64,000 bases of DNA from Desulfomarina profundi (GTDB taxonomy: Bacteria; Desulfobacterota; Desulfobulbia; Desulfobulbales; Desulfocapsaceae), in assembly GCF_019703855.1 (NCBI RefSeq), contig NZ_AP024086.1:1632501-1696500 (forward strand), given 5' to 3'. The notes under the pieces were generated by a model that had not been told where the DNA came from, did no database searches, and saw nothing but the letters and a program-made list of their open reading frames with translations. Each line of letters opens with the position of its first letter. Within the stretch, counting starts at the first letter, position 1. Made by a program: the position numbers and the translations under genes. Positions 1-64,000 of this stretch are shown here, in pieces.

Positions 1-31
1 TCAGCCCAGGTAGATTAATATTGTATTAATG

Positions 32-1162
32 CTAGTTAACTTCTACAAACTTTGCATTTTCAACTTTATAGACAGAGAAACCGACACCGATGGCATCACC
101 TTTATCATTAAAATAGATTTTTCCAACAGGGGTATCAACCTTTTCAGTCTGGAGTACTTTCTTCAGAGCTGCAAGATCCGTTGAACCTGCTTTATCGATG
201 GCGTTAAGAAGCGCAAGAACGGCAGAATAGGCGTTCTCATAGAATGCACCCGGATCTGATTTATACTCGGCCTTATGTTCCTCAATAGCAACCTTGGATA
301 ACGGATTTTTGGAATTATCTTTTGGTCCTGATGCATAGGCACCTTCAGCACTCTTTCCGGCGACCTTGATGAAGGTCATATCCTTCACACCGTCATCGGA
401 AATAAACGTTGTCTTCAGCCGTTTTTTCTTCATCAGCCCAACAATTTTAGAGGCTTCAGGATGGTATCCACCAAAAATAACCGCTTCTGCTCCGGACTTC
501 CTGATTTTCTGAACTATTGCTGAATAATCAACGGCTCCGGGGGTAACACCTTCATAGAGAACAACTTTTCCCTTACCGGATTCCTCAATGAATTTCTTGG
601 CGAATTCCGCAAAACCTTTCCCGTAATCACCTTTATCATGAACAACAGCAATTTTAGTATATCCGAGCTTACCAAGAGCAAAATCCACATCAACCTTGGC
701 CTGGGCATCATCCGGGGCAATGGTTCTGAAGAAATTGGGGTAGTCGCCGCTCTTGGTCAGTGCCGGGTTCGTAGCTGATGGAGACATGACAAGAATGCCA
801 GCATTATTATATATGGGCAGAGCAGCTTTTGTTGCACCTGAACAGATATGACCAAGGACAACCTGAGCACCTTCCGTCACGAGCTTGGTTGCAGTATTTG
901 TGGCAATTTCAGGCTTACAGACATCGTCTTCGATGAGCAGCTCAACCATTTTACCATTAATTCCACCATTGGCGTTGACCTTTTTCACCACAAGCTTGGC
1001 TGCATTTACAGAAGGTAATCCATAGGATGCAAGGTCACCACTATGGGGACCGGCAACACCTAACTTGATAGTATCACCGGCCATACCACTCACCGGCAGG
1101 GAAAGGGCCATTAAGACACAAGCTGCAGTAGAAACAAATTTACCAGTTAGAGCTAACTTCAT
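32..1162 (-). CDS. Branched-chain amino-acid ABC transporter substrate-binding protein (LivK-like)
   Basis: Periplasmic binding protein of the LivJ/LivK type (Peripla_BP_6 family), 376 aa. It should capture a branched-chain amino acid or similar small ligand for an ABC importer. A signal peptide of about 28 residues (MKLALTGK, then a hydrophobic stretch ending SGMAG) precedes the mature start DTIKLGVAGPHSGDLASYG, the usual first strand and ligand loop. The typical LVTEGAQVVLGHICSGAT and SPSATNPALT segments follow, so the fold looks complete. A strong GGAGG-type ribosome binding site lies just before the ATG. No permease or ATPase gene is visible because the gene runs towards the window edge. 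Family assignment is secure; ligand specificity cannot be read from sequence. Confidence 0.9.
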   Translation of the reverse strand: MKLALTGKFVSTAACVLMALSLPVSGMAGDTIKLGVAGPHSGDLASYGLPSVNAAKLVVKKVNANGGINGKMVELLIEDDVCKPEIATNTATKLVTEGAQVVLGHICSGATKAALPIYNNAGILVMSPSATNPALTKSGDYPNFFRTIAPDDAQAKVDVDFALGKLGYTKIAVVHDKGDYGKGFAEFAKKFIEESGKGKVVLYEGVTPGAVDYSAIVQKIRKSGAEAVIFGGYHPEASKIVGLMKKKRLKTTFISDDGVKDMTFIKVAGKSAEGAYASGPKDNSKNPLSKVAIEEHKAEYKSDPGAFYENAYSAVLALLNAIDKAGSTDLAALKKVLQTEKVDTPVGKIYFNDKGDAIGVGFSVYKVENAKFVEVN

Positions 1163-1860
1163 TTTCTCCTCCCTCTAAATGAAATGATTTAAACAGATAT
1201 ACAGTACTCGCCCTGTTACCCTCTCAACCTTTAACGGCAAAGAAAAGAGCAAGCAAATCCTGCGGCATGATATTAGTCTTTTACTACCGATTTTGCAAAA
1301 TCAAAAATCAAAAATGGTGTTTTTAATCACCTCATTCATTATATGCACTTAATATCAGCCAGTTATGATTAAAAATAACAGACACTCCGACCACTTTTAC
1401 CAACGTAACTGGTCACAGGATTTGTAACTCGGTGTTTTCATCCACATCAAACCTGCAAGTGACCTAAGTCTGGAGAAACGGTTTTTGTTATATCAAAAAT
1501 AATTAGTTCATGTCAAACTATTATTGATAAACAAAGCGATATATCCCAATTATCTTCATAATCCCTGCCGTATTCCGAGCAAATAAGTTTATTCTCACAA
1601 AACCTTTTTTCCCACAACTCCAATCCGGTTGAGTTTCATGGTAAACCGGATTTTGTTAAGAGCTCCCCCCCCTATTTATTATCAGTTTAAACGTTGTCAG
1701 GCTCAATATTTTCAGAGTTTTCATTTACTGAAGTGCAGGATTCAGGTATGAATGGTATTTTCAAATAAAGTTGAAATTTTATGCCGCCACTGGATTACCG
1801 TTACTACAGTTTTCTGACGGTGAAAACATTTGAACCTGCCAGTTCGCTGAAGGTGTTATT
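1163..1860. other. Intergenic region between livK-like gene and lpxK
   Basis: About 700 bp without a supported gene; the two flanking genes diverge, so both promoters should lie here. Visible items are an AATCCGGTT/AACCGGATT hairpin at 1622-1652 followed by a T-rich stretch, a run of eight C at about 1665-1672, and the motif TGCAGGATTCAGGT at 1734-1747. That motif matches the right end of the 245-bp repeat found before leuC and next to the M48 peptidase gene, but no matching left end was seen here. Confidence 0.5.
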
Positions 1861-2934
1861 TTGAACAGCAAGTTAGATTTTCTTTTTTCCCTGGGTCGTC
1901 CCCTCAGTCCTGTTTATGCCAGCCTGATGGCCCTGAGAGCTTTTCTGTACAGAAAAAATATTTTAAAAATTCATTCCCTTCCTGTTCCTGTGATATCAAT
2001 TGGTAATCTTACCATGGGCGGATCAGGGAAAACTCCTGTCATACAATGGCTTGCGAAACATTTACAGAAAGAAGGTTACAGGCCGGCGGTCATCAGCAGA
2101 GGATACAGGGGAAAGGCGGGAAATAAAGTCAATATAGTCTCAGATGGAAAAAAGGTTCACCTGAACCAACATGAGGCAGGAGATGAACCTTATATGCTGG
2201 CCTGTTCACTGGACGGTATTCCGGTAATAACCGGTAAAAAAAGAATTCATCCCTGTCAATACGCAGTCAATGAACTGAATGTTGATATTATTCTGCTTGA
2301 CGATGGATTTCAGCACATGGCTGTAAAACGGCAACTTGACCTGGTTCTTTTCAATGCAACTACGCTGGCAGGAAACAGCCGTGTTTTTCCGGGAGGTGAA
2401 CTCAGAGAACCTGTGCAGGCCCTGAAGCGGTGTAGCGGTTTTATGATCACAGGTATCTCTGACGACAACAAAAATCGCGCTGACAGATTTTCGGAACTCC
2501 TTTCCACCAGGTTTCCGGATAAACCGGTTTTCCAAACATATCTTACGGGGATTGAAATCATTTCCGCTGATGATAACAGGGTTGTTTCCGACCCAACTTC
2601 GCTGGATAGTGTTTTTGCTTTCTGTGCCATTGCAAATCCGACACGCTTCCGCCATACGATAGAACAAACAGGAATCCTCCTGACCAGCTTCAAAACATTT
2701 CGTGATCACAGCCGATATGACGGTCAGCGTCTAAACTGTCTCTGTCAAAGTGCGCAAAATACCGGAGCAACCAGTTTGCTGACTACGGAAAAAGATTTTG
2801 TAAAAATTGCGGACCAGCAACTTCCTCTTCCCCTTTATGTCCTCAGAATCAGACTTGAACCTGAAGAAGGTTTTAAAAAATTTATTCTCGATACTGTATC
2901 TTCCGGAAAAAATCCTGAGCAGGTTGAAACCTGA
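1861..2934 (+). CDS. lpxK: Tetraacyldisaccharide 4'-kinase LpxK
   Basis: Inner-membrane kinase that phosphorylates the 4' position of the tetraacyldisaccharide precursor in lipid A (Raetz) biosynthesis. The 357-aa product has the LpxK opening (LDFLFSLGRPLSPVYASLM), the P-loop GNLTMGGSGKTP at about residues 48-60, the ISRGYRG motif and LLDDGFQHMAVKR in the middle, all diagnostic. The C-terminal half carries the FCAIANPTRFR and FRDHSRY segments expected of the family. The start is a TTG codon giving MNSKLDF, with no better ATG nearby. lpxC follows on the same strand after about 210 bp, so two lipid A steps are adjacent. Length is normal. Confidence 0.95.
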   Translation: MNSKLDFLFSLGRPLSPVYASLMALRAFLYRKNILKIHSLPVPVISIGNLTMGGSGKTPVIQWLAKHLQKEGYRPAVISRGYRGKAGNKVNIVSDGKKVHLNQHEAGDEPYMLACSLDGIPVITGKKRIHPCQYAVNELNVDIILLDDGFQHMAVKRQLDLVLFNATTLAGNSRVFPGGELREPVQALKRCSGFMITGISDDNKNRADRFSELLSTRFPDKPVFQTYLTGIEIISADDNRVVSDPTSLDSVFAFCAIANPTRFRHTIEQTGILLTSFKTFRDHSRYDGQRLNCLCQSAQNTGATSLLTTEKDFVKIADQQLPLPLYVLRIRLEPEEGFKKFILDTVSSGKNPEQVET

Positions 2935-3146
2935 ACCAGGTAAAACCCTTACCAGACCGATTTGTTGTCATTTTCCACGCATAGGTGTTTTTTCCCACAC
3001 ACTTCAGCTTTACCTTTCTTGTATGAATATTCTTTTGTTTCCCCATGGTTTCCAATACATAGCAGCAACCAAACCAATCATCCCAAATGGCATGAAAAAT
3101 GCATAAAAAATCTAAATTATTTCCAATTTTTCATTAAGGTATTTAT

Positions 3147-4133
3147 ATGACACTCCATATTGATCCGTATCAGTACACACTGCAAAAATCCGTCAGCTGT
3201 TGTGGAGTAGGATTACATTCAGGAAGAACCGTTAATCTCTCCATCAAACCGGCTCCCGAAGACAGTGGTATTCGTTTTTTCCGTACGGATATTCAACCGA
3301 CTGAACCTATTCAGGCGCATATGGATATGGTCGTGGATACCAGGCTTGCCACAACCATAGGGAATGAACGTATACAGGTATCTACAACTGAACACCTGCT
3401 TGCCGCCCTGAAAGCTTTTGGAATTGATAATGCGGAAATAGAGCTTGATTCCCGTGAAGTGCCAATAATGGACGGTAGTGCCGAGCCGTTTTTTCAACTG
3501 ATAAAATCGTCCGGAAAGAAAAAACAGAAGAGTTTTAAGAAAATACTCAAAATAACTCAACCTATTCATTATGACGATGGAGAAAAATCAATTTCCATCT
3601 CTCCCTACAACGGTTTCAAAGTGACGGGTGAAATCTGTTTTGATGACACGGTTATCCAGAACCAGAAATTCTCTCTGGATCTGTCCCCCGAAAACTTCGG
3701 CCAGGAGATATCCAAAGCCAGAACCTTCGGGTATGTGGAACAGGTTGAAGAGTTATGGGCAAACGGTCTTGCTCTTGGTAGTACCCTTGATAATGTCATT
3801 GCCATTCATTGGAACCGCAAATCTGTTCTCAACGAAGATGGTCTTCGATTTGATGACGAGTTTATTCGCCACAAGGTACTGGATCTCGTTGGAGACCTGA
3901 GCCTCCTCGGTTGTCCGATTCTCGGGCATGTGAACGCCTACAAGACTGGACATACCGAACATTTTCATTTTATGAAGGCCATCGCCGCCTCTCCCCATTG
4001 CTGGGAGGTTGTCGAAGTTCAGAAAAATGGTTCCATTCCAATTCAGATGAATGTATCAAAAAACTCACAGAACAAAACCGGGACGTTCCTGCCTTTTCTT
4101 AACAACAGGGATGCCCAACCGGCAGCAGCGTAG
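3147..4133 (+). CDS. lpxC: UDP-3-O-acyl-N-acetylglucosamine deacetylase LpxC
   Basis: Zinc amidase for the committed step of lipid A synthesis, acting on UDP-3-O-acyl-GlcNAc in the cytoplasm. The 328-aa protein shows the two-repeat LpxC layout: VGLHSGRTVNL near the N-terminus, TTEHLLAAL with the first zinc His, the DGSAEPF motif, then RHKVLDLVGDLSLLG with the second zinc His and the zinc Asp, and GHTEHFHFM with the catalytic His. It is slightly longer than E. coli LpxC (305 aa) because of a C-terminal tail of about 20 residues. All zinc and catalytic positions are present, so it should be active. Confidence 0.96.
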   Translation: MTLHIDPYQYTLQKSVSCCGVGLHSGRTVNLSIKPAPEDSGIRFFRTDIQPTEPIQAHMDMVVDTRLATTIGNERIQVSTTEHLLAALKAFGIDNAEIELDSREVPIMDGSAEPFFQLIKSSGKKKQKSFKKILKITQPIHYDDGEKSISISPYNGFKVTGEICFDDTVIQNQKFSLDLSPENFGQEISKARTFGYVEQVEELWANGLALGSTLDNVIAIHWNRKSVLNEDGLRFDDEFIRHKVLDLVGDLSLLGCPILGHVNAYKTGHTEHFHFMKAIAASPHCWEVVEVQKNGSIPIQMNVSKNSQNKTGTFLPFLNNRDAQPAAA

Positions 4134-4319
4134 TAATTTGCAGCAACAATCTGGTACCATTATATAAACTGTTGTTCCAGTTCATATCCTGATATAATTC
4201 CTGTTCTGTTCAGATTCTGTCAATACCTGTTTTCTGAAAATTTACCTCTAAAATATAATATGATTTCGATATGTTATAATATAATCCGTATCATACCTGT
4301 TTCTTTTCCTATCAAAGTA

Positions 4320-4347
4320 TTGACGACTTTTTTAAATGTATTATATT
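4320..4347 (+). promoter_or_regulatory. Sigma70-type promoter for the SleB-like hydrolase
   Basis: TTGACG at 4320-4325 and TATATT at 4342-4347 are separated by 16 bp in an AT-rich stretch about 40 bp before the ATG at 4385. A CAGGAG ribosome binding site lies at 4371-4376. The match is to consensus only; no transcript evidence is available. Confidence 0.5.
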
Positions 4348-4384
4348 TGCGGAATATACAGTTTAATTTGCAGGAGAAGTAAAA

Positions 4385-4747
4385 ATGACTCTTTTAGAAG
4401 GACTTTTATGGCTCACTCTCAATGTATACCACGAAGCCCGTTCTGAACCAACAGTCGGTCAGGTTGCCGTTGCCTTGGTTACTCTGAATCGTGCAAATGA
4501 GAGGCATGTGCCGATCAAGGACATTGTAAAGGAACCCTATCAGTTCAGCTGGACCTTCCAGAAAAATTCATATATCCCAGATGACCCAAAAGCTTTTCTG
4601 CAGTGCATGAAATCAGTCTATATCGCACTGCAAACCAACGACTTCACCCAGGGGGCAACCCATTACCATGTTGACGGCATCACACCGTACTGGGCCTCAA
4701 AATATACCTACCTGAATCAGTTCGGCTCTCATAAATTTTATAAATAA
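4385..4747 (+). CDS. SleB-type cell wall hydrolase (Hydrolase_2), short cytoplasmic form
   Basis: Single-domain 120-aa protein of the Hydrolase_2 / SleB-CwlJ family, predicted to cleave peptidoglycan glycan strands. Family hallmarks are all visible: VYHEARSEPTVGQVAVA at residues 14-30 with the catalytic Glu, a QFSWTF motif at about 53-58, GATHYHVDGITPYWA at about 95-109, and the C-terminal GSHKFYK. It lacks a signal peptide, membrane anchor and peptidoglycan-binding domain, unlike SleB itself, so export or a lysin-like role is unclear. The gene has its own promoter and ribosome binding site and ends in a strong terminator. Related small forms occur in phages, but no other phage gene is nearby. 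Confidence 0.8.
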   Translation: MTLLEGLLWLTLNVYHEARSEPTVGQVAVALVTLNRANERHVPIKDIVKEPYQFSWTFQKNSYIPDDPKAFLQCMKSVYIALQTNDFTQGATHYHVDGITPYWASKYTYLNQFGSHKFYK

Positions 4748-4771
4748 ACAAAAAAATCTTCAATTCTAAAA

Positions 4772-4810
4772 ATAAAGGCCGTAAATTAAAAAACAATTTA
4801 CGGCCTTTAT
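4772..4810. terminator. Bidirectional rho-independent terminator
   Basis: Perfect 16-bp inverted repeat ATAAAGGCCGTAAATT / AATTTACGGCCTTTAT around a 7-nt A-rich loop. It sits between the convergent SleB-like and aminotransferase genes and is A/T-rich at both ends, so it can serve both. Confidence 0.85.
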
Positions 4811-4857
4811 TCTATTGTAAACGAGACTCAGAGAAATTCCCGAATATACCTGCTTTT

Positions 4858-6060
4858 TCAGGCACCTGCTGCTTTTTCCAGAGCCTTGCACATGTTATCA
4901 AGCACCTCTTCTCCCATTTTAATGGATACGGGATACACCAGGGTTTTCCCCATAAGATCAGCCGATTTCGGCAGAGCCTCCGGGTCATAAATAACTCTTC
5001 TTTTTCCTCCCGGGGATACAAATGGATACCCGCAGGAAGAGGTCGTTTTTCCTCCCAGCAAATGTTCCCAGGCTGGATAGAAATGCCAACTGTTCTCTGC
5101 CCAGTTTATGGCCCCGAAACCATCAGCACGCAGGGATTCGTTCACCCTTTTACACTGCTCTGAATCCTGAAGAATAAAAGTAAAAAAAGTTGCCGTATCA
5201 CCGTCTTCATCCATCAGCTCCCGAAAGCTGACGCCGGGAATTTTCGAAGCACCTTCTTTTAATTTTGCCTTGTTTCTCTTCTGTGCCACTATCATTGAAT
5301 CCAGTTTTGCCAACTGGGCGATGCCGATTGCTCCCTGAATCTCCATCATTCGGTAGTTGAAACCGATAAATCGCCTTCCCTCTCCCCCGCGTCCACCGGG
5401 GTTCACTTTGTGATCATGACCATGGTCATGATATTCGGACATTGTTTTTTTCAGCTCTCCATCCCCGGTAATAACCATACCACCTTCACCAGTGGTCATC
5501 GTCTTGACTGAGTCAAAGGAAAATGTGCCGCATCGTCCGAAAGTCCCAAGATATTTTCCGTCAAGGGTCCCTCCGGCCGCCTGAGCTGTATCTTCCAGGA
5601 CAGGAATGGAGTATTTATCGGCAATTTTAATGATTTCTTTGATTCGGGCCTGTGCTCCAAGCATATGCACCGGAATAATACATTTCGTCCGGGAAGTTAT
5701 CTTTTTTTCAAGATCGGCGGGGTCCATGTTCAAAGTCCTGTCTACTTCAGTAAATACAGGAATGGCTCCGACTTCAAAGATAGCTTCCCAGGTGGCAACA
5801 AAGGTGAAGCCCTGCGTAATAACTTCATCTCCAGGTCCTATCCCCAATGCCATCAGGGCAACTTTCAATGCTGCAGTTCCCGAGGTAACTGCCTGGGCAT
5901 GCTCACAACCACAGTATCGTGCAAATTTCTCCTCAAACTCTTTTACCTTGTAAACACCATTTCTCTGGTCATGAAATTCATACCTGAAAAGAACGCCCGT
6001 ATCGAGCACGTCCATTATTTCTTTCTTTTCTTCTTCCCCAAAGATTTCAAATCCAGGCAT
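4858..6060 (-). CDS. DegT/DnrJ/EryC1/StrS aminotransferase, KdnA-like
   Basis: PLP-dependent sugar aminotransferase of 400 aa. The fold is complete, with VTSGTAALKVALMALGIGPG in the cofactor loop and SFDSVKTMTTGEGGM placing the Schiff-base lysine at about residue 186. The opening MPGFEIFGEEEK, the FRYEFHDQRN segment and the DHGHDH motif recall KdnA, the aminotransferase that with KdnB makes 8-amino-3,8-dideoxy-Kdo for lipopolysaccharide in Shewanella. That is a recollection of family sequence, not a search. The genes lpxK and lpxC lie about 1-3 kb away, in keeping with envelope sugar work. No KdnB-like alcohol dehydrogenase is present in the window, so substrate is open. It may form an operon with the TPR gene upstream. 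Confidence 0.85.
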   Translation of the reverse strand: MPGFEIFGEEEKKEIMDVLDTGVLFRYEFHDQRNGVYKVKEFEEKFARYCGCEHAQAVTSGTAALKVALMALGIGPGDEVITQGFTFVATWEAIFEVGAIPVFTEVDRTLNMDPADLEKKITSRTKCIIPVHMLGAQARIKEIIKIADKYSIPVLEDTAQAAGGTLDGKYLGTFGRCGTFSFDSVKTMTTGEGGMVITGDGELKKTMSEYHDHGHDHKVNPGGRGGEGRRFIGFNYRMMEIQGAIGIAQLAKLDSMIVAQKRNKAKLKEGASKIPGVSFRELMDEDGDTATFFTFILQDSEQCKRVNESLRADGFGAINWAENSWHFYPAWEHLLGGKTTSSCGYPFVSPGGKRRVIYDPEALPKSADLMGKTLVYPVSIKMGEEVLDNMCKALEKAAGA

Positions 6061-6090
6061 ATCAAAGCTCTCCCTTAATCTGAAAATCTC

Positions 6091-6160
6091 ACCACGGAAG
6101 GTGTTTCTGCCGCAGTCGGATTTTCATTAGTTTTCTGTCGCTGTGTCCAGGTTGCCGGAC
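6091..6160 (+). repeat. Dispersed repeat family B, copy 1
   Basis: Carries the family core TGCCGCAGTCGGATTTTCAT followed by TAGTTTTCTGT, here between the aminotransferase start and the TPR-protein stop. Other copies are at 19848, 22385 (reverse), 26036 (reverse) and inside proB at about 40403. The element ends at the TPR stop codon. Confidence 0.6.
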
Positions 6161-6864
6161 TATTTCTTGCTCATTTTCATCTTCAACCTGGCTATTCGAG
6201 ATTCTATTTCAGCTCTGGCCCTCGCAGCAGAGGGATCATCACCCACATTCAGCAGGAAATTATTATAAGTAGTATTGGCCTTTGCAAAATTCCCCTGTAC
6301 CTCCTCAATGCGAGCCAGGCCGATATAGCCAATATGCTCATACCCTTTCAATTCCTTCAGAAGATTGTATTGGGCCGCGGCCTCATCATACTTCTTTTCA
6401 GACTCCAGCGCCTGACCGGCGCCAAAGAGCAGCAATCCATACAAGGGATTTGAATCATCAGTCTCTTTCAACTCATTGAGATATTCTTGTGCAGCGGAGT
6501 TGTAATCACCGTTTTTCATGTTCAGATTGGCTATTTCAATCCTAGCCCATTGTGCAGATGTTGTACTCCCGTATTTTTCCACCACAGCTGCAAGCGCTTC
6601 CATTCTTTTTTCAGGGGGCTCTTGAACAGCAACAGCAAGAGCTGAAGCGCCTTCCTGCACTATTTTTTTCCTGTATGAGGTATACAGGGAAAACGTGACA
6701 GTAAATATCAATAGCAGAACAAGCCCGAAAATTATAAGTTTTTGATTTTTACGTATGGAAGTTATTACCTCAGGCGGCAAATTGAAATGCTCCAGCAACT
6801 CCTCGATTTTATCCATTTTTGTTTCTGCAGTAAGTCGCTTGGTGTATGCACTCTCACCCGCCAT
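6160..6864 (-). CDS. Membrane-anchored tetratricopeptide protein (YfgM/TPR_21-like)
   Basis: Protein of 234 aa with a short cytoplasmic N-terminus, one transmembrane helix at about residues 43-63 (LIIFGLVLLLIFTVTFSLY) and a periplasmic TPR domain. Repeat signatures such as WARIEIANLNMKNGDYNSAA and LLFGAGQALESEKKYDEAA are visible. This layout matches the YfgM-like family, which works with the SecYEG/BamB export machinery in E. coli; that role is only an inference here. The start at 6864 (MAGESAYTKR) is preferred because GGAGG lies 7 nt before it; ATG codons further upstream are badly spaced or have no ribosome binding site. It is probably co-transcribed with the aminotransferase downstream and is divergent from xseA. 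Confidence 0.75.
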   Translation of the reverse strand: MAGESAYTKRLTAETKMDKIEELLEHFNLPPEVITSIRKNQKLIIFGLVLLLIFTVTFSLYTSYRKKIVQEGASALAVAVQEPPEKRMEALAAVVEKYGSTTSAQWARIEIANLNMKNGDYNSAAQEYLNELKETDDSNPLYGLLLFGAGQALESEKKYDEAAAQYNLLKELKGYEHIGYIGLARIEEVQGNFAKANTTYNNFLLNVGDDPSAARARAEIESRIARLKMKMSKK

Positions 6865-6985
6865 TGTCATTCCTCCGGTTGATCTATTTTGAAAATTTCT
6901 GAAAATCACTGAATGGTTCAATTTTTAGAGACTTTATCCGAGCTGGACAATATAATATAAAGCTTGTGTTCTGTCATGGGTAAAC

Positions 6986-8407
6986 ATGTTATTTCACCTT
7001 CAATCCGGCAAACAGTTCCATATGATATCAGAAACAGGATCACCGACCGTTCTTACAGTAACTGAACTGACCAGTTCCATTAAATCGCTGCTGGAGGGTA
7101 AATATAGATTCATCCGCATAAAGGGTGAAGTATCCAATCTCAGGGTTCCTTTTTCCGGTCATTCCTATTTTTCTCTGAAGGACAGCCAGTCACAGATCCG
7201 TGCAGTCCTGTTTAAAAATCAGAAACGATTTGTCAGTCATTCCCTCAAAGATGGGCAGCAGATTATCTGTTTTGGCAGAATTTCAGTTTATGAACCACGG
7301 GGAGAATACCAGATCATCATCGACAGCATTGATCACCTGGGGACGGGGCACCTCCAGATGGAATTCGAACAATTAAAGACAAGACTAGCCGCTGAAGGAC
7401 TCTTTTCCCATGAGATTAAAAAGAAAGTCCCTCCACTGCCCTTTAAAATCATAGTTATTTCATCCCCTACCGGAGCTGCTCTTCAGGACTTCCTGAAAAT
7501 CTATTCCACAAGAAATTTCCCAGCCTGCCTGCAGATAATTCCTGTCAGGGTGCAGGGCGAACAGGCAGCAAAAGAGATAGCTTACGCCATAGAAACAGCC
7601 AACCGGATCAAAGATGCTGATGTTATTGTCCTGTGTCGTGGGGGTGGTTCCATTGAAGATTTATGGGCTTTCAACGAGGAACATACCGCAAGGGCAATCT
7701 TCCATTCAAAGGTCCCTGTTGTCACCGGTATCGGGCATGAGACTGATTTTACAATAGCAGATTTCTGCGCCGATCTCAGGTGTCCCACACCAACCGGGGC
7801 TGCAACAACCATTTTTCCCAACGGAGACGAACTGTACACGCGTCTGGAAGTTTTGAAAAAACAACTGGGTTTTCGCATCGATTCCAAAATTGAAAACCTG
7901 GAGATGCAGCTTGACAGCCGAGTCAAAATACTGGGTACATTAGAACAAAAATTTGAAAATCTTGAATTGCGGCTGAATTTGGGAAAAACCTACCTGGTTC
8001 AAGCCATGACAACGCTCTTGAGCACAAAAAAGAATCTTTTTTTTCGGAAATTACAGCTCTTTGAAAGAAACGCTCCTCTCTCAAAACTGATAGCCAGGCA
8101 ACAGGTTCTGAAGCTGGCAACATCCCGGTTTATCAATACCATGGAAATTATCATGCAGGGCAGAGAAACAAGATTTGCAAGAGCCGCTGCTGTCCTGAAC
8201 ACCGTCAGCCCCCTGGCGACCCTTGCACGGGGGTACGCCATAGTCACCAGAGAAGACAAAGGGCATGGAGTACGAAAAGTGGTAAGTCAATCAGGGGAAG
8301 TGTCACCAGGCGAACATCTTGAGATCCTGCTCCATCAAGGGACAGTGGAATGCGAGGTAACAAAAGTTCATGCTCCCGCTTCACCTGACGACCCATCCAC
8401 TGAATGA
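6986..8407 (+). CDS. xseA: Exodeoxyribonuclease VII large subunit
   Basis: Catalytic subunit of exonuclease VII, which degrades single-stranded DNA in both directions and acts in repair. The 473-aa protein opens with the OB-fold domain (LTSSIKSLLEGKYRFIRIKGEVSNLR, HSYFSLKDSQSQIRAVLF; roughly residues 22-115). The nuclease domain follows, with VLCRGGGSIEDLWAFNEE and the diagnostic GIGHETDFTIADFCADLR and PTPTGAA motifs. A long coiled-coil region and the C-terminal LARGYAIVTRE complete it. The start is uncertain: a second ATG at 7022 is also possible and neither has a clear ribosome binding site. The small subunit xseB is not in the window. Confidence 0.94.
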   Translation: MLFHLQSGKQFHMISETGSPTVLTVTELTSSIKSLLEGKYRFIRIKGEVSNLRVPFSGHSYFSLKDSQSQIRAVLFKNQKRFVSHSLKDGQQIICFGRISVYEPRGEYQIIIDSIDHLGTGHLQMEFEQLKTRLAAEGLFSHEIKKKVPPLPFKIIVISSPTGAALQDFLKIYSTRNFPACLQIIPVRVQGEQAAKEIAYAIETANRIKDADVIVLCRGGGSIEDLWAFNEEHTARAIFHSKVPVVTGIGHETDFTIADFCADLRCPTPTGAATTIFPNGDELYTRLEVLKKQLGFRIDSKIENLEMQLDSRVKILGTLEQKFENLELRLNLGKTYLVQAMTTLLSTKKNLFFRKLQLFERNAPLSKLIARQQVLKLATSRFINTMEIIMQGRETRFARAAAVLNTVSPLATLARGYAIVTREDKGHGVRKVVSQSGEVSPGEHLEILLHQGTVECEVTKVHAPASPDDPSTE

Positions 8408-8429
8408 TCCATAAATAAAAAAAACCAAT

Positions 8430-8520
8430 CCCGCACTTCGTTATCAAGGGCTTGAAGTATATTTGTATATTTTTATTTATACCTCGGCGCCCTCGATACA
8501 TCGTAGACAGCCTCCTGGGT
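8430..8520 (-). repeat. Partial copy of the 245-bp repeat (family C)
   Basis: The stretch ACTTCGTTATCAAGGGCTTG, followed later by GGCGCCCTCGAT, is the reverse complement of the interior of the element at 52901-53145. It lies in the 128-bp gap between the convergent xseA and ndk genes. The terminal repeats are degraded. Confidence 0.5.
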
Positions 8521-8535
8521 ATTCAGGAAAAGGAT

Positions 8536-8949
8536 TTACAGCAGTTCGAGCCCTGAAAAGAAATAACCAATTTCAAACGCCGCAGTTTCAGGCGCATCTG
8601 AACCATGTGTTGCATTCTCTCCGAGAGATGCACCGAACTCTTTCCGCAGTGTTCCTTCAGCGGCCTCAGCGGGATTTGTTGCCCCCATGAGATCTCTCCA
8701 TTTCTGAATAGCATTTTCCGCTTCAAGTACCATAACAACACAGGGACCACTTGACATGAACTCAGTCAGTTCATCAAAAAAGGGTCTGTCCTTATGGACA
8801 TAATAAAATCCTTCGGCTTCAACCTTGCTGAGATAGAGTTTTTTCAATCCGACTATTTTAAACCCTTCCTCGTAAATCCTGCTGATAATCTTGCCACTGT
8901 TGCCATCAGCAAACGCATTCGGTTTGATGATTCCGAACGTTCTTTCCAT
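8536..8949 (-). CDS. ndk: Nucleoside diphosphate kinase
   Basis: Transfers the gamma phosphate of ATP to other nucleoside diphosphates. The 137-aa protein begins [13 protein letters not shown], the classic NDK opening, and contains the catalytic histidine in [12 protein letters not shown] near residue 118. Length is standard. The start at 8949 is set by GGAGGAAGT just upstream; a TTG four codons earlier would extend it but overlaps the ribosome binding site. The gene is isolated: it converges with xseA, and the gap before it holds a MITE-like repeat. One small oddity is an otherwise conserved DRPFF stretch written as [13 protein letters not shown], still normal for the family. Confidence 0.95.
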
Positions 8950-8981
8950 TACTTCCTCCAATTGATTATTGTTTTCTTAAC

Positions 8982-9125
8982 TAGTGTCTGTCCAGAAATG
9001 AGATTTTTTGTTCAAGTTCAAGGAGCATAGGAATATAAAAAGCGCAGCATATTAGGCATATGTGAGCATTTTTATTTTTCGTAGCGACGCAGAAATCGGG
9101 CAAAAAGGCCATCTTCAGATTGACA
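8982..9125 (+). repeat. Dispersed repeat family A (MITE-like), copy 1
   Basis: About 144 bp beginning TAGTGTCTGTCCAGAAATG. Its body (AAAAGCGCAGCATATT, GCATATGTGAGCATTTTT, CGCAGAAATCGG) matches the 177-bp element at 51471-51647 closely. The ends are only imperfectly inverted. It fills the gap between ndk and the hypothetical gene at 9147. Confidence 0.7.
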
Positions 9126-9146
9126 CCTACTCTCCCTGTTTGAGGA

Positions 9147-9686
9147 CTACTCATCCGGACTGGCCAGATTCAGCGAATATTCACCATTCCTGCTTTTTCT
9201 CAGCAGACATTCAACTTCGTCATTGATTGACTTGAGTGCCACAGTAAGTCCTTCAGTAGATCCCTCGCGAATTGCGTCTTTTATCCGATCTCCCCATTCC
9301 CCTAACTTTTTATTGTCAATACATCTGACATCATTTTCCTTGGACCATTCAGTTCCTATCAGAATACCGAGTCGTTGAATATATTTTCTTACTTCCACAC
9401 GTTTTTCCGGAGGAAAATGACTGAGAATGTCCTGTGAAATGGATCTCCATCCATCAAAAAAAAGAACACCTTCATTAAATTTTTCGTACCACTTCCTTTG
9501 CTCCTCATTGAGTCCTTTTAAAATTTCCGGACTGATATGGAGCAATCCATCTGATGTATCAAGATTTTTTGCATTTGAAGCAAAACCTGACTGTATCTCA
9601 TCAGCAAAAGACAAATGCGTACCTGCTGCAGCAAAAAGAAGAAAAAAGAAAAACAATGTGTTTCCAGCTACTCTTAAAATATCCAT
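9147..9686 (-). CDS. Hypothetical exported protein
   Basis: I do not recognise this 179-aa protein. It has a clear signal peptide (MDILRVAGN, then LFFFFLLFAAAG, with likely cleavage near LSFADEI), so it should be periplasmic. The mature part is acidic and helical, with EEQRKWYEKFNEGVLFFDGW, a PPEKRVEVRKYIQRLG segment and two cysteines (VRCIDNKK and VECLLRKS) that could pair. It overlaps the end of cbiB by 13 bp, so it is translationally linked to the cobalamin cluster and is its last gene. Nothing in the sequence ties it to B12 chemistry. Confidence 0.6.
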   Translation of the reverse strand: MDILRVAGNTLFFFFLLFAAAGTHLSFADEIQSGFASNAKNLDTSDGLLHISPEILKGLNEEQRKWYEKFNEGVLFFDGWRSISQDILSHFPPEKRVEVRKYIQRLGILIGTEWSKENDVRCIDNKKLGEWGDRIKDAIREGSTEGLTVALKSINDEVECLLRKSRNGEYSLNLASPDE

Positions 9687-10672
9687 AACATACGTAAAGC
9701 CAGCAGAAAGAAAACAAAGAGGAAAAAACCGACAATTATAAGTGTATTACATCTTTTAATATCGCCTGATTCTATATTCCTCAGTTTATCACCAATAACG
9801 GGCTTTTCAACAGGCACACCAAAATATGATGACGTCCCGCCAAGAAAAATACCAAATGCGCCGGCCACCACAGCTTCCGTGTGACCTGCGTTCGGACTTG
9901 CATGGGCCAGTCTGTCCCTTGAAAAAATTCGCAAAGCCCCTCTGTAATCCAATTTTAAAATAAATGCAGCAAGAATAAGTATTATTCCACTGATTCTTGC
10001 TGGTAAAAAATTGCATATATCATCAAATTTAGCGGCAATTTTTCCAAACCGTATATATTGTTTATTTTTATAACCGATCATAGAATCCATAGTATTCACA
10101 GCCTTGTAGAGCATCGCCCCGACGGCAGACCAACCAATGGCAGACAGTCCAAGGCACCCGGAAAAAGCGCTGAAAACCACGGCAAAGAAAAAAGGGGCCG
10201 TCATGCCATCCACCATGTTTTCTGCAACAGTTTCCACACAGGCCCTGCTGATTTCTTCCTGATCAAGAGAATCTGTATCCCTGCCAACTATTCTGGCGAT
10301 GGCTTTTCTCGCTCCTTTGAGATCATTATTAACGAAAAGTTCGCGAAACACTTCTTCACTGTGCCTGATAAGATCTTTCACGGCAAAACAGAAGTACAGC
10401 AGAATAACAGCAGCCACTACCTCGACCTGACTACTCACTGAGCCGGCAAAGAGCAACAGAAACAGTGTAATACTACCTGTAATTGCCAAAACGAGACAGA
10501 CAGTAATTAATCCTGCCAGAATCTCATTTGCAAACAGACGCCTGGTCAATTTTTCCGAAATTGTACAGAACCATCCAATCAATCTGACAGGGTGGGGAAA
10601 CCATCTCGGATCACCGAAAAGCAGATCAAGTCCTACTGCGACAAGAATCTGAACAGAATACACCATGATCAA
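9674..10672 (-). CDS. cbiB: Adenosylcobinamide-phosphate synthase CbiB/CobD
   Basis: Integral membrane enzyme that attaches aminopropanol phosphate to adenosylcobyric acid. The 332-aa protein has several hydrophobic helices and the family motifs DLLFGDPRWFPHPVRLIG at the N-terminus, GRDTDSLDQEEISRACVETVAENMVDG in the centre, and DRLAHASPNAGHTEAVVAGAFG towards the end. Neighbours make the substrate (cobQ upstream) and use the product (cobU, cobS). The 31-bp gap to cobQ and the 13-bp overlap with the next gene point to one operon. Complete and of normal length. Confidence 0.93.
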   Translation of the reverse strand: MIMVYSVQILVAVGLDLLFGDPRWFPHPVRLIGWFCTISEKLTRRLFANEILAGLITVCLVLAITGSITLFLLLFAGSVSSQVEVVAAVILLYFCFAVKDLIRHSEEVFRELFVNNDLKGARKAIARIVGRDTDSLDQEEISRACVETVAENMVDGMTAPFFFAVVFSAFSGCLGLSAIGWSAVGAMLYKAVNTMDSMIGYKNKQYIRFGKIAAKFDDICNFLPARISGIILILAAFILKLDYRGALRIFSRDRLAHASPNAGHTEAVVAGAFGIFLGGTSSYFGVPVEKPVIGDKLRNIESGDIKRCNTLIIVGFFLFVFFLLALRMLWIF

Positions 10673-10702
10673 TTATTCTCCCGAGAGTTCATCACCTGGT
10701 CA

Positions 10703-11644
10703 TCATAGGGACAGCAACCTGTAGACACCCTCAATATCCACGTTTTCCCGCAGACAGTCAGCAAGACGATCAAACGCGTTTTCAAGGTCATAGGGAGCAA
10801 GTATTCTACCAACCGGTTTCAATCCTTTTTGGAGGCGCAGTCTGTCAATAAACCATCTCCTGAATTCGTCCGCATCAAAAACACCATGGAGATAGCACCC
10901 CCAGATGCGATCGTCTCTTGAACTTGTCCCGCATGCGGAAGAATCCTCAAAACGGATAAGTGGTCTTTCGGCCTCCGTTGATATGCCATGGTGTATTTCA
11001 TAACCAAAAACTGCACAACCCGAAGGGTTGTGTACTCCTCTTTTACGAATAAGGTTTTTTTCCTTTTCTATGGTGGTCTCCAGTGGCAGAAGACCGAGTC
11101 CATCAACCTTCCCTGCCTTGGATTCAATCTGAAAGGGGTCCGAAATGAGTCTTCCCAGCATCATATAGCCGCCACATATACCGACAATCTCGCAACCTTC
11201 TTCACTTGCCCTGCGAATAACCTGGAAAAAACCTTCTGAACGCATATATTCCAAATCATGGATGACATTTTTGGAGCCTGGAAGGATTATGGCCGCAGGT
11301 TGTCCCACGTCTGCAGCCCTGTCCACTACCCGGAGGTGAACATCAGGTTCATCAAGAAGAGGTTCAACGTCCGTAAAATTAGAGATGTGGGGCAGATTCA
11401 GGAGGACAATCTCCACACTTTCCACACTCTCCTTTTCCCTGTTGAACAACCCTTTTTTAAAGGAAACTGAATCCTCTTCCGGTAAGCCCAGATTGCTCAG
11501 GTAGGGAATGACACCAAAAACATCACGCCCGGTATGATCCCTTACATACGTATGTGCAGATTCCAAAAGGGACGCTTGTCCCCTGAATTTATTGACAATA
11601 AAGCCTGCAACCAGTCGTCGCTCCCACTCCGCCAGGACCTCCAT
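10703..11644 (-). CDS. cobQ: Cobyric acid synthase CobQ, C-terminal part (after frame break)
   Basis: C-terminal 313 residues of cobyric acid synthase, which amidates four side chains of the corrin ring using glutamine. It contains the amidotransferase domain with the nucleophile in [14 protein letters not shown] and the histidine in GYEIHHG, and the [15 protein letters not shown] motif. The natural start is not the internal ATG at 11644: reading continues from the upstream cobD-cobQ fusion if one G is added to the G6 run at 11670-11675, restoring [19 protein letters not shown]. The full protein would then be about 853 aa (10703-13263). On its own this part lacks the ATP-binding domain and could not be active. 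Confidence 0.9.
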
Positions 11645-13263
11645 GATTCCGACAAACGAGGCATAGACTCCCCCCTGTCAATATCACCTACCAGGAGAAC
11701 CGGAGATTCTGCATACTGAGCCATTTTCATATTGACAATATCATCGGCCTTCAGGTTCACTTCTCCCGGAGACCCCGCACCCTCCAGAACGACAACATCA
11801 TACTCACTGGCAAGACTGTCATAGGATTCACATACGGTTTTCCAGCACTCAGGTTTATACCTGTTATATTCCAACACAGACATATTTCCGACTGGTTGCC
11901 CTGCCACAATTATCTGGCTGCCGGTATCAGAATTCGGTTTCAGCAGAACTGGATTCATCCGACAGTCAGGATCTATACCAGCCGCCTGAGCCTGAACAAC
12001 CTGTGCCCGTCCCATTTCATCTCCCCTCAAAGTCACAAAGGAGTTAAGAGACATATTTTGTGCCTTAAACGGCGCAACCTTGACACCATCCTGACGGAGA
12101 ATTCGACATAATCCGGCAGTAAGAATTGATTTCCCGGCATCGGAACAGGTACCCTGGAACATAAGGGCCCGGGATTTCTTTTCTCTGACCTGCTTCTTCA
12201 ATGCAGGATAAAAAAACTTTTTAAAAACCCTGAGCAATTTATCATTTTCCCGGGATGTTCTCACTGCGATCCGAAAATAGGTATCATCAAGCCCCCGGTA
12301 ATTATCACAAGGACGTATCAGCAGTCTATTTCTTTCGCAGAACCCAGCGAGTTCACGGCTCTTTTGCCCACCCGTCAGTTTCATAAAAATAAAATTAGCC
12401 CCGGCACCACAGATTTTCAGTCCGGGAAAGTCCTGCAGCCCTTTCTGCAATTCCTCTGAAAGGAGCCTGCATATTTCCCGGCTCTTCAGCTGATATTCCC
12501 TGTCTGCAAGGGCTCTGGCTCCAACCCTCTGGGCAAACGTGTTGACTGTCCAAGGTGGGATATTTTTTCGTATCTCATCAACTATTCCTGCAGGAAAAAC
12601 ACCATATCCGAGTCGCAGACCTGGTACTGCATAAAATTTCGTCATGGAATGAAGGGTGATAATATTGGCACCCGCCCCGGCAAGGGAGAGCTCCTCACCC
12701 ATGAAATCAAGAAACGCTTCATCCAGAACGAAAAACGTATCGGGAAATCGCTGGCAGAGCTGTTTTATCCCTTCCCTGTCAGGCAAAGTTCCCGTTGGAT
12801 TGTTTGGCGTTCCCAGGATAACCAGCTCGCCGGGTCTGATCTTTTCCTCAAACCTGTCAAAAGGCAATTTGAAATGATCTTCTTCCCTCAGTTTAAAAGT
12901 CCGGACATCAAGGCCGGCCAGCTCAGATGCCTTGATATAATCCACATAGGAAGGAACCGGGATCAGGACGCCTGAAACGGGTAGAATCCTGGTCAACACG
13001 TACAGTAACTCTGTTGTTCCGTTGGCGGCAATGACGCAGCCGGCATCAATATTTACGTTATTGGAGACAGCCTGCACGAATTCACTGTTGTCCGGATCGG
13101 GATAATGGACAACCTGTTCCAGAGAAGAACTGATCACGCTCCTCAACCATTCAGGTGGACCAACGGGATTCAGATTGGCACTGAAATCAATAACTTCACG
13201 TTCTTCATTACCGTTATCACGCAAAAACCTGTGAATATTACCACCATGTTCAAATGTTTTCAT
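11542..13263 (-). CDS. cobD: Fused threonine-phosphate decarboxylase (CobD) and CobQ N-terminal domain
   Basis: Two cobalamin enzymes in one reading frame. Residues 1-350 form a PLP fold-type I decarboxylase that makes aminopropanol phosphate from L-threonine phosphate: [11 protein letters not shown] near the start, LGTPNNPTG at about 150-158, LDEAFLDF, and [17 protein letters not shown] with the cofactor lysine at about 209. From about residue 362 it becomes Cob[16 protein letters not shown] is the ATP-binding loop, followed by [15 protein letters not shown] and [14 protein letters not shown]. After GDIDRG at residue 531 the frame breaks at 11670-11675, and the last 42 residues are out-of-frame translation. 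The fusion junction itself is clean. Substrate channelling to CbiB downstream would make sense, as both halves feed that enzyme. Confidence 0.88.
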
Positions 13264-13434
13264 AATAGTCGAGGAATATGTAACTGTCTGATATCAAAAC
13301 ACTGCAGGATTTAGTGCCTTACTCCTGAATTTCTGTCATAAAAAACAAGAAAGGGGAAGGTGTTTTGAAATTAAATGGTTAGGTTCATTTCCAAGGCACT
13401 TATACCCCTTGTGGGGTGTTAGGTTTTATTTTAA

Positions 13435-14180
13435 TCATAAAACGAATGAAACTGCAGTCATCAGCTCTACAATTTCACAGAGTGCTCCAAGTGTGTCTCC
13501 GGTAGCTCCCCCAGTTTTTTATTACACATGTAAATAAACATGAAAAATGTGGGGAAAACTGTCAACATAAACACATTGAACCGGACCGGACCAGCTATGA
13601 GCAGCAGGCAGCCCGCAAGAATACATCCAGCCGGAACTGCAGCCTTCCTGCTCATGCCAGAGTAAAACAACTGTCCCAGCCCGCCTTCTTTTCTGGCATA
13701 GCGCTGCAGGGACATGGCAAAAACAATAAAACAACGTCCGGCAAGGGGCATGAAAAATACTGCTTTACAGAACTGCTGATTATCCATGGCCACAAGTGCA
13801 CTGTATTTTCCCAGCAGCAGAAAGACCACAACCACCACACCCATGGACCCGGTTCTGCTGTCCTTCATTATTTCCAGTGCCCTTTCCCGGGGACGTGCGG
13901 AAAGCAGTCCGTCACCACTGTCTGCCAGACCATCCAGATGAAGACAACCCGAAACAAAGGCAAGAAACCCGAGTATCGCTACAGCAGCCACCTCAACAGG
14001 AAAAACAACCAGAAGAATTCTGGCCAGAAAAAAGCCGAGTATTCCTATTATTCCACCAACTGCAGGGAAAAAATAAAGGCTGGCTGGAAAATAATCACCA
14101 TCCTTTTCAACCTTCCAGGAGACAGGGAAGAGGGTAAGAAATCGGATGGCAGTAAAAAAGGGTATGAAAAAAGATCTCAA
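13435..14180 (-). CDS. cobS: Adenosylcobinamide-GDP ribazoletransferase CobS (frame break near the end)
   Basis: Membrane enzyme joining adenosylcobinamide-GDP to alpha-ribazole (phosphate), the closing step of B12 assembly. Conserved motifs are AIRFLTLFPV, FFPAVGGIIG, CLHLDGLADSGDGLLS and IMKDSRTGSMGV. As written, the frame stops at 13467 with a nonsense tail after KKLGE. Adding one G to the G5 run at 13508-13512 restores LGGATGDTLGALCEIVEL, the expected CobS C-terminus, and moves the stop to 13435. That gives 248 aa, essentially the E. coli length (247). cobT ends 20 bp upstream, so the genes are in one operon. Confidence 0.88.
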
Positions 14181-14200
14181 TGGATCACCAGTTTCCAGTT

Positions 14201-15268
14201 CTATTTGTCGGCCCCGGCAACAGCAGCCTCTTCAAAGGTTGCCACTTCCGTCAATATTGCAACAGCTCCCTCCACCAGATTCATTGCAACGGCCGCGCCG
14301 GTTCCTTCCCCAAGACGAAAAGAGAGATCCAGCAACGGTTTTCTGCATCCAAGGAACTCCTGCATTGCCTTATGGCCAGGTTCAACGGAGCGATGAGAAA
14401 ACACAAGATAATCTCTTATAAAAGGCTCAATCTTACAAGCAATGAGTGCGCCTGCGGTAGAAATAAAACCGTCAATCAGAACAGGTTTTCTGTTTGCCGC
14501 AGCGCCGAGGATAACGCCTGCAATACCACCTATCTCAAAGCCACCAACTTTGGCCAGGATATCAAGACCATCTTCCGTATCTACCTTGTTCACTTCAAGG
14601 ATCCTGTTGATCACTTCTATTTTATGGGCCAGTTGTTCATCATCAAGCCCTGTTCCCCTTCCGGTCAACTCCTCAACCGACCTGCCGGTACAGATGGCGG
14701 CGATAGCGGTCGACGGTGTGGTATTACCTATACCCATATCTCCGGTTCCAAAAAGATCGATTTCATCCGAGAGGTTTTCGGCAATATCAATACCGGATTC
14801 CACAGCCCTTCTGGCCATTGCCTTACTCATGGCCGGTCCTTCAGCAATATTGTCTGTTCCAAGACCCACTTTCTTATTGATGATCTTTCCTGCATCAGCA
14901 AGGTTATTCAGATCTGCCGCAACCCCCATATCAACAACAAAAATCCTGGCACCAGCCTGTCTTGCCAGGGCATTTATCCCCGCACCGCCATTCACAAAAT
15001 TGTACACCATCTGAGGTGTGACTTCGCTGGGAAATTTGGAAATGTTTTCCTTGACCACACCATGATCCGCCGCCATGGTAATTATCGCTTTTCTTGCCAC
15101 ATCTGGTTTCAAGGAACGGGTCATACCGGCGATATCAATTGCCAGATCCATGAGATCTCCAAGAGCCCAGTGGGGAAGAGCCAAGTTGTCAAGTCGATCT
15201 TTTGCCTTATCCCTTGCCTCGCTATCCTGGGGATAAATTTTTTTAATTGTTCTTTCAAGCACACTCAT
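14201..15268 (-). CDS. cobT: Nicotinate-nucleotide--dimethylbenzimidazole phosphoribosyltransferase
   Basis: Activates the lower-ligand base of cobalamin to alpha-ribazole phosphate. The 355-aa protein shows LPHWALGDLMDLAIDIAGM, the MAADHGVVKE motif, FVNGGAGINALARQAGA, VGLGTDNIAEGPAMS, FGTGDMGIGNTTPSTAI and the C-terminal SVEPGHKAMQ with the catalytic glutamate. All are standard CobT signatures and the length is right. It lies between cobU and cobS with short gaps. Which base (DMB or another benzimidazole) is used cannot be told from the gene. Confidence 0.95.
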   Translation of the reverse strand: MSVLERTIKKIYPQDSEARDKAKDRLDNLALPHWALGDLMDLAIDIAGMTRSLKPDVARKAIITMAADHGVVKENISKFPSEVTPQMVYNFVNGGAGINALARQAGARIFVVDMGVAADLNNLADAGKIINKKVGLGTDNIAEGPAMSKAMARRAVESGIDIAENLSDEIDLFGTGDMGIGNTTPSTAIAAICTGRSVEELTGRGTGLDDEQLAHKIEVINRILEVNKVDTEDGLDILAKVGGFEIGGIAGVILGAAANRKPVLIDGFISTAGALIACKIEPFIRDYLVFSHRSVEPGHKAMQEFLGCRKPLLDLSFRLGEGTGAAVAMNLVEGAVAILTEVATFEEAAVAGADK

Positions 15269-15304
15269 TTACAAAAAACCTCCTTCAATAATTATCGTTT
15301 CTCT

Positions 15305-15850
15305 TCAGGATCTTTTCTTCTTTATTTTCAGAGGAACACCGCAGCTGACCAACACCACCTCATCGGCTTTCCGACCTATCAGCTGGTTGCAAGTGCCCAC
15401 TAGGTCCCTGTATTTTCTTGCAAGCCTGTTTTCGGGAACAACACCAAGCCCCACCTCATTGGTCACACAAATCACTGTACCGGGAAAATTTTCCATTGCG
15501 AGCAGCCACTTAAGGCACAGGTTTTTTATTACAAAATCATCGACCTTCTCTTCACCATAATTATAAAGAATATTATTGACCCAGAGGGTAACGCAATCTA
15601 TGAGAACAACTCCTGCGTCCTGTACCTTTTCGGGGAACAGTGCTGCCAATTCAATTTCTTCTTCGATTGTCTGCCATCCCCGCCCCTGACGTTCTTCCCT
15701 GTGCCGTGTTACACGATCGGACATCTCCTGGTCAATGGAAGGACAGGTGGCGATAAATATTCGAGAGTGTGATTTTTTTTCAGAGACCTCAAGTGCGTAG
15801 GAACTTTTCCCGCTTCTAGCTCCCCCTGTTATCAGTATCAATTCTGCCAT
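15305..15850 (-). CDS. cobU: Adenosylcobinamide kinase / guanylyltransferase CobU
   Basis: Bifunctional enzyme that phosphorylates adenosylcobinamide and adds GMP. The 181-aa product starts MAELILITGGARSGKSSYA, a textbook CobU P-loop, followed by SHSRIFIATCPSIDQEM with the RHREERQGRGWQTIEE segment that carries the guanylylated histidine. DCVTLWVNN and VTNEVGLGVVPENRLAR are also present. The last residues are lysine-rich. It lies 15 bp after cobC and 36 bp before cobT. Confidence 0.94.
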   Translation of the reverse strand: MAELILITGGARSGKSSYALEVSEKKSHSRIFIATCPSIDQEMSDRVTRHREERQGRGWQTIEEEIELAALFPEKVQDAGVVLIDCVTLWVNNILYNYGEEKVDDFVIKNLCLKWLLAMENFPGTVICVTNEVGLGVVPENRLARKYRDLVGTCNQLIGRKADEVVLVSCGVPLKIKKKRS

Positions 15851-15865
15851 TTTTCTCTCCCGAAA

Positions 15866-16456
15866 TCATAACGGATTCAGCAATCTGGTCAAAACCCCGC
15901 CGGAATCGTACAATTCTATTTCCGATAAACCACCAGGCTGCAAGGCAAATACCATTTTCTTTTCAGGATCCAGTCCGAGAAAAGTACAGAGCAGGTGCCG
16001 AAGAGTTCCCCCGTGGGCGATGATCAGGATGCGGTCTTTTTCCACTTCCATGATCTGTTTTGCAAATCGATCAACCCTGTTTCCAAAGTCCCGGATACTT
16101 TCTCCTTCCGGAAAACAGAAACTGTCCCCTGCTCTTTCCCACTCATCAACGAGACTACTGTCCATTTCAAGAAGTTCCTCAAAAGTCATACCTTCCCACC
16201 TGCCAAAATCAATTTCGCGTAAATCATCATCAATTCTGACATCAGCGTTCAGCTGAAGAAGTTCACATGTTTCACAACAACGCTTCAGCGGGCTGCAGTA
16301 GATCTGTTCAATGTTTTTCTCAGGAAAAACCATTGCCATTGCCATTTCTGTGATCATGGCCCGACCGTTTTCAGACAGGGATACATCTGTTGAACCGACA
16401 TACCTGCCATTCAACAGGGTTTCCCCATGGCGCAGAAGAAATAGTGTTTTTTTCAT
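15866..16456 (-). CDS. cobC: Alpha-ribazole phosphatase-like histidine phosphatase CobC
   Basis: Histidine phosphatase superfamily member of 196 aa that is expected to remove the phosphate from alpha-ribazole 5'-phosphate or adenosylcobalamin phosphate. LLRHGETLLNGRYVGSTDVSLSENG near the N-terminus carries the phospho-accepting histidine; YCSPLKRCCETCELL, the REIDFGRWEGMTFEEL motif and ILIIAHGGTLRHLL follow in the family order. The start MKKTLFLLRHGE at 16456 overlaps the stop of the Sel1 gene as ATGA, indicating translational coupling. A longer reading from 16606 only translates part of the Sel1 gene out of frame. The cobalamin neighbours support CobC over a generic phosphoglycerate mutase. 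Confidence 0.88.
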   Translation of the reverse strand: MKKTLFLLRHGETLLNGRYVGSTDVSLSENGRAMITEMAMAMVFPEKNIEQIYCSPLKRCCETCELLQLNADVRIDDDLREIDFGRWEGMTFEELLEMDSSLVDEWERAGDSFCFPEGESIRDFGNRVDRFAKQIMEVEKDRILIIAHGGTLRHLLCTFLGLDPEKKMVFALQPGGLSEIELYDSGGVLTRLLNPL

Positions 16457-17223
16457 CGGGTTTTTTTGCCACTTTCCAACGTTTTCTGCAGTTTTCCCGC
16501 AAATTGCTGAGCCTCTGACAATTCCTTTCCCGTAAGCAGGTTTTCCAGGTAATCCCTTGCGGCAACTGCAGGGCGGTAACCATTGGCCGCAGCAATATTC
16601 ATCCATCCATAGGCAGCAACCAGATCAATTTCTCCAATTCCGCTTCCGGTTGAATACATGATGCCGGTATTGAACTGGGCCTGGGGGAAATTGTTTTTTG
16701 CGGCCTGGAGAAAATATTCAGCCCCCTTTTCTTCATTCCTCTCAACACCACGACCCATAAAATAGAGGTAACCCAGGGTATTCATAGCCTCACTGTCTCC
16801 GTGCTCAGCACTGAGACTGTACCAGTGGATGGCTTTACTTAAATTTTTCAAGGTTCCGTTTCCCTGAAAAAAAGCCTCACCCAGAATTCTTTCAGATCTG
16901 CCGCTACTTTTTCCCTGGAGTGCAGCCCTGTACAGGTACTTAAATGCGGCACGATTGTCCTTTTTTACTCCCAATCCACGGAAATACATCCCTCCACAGA
17001 TATACTGGGCCCCTGCATCCCCTTTTTCCGCAGCCCTGCGATACAACACAAATGCCTTGGTATAATTCTGTTTTACACCAATTCCCTGGTAATATTTCCT
17101 TGCCTTGTTCTTCAGTACCTGCACTCCCGGAGTTGTGAAACCGCAGGTGACGGAAAGAAGAAAGACAATACAGAAGATGGTGATGAAACGAAGAATAAAA
17201 GAAGAATTTTTATTAAAAGACAT
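16453..17223 (-). CDS. Sel1-repeat protein, exported
   Basis: Protein of 256 aa with an N-terminal hydrophobic export signal (SFILRFITIFCIVFLLSV) and at least five Sel1-like repeats, seen in AFVLYRRAAEKGDAGAQYIC, GGMYFRGLGVKKD, GYLYFMGRGVERNEEKGAEY and the later GWMNIAAANGYRPA. Such repeats usually act as protein-binding scaffolds. Its stop overlaps the cobC start (ATGA), and it directly follows the YcaO-TPR gene. A GTG at 17265 overlapping the ycaO stop would also be a plausible start; 17223 is chosen because the signal peptide is then of normal length. No client protein can be inferred. Confidence 0.75.
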   Translation of the reverse strand: MSFNKNSSFILRFITIFCIVFLLSVTCGFTTPGVQVLKNKARKYYQGIGVKQNYTKAFVLYRRAAEKGDAGAQYICGGMYFRGLGVKKDNRAAFKYLYRAALQGKSSGRSERILGEAFFQGNGTLKNLSKAIHWYSLSAEHGDSEAMNTLGYLYFMGRGVERNEEKGAEYFLQAAKNNFPQAQFNTGIMYSTGSGIGEIDLVAAYGWMNIAAANGYRPAVAARDYLENLLTGKELSEAQQFAGKLQKTLESGKKTR

Positions 17224-17261
17224 GTCTATCCTGCTGCAGGAAGTCACTTTCTGGACAATTA

Positions 17262-19017
17262 TCACTGTTTTTCCCTGTTTGTGGCTATTTTTTCAAGCAG
17301 TTCCTTCGCGAAACCTAAGCTGTCGTCAAGAGTCAGTGCCAGGGTCAGAAACTCAATTGCCGAATCATTTTTTCCAAGTCTGTAGTAATTTACACCGAGA
17401 TTCGCATAATCAATGGCTGAAGCTGGATTCAACTCAACTGCACGTTGGAAATGATTTATGGCTTTTTCAAACATCTCGAGCTTGAAAAAACAAACTCCAA
17501 GAGAATTATGTATATCAGGTCTTTCCTCATCTTCACAAAGACCTTTTTTCAATACCTGAACCGCCTCTTCATAGCGACCAAGTTCTTTCAGGCAACTTCC
17601 CAGATAAGAAAAAATATAGGGAAGATCCTCTTCTTCAGGGTCAAGACTCAAAGCTTTTTCAAAATAGGCTATCGCCTGGTCCGGTTGCCCCATATCCACC
17701 AGGTTCCTCCCCTGTAAAATGCGAGATAGTATACTTCGGGGAGCAGCTCTTCCATCTGTGAAAATTTCTTTTCCAGAAGATCCGCATCATCCACCAGCTC
17801 CATCATAAGTTTAGCAGCGAAAAGTCCTGCGTCACTTATTCTCGACCGTTCCCTGAAATGGGCCCCGGGGATAATGGTATAACATGCAGGTATCTGTAAT
17901 TCATCATGGGTCACATCGATCATAAACACCTCCATGCCGATTCTTTCCAGAGAATGGATACAGTTTTCCACCTCGACCCGAATATTGGCGTCGGAAAGAT
18001 CATTCATTTCCTGAATGGAAACTAGTTTTTCTGTTCCTGTAAGATAGTCAACCTCCTTCATGGAATGAGGTTTGGGAAGCCCTGAAGCCACATAATTTGA
18101 ACCGGTGTTAAAGTCTCCCGCCAGCTGAGCCACCTCGGTCACCGCTCGAATGAGAGCTTTTTGCGGGTCAGGTGTGGTTCCCGCCGTATAGACAATTTCA
18201 CTTTTCTCCGGAAAGGTATGTCGATCAATGGCCAGGGCTGCTACAGTACATATACCGGTATCGAGTGTAAAATCGTTAAGATAGAGTTCAATTCCCTGTT
18301 CCGCAAATTTTTTCAGTAATTCCACTGCGACGGGGTCATTTACAGAATTTGAATCTATTTTCGGTGTTTCAATCCTGCGGTAATTAACAATAGAACAGAC
18401 ATGACGCTCCACTATCTCACAGATGCCCTGAAGAGCTGCTTCTTCCAGGGTATTGCCTGCAGATGGGCCATTGAATTCATTAATGGCGTAAAACCAGGAA
18501 AAGGGAATAAGTACATCACGGTTGCGGGTCAGGTTGGTGGCCCAAACCCACTGCATGGGGATGTTTTCCAACAGTTTTTCAAAGGTATTGACATCAGTTC
18601 CGGAGTCATGTACCGAATCAAGAAGGTATTGTATTCCAAGAACAGGATATCCATTCTCGACCATGCTTTTGTAATCACCTACAAGAAAATTTTCCGGATT
18701 GTTTTTAAATGAAAAGAAAGAAAATCTCTCAGCCAGCTCCATGCATGCAGAGGCCTTGGCCTGCTCAGGTGAAGCTCCTTTTCCCATCTGTTTTTTCGTA
18801 CCGGTCAATTGAAAAGCATCTTCCCGCAGACGCTGAAATAAACGGGGATATCCAGCCTGCCATTGTCAATTCTTCTCACCTCATTGACAATCCGTATTTC
18901 AAGTTGGTCGACCTTTTTATAAAAATTTTTAACAGTTTCATCCGGAGTAAGCGCCTTGTCCTGATCCTGGGTAAATGTTTTATGGCAATCGTGAAGTACT
19001 ATAGTTTTTTTCTTCAT
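17262..19017 (-). CDS. YcaO-domain protein with C-terminal TPRs (two frame breaks)
   Basis: Reads as three pieces, 18805-19017, 17669-18808 and 17262-17699, that together make one conserved protein of about 585 aa. Adding a G to the run at 18823-18825 joins FSVCGEDAFQLTGTKKQMGKG; adding a G at 17709-17712 joins AFYRGRNLVDMGQPDQAIAY. YcaO enzymes use ATP to activate amide backbones, forming azolines or thioamides or helping RimO-type modification. The ATP/Mg residues look present in ASACMELAERFSF, LQGICEIVERH and ALIRAVTEVAQ. Three TPR units follow in the last 140 residues. No precursor peptide, dehydrogenase or TfuA is adjacent, so the substrate is unknown. tsaE ends 38 bp upstream. Confidence 0.82.
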
Positions 19018-19055
19018 TTTTCTTTCTACATCCTCTGCCTGAAACAAGACAGCTC

Positions 19056-19529
19056 TCAGCCACAGAGCTTCTCTTTCAATATCTTTAAATAAACTTCATC
19101 GTCCGAAGAAAAACTCAGTATTCTCTCTTCGTCCTCTTCCAGCCTGATATCAATATCGATCCGCCTTTCCGGCAGAATATCTTCCGCTCTTTCCGGCCAT
19201 TCAATAACCGTCAGTCCATCCAGGTAAAATAATTCTTCAAACCCTAATTCAATAACCTCGTTTGAACCGGATAATCTATAAAAATCCATATGATACAGAG
19301 AAATACGTCCACTGTATTCATGAAGAATCGTAAAAGATGGGCTTGAGACATAATACTTCTCCGGCACCTCAAGCCCCCTTGCAATAGACTGGGTCAGAGT
19401 AGTTTTTCCAGCGCCAAGATCTCCACGAAGACAGAGGACATCTCCACCGATGGCTTTTCTGCCAAGTATTTCACCTATTCGTTCAGTTTCCTGAATCGTC
19501 TTTATCCGAATTGAAAAACCACTCTTCAT
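19056..19529 (-). CDS. tsaE: tRNA threonylcarbamoyladenosine biosynthesis ATPase TsaE
   Basis: P-loop protein that works with TsaB and TsaD to make t6A37 in tRNAs. The 157-aa product contains GDVLCLRGDLGAGKTTLTQS (Walker A), SSPSFTILHEY with the switch-like threonine, the LYHMDFYRL motif, ELGFEELFY and VIEWPERAED, all typical of YjeE/TsaE. The start at 19529 is supported by GGGAG five nt before the ATG; the 18-codon upstream extension has no such site. It is the first gene of the minus-strand cluster leading into ycaO and the cobalamin genes. It is often found next to nnrDE, which here lies elsewhere (33762). Confidence 0.93.
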   Translation of the reverse strand: MKSGFSIRIKTIQETERIGEILGRKAIGGDVLCLRGDLGAGKTTLTQSIARGLEVPEKYYVSSPSFTILHEYSGRISLYHMDFYRLSGSNEVIELGFEELFYLDGLTVIEWPERAEDILPERRIDIDIRLEEDEERILSFSSDDEVYLKILKEKLCG

Positions 19530-19776
19530 CAATACTCCCACTCCAATCGTAACTTGTAACCTGTGGTTTGCACATCCGGACAAAAAGCATGCCCGGTTCT
19601 TCTTTCTGCTGATAACATAATCGGCTTGGGATGTTATACTTAAAATCCGGAATTGGCAATCCTGAAGAACAAGAGAAGAGTAAAATTTATCTGATTACAC
19701 ACAAAGCTCAACCTGACAATCGTACCGGAAATATGGCTGCTCAATCAGGCTGACCTGCAGATAAAAAACATAAAAA

Positions 19777-19809
19777 CCCCGTTTTCGAACACAGATAACG
19801 AAAACGGGG
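19777..19809 (-). terminator. Rho-independent terminator of the csp gene
   Basis: An 11-bp perfect stem CCCCGTTTTCG / CGAAAACGGGG followed on the minus strand by TTTTTATGTTTTTT. It lies downstream of the cold-shock gene at 19928. Confidence 0.8.
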
Positions 19810-19847
19810 CTGAATATTTTACAATATTGCAGTTTAATCGAAAATCG

Positions 19848-19930
19848 CCACCGGCGAAGGTTGCTTTGCCGCAGTCAGATTTTCATTTGGTTTTTATTAC
19901 CGAGCCATTGGGCCCGGCCATGCCGGTTTA
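19848..19930 (+). repeat. Dispersed repeat family B, copy 2
   Basis: CCACCGGCGAAGG, then TTTGCCGCAGTCAGATTTTC and ATTGGGCCCGGCCATGCCGG. It has the core of the copy at 6091 and the hairpin-bearing right half of the copy inside proB. It runs up to the corrected stop codon of csp and is flanked by the csp terminator. Confidence 0.65.
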
Positions 19931-20142
19931 TCCTAGTTTAGTTACATTTTCCGCCTGTAATCCCTTGTCAGTCTGGGCAATTGTGAATTCAACCTCTTCC
20001 CCTTCTTCAAGACTTTTGAATCCTTCCCCTGGATGGCACTGAAGTGAACAAACACATCAGCCTCTCCGTCAGGTCTTTCAAGAAAACCATACCCTTTGCT
20101 GGCATTAAACCATTTCACTTTTCCTTTCACACGCTCTGACAT
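19928..20142 (-). CDS. Cold-shock domain protein (frame break)
   Basis: CspA-family RNA/DNA-binding protein. The first half is perfect: [20 protein letters not shown] with RNP1, then [11 protein letters not shown] with RNP2. After that the frame as written becomes lysine-rich nonsense. Adding one G to the G4 run at 20026-20029 gives [20 protein letters not shown], then [14 protein letters not shown], a normal cold-shock ending, with stop at 19928 and 71 aa in total. GGGGAGG lies 8 nt before the ATG. A second csp is at 58665. Family B repeat and a terminator lie immediately downstream. Confidence 0.85.
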
Positions 20143-20482
20143 CCTGCAAGCCTCCCCGGTAATGACAGGCCTGAACGGGCAAATAATACAAATGCCCTCC
20201 GGCTCTGTACGTATCGTTCCGCCCTCATCCTGTTCTTCATCGGTTTTTACAGTACCGAAAAAACACAGGAATGAAAAACGTACTTAACAGGTAGCAGAAA
20301 ACCGTGCCATCAGTCAAGTGAAAACATTATTTTATCATCGGGAAACAACAAGTTAAACAGAAAACTCATAAAATTATATCACCCATATCTGTTGTTAGTT
20401 ATTGTCCTTGAGAAGATGGAAATTATCGTTCGATTCATGCTCCACAGAGACTCCAGGGAACATCGAAAAGAAAAACTCAGTT
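20143..20482. other. Intergenic leader region of csp
   Basis: About 340 bp between the csp start and the end of the YejA-like gene. It should contain the csp promoter and 5' leader. A small CGGT/ACCG hairpin near 20244-20260 is the only structure noticed; no gene or riboswitch was recognised. Confidence 0.4.
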
Positions 20483-22285
20483 CTATTGAGCTTTTTCCAT
20501 CCAGGATGTCATAAGAAGCTGGGTTGGATCATAATACAGAGGTAATTTTTCAGGGAAATGTATTTTTCTGTAATAACTGATACGGTGACTTCCAAGATAC
20601 CAGTTCGGTACCACGTAATATCCATACCACAATACCCTGTCCAGTGCTTTGCAGGCACTGGACAACTGCCTGGAGTTTTCCGCATATATAATTCTGTCTA
20701 CCAGTCCATCTACTGCCTCTGAGTGTATTCCCGCATAATTTTTCGAACCTCTTCGGGAAGCCGAAGAAGAATGCCAGTAGTTCCGCTGCTCATTTCCTGG
20801 CGAAAGAGATTGTGAAAAAGTGGTCACAATCATATCAAAATCAAATTTTTTCAGTCTCTCAACATAGAGGGTCTGATCCACAGTTCGGTATTTCGCCTCG
20901 ATACCCAGTTTGCGAAGAGTCGCCGCATATGGAGCCATGACCCTTTCAAAAGATGGGGAAACAAGGAGAATTTCGAATTGAAATTTCCTGCCTTCATCGT
21001 TCACAAGAAGACCATTCTTTACCTTCCAACCAGCGGCTGCAAGCAGACCTTTTGCCTTTTTCAGGTTTTTTCGCAGACTGTTCTCCCTGGTCACCCGGGG
21101 TGGTCTCAGTGGTTTCAGAAAAACGTCTTTTGGCAATATTGAACGATACTGTTTCAGATACTGCAGCTCAAGGCCCTTCGGCAATCCTTTTGCGGCCAGG
21201 GGCGAATTACTGAAAAAGGAGTTTGACCTTGTATACTGGTCAAAAAATAGAGCCCTGTTAATCCATTCAAAGTCCAGCGCCAGTCCCATTGCTTGACGCA
21301 CCAGTCGATTTTTAAACAAAGATCGCCTGGTGTTCATGACGAAACACTGCATTCCGGCATTATTAAAATGGATAAAATTTTTTTTGACGATTTTACCGGA
21401 ATCGAATTTCGGCCCTTTCATATCCCTTGCCCACTGCTTGGCAATATTTACAGGAAGATAATCAAATTCTCCGGCTTTGAATGCTTCAAGGGCGATTGTC
21501 TGATCCTTGAAATATTTTATAGTGATCTCGTCGTAATTGTACATTCCCTTCGTCACAGGGTGCTCTTTTGCCCAGTAATGAGGATTTTTTTTATAGGTGA
21601 TACTTTTACCATAGCGGACCTTGTCAATGACATACGGACCCGATCCGATCGGGATTGCAGGCTGACTGCCATTCGACTTTACCCCAAAACCGAATTTTTC
21701 ATAAAATTTCTTTGAAAGTACCCGTATCTGACTGGCTATAAGATGAAGCTCCCTGTTTTTACGGGCAAAATTGAACCGTATTTTCCCTGGAGCAATTATT
21801 TCTGATCCTACAATATCCTTGTAATAATAGGGATAAAACGGATGAACCTTTTTCCCTTTTAAAATCTCGAGTGTATAGGCGACATCTTCGACAGTTACGG
21901 GTGTACCGTCGGAAAATCTGGCGTTTTCATCCAGTGTGTAGGTAACGGACAAACCATCTTCTGCCAGCTCAATATCTCTTGCCAGCAAGCCATACTCAGA
22001 AAACGGTTCATCAAGACTTGCTACCGCAAGAGGTTCAAAGACCAGTGTTTCCAGGCCGAAAGGCGGCTCTCCCTTGAATGTGAATGGATTTAACTTGTCA
22101 AAACCACCGAGATCATGAAGAACGATCCTGCCACTTTTTATGGCCCGTGGGGAACAATAGTCAAATTTTTTAAAACCGGCCGGGTATTTCAACTCGCCAT
22201 CCATGGAAATTCCATGAGCAGCAAAAAGAGGTCGACTGAAAAATACAATCAGGAAAAAGACAGAGAACGTTTGATAAAATCCCAT
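20483..22285 (-). CDS. Peptide ABC transporter substrate-binding protein (YejA-like, SBP family 5)
   Basis: Periplasmic oligopeptide-binding protein of 600 aa with a signal peptide (FSVFFLIVFFSRPLFAAHG). The start of the mature region, GISMDGELKYPAGFKKFDY, is characteristic of the YejA branch (microcin C/oligopeptide uptake), followed by FDKLNPFTFKG, YTLDENARFSDGTPVTVEDV and GSGPYVIDKVRYGKSITYKK. The C-terminal half has LAAAGWKVKNGLLVNDEG and the NYAGIHSEAVDGLVDRI segment. No YejB/E/F permease or ATPase genes are beside it, so it is an orphan binding protein here. The upstream region is unusually rich in repeats. Confidence 0.88.
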   Translation of the reverse strand: MGFYQTFSVFFLIVFFSRPLFAAHGISMDGELKYPAGFKKFDYCSPRAIKSGRIVLHDLGGFDKLNPFTFKGEPPFGLETLVFEPLAVASLDEPFSEYGLLARDIELAEDGLSVTYTLDENARFSDGTPVTVEDVAYTLEILKGKKVHPFYPYYYKDIVGSEIIAPGKIRFNFARKNRELHLIASQIRVLSKKFYEKFGFGVKSNGSQPAIPIGSGPYVIDKVRYGKSITYKKNPHYWAKEHPVTKGMYNYDEITIKYFKDQTIALEAFKAGEFDYLPVNIAKQWARDMKGPKFDSGKIVKKNFIHFNNAGMQCFVMNTRRSLFKNRLVRQAMGLALDFEWINRALFFDQYTRSNSFFSNSPLAAKGLPKGLELQYLKQYRSILPKDVFLKPLRPPRVTRENSLRKNLKKAKGLLAAAGWKVKNGLLVNDEGRKFQFEILLVSPSFERVMAPYAATLRKLGIEAKYRTVDQTLYVERLKKFDFDMIVTTFSQSLSPGNEQRNYWHSSSASRRGSKNYAGIHSEAVDGLVDRIIYAENSRQLSSACKALDRVLWYGYYVVPNWYLGSHRISYYRKIHFPEKLPLYYDPTQLLMTSWMEKAQ

Positions 22286-22308
22286 GATCCTGTTTCAAAT
22301 AAATTGAC

Positions 22309-22334
22309 ATTGCCGAACCTTAAGGCTCGGCAAT
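22309..22334. repeat. 26-bp palindrome
   Basis: ATTGCCGA and TCGGCAAT flank CCTTAAGG, with a single A/C mismatch pair on each side. It lies 24 bp before the yejA-like start and could be an operator or a terminal fold of the neighbouring repeat. Confidence 0.5.
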
Positions 22335-22384
22335 TTATGCCCTTTGGGTGTTTATGCCCTCCGGGTATTTATGCCCTCCGGGTA
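22334..22384 (+). repeat. 17-bp tandem repeat, three copies
   Basis: Units TTTATGCCCTTTGGGTG, TTTATGCCCTCCGGGTA and TTTATGCCCTCCGGGTA lie head to tail. Each unit folds into a small CCC/GGG hairpin. A related single unit is at about 13394-13420. Confidence 0.75.
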
Positions 22385-22432
22385 CAACAAAGTAATGAAA
22401 ATCCGACTGCGGCAGGATTACCTGCTGAGGGA
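22385..22432 (-). repeat. Dispersed repeat family B, copy 3 (partial)
   Basis: The reverse complement reads CTGCCGCAGTCGGATTTTCAT, one base longer than the shared core TGCCGCAGTCGGATTTTCAT of the copy at 6091. Its right half is replaced by the 17-bp tandem repeat. Confidence 0.6.
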
Positions 22433-22631
22433 GAATTTTCAGACAAAGGTTTCTTCGGTGATCTTCCAGTGCAAAAGGTATTTTGTGTGGAGAAAAACCT
22501 GAAACCATGACTGTTTCATATGAAAATTACGGCAAGGTTACCATTTTTCGTGTATCTTTCGCAATCCAGATTACAGCTCACTTCATTTTTTTTAAGATGA
22601 GACCGGGGCTGTATTCTGAGTTTTTATTTTC

Positions 22632-22878
22632 AACCTGAATCTTTCAATGAGCAAGGTTACCGGAGATGAGCGGCAACAATAACACCGACATATCTTCACC
22701 CTTCAAACCATTGACAACGAAGCAGATTCGGTAAAATTGCCAATCCAGCCGACAACAGAAAATGAAAAATTTACTCCACCCTGTTGGTGGATGAACTTAC
22801 TTTCTGATTTCATGCATAATCTCTTGATATGAAATCAAAAGTTTTATTTTTCTTTTTCCGGAGTGCAGGATTGAGGTT
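22632..22878 (+). repeat. 245-bp repeat family C, copy upstream of leuC
   Basis: Starts AACCTGAATCTTTCA and ends TGCAGGATTGAGGTT, imperfect inverted ends, 247 bp apart. The interior GACAACGAAGCAGATTCGG, followed by TAAAATTGCCAATCC, matches the copy at 52901-53145. Two hairpins lie inside, TCCACC/GGTGGA at 22775-22791 and TGATTTCAT/ATGAAATCA at 22805-22837. It ends 27 bp before the leuC start, so it forms part of the leuC leader or promoter. Confidence 0.7.
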
Positions 22879-22905
22879 CAACTTTTTTACAACGGAGTTT
22901 ATACA

Positions 22906-24189
22906 ATGGGAAAAACCATCGCTGAAAAGATCTTTGACTCCCACCTGAGAGACCAACCCTCACCTGATAATATGATCCTGAGCCTTGATGTCGTCATGTG
23001 TCATGAAATCACTACCCCCATAGCCATAATGGATTTGATGGAAAAGGGTATGGATAAGGTATTTGATGCCGACAGGATAAAAGCTGTCATTGATCATGTA
23101 ACACCGGCAAAAGATACCAAAACGGCCACCCAGGGAAAGATAATGAGGGAGTGGGCTAGAAGACACAAAATCAAAGATTTTTTCGATGTCGGAGAAAACG
23201 GAGTCTGTCACGCTCTCTTTCCTGAAAAGGGGTTCGTCAGGCCGGGTTATACCGTCATCATGGGTGATTCACACACCTGTACCCACGGTGCATTCGGGGC
23301 ATTTGCCGCCGGTGTCGGAACAACAGACCTTGAGGTTGGTATTTACAAGGGTGTCTGTTCCTTCAGGGCGCCGGAAACAATGAAAATTAATATCGTCGGG
23401 GAATTACAGCCATCCGTCACAGCCAAAGATGTTATTCTCAATATCATCAAAAGAATTTCCGTGAACGGAGCCACTGACAGGATAATTGAATTCACAGGAC
23501 CCGTCGTTGAATCCTTTAACATGTCAAGTCGAATGACTTTATGTAATATGGCTGTGGAGGCAGGAGCAACATGCGGTATCTGCCTGCCCGACCGGGTCAC
23601 AGCTGAATATCTCTGGCCGTTTATCCGTAATGATTATGCTACAATAGACGATGCCGTCAACGAGTACAGACAATATCATTCAGATCCCGATGCAGAATAT
23701 GTTGAATCTCTTGAAATTGATGTTACCACACTGGTTCCTCAGGTGACATACGGTTACAAGCCTGATCTTGTAAAAGATATCAATGAAATGGTTGGCACCC
23801 CAGTTGACCAGATCTACATAGGTTCCTGTACCAACGGAAGAATTGAAGATCTGCGGAATGCTGCGTCAATTCTCAAAGGCAAAAAACTGGCAAACAGTGT
23901 TCGGGGTATTGTCACTCCCGCCACACCCCTGATATACAGACAGGCTCTTGAAGAAGGCCTTATAGCCATTTTTATGGATGCTGGATTCTGTGTCTTGAAT
24001 CCCACCTGTGGTGCCTGCCTGGGGATGAGTTCCGGAGTACTTGCGGAAGGAGAAAGTTGCGCCTCCACCACCAATCGAAACTTCAATGGCAGGATGGGAA
24101 AAGGTGGCATGGTTCATCTCATGAGTCCGTATTCCGCTGCAGCCACAGCTCTCAACGGTAAAATCACTGATCCCAGAGACTTTTTATAA
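22906..24189 (+). CDS. leuC: 3-isopropylmalate dehydratase large subunit
   Basis: Fe-S subunit of isopropylmalate isomerase in leucine synthesis. The 427-aa protein belongs to the shorter LeuC type common in archaea and Desulfobacterota. Signatures are MGKTIAEKIFDSHL, MGDSHTCTHGAFGAFAAGVG, IYIGSCTNGRIEDLR and NPTCGACLGMSSGVLAEGE. The cluster cysteines in CTNG and CGACLG, and SCASTTNRNFNGRMG near the end, are present. leuD follows about 110 bp downstream. Homoaconitase-like enzymes share this architecture, but pairing with a LeuD-type small subunit favours the leucine pathway. Confidence 0.92.
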   Translation: MGKTIAEKIFDSHLRDQPSPDNMILSLDVVMCHEITTPIAIMDLMEKGMDKVFDADRIKAVIDHVTPAKDTKTATQGKIMREWARRHKIKDFFDVGENGVCHALFPEKGFVRPGYTVIMGDSHTCTHGAFGAFAAGVGTTDLEVGIYKGVCSFRAPETMKINIVGELQPSVTAKDVILNIIKRISVNGATDRIIEFTGPVVESFNMSSRMTLCNMAVEAGATCGICLPDRVTAEYLWPFIRNDYATIDDAVNEYRQYHSDPDAEYVESLEIDVTTLVPQVTYGYKPDLVKDINEMVGTPVDQIYIGSCTNGRIEDLRNAASILKGKKLANSVRGIVTPATPLIYRQALEEGLIAIFMDAGFCVLNPTCGACLGMSSGVLAEGESCASTTNRNFNGRMGKGGMVHLMSPYSAAATALNGKITDPRDFL

Positions 24190-24302
24190 ACCAGTAGGAC
24201 TGGACTGATAAACTCAGCTCAGCCACTCTCCACGATAAATGATGTACAGTGAAAAAGGCCATTTATGGACAGGCATTATCTCAAAAAAGAAGAGGTACGC
24301 AA

Positions 24303-24836
24303 ATGAAAGAATTTGGAGGTCCAGCAGTTTTTCTGGACAGAAATGATATAAACACAGATGAAATAATTCCGGCAAAATATCTGACAGAGATCTCAAAAAC
24401 AGCATTGAAACCACATCTTCTCGAAGATCTTCTCCTGGATGGTAAACCGTTCGACAATCAATCCGATCGGATGAAACAGGCAAAAGTTGTGATTACAAGA
24501 GCCAATTTCGGTTGCGGGTCTTCCAGGGAACATGCGGTCTGGGCCTTTGAAGTCAATGATATCAACGTAATAATTGCAGAGAGCTTTGCCAGGATCTTCC
24601 GTCAGAACATGTTCAATTGTGGTATTGTCGCCATTGAACTCGCAGAAGACAAATTAAACCGGCTTTTTGAGCTCGGTGAAGAAGTGACCATATCGGTTAA
24701 TCTTGAAACTTGCGAACTGCAGGCAAAAGACAGTCAGGGGGGAAAATCGTTCACCCTCCCATTTGAATTGAACTCCTTTGACCGTGACCTTGTTGCGGCC
24801 GGCGGATGGTTGGCCTATGCCGACGCAAAATATTGA
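24303..24836 (+). CDS. leuD: 3-isopropylmalate dehydratase small subunit
   Basis: Swivelling-domain partner of LeuC, 177 aa. MKEFGGPAVFLDRNDINTDE opens the protein, IIPAKYL follows, and the substrate-loop signature NFGCGSSREHAVWAFEVNDI and IIAESFARIFRQNMFNCGI are intact. The start at 24303 is chosen because AGAGG precedes it; an in-frame ATG 54 bp upstream would add residues unlike the family. It ends shortly before a strong hairpin terminator, so leuCD is a two-gene unit. Confidence 0.92.
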   Translation: MKEFGGPAVFLDRNDINTDEIIPAKYLTEISKTALKPHLLEDLLLDGKPFDNQSDRMKQAKVVITRANFGCGSSREHAVWAFEVNDINVIIAESFARIFRQNMFNCGIVAIELAEDKLNRLFELGEEVTISVNLETCELQAKDSQGGKSFTLPFELNSFDRDLVAAGGWLAYADAKY

Positions 24837-24882
24837 CACCTCTCTTGCTGCAGGCAAATTGCCGGTTCAAAAAGAATCTGAA

Positions 24883-24917
24883 AATCCCCTGTCTGAAAAG
24901 ACATCAGACAGGGGATT
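24883..24917 (+). terminator. Terminator after leuD
   Basis: Perfect 13-bp stem AATCCCCTGTCTG / CAGACAGGGGATT with a 9-nt loop, about 45 bp beyond the leuD stop. The following TAAATTT tract is only weakly T-rich. Confidence 0.7.
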
Positions 24918-25007
24918 AAATTTCCATATACACGGGAGTTTGCTTAACAAGCAAAAAATATTTGTGATCCTGCGGAGCATCCGCTTGCTAATAGAGTTTA
25001 TTGACTG

Positions 25008-25931
25008 TTACAAGCCCAGTTCCTGCAATTTTTCAACCAGCTTTCGTTGTTCTTCCGTCAATTCACGGGGCACCTTCACCCCCACCTTGACATAAAGATT
25101 TCCACGGTCTCCCAGAGGTCCTGCGGGCAAACCATATCCTTTTATCCGAAGGCGGGAATCATGCACCGAACCCGGCTCAATATTGACCTTGAACTTCTTT
25201 CCCTCCAGAGTTTCAATTTCGACTTTCGTCCCCAGACAGGCTTCGCTGAATGAGATAAGTTTTTCAACGATGAGATCATCATTTTCCCGACGGAATCGTC
25301 TGTCATCAGCTATACTTACCTTCAGATATAAATCACCCGGAGGACCGCCATTGGGAGATTCTGCACCTTTACCCTTCAGACGAAGTCTTTTTCCGGATTC
25401 TATGCCTTTTGGGATTTTAACTGAAACGTTATGGGTTCTACCATTTTTTTGCAATGTGATCTTACGATCAGCCCCGTTGAGAACTTCGTCCAGAGTCACT
25501 TCAATCTGATAAGTCATATCCTGGCCTTTTACCGGCGCTGAATGACACCCACCCCCGCATCCTCCGGAACGATTAAAAAAAGAACCAAAAGAACGACCTC
25601 CTCCATTTCCACCCATTCCTGAGGTAAAAGAGGCCGTGCGACCACCAAAATCAAACTGCCTGAAAATTTCATTCAGGTCGAAGTTTCTGAAAATATCTTC
25701 CTGGGAATACTGCCGATGAAACTGTGTGGAACCAAACTGATCGTACTGCTGTTTCTTCTCGGGGTCCGACAAAACGGCATAAGCCTCACTTATTTCTTTG
25801 AACTTCGTTTCAGATTCCTTATCACCCTTGTTTTTATCGGGATGATATTTCAACGCAAGTTTCCGATATTTTTTCTTTATTTCTGCAAGGGATGCTTTCC
25901 GATCAACACCCAGAACTTCATAATAATCCAT
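25008..25931 (-). CDS. DnaJ-family co-chaperone without zinc finger (CbpA-like)
   Basis: Type II J-domain protein of 307 aa that should stimulate DnaK. The J domain (residues 1-65) has [20 protein letters not shown] and the HPD triad in [12 protein letters not shown] Gly/Phe-rich linker follows, with an unusual GGCGGGCHS cluster, and then the two beta-sandwich substrate-binding domains ([52 protein letters not shown]). The CxxCxGxG zinc repeats of DnaJ are absent, so CbpA-like rather than DnaJ. The gene is alone between the leuCD terminator and ssb. Confidence 0.9.
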
Positions 25932-26035
25932 AACACAGTATTATAACTCAATAAAATTCATCTTAAGGGTACTCCATACAGCGAAACACAAAACCAGCAG
26001 AAATCGCAATATACCATTGCGGGCGAAAACCAGAC

Positions 26036-26112
26036 GAACCAGCATGACTTGACCCAATGAATCAACAGCAAAAAAATCCGATTGCGGTAAAACGGTCTTC
26101 GGTCGCGGAATT
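26036..26112 (-). repeat. Dispersed repeat family B, copy 4 (diverged)
   Basis: The reverse complement contains TTTTACCGCAATCGGATTTT and ATTGGGTCAAGTCATGCTGG, matching both halves of the copy at 19848 with substitutions. It is intergenic, between dnaJ-like and ssb. Confidence 0.45.
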
Positions 26113-26156
26113 CTCTAACAAACAATAAAACAGTTGAATGGCACGTCAATACTCCA

Positions 26157-26212
26157 GTTATAGTCTGTCCAGAAACATGATCTTCTGTTCACGTTTAAAA
26201 AATATGGACTAG
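26157..26212 (+). repeat. Dispersed repeat family A, short remnant
   Basis: TAGTCTGTCCAGAAACATGA resembles the start of the copy at 8982, and ATATGGACTAG at the other end gives short inverted termini. The interior is missing. It touches the ssb stop codon. Confidence 0.45.
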
Positions 26213-26643
26213 AACGGAACATCCTCACCTGTTGTTGGACTTCCTCCTGTGGAACTGTCCCCAAATGGATCAGGGGGCAGTGGAGGTTCCTGGCTGCCAC
26301 CACCAGCAAATTCACCACTTCGTGGAGTAAGGTTCTGAATCGTTGATGCTATGATTTCAGTAGTATACCGATCATTGCCATTCTGATCCTGCCACTTTCG
26401 AGTCTGCAGGCGTCCTTCAACATAAACCTTCATTCCCTTGGACAGGTAGTTACTGCAAAACTCGGCACTCTGTGCCCAGACTATCACACGATGCCATTCA
26501 GTTTCTTCCTGAGGATTCCCATCCCTATCCTTCCAGCGTCTGTTGGTGGCCACACTTAATGTCGCAACTGCAGTGCCACTCTGTGTATATCGCAGTTCAG
26601 GATCACTTCCCAGATTTCCCACAAGGATTACTTTATTTATCAT
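26209..26643 (-). CDS. ssb: Single-stranded DNA-binding protein
   Basis: OB-fold protein of 144 aa that coats single-stranded DNA in replication and repair. [20 protein letters not shown], then [14 protein letters not shown] and [21 protein letters not shown] are classic SSB motifs, and [20 protein letters not shown] completes the core (residues 1-110). The flexible tail is Gly/Pro-rich and ends in GEDVPF, the acidic tip that recruits partner proteins. Length and tail are normal. A remnant of repeat family A abuts the stop. Confidence 0.96.
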
Positions 26644-26794
26644 TAACCATTCTCCTGATTTTTATTAAAAAAAATATCTCAGTCTCATGACCGGGATCAT
26701 CATTTTTAGCCAATGCTAAGTCCATATCTGAACCAGATTCAATACCATAGACTGTAAAACATACACATAAAAAATAAAACCTTTACCTGAGGGG

Positions 26795-27910
26795 CTATGA
26801 AACACTCCTGTCCAGCATACGCGGAATCCCCCCTTTTTCTTCTGGAACAAAACCCATAACCTCTTTCCAGATCTCATCGCTTTCCATGCAGAAATAAATA
26901 CAGGTCCGGGAAGAAGCTTTTTTCTTGAGTTCCTCATAGATATGACGATACAGTTTGACTCTTTCCGGTCTGAAATACCTGGACTTGTTATCAAGACCCT
27001 CGATAAATTCCTGAAAATATATATTTGAATTGGGAAAACGTTTCATTCCAATATCTTTCAGGCTCGGAATATAACGCAACGCTCCCATGGATATCCAGGC
27101 TATTGCATCGGCAGGAACAGTTTCGTACAGCAGCCGTACAGTTTCAGAATATCCCTCACGCCAGCCAGGATGATCAATAATCGGATCAAAATGAAAGGCC
27201 AGCCTGTACCCCATGTCCGCGCATTCTGCAGCAGCCGCCAACCTTTCATCCAATGTAGCAGAACGCAGCTCCTCCTTTTTCATGACAGAAGGACTGTTTA
27301 ATGACCATGCCACAACAGTCCTTCTGTTGTGCTCAAGTCCCTTGAGATTCTCTATCACCGCACTTTTGGTCTTCAACTCCAGAACTGCATTTGTCTTTTT
27401 GGCAAAATATGAAACAAGATATTTACTCAGACATGTAAATCTGTCAATGGCCAAAGAATCGGTAAACTCCCCTGTACCAATCCGGTAAAATGTTTCCGGA
27501 TTCTCATTCAGCGCAGCATCGAGTTCTTGAAACAGTTTGTCAATATTCACATAATGTGTCAACCATGGAGAATTCAGATAGGCCTGCAGAATACAATAAA
27601 CACAGTCAATGGGACAATTCATTCCTGTGCTGAGTACCTGGTAATCACAACACCGATATTCTTTTGTACCTGGACAGGGTTTGAAAAAAACTCCCCGGTT
27701 TTCACAGAGGAACAACTGACGTTTTCCTGCCGTAAGATTTACAGCAAAATCCCCATCCAGATCATTGGGCTTCCCTCTCTCTGCAACCGGAATATAATCA
27801 AGGCCTGTTCTTTCTATAATTTCCCGAGTATACGGCAGATTCAGGCATGACTCCTCAACATAGAGTTTTTCTATGAAATATGATGGATCCTTCCACGATT
27901 TTCCCGCCAC
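26795..27910 (-). CDS. SPL-family radical SAM protein (spore photoproduct lyase-like)
   Basis: Radical SAM enzyme of 371 aa. The [4Fe-4S] motif is CPIDCVYC (CX3CX2C) at about residues 98-105, preceded by GTKEYRCCDYQVLSTGMN. RIGTGEFTDSLAIDR, LELKTKSAVIENL and the VVAWSLNSPSVMKKEELRSA segment match the spore photoproduct lyase-like family. True SPL repairs a UV thymine dimer in spores; this organism gives no sign of sporulation, so the substrate is uncertain. The glycosyltransferase gene lies 12 bp upstream, so the two are probably one transcript. Confidence 0.85.
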   Translation of the reverse strand: MAGKSWKDPSYFIEKLYVEESCLNLPYTREIIERTGLDYIPVAERGKPNDLDGDFAVNLTAGKRQLFLCENRGVFFKPCPGTKEYRCCDYQVLSTGMNCPIDCVYCILQAYLNSPWLTHYVNIDKLFQELDAALNENPETFYRIGTGEFTDSLAIDRFTCLSKYLVSYFAKKTNAVLELKTKSAVIENLKGLEHNRRTVVAWSLNSPSVMKKEELRSATLDERLAAAAECADMGYRLAFHFDPIIDHPGWREGYSETVRLLYETVPADAIAWISMGALRYIPSLKDIGMKRFPNSNIYFQEFIEGLDNKSRYFRPERVKLYRHIYEELKKKASSRTCIYFCMESDEIWKEVMGFVPEEKGGIPRMLDRSVS

Positions 27911-27922
27911 AATGCCTCCAGT

Positions 27923-28795
27923 TCATTTCACGGATTCAGATAGATATCTCATTTTGTACTTCTCTGTAAGTTGAAAGAATGATTGTCCCTCCTCTTTTTT
28001 TCCATGCTTTATACAACCATTCCCATAAACAGTACACTTTTTTTCAAGCTCAAGCAGGGCAGCCTGTATCTGATCTTGCTGAAGGATACCCGAATCCAGT
28101 AAATTGGTAATGGCTTGAATTCGTAACTTATCCATACCCACACGATAAATATAAGAGACCTGGTCCGCACGCCCTCCTTCTTTAATTGTCAACGGTAAAT
28201 CAATAAGATAAAACAAAAACCTGCAACTTACCCTGAGCCAGAAATCATAGTCTTCGCAACACCTCAGGCGTTCATCAAATTTTCCCACTTTTGAAAACAG
28301 CTCCTTTTTCAACATTACTGTTGACATACCAACTCCACATAACAGAAGACAGTGATTAAAGATATTGCCGTGTCGGGGAATATGGATCCTCTTCTGATTG
28401 AGATGTTGACCATTTCGAAGCCATTTTTCCCTCGTGTGACTGATCCAGAAATCTGGATTTTCATTCATTGCCGCAAACTGCAGTTCCAGTTTTTTTTTGT
28501 TCCAGTGATCATCTGAATCAAGAAAAGCAATATAGGGATATCTGGCGACTGTAATCCCGCTGTTTCTTGCTCCAGCAGGCCCACGATTTTCCTGCCGTAA
28601 ATAAATTACATCAATGGTATACCGTTGAGAAAAATCCCTAACAACCGATGCGGTTTGATCAGTGGACCCGTCATCAACAACGATAATTTCTCCACATCTC
28701 ACCGTTTGCCTGCGTATGGATTCAAGCGCCCGGTTGAGGAATTCTGAACGATTGTAAGTGGGAATAATGACCGAAACTGGGCAGGGAGACATCAA
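27923..28795 (-). CDS. Family 2 glycosyltransferase
   Basis: GT-A fold glycosyltransferase of 290 aa, probably cytoplasmic or membrane-peripheral. VSVIIPTYNRSEFLNRALES opens it, followed by EIIVVDDGSTDQTA, RNSGITVARYPYIAFLDSDD (the DXD metal site is SDD) and the acceptor-side RCCEDYDFWLRVS, which corresponds to the conserved ED(Y)xxWxR motif. There is no transmembrane segment. The target sugar or lipid cannot be inferred. It is isolated from other polysaccharide genes and appears linked to the SPL-like gene downstream. Confidence 0.88.
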   Translation of the reverse strand: MMSPCPVSVIIPTYNRSEFLNRALESIRRQTVRCGEIIVVDDGSTDQTASVVRDFSQRYTIDVIYLRQENRGPAGARNSGITVARYPYIAFLDSDDHWNKKKLELQFAAMNENPDFWISHTREKWLRNGQHLNQKRIHIPRHGNIFNHCLLLCGVGMSTVMLKKELFSKVGKFDERLRCCEDYDFWLRVSCRFLFYLIDLPLTIKEGGRADQVSYIYRVGMDKLRIQAITNLLDSGILQQDQIQAALLELEKKCTVYGNGCIKHGKKEEGQSFFQLTEKYKMRYLSESVK

Positions 28796-28872
28796 AATCT
28801 TGTTAAGTTTTTAATTTTTTAATTATGCAAATATAAACAATAATTATTATGGCAATTTACCAAAGTAATACT

Positions 28873-28917
28873 GTATACTATAGAATTCGAATAGTATACT
28901 CCTTCTCCCCGGAGAAG
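28873..28917 (+). promoter_or_regulatory. Paired hairpins in the rng leader
   Basis: Two adjacent inverted repeats, GTATACTAT/ATAGTATAC (28873-28899) and CTTCTCC/GGAGAAG (28902-28917), lie 30-75 bp before the rng start. RNase E in enterics controls its own mRNA through leader hairpins; a similar role here is only suggested by position. Confidence 0.4.
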
Positions 28918-28946
28918 TCTAAATATTAGATAATTACGGTTTTACA

Positions 28947-30443
28947 ATGTCCACAGAAATAATGATCAACGCGACGAGCTATGAGGTGCGTCTGGCCCTT
29001 GTGGAGGATGGAACCCTGAGCGAATTTCATATGCAGAGGCATACTGAAAAAGGCCTCATGGGAAATGTCTACAAAGGCAAAGTGGTTCGTGTCCTGCCGG
29101 GGATGCAGGCTGCATTTGTGGATATCGGCTTGGAGCGCACAGGATTTCTCTACGTTGCCGACGTCTGCGTTGCCTCTGATTCCCCCGAACTTTGTTCCTG
29201 CATGACCGACTGTGCTAATACCAATATAAAAGCCCAGGGACTTCACATTGAAGATCTTCTGACTGAAGGTCAGGATATCATTGTCCAGGTCAACAAGGAT
29301 CCTATCGGTACAAAAGGGGCAAGACTCACCTGCCATATAACCCTTCCCTGCCGAAATCTTGTTTTTATTCCCCTTACGGACCATATCGGCATATCAAGAA
29401 AAATTGAGGACGAGGAAGTTCGCGAACAACTCAAACAACAGATCGAGGAAATTCGTCCCGATAATGCCGGTTTTATCGTTCGGACAGTCGCAGAACATGC
29501 AACCAGGGAAGAGCTTGAAGCTGACATGGAGTTTCTGATGCTGCTCTGGGATGACGTAATGGACAGGGCCAAAAACCTGCCAGCACCTGCAGTTATCTTT
29601 GAAGATCTTGATATTATCTCCAGATCCATCAGGGATTTTTTCACTCTTGATGTGGATAAACTCATAATAGATGATCCGGCCGGGCATAAAAAACTTCTCC
29701 AGTTCGCGGAAACATTTGCCCCCCAGCTTCTGGACAAAATCGAACTGTATGACGAAAAAATCCCCCTGTTTGAAGCCCACAACATAGAGGCGGAAATAAC
29801 AAGGGCCACAGAAAAGAAAGTATGGTTGCGTTCCGGTGGATATATCATAATTGAAAGTACGGAAGCGTTGTCAGTAATCGATGTCAATACTGGGCGATTT
29901 GTTGGAAAAAAGAATCTGAATGATACGATTTTCAAAACCAATATGGAAGCGGCGATTGAGATAGCCTACCAACTTCGATTACGTAATATCGGTGGAATAA
30001 TCATTATTGATTTCATTGATATGGAAGATGAACAGCATCGGGAAACTCTCTTTAATACATTTAAGGAGGCCGTAAAAAAAGATAAGAGCAGGAATAATAT
30101 TCTCAAGCTCTCTGAATTTGGTCTGGTGCAGATGACACGGAAAAGAAATTCTGAAAACCTGCACCAGCTGATGTGCGAACCCTGCCACTACTGTTCCGGC
30201 GAAGGTATGATCAAATCCAGGCGCACAATCTGCTATGATATCTTCAGAAAAATCAGCAGGAATGTCAGCAGGGCAAAAGGATCGACCATAACCCTGCGGG
30301 TCCATCCCAGAATAGCGGACATGCTCAATGAGGAAGAAGAGTTGACAAGAACACGCCTTGAGGAGGACACAGGAAAACGCATTATTGTCGCGCCCTCAAA
30401 AGACCTGCACATGGAAAAATACGAAATAATCTGGCAGAATTAA
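28947..30443 (+). CDS. rng: Ribonuclease G (RNase E/G family)
   Basis: Endoribonuclease of 498 aa for rRNA maturation and mRNA decay. The S1 domain covers about residues 38-125 (GNVYKGKVVRVLPGMQAAFV, DIGLERTGFLYVADV). The catalytic DNase I-like domain carries the metal-binding aspartates in LSVIDVNTGRFVG and GGIIIIDFIDM. LSEFGLVQMTRKR and the zinc-link CEPCHYCSGEGMIKS follow. The protein lacks the long C-terminal scaffold of RNase E, hence RNase G. The S1 domain has a cysteine-containing insert (ADVCVASDSPELCSCMTDCA) that is unusual. Confidence 0.94.
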   Translation: MSTEIMINATSYEVRLALVEDGTLSEFHMQRHTEKGLMGNVYKGKVVRVLPGMQAAFVDIGLERTGFLYVADVCVASDSPELCSCMTDCANTNIKAQGLHIEDLLTEGQDIIVQVNKDPIGTKGARLTCHITLPCRNLVFIPLTDHIGISRKIEDEEVREQLKQQIEEIRPDNAGFIVRTVAEHATREELEADMEFLMLLWDDVMDRAKNLPAPAVIFEDLDIISRSIRDFFTLDVDKLIIDDPAGHKKLLQFAETFAPQLLDKIELYDEKIPLFEAHNIEAEITRATEKKVWLRSGGYIIIESTEALSVIDVNTGRFVGKKNLNDTIFKTNMEAAIEIAYQLRLRNIGGIIIIDFIDMEDEQHRETLFNTFKEAVKKDKSRNNILKLSEFGLVQMTRKRNSENLHQLMCEPCHYCSGEGMIKSRRTICYDIFRKISRNVSRAKGSTITLRVHPRIADMLNEEEELTRTRLEEDTGKRIIVAPSKDLHMEKYEIIWQN

Positions 30444-30523
30444 TTTTTTTCTCAACCCTGTAGCAATGGCACAGGATTGAGCCACCTCATTCATTCTTTG
30501 TATCTACAGGAGCTTAGCCTGTC

Positions 30524-31900
30524 ATGGCTTTCAAATACAAAAAAAAATCTTCCGGTCCCCGTCGCTTTTTTCTCACAATCCTGCTGCTCCTTGTCATCAC
30601 CGTTATAACCGGTGGTTTTTTCCTCTTTTTCGAAGGAGAAAAACCTGTTGCAAGCCTCAATGGAAACGGTGAATTCATCGGTAAAAAGGGGGTTGTCAAA
30701 TTCACTGTCTCAGACAATCAGAGTGGAATAAAATCAATTACTCTAACAGCAGCCCAGAACGATCAAACAAAAATACTTTATAAAAAAACTTTTAAAAGGA
30801 ATTCTTATAAAGGGCAGGCTGGTCCGACAAAAGAGAGTAAAGCTATTTCTTTCGATGCAAAGAAACTTGGCTTTAAAGACGGTCCGGTACTGCTTGCTCT
30901 TGAAACCTCCGATTTTTCTTTCAGAGGCTGGCTGAAAGGAAATACCACCCATGTCACGAAGAAAATTATTCTGGACACCAAACCTCCCCGGATCCAGATT
31001 CTCCACAGTGAAAAATATATTATACCCGGCGGAAGTGGTATAGCCATTTACAGATTATCTGACAAGGAAGCCGGAAATGGCGTCATGCTCAACGGCCATT
31101 TCAACCCCGGATTTCTGATTGGGGACGGCCGCGATGATACGTTCATCGCATTTTTCGGTCTTCCCTATGATGCCAAATCAATAGACACCCTCGCAGTCAC
31201 CGCCATTGACAGAGCAGGTAACCGGACAGTGGCCCCCTTTTCCACAATATATAAGGCCGACAGGAAGAAACGTGACAGGATTAATGTCACAGATGGCTTT
31301 CTGAACAAGAAAATTCCTGAGTTTGAGCAGTTCTACCCTGATCTCACAGGAACCTTTTTGGAAAAATATCTCTATATAAACAATACAGTACGCAAACAGA
31401 ACAACCAGAAAATAAGCTCTTTATGCAATAGCCCATCTGCAAAAAGAATGTGGAAAGACAAATTTGCGCGAATGCCCGGCAGTTCAAGAGCCGGTTTTGC
31501 CGACCATCGCACCTATTTTTATAAAGGACGTCCCATTGACAAACAAGTCCACCTGGGTATGGATATAGCATCAACAAGACGTGCCAATGTGAGAGCTGCC
31601 AACAGCGGTATAATTGTTTATGCGGATTATTTAGGTATCTACGGCAACATGATCATGATTGATCACGGTCAGGGGGTCTTCAGTCTTTATTCACATCTCA
31701 GCCAGATTAATGTGGCTCCAGGAGACAAAGTCACACCACAATCCGTTATTGGATTAACGGGCACTACCGGAATGGCCGGAGGAGATCATCTCCATTTCTC
31801 CATGCTTGTCAATGGTATTTTTGTCACCCCAAAAGAATGGTGGGATCAGCACTGGATTGAGGTGACCGTGGATGAGCCGCTTATCGATTCCAAATTTTAA
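30524..31900 (+). CDS. M23-family peptidoglycan metalloendopeptidase, membrane-anchored
   Basis: A 458-aa envelope protein with an N-terminal transmembrane segment (FFLTILLLLVITVITGGFFL, residues 13-32), a large periplasmic region and a C-terminal LytM/M23 domain. Zinc ligands are visible in HLGMDIAST (HxxxD) and in GGDHLHFSML (HxH), and the lid motif VYADYLGIYGNMIMIDHG is present. It should cleave cross-links in peptidoglycan. The middle region, with repeated Ig-like phrases such as FTVSDNQSGIKSITLTA and VTAIDRAGNRTV, looks like beta-sandwich spacers. It follows rng by 80 bp, across an imperfect CTCAA/TTGAG hairpin at about 30452-30482. Confidence 0.88.
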   Translation: MAFKYKKKSSGPRRFFLTILLLLVITVITGGFFLFFEGEKPVASLNGNGEFIGKKGVVKFTVSDNQSGIKSITLTAAQNDQTKILYKKTFKRNSYKGQAGPTKESKAISFDAKKLGFKDGPVLLALETSDFSFRGWLKGNTTHVTKKIILDTKPPRIQILHSEKYIIPGGSGIAIYRLSDKEAGNGVMLNGHFNPGFLIGDGRDDTFIAFFGLPYDAKSIDTLAVTAIDRAGNRTVAPFSTIYKADRKKRDRINVTDGFLNKKIPEFEQFYPDLTGTFLEKYLYINNTVRKQNNQKISSLCNSPSAKRMWKDKFARMPGSSRAGFADHRTYFYKGRPIDKQVHLGMDIASTRRANVRAANSGIIVYADYLGIYGNMIMIDHGQGVFSLYSHLSQINVAPGDKVTPQSVIGLTGTTGMAGGDHLHFSMLVNGIFVTPKEWWDQHWIEVTVDEPLIDSKF

Positions 31901-31923
31901 TATCTGCCTGCAAAAGGCAGCGA

Positions 31924-32091
31924 TCAATCTTCATAATCATAATCAGGGCGGCGGCACAATGCACAGCGAAGAGTCGGATCATCCCGATCGAAGATCCATT
32001 CCCATTTTTTTTCACGTATCATTGACTCTTCCTCAACACCACAGGTAATACACACCCATTTATCACCTTCTTCCGTTTCATACAAATGCAT
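31924..32091 (-). CDS. Small two-CxxC zinc-ribbon-like protein
   Basis: A 55-aa ORF opposite to its neighbours. It reads MHLYETEEGDKWVCITCGVE at the start and LRCALCRRPDYDYED at the end, so the two CxxC pairs (CITC, CALC) could bind one zinc. GAGGG lies 6 nt before the ATG. Protein binding or DNA binding is possible; no family was recognised. It sits between the M23 peptidase gene, with which it is convergent, and lptF, from which it is divergent. Confidence 0.6.
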   Translation of the reverse strand: MHLYETEEGDKWVCITCGVEEESMIREKKWEWIFDRDDPTLRCALCRRPDYDYED

Positions 32092-32304
32092 TGTTTCCCT
32101 CGATTTATTGATAATATGGTTTATAATCCCAATGACAATTTCTTATACGAATGAAAACACAGTTCATTATGGAGGCGATGAACCTCCCAAGCTGAATTTC
32201 ACATTCATTGAAAATACTTTTTACTACTGTTATTCAACCTGTCATGCAAGTTTTTTCTCCCGATAATTGTCGTGACAGCAGGTAGCCATCTTTCCGTGCA
32301 CTTT

Positions 32305-33735
32305 ATGAAACCGTTTTCCAGACTTCCCCTATTATTATACAGTTATCTGGCAACTGAAATGCTTGCACCCTTTTTTGCCAGTTTCATAATAATGAATTGT
32401 GTCTTTTTCCTGGTCAAGCTCATACCATTTCTCAACTTCACCCTGGAACTTGACATAGGGCTGGCTGATTTCATCAGGCTTTTCACTTATCTGTTCCCCA
32501 ATATTTTCCTCTATTCAATTCCCATGGCCGCAATGATGGGAGTAACCATTGGTTTTGCCCGCCTTTCAAGTGATTCAGAGATTCTCGCACTCAAAGCCAG
32601 CGGTATCAGCGTCTACCAGATCCTTCCCCCCGTCATTGTAGTAGCAACTCTTATCGCCCTGCTGACCGGTTATTTTTCCATACGGCTCATCCCTCTGAGT
32701 GAGATTTCCATGAAACATCTCACCTACCAGTTGCTGAGAGAAAAATTAAACAAAGGTATTAAAGAACACACCTTTACTGAAGCCCTTGGAGATGTAGTCG
32801 TTTACGTGGAAAAAATTGACAAACAGACTGGGGAATGGAAAAAGGTATGGGTTTCGGATATGCGCGGAGTTGACAACCCTGTTATAACCATGGCCTCAAC
32901 CGGCTCCATGAAAGGAAATGCAGAAAACATGCAAGTTTCCATAATTCTCCGTAACGGCAGCCTGCACAGGCCTGGAAATGACAATGCCCAGATCGTTCAA
33001 TTTGATCGATACAGGATTAACATTCCTCTCCTGCCCTCATCGACAAAGGCGACAAGATTGAAAAGAAGTGCCCTTACCATGGGGCAACTCCTTGCAGAAG
33101 CCAAATCGATCAAAGAAAACACGGAACATAAACGAAAACTGCTCATCGAATACCATAAACGCCTGGTTCTTCCGGTGGGTTGCCTTATGATCAGCCTCCT
33201 GGGTCTTCCCCTGGGTCTGCAGGCCAGACCCGGAAAAAAAGCTATCGGCATTCAGATTGGTCTTGCTATTTTTGTATTGTACTACATCCTTTTTACCTTT
33301 GGAAAAACTCTCGCTGAAGAGGATCGTCTACCAATTGCCCTGTCCATGTGGACACCCAATACCCTCTTTTTCGGCCTGGCTGTTTTCTGGATTACCAGAG
33401 TATCAAACGAAAAATCACTTATTCCTGAAAATATAACAGTTTTTTTTCAGAAAACAGGTAATAATATACGAACATTGCTTTCAAAATTTTATAACCAGGT
33501 AAAAACCGGATTTCTCGGTATCGCCCAATCCGACAGTTATGATGTTACTGGAGACACAGAAACTGACCGTGCAGAAAATATTGTAAAAGGAAATGCAAAA
33601 AGTCGAGTATTCCATGTAAAGTCATGCGAATATTATAATTGTAAAAACTGCACAATTGAGTTTAAGGACATTCAGGTCGCTCTGGACGCCGGATTCGAAC
33701 CGTGCCGATTCTGTAAAATTTTTATTGAAGAGTAA
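32305..33735 (+). CDS. lptF: LPS export permease LptF with C-terminal Ada-like zinc domain
   Basis: Inner-membrane permease of the LptBFG machine that extracts lipopolysaccharide and passes it to LptC. The 476-aa reading from 32305 opens MKPFSRLPLLLYSYLATEML, with six predicted membrane helices around a periplasmic beta-jellyroll (residues about 120-260) and the ARLSSDSEILALKASGIS coupling segment. Uniquely, the last ~45 residues (SRVFHVKSCEYYNCKNCTIE ... FEPCRFC) match the metal-binding head of Ada. A GTG start 33 bp upstream is also possible. The partner LptG and ATPase LptB are not in the window; lptE is at 50921. Confidence 0.88.
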   Translation: MKPFSRLPLLLYSYLATEMLAPFFASFIIMNCVFFLVKLIPFLNFTLELDIGLADFIRLFTYLFPNIFLYSIPMAAMMGVTIGFARLSSDSEILALKASGISVYQILPPVIVVATLIALLTGYFSIRLIPLSEISMKHLTYQLLREKLNKGIKEHTFTEALGDVVVYVEKIDKQTGEWKKVWVSDMRGVDNPVITMASTGSMKGNAENMQVSIILRNGSLHRPGNDNAQIVQFDRYRINIPLLPSSTKATRLKRSALTMGQLLAEAKSIKENTEHKRKLLIEYHKRLVLPVGCLMISLLGLPLGLQARPGKKAIGIQIGLAIFVLYYILFTFGKTLAEEDRLPIALSMWTPNTLFFGLAVFWITRVSNEKSLIPENITVFFQKTGNNIRTLLSKFYNQVKTGFLGIAQSDSYDVTGDTETDRAENIVKGNAKSRVFHVKSCEYYNCKNCTIEFKDIQVALDAGFEPCRFCKIFIEE

Positions 33736-33761
33736 CGTGTTCATTTTTCAGGAGATTTTCC

Positions 33762-35363
33762 ATGAAACTACCCACATCAAGTGAGATGAAAGGTCTTGAT
33801 ACGTCTGCCATTGAGGAGTTCAACATTCCAAGCATAGTGCTTATGGAAAATGCAGGCCTGGGAACTGTAAAAATGATGGAGAAACAGTGCGGTCCCTGTA
33901 AAGACACTTTTGCTCTTATTTTTGTCGGCCCGGGTAATAACGGTGGAGATGGTCTGGTCATCGGTCGCCATCTTCACCAGAGGGGTTGTAAGCCTGTGTT
34001 TTTTTTCCTGGTCAACCCGGATTCATTGAAAGGTGATGCGGCAGTCAATCTCAAGATTATAAAAAAACTCAGGTTACCGTTCCATGTCATAGATACACCC
34101 AGCAGGGTGGAGACAATACCAATTTTATTGAAGCAGTTTGAATCAAGAGGGTTACCCTGCTATGCAATAATTGATGCCATTTTCGGCATCGGTCTCACCA
34201 GAAAAGTGGAAAGCCATTTTGCTGACACCATAAATCTTATCAACAGAAAAAACTTCGCTCACCGGTCTCCTGTCATTTCCGTTGATACTCCTTCAGGGAT
34301 GGATGCAGATACAGGGAAAGTGCTTGGCACATGTATAAGAGCCAATTATACCGCCACATACTGCTGTGCAAAACCTGGCCATTTCATCCATGGCAGTGCT
34401 TCATGGACAGGAAAACTTGAAATAATCGACATAGGAATTCCCCCTGAGACCATCTACAATGCCGATATCAGAACAGAACTCACAACTCGGGAAAGCTGTA
34501 GAAAAATCACCTGCAATCTGAACCGAAAAAAAGCTTCCCATAAGGGTATACATGGTCACCTCCTCATCATCGCCGGATCATCAGGAAAGACAGGTGCAGC
34601 TGTTCTTGCAGCCAAAGGTGGGCTGAGGGCTGGAGCCGGGCTTGTTACCCTCTGTGTTCCGCATAAGCTGAATAGTATTTTTGAGGCAACTGTTGTTGAA
34701 GCGATGACAATTCCGCTCCCAAACAGTACCGATTACATTCTTCATGACGATATTGATCTGATCATTGATGCAGTCCAGGGCAAAAAGGCGGTTGTCCTCG
34801 GCCCCGGACTAGGTACAGACCCAAGCACTGCCAAACTTGTCATGCAGCTTTACAGTTCCGTTCCATGTCCTATGATCATAGATGCAGATGCGTTTAACAT
34901 CCTTGCAGCGAACAAAGAGGAAATTCCACTCCCGGCTGGTCCAAGGATTTTCACTCCCCATCCCGGCGAATTGAGCAGGTTGATAGGGAAAACAGCAGAT
35001 GACATCCAAAATAACCGCCTGGAAGCCACAGCGGAAGGCTGCGATGTTTTTTCAGGCTCGGATCATGAAACAATATTTATGCTGAAAGGCGCTGGAACTC
35101 TTATCACCTCAGGTGACGGCAAAACAGTTATCAATACCAGCGGCAATCCAGGAATGGCAACAGGGGGCATGGGAGACGTGCTGACTGGAATTATCGGAGC
35201 ACTTATATGCCAGGGGGTATCAGTCAGAAACAGTGCCATAGCCGGTGTTTTTCTCCATGGTTGCGCCGGAGACTGTCTCTATGAAAAGAAAGGTGCAGGA
35301 TATACAGCAAGTGAACTGGCTGATGCTGTTCCAGTAACCATAAAAAAATTCCTGAACGACTGA
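33762..35363 (+). CDS. nnrDE: Bifunctional NAD(P)H-hydrate epimerase / ADP-dependent dehydratase
   Basis: Repairs hydrated NADH/NADPH. The N-terminal YjeF-like epimerase spans about residues 1-215, with EFNIPSIVLMENAG, the GPGNNGGDGLVIGRHL motif and IDAIFGIGL. The C-terminal ribokinase-like dehydratase (about 230-533) has GHLLIIAGSSGKTGAAVLAA, GPGLGTDPSTA, IDADAFNILA and TPHPGELSRL, ending with NPGMATGGMGDVLTGIIGAL. Both halves look complete, 533 aa in all. Twenty-six bp separate it from lptF, so the two may be co-transcribed. It converges with ung across a repeat remnant. Confidence 0.94.
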   Translation: MKLPTSSEMKGLDTSAIEEFNIPSIVLMENAGLGTVKMMEKQCGPCKDTFALIFVGPGNNGGDGLVIGRHLHQRGCKPVFFFLVNPDSLKGDAAVNLKIIKKLRLPFHVIDTPSRVETIPILLKQFESRGLPCYAIIDAIFGIGLTRKVESHFADTINLINRKNFAHRSPVISVDTPSGMDADTGKVLGTCIRANYTATYCCAKPGHFIHGSASWTGKLEIIDIGIPPETIYNADIRTELTTRESCRKITCNLNRKKASHKGIHGHLLIIAGSSGKTGAAVLAAKGGLRAGAGLVTLCVPHKLNSIFEATVVEAMTIPLPNSTDYILHDDIDLIIDAVQGKKAVVLGPGLGTDPSTAKLVMQLYSSVPCPMIIDADAFNILAANKEEIPLPAGPRIFTPHPGELSRLIGKTADDIQNNRLEATAEGCDVFSGSDHETIFMLKGAGTLITSGDGKTVINTSGNPGMATGGMGDVLTGIIGALICQGVSVRNSAIAGVFLHGCAGDCLYEKKGAGYTASELADAVPVTIKKFLND

Positions 35364-35392
35364 CGAACAATAAAACAAAAAAAAACCATAGA

Positions 35393-35436
35393 TAGTGTCT
35401 ATCTGGAAATAATATTTCTTGCTTGAGTTCACCTAC
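35393..35436 (+). repeat. Dispersed repeat family A, remnant
   Basis: TAGTGTCTATCTGGAAATAA, TTGCTTGAGTTCA: the left end of the family A element with substitutions. It lies in the short gap between convergent nnrDE and ung. Confidence 0.45.
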
Positions 35437-36119
35437 CATTCGACAGGTTTTTGTCCTGTCTTTTCCAGGTATCTATTACATTTCACAAAAACATTGGACC
35501 CCAGAAAGCCCCTGTGAGCTGACAGTGGAGAAGGATGAGTTGTGGCGAGAACCAGGTGTTTTGTCTGATCGATGAGCGCTGTTTTTTTCTGGGCAAATGC
35601 ACCCCAGAGCATAAAAACGAGGTTTTCCTTTTTTTGTGATAATGTTTCAATAATATTGTCAGTCAAGGTATGCCAACCCAGTTTTACATGGGAATTTGGC
35701 CTCTTGGCAATCACAGTCAGACTGGCATTGAGGAGCAGAACCCCCTGCCTGGCCCACCTTGTCAGGTCACTGTCCCGGCTGACAGGTTTACCACTATAAA
35801 CTGATCGGTTGACTTCCTGCAGAATATTCCGCAATGACGGTGGAATCGGTATTCCTTCCCTGACAGAAAAGCACAATCCATGAGCCTCCGGTCCCTTTCC
35901 CGGATGCTCATTGAAATACGGATCCTGCCCTATGATAACAACCCTTGTATCGCCGAAACTGGTCTGTCTCATTGCAGCAAATACATTTTCACGCAGGGGA
36001 AAAACTTTTATATTTCCACCGGATTCATATGCCTTTTTTAAAAGAGATCTATGGTAACCCTGTCGCATGAGCGGTACCGTCTCTTCCCATAATTGTGACT
36101 CAGTCCGCATTTCCTCCAT
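35433..36119 (-). CDS. ung: Uracil-DNA glycosylase (family 1)
   Basis: Removes uracil from DNA, 228 aa. VVIIGQDPYF carries the catalytic aspartate motif, LLLNASLTV and the C-terminal ATTHPSPLSAHRGFLGSNVF with the catalytic histidine are all present. One oddity is the water-activating loop: GQDPY is followed by FNEHPGKGPEAHGL, about five residues longer than the usual GQDPYHG(x)AHGL. AHGLCFSV after the insert is normal, so activity is expected but should not be taken for granted. It converges with nnrDE. Confidence 0.93.
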   Translation of the reverse strand: MEEMRTESQLWEETVPLMRQGYHRSLLKKAYESGGNIKVFPLRENVFAAMRQTSFGDTRVVIIGQDPYFNEHPGKGPEAHGLCFSVREGIPIPPSLRNILQEVNRSVYSGKPVSRDSDLTRWARQGVLLLNASLTVIAKRPNSHVKLGWHTLTDNIIETLSQKKENLVFMLWGAFAQKKTALIDQTKHLVLATTHPSPLSAHRGFLGSNVFVKCNRYLEKTGQKPVEW

Positions 36120-36200
36120 GGCAACATCTCATTTCTTAATTTTGTAATCACTCAAAACAATGCGTATTAATTACAGGACTCAGGAACAGGCCGGCTTTTA

Positions 36201-37421
36201 TCATCCCGTGACAATATCATCTTTTGCATTGTGATGCAGGTGTTTGATTTTTTCGACCAGCGTATCCATGGAAACTGTAGTATGGATATTACACTGCTTC
36301 ATAATCCGTTTTCCCATTGATGAACAGAGGCAGGCTGTCGACTCAAGAATGAGCTGTGTTCCCTTATTTCGCATAAGGATACTTACTCCTTTCTCCCCTT
36401 CTTCATTTTCCCCCGAGATAATTACCCCGGCTGCTTTCTTTTTATAGATTGCACTCACCGAAGCCATAAGTACATCCAGTGGTCCGACATTGTCGGCAGT
36501 CTTTTTCAGTAGACGCTGTAAAGTCAAACGGGTGCTGTAGGGTTTCAGACACATATAATCTTCTCCTGAAGCCAGATAACAGTTTCCCGCTTCAACACTT
36601 ACACCGTCTACAGCACGCAAAACCTTCATTGAGGAAATAGAGTCAAGATATTCAGTAAATGAATCGATCTGTTTGACATGGCGGTGGAGAACAACGATCA
36701 CCGCTCCACCCATATCAGGTTCCAGTCTGGGGATAATATTCAGCAGATTATAAAATCCACCTTCTCCGCCACCTATAACTGTAACAAAAGTATTTCTCCG
36801 ATACTGCCCTGTGACAACGAGATCAATGGAATCACCGCACACTGAACAGATGATGTTTTCATCCATTCTTGTTCTACTGAAACTGACAACCTCTTTATTC
36901 CCGCATTCTTCACAGAACACTACTCTCTGCTCCTCCTCTGCAGGAAGTGTAAAAGATCCGGAAGCTGTAAAGACCGGACTGACCGATTTCACTTCCATCC
37001 CGGCTGCCTTTTTAACCTTGTCCGTAATGAATTTCTGATGAACCAGCAATTTATTTTCCTGAAAAATAAAATTCTTGCAGATAAAATCCACAGCTCCGTT
37101 CTTCAGTGTATCAAAAGATCTTGCCGTACCTTCCTCTGTAAGACTGGACAGCATAATGGTCGGAGTAGGGCGGTGGATCATGAGATGCTGCAGAGCCGTC
37201 ATCCCGTCCATAAGAGGCATTTCCACATCAAGGAGAATGACGTCCGGGTTGGTTTTCAGCACAAGATCTAGCGCTTCAATACCATTTTGAGCTTCTCCAA
37301 CAATGACTATATCATCACAGTCATCAATCAGGTCTCGAATAAAGCGCCGGAATACAAGGGAATCATCCACTACCAGAAGGGATATTGAGGAAGTTGGGGA
37401 ACCTGTAATTTCTGATTGCAT
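36201..37421 (-). CDS. Response regulator with zinc ribbon and degenerate CheB-like domain
   Basis: Three modules in 406 aa. A receiver domain (about 15-130) has the acidic pair in LLVVDDS, phospho-acceptor Asp65 in VILLDVEMP, and the usual LSSLT and Lys117-equivalent CKN region. Four cysteines at about 170, 173, 192 and 195 (FCEECG, CSVCG) form a zinc ribbon. The C-terminal half looks like a CheB methylesterase, but the nucleophile motif (A)S(T)GG reads IGGGEGG, and the GMGxDG aspartate motif reads SGENEEGE, so the Ser and Asp of the triad are missing. HRHVKQ may retain the His. It is likely a binding module rather than an esterase. No chemotaxis genes are nearby. ATG 37421 is preferred over 37502 because of the GGAAG site. 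Confidence 0.8.
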   Translation of the reverse strand: MQSEITGSPTSSISLLVVDDSLVFRRFIRDLIDDCDDIVIVGEAQNGIEALDLVLKTNPDVILLDVEMPLMDGMTALQHLMIHRPTPTIMLSSLTEEGTARSFDTLKNGAVDFICKNFIFQENKLLVHQKFITDKVKKAAGMEVKSVSPVFTASGSFTLPAEEEQRVVFCEECGNKEVVSFSRTRMDENIICSVCGDSIDLVVTGQYRRNTFVTVIGGGEGGFYNLLNIIPRLEPDMGGAVIVVLHRHVKQIDSFTEYLDSISSMKVLRAVDGVSVEAGNCYLASGEDYMCLKPYSTRLTLQRLLKKTADNVGPLDVLMASVSAIYKKKAAGVIISGENEEGEKGVSILMRNKGTQLILESTACLCSSMGKRIMKQCNIHTTVSMDTLVEKIKHLHHNAKDDIVTG

Positions 37422-37498
37422 TTTTTCTCTTCCAGGCAACCGAATAATTGTGACCTGCCACCCCACAAGGGGAGCCAAGTGCTGTAAAATGAAAATTC

Positions 37499-38149
37499 TC
37501 ACCCACCGTGCTGATACAACCGTTTATCCCGGATGTATTCAACCACTTTTAACGGGACATACTTTTTCAGTTCCCTGTCGTTCTCGCTGATCTTTCTGAT
37601 GAAAGTTGACGAAACTCCAACGGGGATTGTGTCAAGAAACAGAATGTCCTCCCCCCCCCAGTCACTGCTCCAGTGACTCTTTTTCTTTCTGTCATATCCT
37701 ATATTCAAGGCAAGATCAACCATCTTGCAACTATCTACATCTTTTCTGTGGCCGACAATAAGAGATACCTGACTGAGGACCTGTCTGAATGATTTCCAGG
37801 TTAGAATATCAAGAAAGGCATCACTGCCGATAATAAAAAAAAGTGTACAGTCCTCTCCCAGACGTTTTTTCAAAGTTCTGAGTGTGTCTATTGTATAGGA
37901 AGGAGCCGGTAATTGTCCCTCGATACAATCGTACCGGAACATGGGATAATTTTCACAGGCGATCTCCATCATCCTGCAACGGTGGAAAAAGGAGACCAGC
38001 TCGGATTCTGTTTTATGGGGAGGAGCCTTTGATGGGATAAAAATAACCGTATCCAGGGAATATTCCTGAATGGCAGTTTCAGCCAACTCGAGATGGCCAA
38101 AATGTACAGGGTTGAAGGTACCACCCAATACTCCAGCACGCATTTTCAC
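37499..38149 (-). CDS. nadD: Nicotinate-nucleotide adenylyltransferase
   Basis: Makes deamido-NAD from nicotinate mononucleotide and ATP. The 216-aa protein starts MKMRAGVLGGTFNPVHFGHL, containing the GGTFNPxHxGH nucleotidyltransferase signature. IIGSDAFLDILTWKSF and GVSSTFIRK near the end also match. It overlaps the stop of proA by 4 bp (ATGA), so it is coupled to the proline pair at the end of the rplU operon. Length is normal. Confidence 0.95.
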   Translation of the reverse strand: MKMRAGVLGGTFNPVHFGHLELAETAIQEYSLDTVIFIPSKAPPHKTESELVSFFHRCRMMEIACENYPMFRYDCIEGQLPAPSYTIDTLRTLKKRLGEDCTLFFIIGSDAFLDILTWKSFRQVLSQVSLIVGHRKDVDSCKMVDLALNIGYDRKKKSHWSSDWGGEDILFLDTIPVGVSSTFIRKISENDRELKKYVPLKVVEYIRDKRLYQHGG

Positions 38150-39402
38150 ACCCTGACCTGCCCCTGTCCATATACCACAAATTTCTTAGTGGTTAATTCA
38201 TCCAGTCCCATCGGTCCATAGGCATGAAGTTTTGTTGTACTGATACCGATTTCCGCACCAAGTCCTAATTGACCTCCGTCATTAAATCGGGTGGAGCTGT
38301 TGACCATTACAGCCGATGCATCAATCTCATTAATAAATCTCTGGGCAGTTGTATAATTTTCCGTAATAATTGACTCGGTATGCTGGGAGCCATACTTTCT
38401 GATATACTCTTTTGCTTCATCGAATCCTTCAACTATTTTGACGCAGAGAGTCAGATCAAGGAATTCTCTGCCCCAATCATCGGGACCTGCAGGAACAATA
38501 TCTGAAGAAAGGGCGACACTGCTCGGACAACCAAGCATTTTCACTCCTTTTTCACCCAGGGAATCGGCAATCAGGGGAATGAATTTTTCCGCAATTGATT
38601 TGTGAATAAGCAATCCCTCCAAGGCATTACATACTCCAGGTCGGTGGGTTTTTGAATTCAAAATAACAGGTATCGCTTTTTCAAGATCTCCATCTTTATC
38701 CACATAGATATGGCAAACACCTTTATAGTGTTTTAAAACAGGAATGGATGAATTGTTGCAGACAAACCGGATAAGCCCTTCTCCGCCCCTGGGAATGACA
38801 AGGTCTATCTGTTCCTCAAGAGTCAGAAGATGATTGACGGCTTCACGGTCAGTCACCGGAATGACCTGAATACAGTCCCTGTCAACACCCTGATCATCCA
38901 GGGCTTTCTGTAATACTGTTGCCAGGGCAAGATTTGAATGTATCGCCTCTGAACCGCCACGGAGGATTACACTGTTCCCGGCTTTCAGGCAGAGAGCAGC
39001 CGCATCGATGGTCACGTTCGGTCTCGATTCATATATCATGGCGATAACACCAAGGGGAACAGACATTCTCCCGACCAGGAGCCCATTTGGTCTCTTGACA
39101 AGTCCATCAAATTTTCCAACAGGATCAGGCAGGCTGCAAATTTCCGCAAGCCCGCTGACCATGGATTCAATAATGGAATCTGACAGGGTCAGTCTGTCCA
39201 GCATCGCCGGAGAAAGCCCCTTTTCCTCTCCAGCCGCAATATCCTTTCTATTTTCGCCCTGAATATATTTTTTTTCTTCAATAAGTAATTGTGCAATTTT
39301 CTGCAAAACCTGGTTTTTTTTCCCGGTTGACAGAGACATCAAGGAATAGGAACCTTTTCTTGCCTTTTCAGCTATATCAATTACGGTGTTTTTCAGTGTC
39401 AT
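38146..39402 (-). CDS. proA: Glutamate-5-semialdehyde dehydrogenase
   Basis: Second step of proline synthesis; reduces glutamyl-5-phosphate. The 418-aa product has the characteristic VPLGVIAMIYESRPNVTIDA segment, GNSVILRGGSEAIHSN, VIPRGGEGLIRFV, and the active-site cysteine in THRPGVCNALEGLLIH. LGLGAEIGISTTKLHAYGPM closes the protein. Complete, with normal length. It lies about 90 bp after proB and overlaps nadD. Confidence 0.96.
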   Translation of the reverse strand: MTLKNTVIDIAEKARKGSYSLMSLSTGKKNQVLQKIAQLLIEEKKYIQGENRKDIAAGEEKGLSPAMLDRLTLSDSIIESMVSGLAEICSLPDPVGKFDGLVKRPNGLLVGRMSVPLGVIAMIYESRPNVTIDAAALCLKAGNSVILRGGSEAIHSNLALATVLQKALDDQGVDRDCIQVIPVTDREAVNHLLTLEEQIDLVIPRGGEGLIRFVCNNSSIPVLKHYKGVCHIYVDKDGDLEKAIPVILNSKTHRPGVCNALEGLLIHKSIAEKFIPLIADSLGEKGVKMLGCPSSVALSSDIVPAGPDDWGREFLDLTLCVKIVEGFDEAKEYIRKYGSQHTESIITENYTTAQRFINEIDASAVMVNSSTRFNDGGQLGLGAEIGISTTKLHAYGPMGLDELTTKKFVVYGQGQVRV

Positions 39403-39490
39403 CGTATTTTCGTGTTCCTCTTGGGCAATATGAGAGTCTCCTCCACACCTGGTACTTACCGTAGATCAGACTTTCATTGTTCATAATAGG

Positions 39491-40738
39491 CTACAACACT
39501 ACAAGATTATCTCGATGCATAATTTCATCAACATCCTTGTATCCAAGAACCTGTTCAATTTTATCTGTCCGCAACCCTTTGATTCTAAAAAGATCGCCGG
39601 AAGCGTAATTGACTAGTCCAACCGCTATTTTTGTTCCATCTTCATCGACACAAACTACGGAATCCCCAATCTCAAACTCACCAACAAGTCCGATCACCCC
39701 TGAGGGAAGCAGGCTTTTTCCATTTTCAGAGACTGCAGCACAGGCACCTTTATCGAGAACCAGGGTTCCCTTGGGCTTGAGAACATAGGCAATCCACCTC
39801 TTGCGACTCTGCATTTTTTCCTGTTGAGGCAAGAAAAATGTCCCAACCATTTCTCCGGAAAACAGATGTTGCAGAATGTCTCTTTTTTTACCGGGGCCAA
39901 TAAATGAGCTCCCGCCGCCGGCGGCAACCATTTTTACAGCATTTATCTTACTCTGCATGCCGCCTGTTCCCAGTGCGCTTTTGCTGTTGCCAGCCATTGC
40001 TTCAATTTCCGGTGTAATCTCGGAAACGGTGTAGACAGGTTTTGCGGTAGAATCCTGCTGGGGGTCAGCATCATAGAGTGCATCGACATCTGTCAGACAG
40101 ATAAACATATCAGCTTCAATGAGATTGGCCACAAGTGCCCCGAGATTATCATTGTCACTGAATTTTAATTCCTCGGTTGAAACAGTGTCATTTTCATTTA
40201 CGACTGGAATAACGCCGAGTTTAAAGAGGGTAAGGATTGTATTTCTTACATTCAAATATCTGGATCGACTCGAAAGATCGGAATGGGTCAATAGAATCTG
40301 GGCAATTTTTTTATCGTGGTTGTCAAAAGCCTCATCGTATAGATGCATAAGACAGGATTGACCGATTGCTGCCAGAGCCTGTTTTTCTTTTATTGAAAGA
40401 TTTTTATCGGAAAATCTCGTTGTAGTGGGTTGTTTGACCCCAGTCGCTTTTTCATCAGTTTTCTGTGACCGGACTGCTTGGTCCGACCATGCAGGTTTAT
40501 CTGAAAAGTCGAGCTTTTTTCTTCCCGCGGCCACGGCACCGGAAGTGACAAGAATAACCTCTCGTCCACTGTTATGGAGAAAAGATATCTCCCTTGCCAG
40601 ATTCTGTATAACGTCGTAATCCATTCCGTCTTCTGCTGTAAGAATAGCACTGCCGACCTTTACAACTACACGCCTGGCCTTGTCAAAAAGAGTTTGCCTG
40701 AAATATAATCCTTCTTCTCTGTCAATTTGGTTTTTCAT
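39491..40738 (-). CDS. proB: Glutamate 5-kinase with PUA domain and repeat-derived insert
   Basis: First enzyme of proline synthesis, 415 aa. The amino-acid kinase domain has VVKVGSAILT, VTSGAVAAG, PVVNENDTVS, the LTDVDALYDADP motif and GTGGMQSKINAVKMV; a PUA domain fills the last 80 residues (DKGACAAVSENGKSLLPSGV). Between GRKKLDFSD and LSIKEKQALAA it has about 31 extra residues (82-112) that other ProB proteins lack. That DNA is a copy of repeat family B, flanked by an imperfect direct repeat (TTTATCGGAAAA and TTTATCTGAAAA). The reading frame is kept open, so the kinase may still work. It lies between obg and proA. Confidence 0.93.
   Translation of the reverse strand: MKNQIDREEGLYFRQTLFDKARRVVVKVGSAILTAEDGMDYDVIQNLAREISFLHNSGREVILVTSGAVAAGRKKLDFSDKPAWSDQAVRSQKTDEKATGVKQPTTTRFSDKNLSIKEKQALAAIGQSCLMHLYDEAFDNHDKKIAQILLTHSDLSSRSRYLNVRNTILTLFKLGVIPVVNENDTVSTEELKFSDNDNLGALVANLIEADMFICLTDVDALYDADPQQDSTAKPVYTVSEITPEIEAMAGNSKSALGTGGMQSKINAVKMVAAGGGSSFIGPGKKRDILQHLFSGEMVGTFFLPQQEKMQSRKRWIAYVLKPKGTLVLDKGACAAVSENGKSLLPSGVIGLVGEFEIGDSVVCVDEDGTKIAVGLVNYASGDLFRIKGLRTDKIEQVLGYKDVDEIMHRDNLVVL
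40403..40495 (+). repeat. Dispersed repeat family B, in-frame copy inside proB
   Basis: CAGTCGCTTTTTCATCAGTT, then TTCTGTGACCGGACTGCTTGG and CCGACCATGCAGGTTTATC match the other family B copies (6091, 19848). The hairpin CGGAC/GTCCG is preserved. In the proB frame it encodes residues 82-112 without a stop. Confidence 0.6.
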
Positions 40739-40788
40739 GATGCTTTCAAAAAGTGTAACTCAATAGACCCAGTAAGAGTGTAGTAGCC

Positions 40789-41796
<1,008 letters not shown>

Positions 41797-41842
41797 TCAA
41801 TACCACCATCAACTGCTTTCAGATTCAAGTTGAGCAAAAAAA

Positions 41843-41873
41843 AACTCGACCTTGAGTACAGTAAGGTCGAGTT
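41843..41873 (-). terminator. Terminator between rpmA and obg
   Basis: An 11-bp stem AACTCGACCTT / AAGGTCGAGTT followed on the minus strand by a run of nine T. It may act as an attenuator, reducing transcription from rpmA into obg. Confidence 0.8.
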
Positions 41874-41921
41874 CATTTATTCAGGGACTCTCACAAGTCC
41901 AGAAAAAAGTTCTGCGAAAGA

Positions 41922-42179
41922 TCAGGCCTGGGGATAAACACTGACCCTCTTTTTATTTTTCCCGAAATCCTCAAAGGTCACAACACCATCCACTTTGGCG
42001 AAAAGAGTATAATCCCGCCCACAGCCTACATTCGTACCTGGATGAATTTTTGTTCCAACCTGTCTTACAAGTATGTTTCCAGCTTTTACGATCTGACCAC
42101 CGAAACGCTTTACACCACGCCGCTGACCGATACTGTCACGACCGTTCCTTGAACTACCACCTGCTTTTTTATGAGCCAT
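41922..42179 (-). CDS. rpmA: 50S ribosomal protein L27
   Basis: An 85-aa ribosomal protein, starting [20 protein letters not shown] and continuing [20 protein letters not shown], with [19 protein letters not shown] near the middle: unmistakable L27. The N-terminal AHKK is the form without a cleaved extension, so Prp-type processing is not expected. It is the second gene after rplU, 70 bp apart, and is followed by a hairpin terminator before obg. Confidence 0.97.
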
Positions 42180-42249
42180 TTTCTACTCCTTACGGATGAC
42201 GAAGACAGTACCTCTGGTACTGATTACTCTAATTTACAGTTTTATTATT

Positions 42250-42561
42250 TTAAGCGGTTATCGCTTCAATTTTCAAGGCAGTATATGCTTGCCTGTGACC
42301 TTTCTTCAAGCGGTAACCCTTACGTCTTTTCTTTTTAAATACTATAATTTTCTTACCTTTTCCCTGCTCGGCGATTGTTGCGGTCACTTTGGCATTTTCC
42401 AGAAGAGGACGTCCTATCTTGACTTCTTCACCATCAACTACCATGAGAACATCACTTAAATCAACACTGTCCCCGACATTGCCTTCAAGTTTTTCAACAC
42501 GAACCTGATCACCACAGGCAACCTGATACTGTTTTCCACCAGTACGTACTATAGCATACAT
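42250..42561 (-). CDS. rplU: 50S ribosomal protein L21
   Basis: A 103-aa ribosomal protein with MYAIVRTGGKQYQVACGDQV at the N-terminus, then GKKIIVFKKKRRKGYRLKKG and HRQAYTALKI at the C-terminus, as in all L21 proteins. AAGAGG lies 8 nt before the ATG. It is the first gene of the rplU-rpmA-obg-proB-proA-nadD unit and has its own consensus promoter about 70-95 bp upstream. Confidence 0.97.
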   Translation of the reverse strand: MYAIVRTGGKQYQVACGDQVRVEKLEGNVGDSVDLSDVLMVVDGEEVKIGRPLLENAKVTATIAEQGKGKKIIVFKKKRRKGYRLKKGHRQAYTALKIEAITA

Positions 42562-42627
42562 TATATAAACCTCTTAGAGTGAATTCTTCAAACGCTCACA
42601 ACCAACAAATCGGCACAATAACAGACA

Positions 42628-42656
42628 ATTAAAACCATTTTCGTCCTATTTGTCAA
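42628..42656 (-). promoter_or_regulatory. Sigma70 promoter of the rplU operon
   Basis: On the minus strand TTGACA (42656-42651) and TTTAAT (42633-42628) are 17 bp apart, ending about 67 bp before the rplU ATG. This is close to consensus and correctly placed. Confidence 0.65.
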
Positions 42657-42846
42657 TATATTTTTCCGATTACTTACAAAACTCTGTTTATGCAGAAATA
42701 TGCCCATTCATTCGGTATCATCTCCAACCTGCCTGTGTCAAATGGGTGACAGGCAACAATATAAAAATATTATTTACAATATTATTTTATTTCGAGGGAA
42801 TAAACGGCATATCAACAGATTTGTCAATCAGGAAATTGATCTGCAA

Positions 42847-42891
42847 AAAAATGTCCTGATTGATTTCTCTGGAGATCAATCAGGACATTTT
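42847..42891 (-). terminator. Strong hairpin terminator after the AP2-like gene
   Basis: Perfect 16-bp stem AAAATGTCCTGATTGA / TCAATCAGGACATTTT with a 13-nt loop. On the minus strand the stem is followed by TTTTTTGC. It ends transcription from the AP2-like gene about 150 bp beyond its stop and insulates rplU. Confidence 0.8.
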
Positions 42892-43040
42892 AAAAAGGAA
42901 GCTTTAAAATATATCCTGAATCCGTAAACACCCTCAGAGTGACAAGTGATTTTTCACCCTGTGACAGTCAGTATTTTTACCGTTTTTCACCTTATTTATA
43001 AAAATACAGTTACAAAATCAACACGAATTCAGGTGTATTG

Positions 43041-43487
43041 CTATGATGAATATTCAAGGCGAGCTTTTTCCTTCTCCTGACGAATGGAGCACGCCCGCAG
43101 AAAAGCAGCTTTTTTGCCATGCTTGTTTATCGATACTGAAGTTTTACCCTGTTTCCCCTGGTGGGTTACCCAACTCACTTCATATCTGTTGAGTTTTTCA
43201 TTCAAGCGTACACCAACAACACCAGTTCCTGAATTACTCACGGTAACCATATGCTTATTGGTCCTGACCTTGCCAAGTTTCTTCTCGGTTTTATCGCGCC
43301 ATGAGATTGCGGAAAGCAGACTTGAATATCTTCCACCACATTTTTTATCGGAAAAAAACTTCGAATGGGTTTTTCCAAGAAATCTTACCCGGACATACCA
43401 CCCATGAGTCCTTTTGGATTCCTGGTCAATCCTGGCGATGTCCTTATGTTTTTCCAATAATATTTTCTGTTTCTTTTCATCTTCCAT
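43041..43487 (-). CDS. AP2-domain-like small protein (two repeats)
   Basis: A basic 148-aa protein in which two AP2/ERF-like DNA-binding modules can be seen: about residues 24-70 (RTHGWYVRVRFLGKTHSKFF) and about 86-140 (GTGVVGVRLNEKLNRYEVSW, then GKKAAFLRACSIRQEKEKA). The GVxGV.....RYEVSW pattern and the closing helix with AFLRACSIR are typical of bacterial AP2 proteins, which often accompany mobile homing endonucleases. No nuclease is fused or adjacent here. The start at 43487 has GAGGG 6 nt upstream. Function, perhaps DNA binding, is inferred from fold resemblance only. It has its own terminator. Confidence 0.65.
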   Translation of the reverse strand: MEDEKKQKILLEKHKDIARIDQESKRTHGWYVRVRFLGKTHSKFFSDKKCGGRYSSLLSAISWRDKTEKKLGKVRTNKHMVTVSNSGTGVVGVRLNEKLNRYEVSWVTHQGKQGKTSVSINKHGKKAAFLRACSIRQEKEKARLEYSS

Positions 43488-43834
43488 AATCAACCCTCAA
43501 TTATGTTTAGTATTACCCGGTTTATCTTGACCGGTGATTAAATATATGCCACATGTCTGTCGTTTCTCCTCGCAATTATTCAAAAATGAATGGGACAGAT
43601 CAGGTGGCACTTTGATACATTGTACATATCTGTTATATCTATGTTGGAAGAATTCAGTTGCCATTTTCAAAACCTGACAACAGATTTCTGCAATTTCTAT
43701 TAGTTTGTCAAAGCAAGAAAGTCAACAAATTTTTTGCTTTACTGAGAAGAATTATGCTTAATTATCAATATCTCTAATTCGATCCTTTCTCATTTAAACA
43801 AGTTATTCAAGTTAGAAGCGCAATGTGATCTACC
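43488..43834. other. Intergenic region between AP2-like gene and mazG
   Basis: About 350 bp between divergent genes, AT-rich. It must hold both promoters, but no clear consensus pair, gene or repeat was recognised. Confidence 0.35.
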
Positions 43835-44233
43835 ATGAAAAACAACCTCAATCTTCTTGCAGCAACAATCAGGCGACTTCGATCTGAAAACGGATGTCCC
43901 TGGGACAGACGACAGACTGAATCTTCTTTAATCCCATACCTGCGGGAAGAGATGGAGGAACTCATCAGTGCTGTTGAACACGAGGATTATTCCAACATGT
44001 GCGAGGAGCTTGGGGACCTTCTTTATCTTGTTATGATGATAACTGAAATCAATCGGGAAAAAGGTCGATTTGATTTTTCCACTGTTGCAGAATCGATTAA
44101 CGAAAAACTTATCAGACGACACCCCCATGTTTTTGCTGGAAAGCCCTATGAAAATGAGAATGATCTCAAAAAACAATGGGAAAAAATCAAGGCCGAAGAA
44201 AAAGAAAAATCAATTGACACCAATCCCTCCTAA
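43835..44233 (+). CDS. MazG-family nucleotide pyrophosphohydrolase
   Basis: Single-domain, 132-aa all-alpha NTP pyrophosphohydrolase. CPWDRRQTESSLIPYLREEM, EELISAV and EELGDLLYLVMM contain the EExxE and ExxD metal-binding residues, and LIRRHPHVFAG and KKQWEKIKAEEK match MazG C-terminal features. It is half the length of E. coli MazG (263 aa), a common short form. It probably removes abnormal nucleoside triphosphates. It lies about 150 bp before rpsF on the same strand. Confidence 0.9.
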   Translation: MKNNLNLLAATIRRLRSENGCPWDRRQTESSLIPYLREEMEELISAVEHEDYSNMCEELGDLLYLVMMITEINREKGRFDFSTVAESINEKLIRRHPHVFAGKPYENENDLKKQWEKIKAEEKEKSIDTNPS

Positions 44234-44301
44234 TTGTATTATACGCAGTTTTTATCGTTAGGCAATTTATTTATGCAGCAATCCCTGCTGCCCTTCTTGC
44301 T

Positions 44302-44355
44302 CGTGGTTCATAGATACACTGTGAACACGGGCCGAGAACTGCGGAAGCGCTCCGC
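44302..44355 (+). promoter_or_regulatory. Structured rpsF leader (candidate S6:S18 autoregulatory site)
   Basis: Two hairpins, CGTGGTTCA with TGAACACG (44302-44329) and GCGGA with TCCGC (44341-44355), with GGGCCGAG between, lie 30-85 bp before rpsF. Many bacteria regulate rpsF through an S6:S18-binding leader hairpin containing a CCG bulge. The resemblance is by position and partial motif only. Confidence 0.35.
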
Positions 44356-44385
44356 AAACAAATTACAGTCCATAAGGAGGAACTG

Positions 44386-44829
44386 ATGCGCAGATATGAA
44401 ACAATTTATATTCTTCGCCCGAATCTTGGGGAAGAGGAGATCAACAAGGTAGTTGATTATGTTGGTCAGATCATAACAGATGAAGGTGGAACTGTTATTG
44501 ACCTCAACAAATGGGGCATGAAAAAACTTGCCTATCTCATCAAAAAAGAGAGTCTTGGGTATTACGTTTACTGCAATTACGCGACTACTCCCGCTGCAGT
44601 CTCCGAAATCGAGAGAAAATTTAGAATCGATGACTCTGTTTTAAAATATTTGACCATAAAACTGGCCGATTCAATCTCAGATGAACAGATTCAGCAGGCT
44701 GTTGAGGAGATTTCAGCCCGGGAAAATGTTCCCGCCGCAGAAGGGACTCCTGAAGCCGATGAACCAGAAAAAAAACCTGAGGACTCAAAGACAGACGACG
44801 AGGACAAAGGCGAAAAAACCGCTGAATAA
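44386..44829 (+). CDS. rpsF: 30S ribosomal protein S6
   Basis: MRRYETIYILRPNLGEEEIN starts the 147-aa protein, followed by NKWGMKKLAYLIKKES, GYYVYCNY, IERKFRIDDSVLKYLTIKL: a complete S6 domain (about 1-95). An acidic tail of about 45 residues (EKKPEDSKTDDEDKGEKTAE) extends it, similar in nature to the glutamate-rich tail of E. coli S6. GGAGG precedes the ATG. It heads the rpsF-rpsR-DUF2232-rplI-dnaB series. Confidence 0.96.
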   Translation: MRRYETIYILRPNLGEEEINKVVDYVGQIITDEGGTVIDLNKWGMKKLAYLIKKESLGYYVYCNYATTPAAVSEIERKFRIDDSVLKYLTIKLADSISDEQIQQAVEEISARENVPAAEGTPEADEPEKKPEDSKTDDEDKGEKTAE

Positions 44830-44871
44830 GTTAATTCTTTTCAAATAATACCCCATAGAGAGGGCTTGATT

Positions 44872-45117
44872 ATGGCACAACGACCACAAAAAAAATTATT
44901 CTCAAGGAAAAAAGTCTGCCGCTTCTGCGCGGACAAAGAACTTACTATCGATTACAAGGATGTAAAAACTCTACGTAATTTTGTCTCTGAGAGGGGAAAG
45001 ATTATTCCACGACGAATTCTCGGAACATGCGCAACCCATCAGCGTCAGCTGTGTGAAGCCATCAAACGGGCCAGACAGATTGCTTTTCTGCCCTATTCCG
45101 GGTCTTCACAGAATTAG
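44872..45117 (+). CDS. rpsR: 30S ribosomal protein S18
   Basis: An 81-aa ribosomal protein that pairs with S6. [20 protein letters not shown], then [20 protein letters not shown] and [20 protein letters not shown] are standard. CRFCADK with the later Cys keeps the zinc-type motif of many S18 proteins. ATG 44872 is preferred over an upstream in-frame codon because GAGGG is 7 nt before it. It is 42 bp from rpsF. Confidence 0.96.
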
Positions 45118-45134
45118 AAAGACAGGGGCACAAT

Positions 45135-46106
45135 GTGAGTGAGGGTAGCACAGAAAATCCGGAAATCAGAAGTATACTGAGAAATATTCTTCTTTTTTCG
45201 ATTGCACTGGTACTGCCCGGACTGCAATGGACACTCTTCGGCTGGCTGCATATGCTGCTTCCTGTGTGTGTCTTTTATCTGCTCGGCAGATATGGAATAC
45301 GTTCCGGCAACAGAATGGTTCTTTCTTCGCTGGCACTGGCTCTTCTGATTTACCTGCTGGCCCGTCGGGTCGATTTTTTTCTCCTGTCGGTCTCCTTGTT
45401 GCCGGTGAGTTATGTTCTTATTCAATCAGCTCGACGCAGGGAATCTCCAGCAATCAGCGGCCTGAAAGGCGTACTTGTTCTTGCCGCATGCTGGATTCTG
45501 GCATTTGCTGGTCTGTCCATAGGAGCAGAGACTTCCTTTTACGCTCAACTGCTACTCACACTTGATAAAGGAATTGGAGAGGCACTGCAATATTACAGAA
45601 CCAGTGAAAACATCAGTTCGGATTCGCTACTGCTGCTTGAAACCACACTGCAGCAGATGAAGGTTATTATACCGGTAATAATGCCTGCCATGCTTGGCAG
45701 CTTTATTTTATTGATAACATGGTTCACCATGGTTTCCGGCAACAAACTGGTGACACGGACATGTGGCTGGGCGCCCTGGGAACAATATCGTTACTGGCAG
45801 CTCCCGGATAAACTTATCTGGATCGTCATTATTTCAGGAATGATCATTCTGGTACCGACATCGCCCATGAGGAGTTTCGGGATCAATGTTCTAATTCTTT
45901 TGAGTATAATATATTGTTTTCAAGGTCTTTCAATTGCTGTATTTTTCCTGGAAAAATGGAATATTCCTATTTTTTTCAGGTCATTTTTTTATATTATGAT
46001 AATCTTTCAGTCTTTTGGTACGGTTCTACTCCTCGTTGTCGGTATTGGTGACATCTGGCTGGATTTCCGTAAACTGCATCAAAAACCTGAAGAACCCGGT
46101 GATTAA
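45135..46106 (+). CDS. DUF2232 (YybS-like) membrane protein
   Basis: A 323-aa integral membrane protein with about eight hydrophobic helices, for example ILLFSIALVLPGLQWTLFGW, LLPVCVFYLLGRYG, GVLVLAACWILAFAG and the C-terminal FYIMIIFQSFGTVLLLVVGIG. Position between rpsR and rplI is the standard location of DUF2232 proteins in Desulfobacterota, and the closing pattern (LPTSPMRSFGINVLILLSIIY, FFRSFFYIM) agrees. Start is GTG with AGGGG upstream. The role of the family is not established; S-component-like transport has been suggested for relatives. Confidence 0.8.
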   Translation: MSEGSTENPEIRSILRNILLFSIALVLPGLQWTLFGWLHMLLPVCVFYLLGRYGIRSGNRMVLSSLALALLIYLLARRVDFFLLSVSLLPVSYVLIQSARRRESPAISGLKGVLVLAACWILAFAGLSIGAETSFYAQLLLTLDKGIGEALQYYRTSENISSDSLLLLETTLQQMKVIIPVIMPAMLGSFILLITWFTMVSGNKLVTRTCGWAPWEQYRYWQLPDKLIWIVIISGMIILVPTSPMRSFGINVLILLSIIYCFQGLSIAVFFLEKWNIPIFFRSFFYIMIIFQSFGTVLLLVVGIGDIWLDFRKLHQKPEEPGD

Positions 46107-46242
46107 AATAACAGGCCGAAGCTGTGTACGACTCTGGTCATGTTAAAAAAATTCAACACGTTTTAACCCGACTCACAGACAACCAAAAGTGATAAAACTC
46201 GTTTTAGTCGGATTATAAGCACACATATACAGGAGTTTAAAA

Positions 46243-46698
46243 ATGGAACTCATTTTAAAAGAAACGATCAGCTCCCTTGGGCGTGAAGGTGATGTTGTTA
46301 CCGTTAAAGACGGGTATGGAAGAAATTACCTGTTGCCCCAGGGGAAGGCCATGTTGGCCAATGAGCAGAATCTTGCCATACTTGCCAGGAACAGGGCAGC
46401 AATTGAGGCTAAACTTGAAAAAGAGCAGAAACTTGCCGAAAAAACAGCCAAAAAGATTTCAGCACTCAATATTGAAATTGAGCAGCTTGCTGGAGATGAT
46501 GAGCGACTCTTCGGCTCAGTCACAAATGCGGATATCTGTGAGAAACTGGCTGATTTGAACGTTAATCTGGATAAACGGCAGATTCTCCTGACAGATCCGA
46601 TAAAAACCCTTGGAGAAACAAAAGTTCAGGTTAAAGTCGGGTTTCAGATGACCGCTGAAATCACTGTCAAGGTTGTTCCTCTGCAGGCAAAAGAATAG
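46243..46698 (+). CDS. rplI: 50S ribosomal protein L9
   Basis: A 151-aa ribosomal protein with MELILKETISSLGREGDVVT, VKDGYGRNYLLPQGKAMLA at the N-terminal domain (about 1-50), a connecting helix, and LFGSVTNADICEKL with VKVGFQMTAEITVKVVPL in the C-terminal domain. Length is normal. AGGAG lies upstream. A hairpin terminator follows before dnaB. Confidence 0.97.
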   Translation: MELILKETISSLGREGDVVTVKDGYGRNYLLPQGKAMLANEQNLAILARNRAAIEAKLEKEQKLAEKTAKKISALNIEIEQLAGDDERLFGSVTNADICEKLADLNVNLDKRQILLTDPIKTLGETKVQVKVGFQMTAEITVKVVPLQAKE

Positions 46699-46842
46699 GC
46701 TTTAAGACAATCTAAACCTCTGACCTGCACTCAAGCAGGTTTCAGTTGACATTACTTCGTCTCCTGGTACTCTCGTGAGAGAGCAGACAGTCAGGTCCTT
46801 ATGGAAGTGTAAAACCGCAACAGAACTTCCAGACATATAATA

Positions 46843-46882
46843 AAAAACACACCTTAAGGTTCTTCCTTCATGGTGTGTTTTT
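46843..46882 (+). terminator. Hairpin terminator between rplI and dnaB
   Basis: An 11-bp perfect stem AAAAACACACC / GGTGTGTTTTT with an 18-nt loop, followed by T-rich sequence, about 145 bp after the rplI stop. It suggests dnaB is at least partly separately transcribed. Confidence 0.7.
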
Positions 46883-46932
46883 GTTTCTTTATTAAGTCCC
46901 ACTTACTCTGCCAAATGGAAGAATATTTTACT

Positions 46933-48299
46933 ATGGATCAACCCCGCGGCCAGATAGTTGCCGGCAGAATGCCCCCTCAGAATGTTGAGGCTGAACAGGC
47001 TGTTCTCGGCTCAATTCTTCTCAAAGCCGATACTTTTGGCAAAGTCCTTGAAATTTTAAAACCGGAAGACTTTTATAAAGATGGTCACAAACTCATTTTC
47101 GAGGTGATGATTGATCTTTTTGAGAAGAACGAACCACAGGATGTTCTGACTGTATCAAATCTTCTTCGTGACACCAACCGACTTGAAGAAGCGGGAGGAG
47201 CCACATATCTTGCCACTCTTACTTCAATTGTCCCCGTCACTTCGAACATCTCCAGCTACGCTAAAATTATCAGGGAAAAATCAATTCTCCGTAAATTGAT
47301 AGAAGTAAATACAGACATTGCCGCCAGATGCTATGAGGAACAGAACGACATTGATATCCTCGTGGATCAGGCGGAACAGGCGATTTTTGATATTGCCGGC
47401 AAAAAAAGCGGACAAAATTTCACTCCAATTAAATCTATAGTCCCGAAGCCTTTGCAACAGTCGAACAGCTGTACCAGAGAAAGGAGCTGATAACAGGGGT
47501 TCCCACCGGATATATTGACATTGACAGGATGACTGCGGGGCTGCAACCATCTGATCTGATTATCGTTGCCGCCAGACCTTCCATGGGAAAAACTTCGTTC
47601 GCCATGAATATTGCCCAGAATGCTGCTCTGGTCGAAAAAACCGGTGTCGCGGTTTTCAGCCTGGAAATGTCAAAGGAGCAGCTTGTCATGCGTCTTCTCA
47701 GTTCTGCGGGACGTATAGACTCCCAGCGAATCCGAACCGGCAAACTGCAGAAAGAAGACTGGGCAAAACTGACACGGGCAGTTGGTATGCTCTCTGAGGC
47801 CCCCATTTTCATTGATGACACTCCTGCCATCTCCGTACTTGAAATGAGAGCAAAGGTACGAAGACTGGCTGCTCAGCATGATATCGGGCTTATCATTGTC
47901 GATTATCTCCAGCTGATGAGAGGAAGAGGAGCCATAGAAAACCGTACCCAGGAGATCAGTGAAATTTCCAGATCCCTGAAAGCTCTTGCAAAGGAGCATA
48001 ATGTTCCGGTAATCGCCCTTTCCCAGCTCAATCGTAGTCTGGAAAGCAGAACCGATAAGCGCCCCATGATGTCTGATTTGAGAGAATCCGGGGCAATTGA
48101 GCAGGATGCCGATGTTATCTGTTTTATTTATCGTGATGAGGTTTATAACAAGTCGGAAGATAACCCTGACAGGGGTATCGCTGAAATTATCATTGGTAAA
48201 CAGAGAAACGGTCCCACCGGGATCACCAAGTTGACATTCATTAAAGAATTCACCATGTTTGAAAACATGAGTATCTACGATGAACAGGAAGGATACTGA
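46933..48299 (+). CDS. dnaB: Replicative DNA helicase DnaB (frame break)
   Basis: Hexameric helicase that unwinds the replication fork. The N-terminal domain runs from [30 protein letters not shown] through [12 protein letters not shown]. After SIVP the frame ends early at 47490. Adding one C to the CCC at 47442-47444 restores [35 protein letters not shown], and the RecA-like domain follows: [20 protein letters not shown] (Walker A), [24 protein letters not shown] and [10 protein letters not shown]. The corrected length is 455 aa, normal for DnaB. As dnaB is essential, a sequencing or assembly error is far more likely than a true mutation. The start at 46933 has GGAAG upstream. Confidence 0.9.
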
Positions 48300-48366
48300 T
48301 TTTCCCATTATAAAGGGTCCGCTTGAAAAATGTACAGCCGACCTGAAAGCTTTTTGAGGCCGCAAA

Positions 48367-50856
48367 ATGACGATGAACCATAAAACTGACAGCAGATACG
48401 ATTTCAACACTATTGAAGAAAAATGGCAGAAAATATGGGAAGAGAAGAAAATCTACCGGGTCAATGAAAAGAGCACAAAAGAGAAATATTACGTTCTGGA
48501 AATGTTCCCCTACCCTTCCGGCCGGATCCATATGGGCCACGTAAGGAACTATTCCATCGGGGATGTCATTGCCAGGTATAAAAGATTGAGAGGTTTTAAT
48601 GTCCTTCACCCCATGGGGTGGGACGCTTTCGGTTTGCCCGCAGAAAATGCAGCCCAGAAAAACAACAGCCATCCTGCTGACTGGACCTATTCCAACATAG
48701 ATTACATGCGCAGACAATTGCGTAGACTTGGCCTTTCCTACGACTGGCAAAGAGAAATTGCCACCTGTAATCCAGAATATTATCGATGGGAACAGCTGCT
48801 CTTTATCGAAATGTTCGAAAAGGGGATCGTTTACCAGAAGGAAACCAAGGTCAACTGGTGTGAAACCTGCCAGACGGTTCTTGCCAACGAACAGGTCATT
48901 GAAGGATGCTGCTGGCGCTGTGACGAGGCTGTCCATCCGAGAGAGATGAGCGGCTGGTTCTTCAAAATTACCGATTATGCCGAAGAACTGCTTGCTGACC
49001 TTGATCTTCTCAAAGGCTGGCCAGAAAAAGTCATTACCATGCAGCGAAACTGGATCGGTAAATCCACCGGACTCACCTGCAATTTCAGCGTGGATGGCTC
49101 CGAGCTGACTATTCCTATTTTTACCACCCGGCCGGATACTATTTTCGGTGTAACCTTTATGTCAATCGCACCGGAACATCCCCTCCTGGAAGAACTTGTC
49201 CAAGGCACGGAAAAAGAAGATGAAGTTAAAGAATTTGCAAAAGAAATCATCATAGAAAAACAACGCCGGAATATTGAGGAAGAGCCTGAAAAACGCGGTA
49301 TTTTTACCGGCAGATACTGTATTAATCCATTTGATAATTCAAAAATTCCAATCTATGTTGCCAATTTTGTTCTCATGGAATATGGCACTGGAGCAGTCAT
49401 GGCCGTACCTGCCCACGATGAAAGGGATTTTGAATTTGCCCGCAAATACAACCTGGAAATACGACCTGTCGTTCAGCCTGATGACACCATCCTCGATCCA
49501 GCAACCATGGAAACGGCCTCAACCCTCCCGGGCACCCTTGTGGATTCGGGAGAATTCACCGGAATGGATTCCGTCAAAGCCCAGGCGGCAATCATCGCCT
49601 ACGCGGAACAGCATGGCTTCGGTGGTCCCCATGTCACTTACAGGTTACGGGACTGGGGCATCTCCCGACAGCGGTACTGGGGCGCCCCCATTCCCATGGT
49701 ACATTGTGAAAAATGCGGCGTCCAGCCGGTAGCCTGTGAAGAGCTTCCAGTCCTGCTTCCCGAAGATGCAAAAGGGGAAACATGTTCCCCCCTGCACCAG
49801 AGGCAGTCGTTCATTAAAACAACCTGCCCTCAATGCGGAGCAGCAGCCAGACGGGAAACGGATACCATGGATACCTTTATGGAATCCTCATGGTATTTTG
49901 CCAGATACACCTGCCCCCGTTTTATCGACGCGCCTCTGGACAGGGAAAAAGCCTCTTACTGGCTGCCCGTAGACCAGTATATCGGTGGCGTGGAACACGC
50001 TATCCTTCATCTCCTCTATTCACGTTTCTTCACCAAAGTTTTAAGAGATCTCGGCTACCTTGATATTGACGAGCCTTTTACCAATCTGCTCACCCAGGGG
50101 ATGGTCATTAAAGATGGCTCCAAAATGTCAAAGTCCAAGGGAAATGTTGTCGACCCACATGATCTCGTTCAACAATATGGTGCTGATACAGTCCGTCTCT
50201 TCAGTCTTTTTGCTGCGCCCCCTGAACGTGATCTGGAATGGAATGCCCAAGGTGTTGAAGGTGCTTCCCGTTTTTTAAACAGGGTGTACAGATTTATCTC
50301 TGCACACAGGGACATACTAGTGCAGCATCAGGATATTCCTGTCCAACCAGGTCCGGATGGAAAAGCTCTCAACAGAAAAACCCATCAGACCATTAAAAGA
50401 GTTACCGAGACGATTGAAAATAATTTCCATTTCAATACGGCCATTAGTGCCATGATGGAGCTGTTCAATGTCCTTTCATCCCTTGTGGGTGACTCTGGTG
50501 AATCCCAAGTTGAACCCGGGATTATAAAAGAATCAGTCACAACCCTGCTCGTTCTTCTTTCTCCCATGGTGCCCCATTTCACTGCAGAAATGTGGGAAAT
50601 TGCCGGTAACCCGGGGAGTGTCGAGGATCAGCCATGGCCTGTATATGACATAGAAGCCGCCAGAGAGGAACTGCTGACAATTGTAGTTCAGGTTATGGGA
50701 AAGGTAAGATCACGGCTTCAGGTGGACCCGGATATCAGTGACGAGGAGCTCATAAAACTGGCCATGTCTGATGAAAATGCCCGGAAATTCATCGCAGACA
50801 AGCCTGTGCGAAAAACAATTGTCGTAAAGAAGAAACTTGTTAATATCGTCATTTGA
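48367..50856 (+). CDS. leuS: Leucyl-tRNA synthetase
   Basis: Class I synthetase of 829 aa. MFPYPSGRIHMGHVRNYSIG contains the HIGH motif (HMGH), the CP1 editing domain has TTRPDTIFGVTFM and MAVPAHDERDFEFARKYN, then LRDWGISRQRYWGAPIPM, the KMSKS loop in KDGSKMSKSKGNVVDPHD and the anticodon-binding region. Two zinc ribbons are seen, in CETCQTVLANEQVIEGCCWRC and CEKCGVQP/CPQCGAAARR. GAGG precedes the ATG. It is followed 64 bp later by lptE, the order seen across Proteobacteria. Confidence 0.97.
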   Translation: MTMNHKTDSRYDFNTIEEKWQKIWEEKKIYRVNEKSTKEKYYVLEMFPYPSGRIHMGHVRNYSIGDVIARYKRLRGFNVLHPMGWDAFGLPAENAAQKNNSHPADWTYSNIDYMRRQLRRLGLSYDWQREIATCNPEYYRWEQLLFIEMFEKGIVYQKETKVNWCETCQTVLANEQVIEGCCWRCDEAVHPREMSGWFFKITDYAEELLADLDLLKGWPEKVITMQRNWIGKSTGLTCNFSVDGSELTIPIFTTRPDTIFGVTFMSIAPEHPLLEELVQGTEKEDEVKEFAKEIIIEKQRRNIEEEPEKRGIFTGRYCINPFDNSKIPIYVANFVLMEYGTGAVMAVPAHDERDFEFARKYNLEIRPVVQPDDTILDPATMETASTLPGTLVDSGEFTGMDSVKAQAAIIAYAEQHGFGGPHVTYRLRDWGISRQRYWGAPIPMVHCEKCGVQPVACEELPVLLPEDAKGETCSPLHQRQSFIKTTCPQCGAAARRETDTMDTFMESSWYFARYTCPRFIDAPLDREKASYWLPVDQYIGGVEHAILHLLYSRFFTKVLRDLGYLDIDEPFTNLLTQGMVIKDGSKMSKSKGNVVDPHDLVQQYGADTVRLFSLFAAPPERDLEWNAQGVEGASRFLNRVYRFISAHRDILVQHQDIPVQPGPDGKALNRKTHQTIKRVTETIENNFHFNTAISAMMELFNVLSSLVGDSGESQVEPGIIKESVTTLLVLLSPMVPHFTAEMWEIAGNPGSVEDQPWPVYDIEAAREELLTIVVQVMGKVRSRLQVDPDISDEELIKLAMSDENARKFIADKPVRKTIVVKKKLVNIVI

Positions 50857-50920
50857 GACTACTCTTGACGGACATTAATATCATCTTTTTTTCAAACACG
50901 TACATTCCAGGAGAAAACAC

Positions 50921-51445
50921 GTGAAACCTGTATACCGCTTCCTGCCTGTTCTTTTTATTGTTACATTTTTGATGGTTTCCTGCGGATATCATAATCCGAA
51001 TATCTATACAGGACCTGCCAGATCAATATATATAACTGAATGGAAAAACCGTACCAACGTAATGGATCTTCATTCCAAAATTTACAGATCCCTTACAAAA
51101 TGGTTCCAGAAATCATCCTCCATTTCCATTGTTAACAGCAAGAAAAATGCGGATCTTATTCTTGCCGGAGAAATTGTTTCCATTGATTTGCCGAGCCTCT
51201 CCTATGGTATTGACAGTACTACCAATGAGGTAAAGGTTCGCCTGCGGATCAGGTATATTCTCAAAGAAATTGCCACCAATAAAATTCTTCTTGAAATTCC
51301 GAATGAAGTCTGGACCCAGGAATACCTGAGTGGGACATCTTCCAGTGAAAATGCTGACAATGAGACCGAGGCATTGAATATCATCATTGAGGATCTGGCA
51401 CAGAAGATTTATCGTAACTCCATTTCCGGACTTCCACAGCTCTGA
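50921..51445 (+). CDS. lptE: LPS-assembly lipoprotein LptE
   Basis: Outer-membrane lipoprotein that plugs LptD for lipopolysaccharide insertion. The 174-aa precursor has a signal peptide with lipobox FLMVSCGYHNP (lipidated Cys at about residue 21), then the LptE/RlpB pattern IYITEWKNRTNVMDLHSKIY, LILAGEIVSIDLPSLSYG and IIEDLAQKIYRNSIS. Location directly after leuS is diagnostic of lptE. The start is GTG, with AGGAG upstream. Together with lptF, lpxK and lpxC it shows a complete Lpt-style outer membrane. Confidence 0.86.
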   Translation: MKPVYRFLPVLFIVTFLMVSCGYHNPNIYTGPARSIYITEWKNRTNVMDLHSKIYRSLTKWFQKSSSISIVNSKKNADLILAGEIVSIDLPSLSYGIDSTTNEVKVRLRIRYILKEIATNKILLEIPNEVWTQEYLSGTSSSENADNETEALNIIIEDLAQKIYRNSISGLPQL

Positions 51446-51470
51446 AAATAACCGTAAATTTTTTTTGAGA

Positions 51471-51647
51471 ACGGGTCTGTTTACAACTGAAGGGTACCCT
51501 GAAAAATTAGAATTTTCGTTCGAGATCAAGGAATAGAAAAATTTAAAAGCGCAGCATATTGAGCATATGTGAGCATTTTTCATTTTTCTGTAACGCAGAG
51601 ACCGGACGAAAAAGCCATTTTTCAAGGTGGCCTGAAAACAGACCCGT
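51471..51647 (+). repeat. Dispersed repeat family A (MITE-like), complete copy
   Basis: A 177-bp non-coding element with perfect 12-bp inverted ends: ACGGGTCTGTTT at 51471-51482 and AAACAGACCCGT at 51636-51647. The interior (AAAAGCGCAGCATATT, GCATATGTGAGCATTTTT) is shared with the copy at 8982. It lies between lptE and dusB. Confidence 0.75.
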
Positions 51648-51690
51648 TTTTGAACACTGGTCTTCTGTAATTATCTCCCATTTCATTCAT

Positions 51691-51855
51691 GATGGACTCG
51701 TAAAAACTCCGATCTACTGCGTTGTGGGGTGATCGTGTAATGCTCGACGTACTCCATGTACGCCTGCGCTTACACGACACCACCACGCCTTGCATATCGA
51801 AGTTTTTCCAGAGTCCATCTGAGAACGTTGAACGACTTTTTACGAGATCATCATT
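51691..51855. repeat. Large imperfect palindromic element abutting dusB
   Basis: GATGGACTC at 51691 pairs with GAGTCCATC ending at 51819, and about 60 bp on each side are reverse-complementary (for example CGTACTCCATGTACGC at the apex, and TCGTGTAA pairing TTACACGA). A second, outer match, CTCGTAAAAA and TTTTTACGAG, extends to about 51850, just before the dusB ATG. It codes for nothing and would fold as a long hairpin in the dusB leader. Confidence 0.7.
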
Positions 51856-51856
51856 C

Positions 51857-52795
51857 ATGGTTACGATTGCCGGTTTCTCTCTTGATTCACCGTTTATACT
51901 TGCCCCCCTTGCAGGCTACACAGATCTGCCCTTCCGCCTTCTCTGTCGCAGGTACGGTGCCGGCTATTGTGTTTCTGAAATGATCAGCTGTCACGGAATT
52001 ACCTACAGACAGAAAAAGACACTGGGAATGCTCCAGACAACTGAAGAGGAACAACCCGTTTCTTTCCAGCTTTTTGGCAATGATCCCGATATTATGGCAG
52101 AAGCAGCTTCAATTATGACTGAATACCACCCGGCCATGATTGATATTAACATGGGATGTCCCGTTAAAAAAGTGACCAAGCGGGGAGCAGGGGCCGCACT
52201 GATGTCTGAACCACAGCTTGCAGAACAGATTATAAAAAAGGTGATCAGTGCAACCAATCTTCCCGTCACAGTTAAAATCAGATGCGGGGTCAATGCAAAA
52301 CAGATCAATGGTGTTACCTTTGCCCGTATGGCGGAACAGGCAGGTGTATCAGCCATTGCCGTTCATGGTCGGACTTGGAGTCAGGGTTTTTCAGGCAGTG
52401 CCGACCATACTGTTCTTGCTGAAATAAAGAAATCAGTTGCAATTCCGGTCATCGGAAACGGTGACATTCTTAGTTATGATGAAGGACTGAAACTGATGCA
52501 GGACACAGGATGTGACGCAGTGATGATCGGCAGAGGAGCCCTGGGGAACCCCTGGATTTTTTCCGGAAATAACAGGCCGGATTCCTGTGAAAAAATTAAA
52601 TCAGCAGCACTGGAACATCTTGATCTTATAGAACAGTTCCTCCCGGCTGACCGTATTCTGGGGTATATCAAGAACCACATCAGCAGATATTTCAAGGGCT
52701 TGCCGGGAAGTTCCAGGATCAGGCAGAAAATTTTCTCCTGTCACTCAGTCAGGGAATTAAGAGAGGAAACACTGGAAAGAAGTTTACATCGTTAA
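51857..52795 (+). CDS. dusB: tRNA-dihydrouridine synthase
   Basis: Flavoenzyme that reduces uridines in tRNA D-loops. The 312-aa product has FILAPLAGYTDLPFRLLCRR, the NMGCPVKKVTKRGAGAAL motif with the catalytic cysteine, VKIRCGVN, IAVHGRTWSQGFSG and GNGDILSYDEGL plus IGRGALGNPWIF for FMN binding: a standard DusB. ATG 51857 is chosen; an in-frame reading from 51722 runs through the palindromic element and has no family match. No strong ribosome binding site is visible, so the element may affect translation. Confidence 0.92.
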   Translation: MVTIAGFSLDSPFILAPLAGYTDLPFRLLCRRYGAGYCVSEMISCHGITYRQKKTLGMLQTTEEEQPVSFQLFGNDPDIMAEAASIMTEYHPAMIDINMGCPVKKVTKRGAGAALMSEPQLAEQIIKKVISATNLPVTVKIRCGVNAKQINGVTFARMAEQAGVSAIAVHGRTWSQGFSGSADHTVLAEIKKSVAIPVIGNGDILSYDEGLKLMQDTGCDAVMIGRGALGNPWIFSGNNRPDSCEKIKSAALEHLDLIEQFLPADRILGYIKNHISRYFKGLPGSSRIRQKIFSCHSVRELREETLERSLHR

Positions 52796-52900
52796 ACTGT
52801 ATCACCTCATTGCAAAAGTTTTACTGTCTGACAAACGAAGTATTCAGGAACTTTGGATACACCGTCGCCTGAACTGATGGAAAATACAGATTAATTCGTT

Positions 52901-53145
52901 CCTAAATCCTGCAATTGGCAAGTTTTTCGGAGATGCGAGGCATCAAGGGCGCAGACGTATTAACATACTTCAAGCACTTGATAACGAAGTAGATTCGATA
53001 AAATTGCCAATCCCCCAGGGCAAGGGAATAAAGAAAAAACAATCTCACTCTAATAGTGAGTAGTACAGCCCCTACTGTAATATTAAAACTATCTTTTTAT
53101 ACATTATAAATATTTTTTCTTTGTTCCCGAAGTGCAGGATTTAGG
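52901..53145. repeat. 245-bp repeat family C with perfect inverted ends
   Basis: CCTAAATCCTGCA at 52901-52913 and TGCAGGATTTAGG at 53133-53145 form perfect 13-bp inverted ends. Interior blocks GATAACGAAGTAGATTCG and TAAAATTGCCAATCC match the copy at 22632-22878, which has the same length. A CTCACT/AGTGAG hairpin is inside. It occupies most of the gap between dusB and the M48 peptidase gene, ending 8 bp from the peptidase stop. Confidence 0.75.
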
Positions 53146-53152
53146 TCGTTGA

Positions 53153-54562
53153 TCATTTTCGCAACTGTTTTATTTTTTTTAATAATTTTGTACTTTCTTC
53201 GCGAATTTTTGGCGAAAGATCTTTACTGTTCAATGCGCTTCGAAAACTCATTTTAGCGAATTTGAGTTTGCCCTCATAAAGATAAAACTTCCCCAGATAG
53301 TAAGAGGAAAGACCATCGTGATTTTCATCGGCCGCAATTTTTCCCAATTGAAAATAAGCATCTGAATATTCCGGCATTTCAACAACAACCCTTTGCAGGT
53401 AGTTTCTTGCCTGTTCTGTCATTCCAAGCCGATAATAGATTTTCGCCAGAGCAAAAGTTGCATACATATCGAGATTATTTTTCTGTAACACATTTTCAAA
53501 TGTATGTTTTGCAGCCTGCAACCTGCCTTCATCAAATTCTATCATTCCCCTGTCGGTCAGTAATATTGTTTTATCCGGAAAAAACTGAATGACCTTTTGA
53601 AGATATTCCAGGGCATGTCTATAATCATTTTCCTTGCGGGAAATCTGTGACAGACCATAATCAGCCATGATACGGGAAAACTCGGATGTTTTTTTATCCG
53701 CAAGAATTGAAGCCAGAGCAGCTTTCAATCTGGTTGCATCTTTAACCTGTGAGAGAATTCTGTATTTAAACCGCATGAAGGCAAAATCATTTCCCTTCAT
53801 AAAATGATGCTGTATATGCTGGCCTTTTTCTATATCAACCAGGGACTGAATATACTCAAGTCTCGCCTCGGGATTAGGATGCGTCAACAGGTACTGGGGC
53901 AACTTGTCACTTCTGTAACGGGCAATTCTGCGCATGGCTTCCAGCATTTTAACCTGCCCCCGCGGATTTCTACCCATTTTTTCCATCCATTCAAAAGCAA
54001 GCAGATCTGCCTCTTCCTCATCGATCCGGCTGTAATGAAGATTGATACTCTGCCCTGTTGCCAGCGCCCCGGTCAAAAGAACAGGGGCGACTGTCCCTCC
54101 GAAAGCCACAGCGGCCACAGCCATACCAAGGGTTGCCAGGCTTGTGTATTTTCCCTTTTCTACCCTGGACGCCAGATGTCGTTTAACAATATGACCAATT
54201 TCATGGGCTATTACGGAAACAAGCTCATCTTCTGACTGCATGGTACCAATTAACCCGGAATGGAGAAAAATGAGCCCGGATGGTGCCGCAAACGCGTTGA
54301 ATTCCTTATTGTTTATTACAAAAAAATGATAGTCAAAATACTGTACTCCTGCAACGTCAAGAATACTTTGACCAAGATCATTAATGTATTGCGATATATC
54401 CGGGTCATCAATCAGGTCAAAGGATGACCGGACAGAATAGAGCAGTTTTTCTCCCAGCTCACGCTCATCACCAATTGTAAAGGCAAGCACTCCAGCTGCA
54501 TTGACAAGACAGAGACAGAATACAAGATTAATGATAATAAATTGAAAAAACAGTTTCCTCAT
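53153..54562 (-). CDS. M48 metalloprotease with TPR domain (BepA-like)
   Basis: Periplasmic zinc protease/chaperone of 469 aa related to BepA (YfgC), which services outer-membrane proteins including LptD. A signal peptide (LFFQFIIINLVFCLCLVNAAG) precedes the M48 domain, with HEIGH at residues 120-124, the third zinc ligand in EEEADLLAFEWM and the LTHPNPEARLEYIQS helix that fits a TPR-capped catalytic domain. From about residue 250 four or more TPR units follow, ending near LLKKIKQLRK. A role in outer-membrane quality control alongside lptE is plausible but inferred. Confidence 0.9.
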   Translation of the reverse strand: MRKLFFQFIIINLVFCLCLVNAAGVLAFTIGDERELGEKLLYSVRSSFDLIDDPDISQYINDLGQSILDVAGVQYFDYHFFVINNKEFNAFAAPSGLIFLHSGLIGTMQSEDELVSVIAHEIGHIVKRHLASRVEKGKYTSLATLGMAVAAVAFGGTVAPVLLTGALATGQSINLHYSRIDEEEADLLAFEWMEKMGRNPRGQVKMLEAMRRIARYRSDKLPQYLLTHPNPEARLEYIQSLVDIEKGQHIQHHFMKGNDFAFMRFKYRILSQVKDATRLKAALASILADKKTSEFSRIMADYGLSQISRKENDYRHALEYLQKVIQFFPDKTILLTDRGMIEFDEGRLQAAKHTFENVLQKNNLDMYATFALAKIYYRLGMTEQARNYLQRVVVEMPEYSDAYFQLGKIAADENHDGLSSYYLGKFYLYEGKLKFAKMSFRSALNSKDLSPKIREESTKLLKKIKQLRK

Positions 54563-54581
54563 GGTTCAAGAAATACTCCTT

Positions 54582-55607
54582 TTAAAGCAATGCTTTTGCC
54601 CAGGCGACAAGCATTTTCATTCCTTCCTCGAGGGAAACAATCGGTCTGTAATTCAAGTCCTTTTCAGCATTCTCATGTGAAAAATAATGGGAATGAGCAA
54701 GTTGATAGGCGAGAAATCTGGTCATACGAGGCTCCCCTTGCAGTCTGAACAGTGTATACATCATTTCATAAACCGCCCCGAGTCTGCGTGCAACCGTAAA
54801 AGACACTTTTTTTTCTACCGGTGGTATTCCCAGTTCCATAAAAAGGGTGTTGATCCACTCCCACAGAGCAACAGGCTTTTCCTGGCCTATAAAATAGGCT
54901 TTTCCTCCGCTGGTTGCCGATGTGGAGAGGTTCTCCGCAGCAAGAACATGAGCATGGGCAACATTTTCTATAAATGTGATATCCACAAGGTTTTTTCCCG
55001 AACCGACAATGGCGAGTTTTCTCTTTCTCCCACTTTCAATAAGCCGGGGAACAAGATGGGGATCTCCCGGCCCCCAGATCAGATGTGGTCGAATGGCACA
55101 ACTTTTCACAAGTTGATTATTGGCCATAAGCACCATCTTTTCAGCCAACACCTTACTCCTGGCATAATGACATAAAAACCGTGTCGCATATGGCAGAGAC
55201 TCATCTTCACCGGCTATATTCTTTTTGCTGAAAACAACAGATGGTGTAGAGGTATAGACAAGATACGGGACACCGTTTTTCCTGCAACCCTCAAGAACAT
55301 TTTCCGTACCGACCACATTGATATCATAGTACGTTTTCCATTTCCCCCAGATTCCAGCCAAAGCTGCAACATGGAACACACAGTCAACCCCTTTTGAGGC
55401 CCGGATCACAGCCTGTCTGTCGCGTATATCTCCTACCCTGCAGTCAACACCAAGTGATTCGATATCAGGGTAACGATTTCTACCAATCACCCTGCACTTT
55501 ACATTATTCTCAAGGAGCAACCGAACTACTGCCTTGCCGACAAAACCACCACCACCTGTTACCAGTGCCGTATCTATATTTTTCAGGAGAGTTTCTCTTC
55601 CGCCCAT
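54582..55607 (-). CDS. oleD: NAD(P)-dependent beta-ketoalcohol reductase OleD-like
   Basis: Extended short-chain dehydrogenase (3-beta-HSD type), 341 aa. ALVTGGGGFVGKAVVRLLLE is the Rossmann nucleotide loop, YTSTPSVVF and the YxxxK motif YARSKVLAEKMV the active site; RPHLIWGPGDPHLVPRL and GRKRKLAIVGSGKNLVDITF are strongly OleD-like. In head-to-head olefin synthesis OleD reduces the beta-keto acid made by OleA. It overlaps oleC by 25 bp, and the order oleB-oleC-oleD is conserved. No strong ribosome binding site precedes the ATG, suggesting coupling to oleC. Confidence 0.85.
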   Translation of the reverse strand: MGGRETLLKNIDTALVTGGGGFVGKAVVRLLLENNVKCRVIGRNRYPDIESLGVDCRVGDIRDRQAVIRASKGVDCVFHVAALAGIWGKWKTYYDINVVGTENVLEGCRKNGVPYLVYTSTPSVVFSKKNIAGEDESLPYATRFLCHYARSKVLAEKMVLMANNQLVKSCAIRPHLIWGPGDPHLVPRLIESGRKRKLAIVGSGKNLVDITFIENVAHAHVLAAENLSTSATSGGKAYFIGQEKPVALWEWINTLFMELGIPPVEKKVSFTVARRLGAVYEMMYTLFRLQGEPRMTRFLAYQLAHSHYFSHENAEKDLNYRPIVSLEEGMKMLVAWAKALL

Positions 55608-57211
55608 AATGTAAGTTTCTCTCGGAATATTTTAGCGTTGTGACGGATATCAACAGGAAAACTTTCATGTATAAGAAAATATTTTACAGCCTCTGTAAGC
55701 GAATTTTCTGATGCCAACGTCTCAATTTCAGCCAGCAATCTGTTCGAATCTGTCTTTTTGATATCATACGGTTCTACAATCAGGGCAGCATCTGCACATT
55801 TTCCCTGCTCGTCTCTACCGATTCCAACCAGGGCTGAGCGATAGACATCCGGGTGCTCATTAATGATCGCTTCACAGGGAACAGAATAGAGGGTTCTGTC
55901 AGCAAGCTCCACGCGGTGTGCCTTCCTTCCGCAAAACCAGAGCCTTCCTCGTTCATCAAAATACCCCATATCCCCCATGCGGTGCCAGAACCCGTTTTCA
56001 CCCACAATTTTTGCAAGACTGTTTTCTTTGTCATTATTCTCATAGGCTCTTGTTACGACATCACCCTGGACAATTATTTCACCAATGTGGTGGGGCGAAA
56101 GTTCTCTGATCTCGCGGAAATGATGTATCGGCCCTTCCACCATCGCGATTATCTTAATATTTATTCCAGGCAGAGGAAAACCCACACAGGTTCCTTTTCC
56201 ATTCCTGCTTTTTTCCCAGGTCTCAGTGAGAATCTCCCTGCCACTGATAGAAGCTATGGGCAGACTTTCAGTAGCACCGTACGGAGTATAAATGTCTGAG
56301 GTTTCAGGGAGTATTTTTGTTACTCTCTGGAGAAGATCCCAGGGAACCGGAGCCCCTGCCATGAGAATTTTCCTTAGACTTTTCAGTATAATATCCCTTT
56401 TCACACAATACCTGCCGACCACGTTCCATATTGCGGGCGAGCCGAAAGAATAGGTGACATTATAATGATTTATCGCATCAATAAATTTCTCAGGATCAAC
56501 CCTCGCCGGGCGTGTGGGATCCATGTCAGGAATAACAGCACAGCCTCCAAGAGCTGTTGTAAAGAGGGCAAATAACGGAAATGCCGGCAGGTCAATGTCA
56601 CCCTCCCCTATCTGGTAGTAGTCACGAATCAACCGGAGCTGGGCTGCAAAAATCGAATGTTCATAGCGGACCCCTTTTGGCGGACCTGTGGAGCCGGTAG
56701 TAAAAATAATGGCAGCAAGGTCATCCCGGGATGGTTTGAATATTTCCGGAAGGGATGCGTTCCCTCCTTTTCCACCCTTTCGTATATCCCCCCCAAACAG
56801 ATTAAACGGAGACAGTCCGCAGCAGAATCTCTTTTTTACAGACTGAAACTGTTTTCTGAAAACCCGGCTGAAGAGAACCGCTTTGGGAATACCGATCAAC
56901 ACATCCGGACGTACCCTCTCAATGCAGCCAAGCAGATTTTTATATCCCATACCGGGGTCAATTAAGACTACCGGCGCCCCGATCTTGAACAGTGCAAATG
57001 TCAGACAGATAAATTCTGCTGAGGGTTTGACCATCAGCATAACCCGATCACCAGCCTCAACACCCTGTTCTTTGAGGTAAACAGCAAACCTGTCAGACAG
57101 CATATTCAACTGGCCAAATGAAACTCTTCTCCCGCTTTTGGCCTCGATGAGTCCCGTTTCATCTTTTTTACGCCTGGAAATTCTCTGTAAGGTTTCCGCT
57201 ATATTTTCCAC
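55583..57211 (-). CDS. oleC: AMP-dependent ligase OleC (beta-lactone synthetase)
   Basis: ANL-superfamily enzyme of 542 aa that in the ole pathway turns a beta-hydroxy acid into a beta-lactone using ATP. IIFTTGSTGPPKGVRYEH is the P-loop, YTPYGATESLPIASISGREI matches the A5 region, and the GDMGYFDERGRLWFCGRKAH motif contains the ribose-binding Asp and hinge. The opening domain (SFGQLNMLSDRFAVYLKEQG) and the closing HNAKIFREKLTLWA agree with OleC rather than fatty acyl-CoA ligases. The catalytic lysine of the last domain is in NAKIFREKL. It lies 24 bp after the corrected end of oleB. Confidence 0.87.
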   Translation of the reverse strand: MENIAETLQRISRRKKDETGLIEAKSGRRVSFGQLNMLSDRFAVYLKEQGVEAGDRVMLMVKPSAEFICLTFALFKIGAPVVLIDPGMGYKNLLGCIERVRPDVLIGIPKAVLFSRVFRKQFQSVKKRFCCGLSPFNLFGGDIRKGGKGGNASLPEIFKPSRDDLAAIIFTTGSTGPPKGVRYEHSIFAAQLRLIRDYYQIGEGDIDLPAFPLFALFTTALGGCAVIPDMDPTRPARVDPEKFIDAINHYNVTYSFGSPAIWNVVGRYCVKRDIILKSLRKILMAGAPVPWDLLQRVTKILPETSDIYTPYGATESLPIASISGREILTETWEKSRNGKGTCVGFPLPGINIKIIAMVEGPIHHFREIRELSPHHIGEIIVQGDVVTRAYENNDKENSLAKIVGENGFWHRMGDMGYFDERGRLWFCGRKAHRVELADRTLYSVPCEAIINEHPDVYRSALVGIGRDEQGKCADAALIVEPYDIKKTDSNRLLAEIETLASENSLTEAVKYFLIHESFPVDIRHNAKIFREKLTLWAEEKLS

Positions 57212-57235
57212 AGTCGTCCCCCTACGGGTATCAGT

Positions 57236-58155
57236 TCATACAAGCTGCGCCGGGGATATGGGCACAGCTTCAGAAATCTCTTCATCCTCTTTGTTCAACT
57301 CAAAAAAAACCTCAACAAGAGGTTTGATTTCCTGAAATGTGTCTTCAAGAACATAATGGCCTGCATCAAAAAAATAATGGGTTTCGCAATCAGGAAATCG
57401 ATCAATCCACTGGTCGAAAAAAGAATCATTGAAGCAAAAATCCTGCCCTCCCCAAAGGAGAAGCAGGGGATATTTCGTTTTTTCAGACGTTCAAGGCCGT
57501 TTTCTATCGCAACAAGACGATTATAACTGGGATGTCGTTTGTTCATGGGAATGTCTTTCACAAACCTGAACACGGCAATCCTGTTTTCCCAACTGTCATA
57601 AGGTGCCAGGTAGGCTGCGGCCACTTTTTCAGGCAGTTTCTTCCTCACTGCCATAAATCTGGCAGACCCGGCAAAACCATTCAATTTCCTGACAAGAAAA
57701 TCCCCAAGCAACGGAATTCTGCAGATGCCAATCCTCAGCGGCATACGGTTTGAACGAAAAGCCGCACTGTTCATGACAACCAGTCTCTCAATCATTTCGG
57801 GATGATCCACCGCATATCCAAAGCCGATAGCTCCCCCCCAGTCGTGGACAACCATTGAAAATCGTTTTATTTTAAGATGTTTTAACAATTCTGCAAGATT
57901 ATCAATATGCCCGGCAAGATTATATTGATAATCTGCAGGCTTATCTGACAATCCGCATCCCAGATGGTCAGGAGCAATAACCCGGTATTGTTTCCTGAGA
58001 AGAGAAATGAGCCTTCTATAATAATACGACCAGGTTGGATTTCCATGAACCATTATGACAACTGGTCCCTGGCCTTCATCAATATAGTGCAGGTTACCAT
58101 CTTTCAGTGAAAGAAAGCGGGATTTAAAAGGATACTCGGGATATTTTGTTTTCAA
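57236..58155 (-). CDS. oleB: Alpha/beta hydrolase OleB (beta-lactone decarboxylase, frame break)
   Basis: Haloalkane-dehalogenase-like hydrolase. VHGNPTWSYYYRRLISLLRK carries the oxyanion region, VVHDWGGAIGFGYAVDHPEM the nucleophile Asp motif (HDWGG), and APYDSWENRIAVFRFVKDIP the cap. As written the last 70 residues are out of frame. Adding an A to the A6 run (57478-57483 on the plus strand) restores LKKTKYPLLLLWGGQDFCFN, then DAGHYVLEDTFQEIKPLVE with the catalytic His, and moves the stop from 57295 to 57236 (306 aa). OleB decarboxylates the beta-lactone to the final alkene. It is the first gene of the oleBCD unit; no oleA precedes it. Confidence 0.84.
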
Positions 58156-58664
58156 AACGATCCATTATTAAAAAATTAATTCTGAACAAGTCATAATATC
58201 TTCAACCTGGCAGCAGGTTGCCGGCAATCAGAAAAACAGAGACAGTCTGCCAACCTGAATGGCAGATCGCTGACACGGATTTCTCCGGAGACTCTTATTC
58301 TACAGGACTATTTCAATTACTTTTCCATATGCTTACACCATAATGGCATTACCAGGAATTACATTATCACATACGCTCGCAAAGCTAATCAAATATGAGC
58401 AAGAGTACAATTTTTTCCATTTTTTTCTTCAAATTCCTGTCACTATCTTCACCGGATCACAATAAATCTGTTGCTTTTATTCATATGTTATGCTAAACGG
58501 TTTCTATTGCTGCACTATTGTAGGTCTCTAAAAAAATAATTTGATCTATACACAAGCCTGATGGTTTTGTGCCTTTGTCTGGAGTGCAGTAACAAATCAT
58601 CTGACCCAACGGTCGGAAATATATTAACAGTTCATGTTGAACTGAGCACAAGAGGAGTAGTACT
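58156..58664. other. Intergenic region between oleB and csp
   Basis: About 510 bp between divergent genes, AT-rich, without a supported gene. It is too short for oleA. A CTGCCA/TGGCAG hairpin near 58245-58265 and the csp leader with AGGAG at 58652-58656 are the only items noticed. Confidence 0.45.
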
Positions 58665-58865
58665 ATGGCAGAAGGAACAGTTAAGTGGTTTAATGATGCA
58701 AAAGGATTTGGTTTTATCGAGCAAGATGGTGGACAAGATGTTTTTGTGCATTATTCCGCTATCGTAACTGAAGGTTTCAAATCTCTCGAAGAAGGTTCCA
58801 GGGTCAGCTTTGAAATAACGGACGGCCCTAAAGGTCCTGCTGCCGAAAATGTTCAGAAACTGTAA
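58665..58865 (+). CDS. Cold-shock domain protein
   Basis: CspA-family protein of 66 aa. [20 protein letters not shown] holds RNP1 and [23 protein letters not shown]2; the end [17 protein letters not shown] is a normal finish. It is intact, unlike the copy at 19928, which needs one added base. AGGAG lies 5-10 nt before the ATG. The long leader could carry temperature-responsive structure but none was recognised. A textbook terminator follows. Confidence 0.95.
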
Positions 58866-58889
58866 TTTTCAATAGTAGACGACAAAAAT

Positions 58890-58927
58890 AAAAAACCCCG
58901 CTCAATTTAAATTGAGCGGGGTTTTTT
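58890..58927 (+). terminator. Terminator after csp
   Basis: Perfect 19-bp palindrome, AAAAAACCCCGCTCAATTT with its complement, followed by TTTTTT. It lies 25 bp after csp and, because both ends are A/T-rich, can also stop transcription from the convergent malic enzyme gene. Confidence 0.9.
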
Positions 58928-58962
58928 ATTTTTTTCTTTATGTACAAAAAAACCTGGGTAAA

Positions 58963-60699
58963 TCACATGGGCACCAGTGGCAGGTATTGTGGTTTCCATC
59001 TGATATTATCAATCAGTTTCTCCATCCTTGCTCTATCATCATTGTGCTGAAAATCGGAATAAATACAAGGACGACTGACTCCGTTTTCCACGGCTGACAT
59101 TGCAACTGCAAGGGCAACTTTTTTGCCTACTGAACTGATTTGACTGACATCCGGCATGAGGTTTCCGCCAGCCAAATCATCAGGAGAAACAGAATCTGCA
59201 ATTGCACGCGCCGCTGCCGTAAAGAACTGCGGCAACACTTCCCTGGCTCCCGACACCAGAACCCCGAGCCCGACTCCAGGAAAAACAAATGCATTATTGC
59301 ATTGACTGACCTTGAATGTATCTGCCATGGACTCCATAGTAGCGCATGGACTGCTTGTGGACACAAGAGCTCCATCATCCGTCCACTTGCGCATATTGTG
59401 ACAGAAAATATCAGGTGTTGAAACATGATGGAAAAGAGGTAAAAGAAGCGGATTATCAGTGTTCTTTCTTATCGCCTCAATAACCTCTTCCCGAAAGCAG
59501 AATTCCTGTCCTGACGTTCCAATAAGAGCCGTAGTTCCACTATGCTTGATTACAGTAAGATTGTCGGTTTTGCCGATATCCTTGATCCATGGAAATTCCT
59601 CTGGATCTTTTGCGAATTTTTTCTTGTAAAATTCCACACTCCGATTACTTGTAATCAGCCCTTTTGAATCAATGATAAATATCCTGCTAGCTGCTTCTTT
59701 TTCCGTCAATCCCTGCATTATCAGGCAGTTCAGTAGCTGTTCTCCGATACCTACTCCTCTTACACCAGCCCCATGTATCAGATAAACCTGGTCCTCCAGT
59801 TTTTCCTTCTTTATTTTTACCGCGGAAAAAATAGCAGCTAAAGTTGCGGCCCCTGTCCCTTGAATATCATCATTAAAAGAAATAATTTCATCAACAAAGG
59901 CATCGCGTATGGAAAATGCATTATGTTGGAAAAAATCCTCCCACTGGCAAAGAGCATTGGGAAACACATTTCGAAAAGCCCTGACAAACCGTCCCATGAA
60001 AGAGAGATATTCCTCTCCTTCAAGTCGCCTGTGTCTCCAACCCAGATATTGATTATCAGCCAGCAGTGTTTCATTGTTTGTTCCCACGTCGAGGGAAATA
60101 GGAAGACAATGCCAGGGAGCAATTCCGGCTCCCTGGGTATAAAGCATCAGTTTTCCAAGGCACACGGCAATCCCGCCTGCGCCCTGATCACCGATACCCA
60201 GAACCCCCTGGTTATCCGTCACCACGGCTACACGGATATCACGATTGGCATATCTTCTGAGAATATCTTCAGCATTATCGATATTTCCCGGATAAAAATG
60301 AAGTCCATTCGCCTGCCTGAACATGGAGGAAAACTTCTGAACGGCCATCCCGACAGTAGGCGTATAGATCAGCCTCATGAAATGTTCAATATTAGACTGT
60401 ATCAGTGCATGGGCAAGCGTTACATTTCTATTAAAGAGAGAGCGGATGAAGATATACTTTTCAATATCATCAACCTTGTCATCCACTTTCATGCGACTAC
60501 TTTCAATCTGAGCTTCCAGGTTCCGTACCCCCGGTGGCAGGGAAGCCTGCAGTGCCAGCTGTTCTCTCTCCTTTTTGCTGAAGGCTGTTCCCTTGTTAAT
60601 ATAGCTGCAGGAACTGACGGACGCACCGCTGGCATAGGTAATTATCTCTCTGGTATTTCCGTACTCATCATATTTGAATCTATATAAATTTGCTGACAT
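58963..60699 (-). CDS. NAD-dependent malic enzyme (MaeA-like)
   Basis: Oxidative decarboxylation of malate to pyruvate, large subunit type, 578 aa. LIYTPTVGMAVQKFSSMFRQ has the catalytic tyrosine, VVTDNQGVLGIGDQGAGGIA the NAD/malate region, ISFNDDIQGTGAATLAAIFS the metal-binding Glu/Asp region, and CNNAFVFPGVGLGVLVSGA the late Asn motif. One key site is unusual: the conserved LSNPTS, whose Asn contacts malate, reads LFHHVS here. This is the correct frame, so it looks like a real divergence. A slightly altered substrate or cofactor preference, or a malolactic-like function, is possible. Confidence 0.88.
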   Translation of the reverse strand: MSANLYRFKYDEYGNTREIITYASGASVSSCSYINKGTAFSKKEREQLALQASLPPGVRNLEAQIESSRMKVDDKVDDIEKYIFIRSLFNRNVTLAHALIQSNIEHFMRLIYTPTVGMAVQKFSSMFRQANGLHFYPGNIDNAEDILRRYANRDIRVAVVTDNQGVLGIGDQGAGGIAVCLGKLMLYTQGAGIAPWHCLPISLDVGTNNETLLADNQYLGWRHRRLEGEEYLSFMGRFVRAFRNVFPNALCQWEDFFQHNAFSIRDAFVDEIISFNDDIQGTGAATLAAIFSAVKIKKEKLEDQVYLIHGAGVRGVGIGEQLLNCLIMQGLTEKEAASRIFIIDSKGLITSNRSVEFYKKKFAKDPEEFPWIKDIGKTDNLTVIKHSGTTALIGTSGQEFCFREEVIEAIRKNTDNPLLLPLFHHVSTPDIFCHNMRKWTDDGALVSTSSPCATMESMADTFKVSQCNNAFVFPGVGLGVLVSGAREVLPQFFTAAARAIADSVSPDDLAGGNLMPDVSQISSVGKKVALAVAMSAVENGVSRPCIYSDFQHNDDRARMEKLIDNIRWKPQYLPLVPM

Positions 60700-60773
60700 A
60701 CCAACGCCCCCTATACATAATCAAGCAAACACGTGATTGACAATTTTCTCTCTTTGCCCCATAATGTTCGGCC

Positions 60774-61823
60774 ATGGAAACATGGCAAAGAATATTACGT
60801 AACAGTATCACTTCTCCAGAAGAACTCCATAAACATATAGCATGTGATAGTACCGCATTAGGGGAGGTAATAGCAAACTTTCCAATGCGAATAAACCCAT
60901 ATTTTTTAAAATTAATACAATCAGCCGATGATTCCCTTGGAAAACAGGCTATTCCCTCGCTCGAAGAAATTCAGGATTACACCTGTCTGACTGATCCACT
61001 GGGAGAAGATTCACGCAGCCCGGTACCCAATCTTGTCCATAAATATCCGGACCGCGCTCTCTTACTGGTCACAAATCAATGCGCCATGTACTGTCGTTTC
61101 TGTACGCGCAAGAGAAAGGTCGGTACAGACAGGCTGCATGTCACTGAGGAAACGTTGCAGGCCGGATACGACTACCTCAGAAAAACACCGGCCATACGGG
61201 AGGTTCTCATTTCCGGAGGAGATCCGTTCCTCCTGGAAGATGAAAAAATCAGATCGATTCTCTCCAGTCTCAGGAATATTCCATCCATTGAGGTCATCCG
61301 TATCGGGACACGAGTACCCTCTGTCCTGCCCATGAGAATAACAGAAAGCCTGGTGCGAATTCTCAGGAATTTCCATCCACTTTATATAAATACACATTTT
61401 AATCATCCTGCAGAAATCACAGAAGAATCTGCCAGAGCCTGTTCCCTCCTGGCTGATGCAGGTATTCCACTAGGTTGTCAGACAGTTCTCCTGAAAGGAG
61501 TGAATGACAACCCGGAAACATTGAAGAAACTGTTTCTTTTGCTGTTAAAGATAAGGGTAAAACCGTATTATCTTTTCCAGGCAGACCTGACTCAAGGAAC
61601 AGATCATTTCCGCACGCGAACCGAAACCGGAATCAAAATAATGCGAAAACTCTACGGTCATATCTCCGGAATGGCTATTCCCACATTTGCCCTCGACGGT
61701 CCGGGCGGCAAAGGGAAAATTCCCCTTACTCCACGCTACATCAAAAATAAAGGAAAAAACCTCACTTTTGAGAATTATCTCGGTGAAATCTGTACCTATC
61801 CGGAAACCGGCGACGGAATCTGA
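60774..61823 (+). CDS. KamA-family radical SAM aminomutase (EpmB/lysine 2,3-aminomutase-like)
   Basis: PLP- and SAM-dependent aminomutase of 349 aa. NQCAMYCRFCTRKRKVG has the CX3CX2C cluster motif; REVLISGGDPFLLED, RIGTRVPSVLPMRIT and the PLP lysine in GPGGKGKIPLTPRY follow as in the family. The length is nearer to EpmB (342 aa), which modifies a lysine of elongation factor P, than to lysine 2,3-aminomutase (about 415 aa). No epmA/genX or efp gene is visible, so either function is possible. It is divergent from the malic enzyme gene by 75 bp. Confidence 0.85.
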   Translation: METWQRILRNSITSPEELHKHIACDSTALGEVIANFPMRINPYFLKLIQSADDSLGKQAIPSLEEIQDYTCLTDPLGEDSRSPVPNLVHKYPDRALLLVTNQCAMYCRFCTRKRKVGTDRLHVTEETLQAGYDYLRKTPAIREVLISGGDPFLLEDEKIRSILSSLRNIPSIEVIRIGTRVPSVLPMRITESLVRILRNFHPLYINTHFNHPAEITEESARACSLLADAGIPLGCQTVLLKGVNDNPETLKKLFLLLLKIRVKPYYLFQADLTQGTDHFRTRTETGIKIMRKLYGHISGMAIPTFALDGPGGKGKIPLTPRYIKNKGKNLTFENYLGEICTYPETGDGI

Positions 61824-62111
61824 TTTACAGTAGAAAAAACCGGAGTTTTTTTCCACCTGCCTTGCACAGTCCAACTCTTTAACGCTATACTGAAATTGAC
61901 ATGATTTTTTGTCTGGATCTTTAGCCCGCATTTATCATGGTAGACACAGGTTAAGAGAGTTTTAAAAGAAAACTTTGAATATGACATTGTCTGAACTGAT
62001 AAGAAATGCGGGTTAGCAGTTTCAGGTTGAGGCATGAAACCATGACTGCCTGGTGGTTTTATTTTGAGCATTAGATTTATAAACATCAAACATCTCCCCA
62101 AATTATGTGCC

Positions 62112-63665
62112 ATGAACAAGAACGAGTTGCTTGAAAAAATCCTGAGTTCCGACCAGCTGCCGACACTGCCGACCGTCGCCTCAAAGCTCATTTCCCTCAC
62201 CTCAAAAGAGGATACAACACTTGCTGATATTGCAAATCTTGTTTCCAAGGATATTGCTCTCTCTACGAAAATACTCAAAGTCTCAAATTCGGCTTTCTAC
62301 AGTTTTCCCCAGCAGATCGGTACAATTAAACAGGCTGTTTCCATCCTTGGGACCAACGCCGTCCGCTCACTGGTACTTTCCTTTTCCTTTCTCTCAATGA
62401 AAAAAGGTAAAGGTGAAACACGTTTTAATTTTGAAAAATTCTGGGAACGATCTCTTGCCTCCGCCGTGGCATCAAAACTGATTCTTGAAAAAGTGAAAGG
62501 AGCCGACACCGAAGAAATTTTTGTCACCGGCCTGCTGCAGAATCTGGGAGAACTCATTCTGGCCTGTACATTTCCTGCCGAATACGACACCGTCCTGCAG
62601 ACCATTGAAGAGAAACAATACGACAGTTTCGGTGTGGAAAAATCCACTTTTGGCGCCGATCATTCATTCATAGGAACGGAAGTTGTAAAAAGTTGGGGTT
62701 TTCCGAATGTTCTTGTCCTGCCTATCCGATATCATCACGATCCGGAAAAATACACTGGCAAGGATAAAAAAATGCGTGACACCATTCGGGCCATTTATCT
62801 CTCCGACCTTCTGATTCGCATCTTATATTCTGAAAAACCTGAAGAATACCACCGACAGTTCAGAAAAGAGGCCAAAAAACTACTCGGTCTGTCTGCCGGT
62901 GATATTGAATCAATTTTTGAACAGGTACACTTCAAGGTACAGGAGGCGGGTAAATATTTTAACCTTAAAATCAAGTCAACAAAATCAGTACAGGAGATAC
63001 TCCAGGAGGCAAATATACGACTCAGTCTTTTGAACCTTGATTACGACCAGATGAATAAGCAACTTATAGAAACAAAAATACATCTGGAGAACCTCACCAG
63101 CGAACTTGAAGAAAAAAACCGCCTGCTTGATAATCTCGCTAATATTGATGGACTTACTGAAGTATACAATCACCGATATTTCCAGAACAGTCTTGACCAG
63201 GAAATCGACCGGGCCATCAGAAACGAATCTTTCCTCTCCCTTCTTCTTATAGATATAGATCATTTCAAAAAATTCAATGATACATATGGCCATCAGGCAG
63301 GTGATTTTGTCCTTAAATCATTTGCCGGTATATTGCAGGATAATATCAGAAAATATGATACACTTGCCAGGTATGGCGGAGAAGAATTCACTATTATTCT
63401 GCCAGAAACATCAGGAAAAGAAGCTCTTCATGTAGCTGAAAAACTGAGAAAGGCAATAGAGGAAGCAAGCTTTTTGAACGGCCCTGAAGAATACCATGTG
63501 ACCGCCAGTTTTGGCCAGGCCTGCTGCAAACCTGCCACCGAAGATGATTTCAGCAAAAACAAGCTCATAAGCATGGCCGACCAGGCACTATATGAAGCCA
63601 AGGAAAAGGGACGAAACCGGGTAGCCACCTATACTCCAAGAAAAAAATGGTTTTCTTTCAAATAG
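62112..63665 (+). CDS. HDOD-GGDEF signalling protein (diguanylate cyclase)
   Basis: A 517-aa cytoplasmic signalling protein. The HDOD domain (about 1-290) has SDQLPTLPTVASKLISLTSK and the LSTKILKVSNSAFYSF helix, but lacks a complete HD pair. A coiled coil (LIETKIHLENLTSELEEKNR) links to the GGDEF domain, whose active loop is RYGGEEFTIILPE. The RKYD motif five residues before it is a typical RxxD inhibitory site, so c-di-GMP feedback is likely. LSLLLIDIDHFKKFNDTYGH holds the metal ligands. Start ATG 62112 is a choice; a TTG at 62064 would add 16 residues. Confidence 0.88.
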   Translation: MNKNELLEKILSSDQLPTLPTVASKLISLTSKEDTTLADIANLVSKDIALSTKILKVSNSAFYSFPQQIGTIKQAVSILGTNAVRSLVLSFSFLSMKKGKGETRFNFEKFWERSLASAVASKLILEKVKGADTEEIFVTGLLQNLGELILACTFPAEYDTVLQTIEEKQYDSFGVEKSTFGADHSFIGTEVVKSWGFPNVLVLPIRYHHDPEKYTGKDKKMRDTIRAIYLSDLLIRILYSEKPEEYHRQFRKEAKKLLGLSAGDIESIFEQVHFKVQEAGKYFNLKIKSTKSVQEILQEANIRLSLLNLDYDQMNKQLIETKIHLENLTSELEEKNRLLDNLANIDGLTEVYNHRYFQNSLDQEIDRAIRNESFLSLLLIDIDHFKKFNDTYGHQAGDFVLKSFAGILQDNIRKYDTLARYGGEEFTIILPETSGKEALHVAEKLRKAIEEASFLNGPEEYHVTASFGQACCKPATEDDFSKNKLISMADQALYEAKEKGRNRVATYTPRKKWFSFK

Positions 63666-63735
63666 GATTCAGGTCCAGCATTGATACTTTAAATTCCATC
63701 TAATCTTTCGCAGTTACATACTTTTCTGAAATTAT

Positions 63736-64000
63736 ATGATACAAACCAGACGTGAATACAACTACTGTTTTATTTTTGAAGATGGAAGCAAAAAAAATTT
63801 CAAAGTAGTCCTGGACGGCAGATCGAGAATAATAAGAGAAACAAAGAAAGACCTGCCATCCTGGACACTGCTGTCTCACCATCAATGTCCACCATGTTCC
63901 CTGGATAATGAAACCCATAGCCATTGTCCTGTGGCCGTAAATATTGCTGAACTCGTTTCGACATTTATCCAGTCACCCTCCCATAAAAAATGCACTGTAT
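63736..64000 (+). CDS. Cys-rich hypothetical protein, truncated by the window edge
   Basis: An ORF that begins MIQTRREYNYCFIFEDGSKK and runs off the end, 88 codons seen. Its main feature is LLSHHQCPPCSLDNETHSHC, with a cysteine/histidine array followed by PVAVNIAELV, which could bind a metal. It recalls a small uncharacterised family with a CPxCPL.xxxHxHCPxA pattern, but I cannot name it with confidence. No clear ribosome binding site is visible at the ATG. It lies 70 bp downstream of the HDOD-GGDEF gene on the same strand. Confidence 0.55.
   Translation, partial: MIQTRREYNYCFIFEDGSKKNFKVVLDGRSRIIRETKKDLPSWTLLSHHQCPPCSLDNETHSHCPVAVNIAELVSTFIQSPSHKKCTV

Follow-up and report, generated by a model that had tools for sequence, protein, structure and literature searches.

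Glutamate 5-kinase (ProB) of Desulfomarina profundi is encoded by a gene containing a segment that resembles repeats found between genes, which raises the questions of where this segment came from and whether it becomes part of the protein. An earlier note on the surrounding DNA, a stretch of 64,000 nucleotides that was analyzed as a whole and is referred to below as the window, had described about 31 extra ProB residues encoded without a stop codon. Both points are borne out in the sequence: the insert measures exactly 93 bp, or 31 codons, and contains zero stop codons. The features of this region are as follows.

39491..40738, minus strand: proB, glutamate 5-kinase of 415 amino acids, the insert carrier (ORF; TIGR01027; AA_kinase and PUA domains)
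40403..40495, minus strand: probable element inserted in proB, 93 bp or 31 codons, missing in relatives (alignments and leave-one-out profile)
40403..40414, minus strand: 3' end of the insert, TTTTCCGATAAA (consensus TTTTCAGATAAA), coding for the second FSDK (agreement of 0.79 to 0.99 per position in 135 copies)
40496..40507, minus strand: proposed insertion site in proB, TTTTCAGATAAA, coding for the first FSDK and resembling the element's own 3' end (graded TTnCnGATAAA at 90 non-tandem left ends)
38146..39402, minus strand: ORF downstream of proB on the same strand, presumably proA-like, a name taken from its sequence (ORF list)

Together with the upstream 12-mer, the repeat-bounded stretch spans 40403-40507 and reads, on the minus strand, TTTTCAGATAAA followed by 81 bases and TTTTCCGATAAA, coding for FSDK...FSDK. 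The protein matches TIGR01027 with 415.8 bits (cut-off 186), and this match is split into two stretches. When ProB was sought in 58 genomes, including the source genome, matches were found in 54 of the 57 others; these stop no later than query residue 83 and restart no earlier than residue 108, and residues 84-107 are covered by none. In an alignment, two ProBs from the same genus (L010 and L011) are exactly 31 residues shorter at the insert and five further relatives have 30 residues fewer, in agreement with the expectation that the extra residues would be missing in related proteins. More relatives, compared by eye, lack the insert as well. A same-genus draft (G006) contributes only ProB residues 1-48, with the insert site outside. 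On the 3' side, ProB is 79% identical to the two same-genus proteins, and the ProB search found no second ProB in the source genome. Residues 76-115 have protein-level matches at two other places of that genome. On the glutamate 5-kinase chain 2j5t_A, the alignment places the insert between residues 67 and 69; an AlphaFold2 model of ProB made without relatives has a mean pLDDT of 33.8. A comparison of proB with phage records gave no match.

Judging by these comparisons and by the repeat family described below, it is very probable that the 31 residues represent a translated copy of a non-autonomous mobile repeat of ~93 bp that entered the gene. We regard translation and tolerance of the insert, in the absence of a selected function, as most likely.

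The repeat family is widespread in the source genome (one contig of 4,307,339 bases). A BLAST search of this genome with the insert gave a best non-self match with an E value of 5.6e-10. After 12 copies were aligned, a sequence-only model built from them found at least 149 matches with E values of 1 or less (among the best 150 of 3146 candidates scored), and a profile search of 116 pieces (558 kb) yielded at least 155 copies, 81 on the plus strand and 74 on the minus strand; 102 copies are near full length. The majority of these 155 are not in recognised genes. For the proB copy itself, we used a leave-one-out profile made from the 11 other copies, which recovered it at 40403-40506 with 56.2 bits and an E value of 1.6e-14; among 200 codon-shuffled versions of proB, the same profile scored 8.6 bits at most. 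In the window, this profile had only five hits, with E values from 1.3e-23 to 1.6e-14, namely proB and four intergenic copies, all in gaps between long ORFs. The latter correspond to the repeats near 6091, 19848, 22385, and 26036 that the earlier note had matched to the insert; since these four are also among the 11 training copies, the proB hit alone is an independent test. The intergenic copies are as follows; for the two on the plus strand, the hits of this profile span 22298-22447 and 26031-26121.

6075..6146, minus strand: partial copy comprising the 3' two thirds
19834..19936, minus strand: full-length copy
22295..22447, plus strand: copy in which the nested motif TTTATGCCCTyyGGGTA forms an internal array
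26030..26122, plus strand: copy with a small internal deletion

No matches at gathering score were found in Rfam with sequences from seven sources. The window also contains other dispersed repeats, separate from this element (22634-22746 and 52901-53013; 9038-9079 and 51545-51586; 8986-9021 and four more), which are 67 to 90% identical to their reference copies. Elsewhere in the genome, one copy (L092, 4145836-4146158) is split by ~200 bases, perhaps another mobile element, in which there is an inverted repeat of ~19 bases (GAACATTGTGTCAATTTTG). Near position 2205073 (L108), a repeat copy lies beside a gene that we take from its sequence to be pdxH-like and that shows an apparent frameshift near its 3' end, either real or a sequencing error.

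The two ends of the repeat differ in their conservation. At the right end, the 12-mer TTTTCAGATAAA is conserved in 135 copies to the extent given above, and conservation drops abruptly beyond it. At the left end, the 12-mers of 90 non-tandem copies show a graded likeness to the right one, TTnCnGATAAA, with agreement of 0.53, 0.74, 0.69, 0.73, 0.89, and 0.90 along GATAAA, 0.47 to 0.51 at positions 2, 3, and 5 (T, T, and C), and values near background at positions 1, 4, and 6. Because the right end is conserved and the left end is graded, the left 12-mer can be read as the chosen site and the right 12-mer as part of the element. This disposes of the suggestion that the FSDK pair marks a target duplication: in proB, the element's conserved 3' end supplies the downstream 12-mer and a look-alike site the upstream one, and duplication of a random target is rejected. 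We infer that the left 12-mer was present in proB before insertion; in relatives, the region of the insertion site has diverged. Among 16 coding left ends, the 12-mer is perfect in proB and at 3105198, matches 6 to 9 of the 12 bases in 13 cases, and matches 4 of 12 in one. The copy at 1959888 adds exactly 31 residues compared to a relative in G020, which retains the left flank VTV. At the site in the YyaL-like gene, the sequence is CTTTATAAACC here, CTCTATAACC in L327, CTCTATGATAAA in L328, CTCTATAATG in L329, and CTTTACAATG in L330. Tandem left ends make up 15 of 105, and head-to-tail copies (L002, 298404, and 3638662-3639275) have the 12-mer in common and repeat every 93 bp.

The repeat unit of ~93 bp is suggested to form two hairpins, the first around CCRGC-ATG-GCYGG and the second around GAAAATCC...GGATTTTC. 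In 155 distinct sequences, 78.6% of the cells of the consensus structure are paired, compared to 31 to 55% after sliding by 1 to 3 columns, with the structure itself being derived from the consensus. The whole consensus fold shows no excess of both-sided changes (88 versus 82 to 109 in slid controls), whereas the first hairpin alone is 82.9% paired and has 41 such changes versus 13 to 18 in slid controls; this covariation comes chiefly from a single pair that is G-C in 38 copies and A-T in 33. RNAalifold found no common structure in 70 copies from the source genome and five pairs in 103 copies from other genomes, and seven single-copy folds had z values from -0.52 to -4.44. Overall, there is moderate evidence for the predicted hairpins. 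Many copies contain, between both hairpins, the nested palindromic motif of ~17 bases mentioned above, TTTATGCCCTyyGGGTA, which occurs singly or in tandem (e.g., at 22330-22385 in the window and in L063). In all four coding copies with this motif, the extra length is exactly 18 bases.

The expectation of further copies in coding sequence was also confirmed. Among all stop-to-stop frames of 150 codons or more, those containing a whole copy account for 24 copies in 16 ORFs in sense frame 1, together with copy-frame pairs in sense frame 2 (12) and in antisense (25). Pfam domains are recognised in 15 of the 16 sense-frame-1 ORFs, with 1442318 having no Pfam match. The carriers are the following.

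DUF72 protein
AAA protein (408431)
AMIN protein (1134312)
thymidylate kinase (tmk)
RlmN (rlmN)
ProB
receiver/HATPase kinase
aspartyl-protease/PDZ protein with two copies
ketoacyl synthase
proton-antiporter subunit
cadherin-like protein
two-receiver protein
HisKA/receiver/Hpt kinase
DUF255 (YyaL-like) protein
AraC regulator

A profile of 13 coding peptides added a 17th in-gene copy, partial and weak (E value of 0.0017), at 2653425 in a pseudopilin-like ORF that scores above the cut-off of N_methyl and below that of the GspH model. An array is found in the YyaL-like (DUF255) gene (L175:459-3473), where ~6.6 very similar head-to-tail units (3638662-3639275) form a repeat region of ~200 residues. 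An antisense copy (3637014) also lies toward the 5' end of this ORF. NCBIfam ANT(4')-I models match the array without any single stretch passing by itself, and these matches look like repeat artefacts. Relatives were searched for proB and four more of the 16 carrier ORFs. The Hyf-like carrier (3105198) has a partial copy of 54 bases and is ~7 residues longer than its relatives; for the KAS-like carrier (2543445), the matches in 12 relatives were all weak or partial. Four sense-frame-1 cases lie near the N terminus (298404, 1137977, 1594033, and 1959036), with uncertain starts or upstream parts.

Copies in other frames are contained in 24 ORFs, five of which are shadow frames of the sense-frame-1 carriers. 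Among the 19 that were scanned, 12 have no recognised family. In four of the remaining seven (ABC, PfkB, ThiF, and a binding protein), a possible start follows the copy; in the EamA protein (3343155), an antisense copy forms the C-terminal tail; and in a TPR protein and, again, the DUF255 (YyaL-like) gene, the copy is at the N terminus, where the start is uncertain. In the TPR protein (L159:1917-3299), a partial antisense copy (3470475-3470521) is located just before a hydrophobic stretch and may be translated as an exception to the sense rule. Thus, with this possible exception, all copies that have recognised gene sequence on both sides are in sense frame 1, which is hydrophilic, free of stops, and reads FSDKPAW...FSDK.

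The reading frame is preserved through the copies as well. Net indels are divisible by 3 in 19 of 19 near-full-length coding copies (-15 in two, 0 in 14, and +18 in three), compared to 37 of 83 other copies. The 19 copies represent 13 independent loci (six come from one array and two from another), and the chance of 13 out of 13 at the rate of the others is 2.7e-5, a figure to be read with the choice of the coding group by long open frames, which in itself favors multiples of three; what it conveys is that the frame continues intact across the copy, which translation requires. The fourth coding copy with the nested motif (1442318), which is not near full length, also has +18, while 28 other copies at +11 to +21 are scattered, with +17 being the most common.

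Stop codons alone do not explain the strand bias, since the 83 other copies are open in antisense (27, 26, and 8 in frames 2, 1, and 0) as often as in sense frame 1 (21; 18 and 9 in sense frames 2 and 0). Their mean GRAVY values are +0.14 to +0.45 in antisense and -0.40 to -0.86 in sense, and in the frame used by the coding copies the mean is -1.08 for coding copies versus -0.71 for the others. This pattern fits selection against hydrophobic inserts. Sense frame 2, open in 18 of 83 copies and equally hydrophilic (-0.86), is nevertheless used by no internal in-gene copy, and hydropathy fails to account for its absence from internal positions.

These data bear on several other explanations of the proB insert. 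One of them holds that it stays untranslated, with the direct repeats serving RNA excision or bypassing, in which the ribosome hops from GATAAA to GATAAA, and that the protein has the normal length. Bypassing elements occur in yeast mitochondria, and the possible hairpins flanked by a 12-base direct repeat would suit such a scheme. However, skipping needs neither the absence of stops and the lengths in multiples of three in all 19 near-full-length gene copies nor the common +18 of the four nested-motif copies, and the left repeat matches only 6 to 9 of 12 bases at 13 of the 16 coding sites, all of which makes this scheme highly improbable. A check for intron, bypass, or intein features found the frame kept in coding copies and no Pfam or NCBIfam match of the insert. 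Growth of the ProB loop by local duplication, with a chance likeness to the repeat, could produce FSDK at both ends of the insert, but it is refuted by the leave-one-out match, far beyond the shuffled maximum, and the matches of residues 76-115 at two other genome places also speak against it; its probability is practically nil.

The apparent frameshift of the pdxH-like gene would be in line with carriers being decaying genes, whose in-frame state is a transient accident. We consider this very unlikely, given the identity of ProB to its same-genus relatives, its score of 415.8 bits against a cut-off of 186, the lack of a second ProB in the search, and the fact that 13 of 13 independent loci are in frame. 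It also appears unlikely that the repeat is a selected part of its carriers, such as a regulatory or interaction linker, rather than a tolerated parasite: although gene copies are more hydrophilic than the others and ~6.6 very similar units are kept in the YyaL-like gene, the carriers are functionally unrelated, readable relatives lack the insert, and most copies lie outside recognised genes. Insertion of a mobile repeat, followed by its translation and tolerance, is thus the explanation that we prefer for proB.

Related repeats are found in other genomes of the order. Six same-genus drafts gave no match of the repeat; 6 of 37 other genomes match with E values of 0.01 or less, with 60 weak matches in G039. 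Order-wide, 20 of 241 other genomes match with E values of 1e-4 or less under strict filters, with 16 candidates scored per genome. A pattern scan of named genomes returned at least 120 stretches; the 80 listed come mostly from Desulfobulbaceae, Desulfobulbus, Desulfocapsaceae, or Deltaproteobacteria, and the rest of the listed titles include Desulfacinum, Desulfoarculaceae, one Novosphingobium, and one “Gammaproteobacteria” bin. One locus (L206, from Desulfobulbaceae bacterium bin10054) has the same sequence as a stretch of G203:C260. Searches with the coding peptides found in-gene copies in an HI0933-like protein (between two stretches of the family match), an ABC transporter ATPase (two units), and a CbiE/CbiT protein (two units near the C terminus), all three in G154, as well as in a YdbH-like protein (G209) and, N-terminally, in CreA (G199). 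All of these are in the DKPAW frame; as they were selected by coding peptides, they are uninformative on frame bias. Loci fetched by DNA pattern or model (138 loci with 219 copies) contain 35 copy-frame pairs in long frames, 24 of them antisense, and the DKPAW frame is seen only in L206, L215, and L322. This suggests that in-gene copies are rarer, and a minority, in other genomes of the order.

As for the mobilising enzyme, the source genome has two Y1 transposase genes (L187 and L188, at 2538754 and 1075574), both short and IS200-like by size. They find no support as partners of the repeat: their end hairpins, of the GTGGGTGG and CTGGTGGG types, are unlike those of the repeat, the 3.3-kb Y1 loci contain no clear repeat copy (best score of 6.1 bits), neither gene is flanked by copies, and a tblastn search of 120 element-bearing loci with the Y1 proteins gave no match. 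In the mechanism that we propose, a non-autonomous hairpin-forming element would be placed just 3' of a GATAAA-type site, with no random-target duplication, by a trans-acting enzyme, perhaps a transposase of the HUH/Y1-like class that recognises single-strand hairpins; this choice of enzyme class is a guess that we regard as rather doubtful. As the element ends in a target-like sequence, each insertion would create a new target, and head-to-tail arrays with the 93-bp (31-codon) period could arise from repeated insertion or from recombination between units. Gene insertions would survive only where the added peptide is soluble and flexible and falls in a loop, in a linker, or at a terminus. The tolerance side of this mechanism, i.e., the hydrophilic stop-free frame in genes, is better supported than the enzyme side. 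In a broader picture, which we offer with slightly less than even confidence, a superfamily of repeats across the order, including Desulfobulbaceae, would target sites that look like its own 3' end and insert 3' of them. In some lineages, this one included, it would have become coding-competent (an open hydrophilic frame with a 31-codon period), entering genes, regenerating its target (FSDK), and building in-frame tandem regions, as in the YyaL-like gene. It would thus be an independent counterpart of the Rickettsiales elements, with different insertion chemistry.

The palindromic elements of Rickettsia (RPEs), with which the earlier note had compared the insert, and those of Wolbachia are dispersed sequences of ~100 to 150 bp that carry an open frame and are predicted to form stem-loops; they have entered many unrelated genes in frame (PMC2229807, PMC10969869, PMC3767692). 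As an analogy, this comparison stands: here, too, insertion is in frame in unrelated genes (16 ORFs, all in sense frame 1). As an assignment it does not, since the repeat has two internal hairpins instead of terminal inverted repeats (when one end of the consensus is compared to the reverse complement of the opposite end, 4 of 20 bases agree). In addition, one sequence serves as the 3' terminus and as the target-like motif, the copies form head-to-tail arrays with a 31-codon period, and the host belongs to another bacterial order. A comparison of 13 insert peptides with Pfam and with NCBIfam, which includes RPE models, gave no match at E values of 1 or less. In the table of PMC2229807, the target duplication of RPEs is marked “?”.

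GTAG/CGTC-tagged REPs with RAYT transposases are palindromic and occur within ORFs in a number of bacteria, with domain linkers and termini among their locations (PMC3733652). In contrast to these, the unit described here is 93 bp long rather than 20 to 40 bp, GTAG, CGTC, and CTAC are missing from the terminal 12 bases on both sides of 88 two-ended copies (GACG is found once), and no Y1 gene is flanked by copies, based on two Y1_Tnp genes examined at Pfam's threshold. The enterobacterial RU-1/2/3 repeats (ERIC and YPAL) and the 107-bp Correia elements are likewise small and mobile, and their open frames are fused in frame to genes (PMC2759123, PMC2229807). According to the table in PMC2229807, terminal inverted repeats and target duplications are present in most repeats of the RU/Correia type, and the RU study reports none inside conserved domains (PMC2759123). 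By contrast, ProB and the HI0933-like protein of G154 have been hit between two stretches of a single family match.

The absence of terminal inverted repeats and of target duplication also sets the repeat apart from MITEs of the TIR type. The features tested place it outside the RPEs, the tagged REPs, and the TIR-type MITEs. IS200/IS605 elements have hairpins, no inverted terminal repeats, and a target that resembles the right-end sequence. An element derived from this group would share with the repeat the likeness of its right 12-mer (135 copies) to the left site (90 non-tandem copies). In IS200/IS605, however, the target likeness spans 4 to 5 bases, compared to ~11 bases here, no matching transposase was found, and the ends are not shared with the two Y1 loci of the source genome.

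In the literature, mainly the openly accessible part of it, we found no report of such repeats in Desulfobulbaceae or their relatives. In-frame spread of small repeats is best known from Rickettsiales and is scattered elsewhere, in intragenic REPs, RU, and Correia elements (PMC3733652, PMC2759123, PMC2229807). Here, a single family is found in ~17 genes of a 4.3-Mb genome, single-copy biosynthetic ones included, with related in-gene copies in other genera. The entry of repeat DNA into proteins and its possible seeding of new repeat domains thereby become testable across lineages, and the match between end and target provides a concrete hypothesis for the insertion reaction. The repeat can be placed with the small mobile repeats that are translated inside genes, sharing this phenomenon with RPEs but having neither their inverted repeats nor the tags of REPs.
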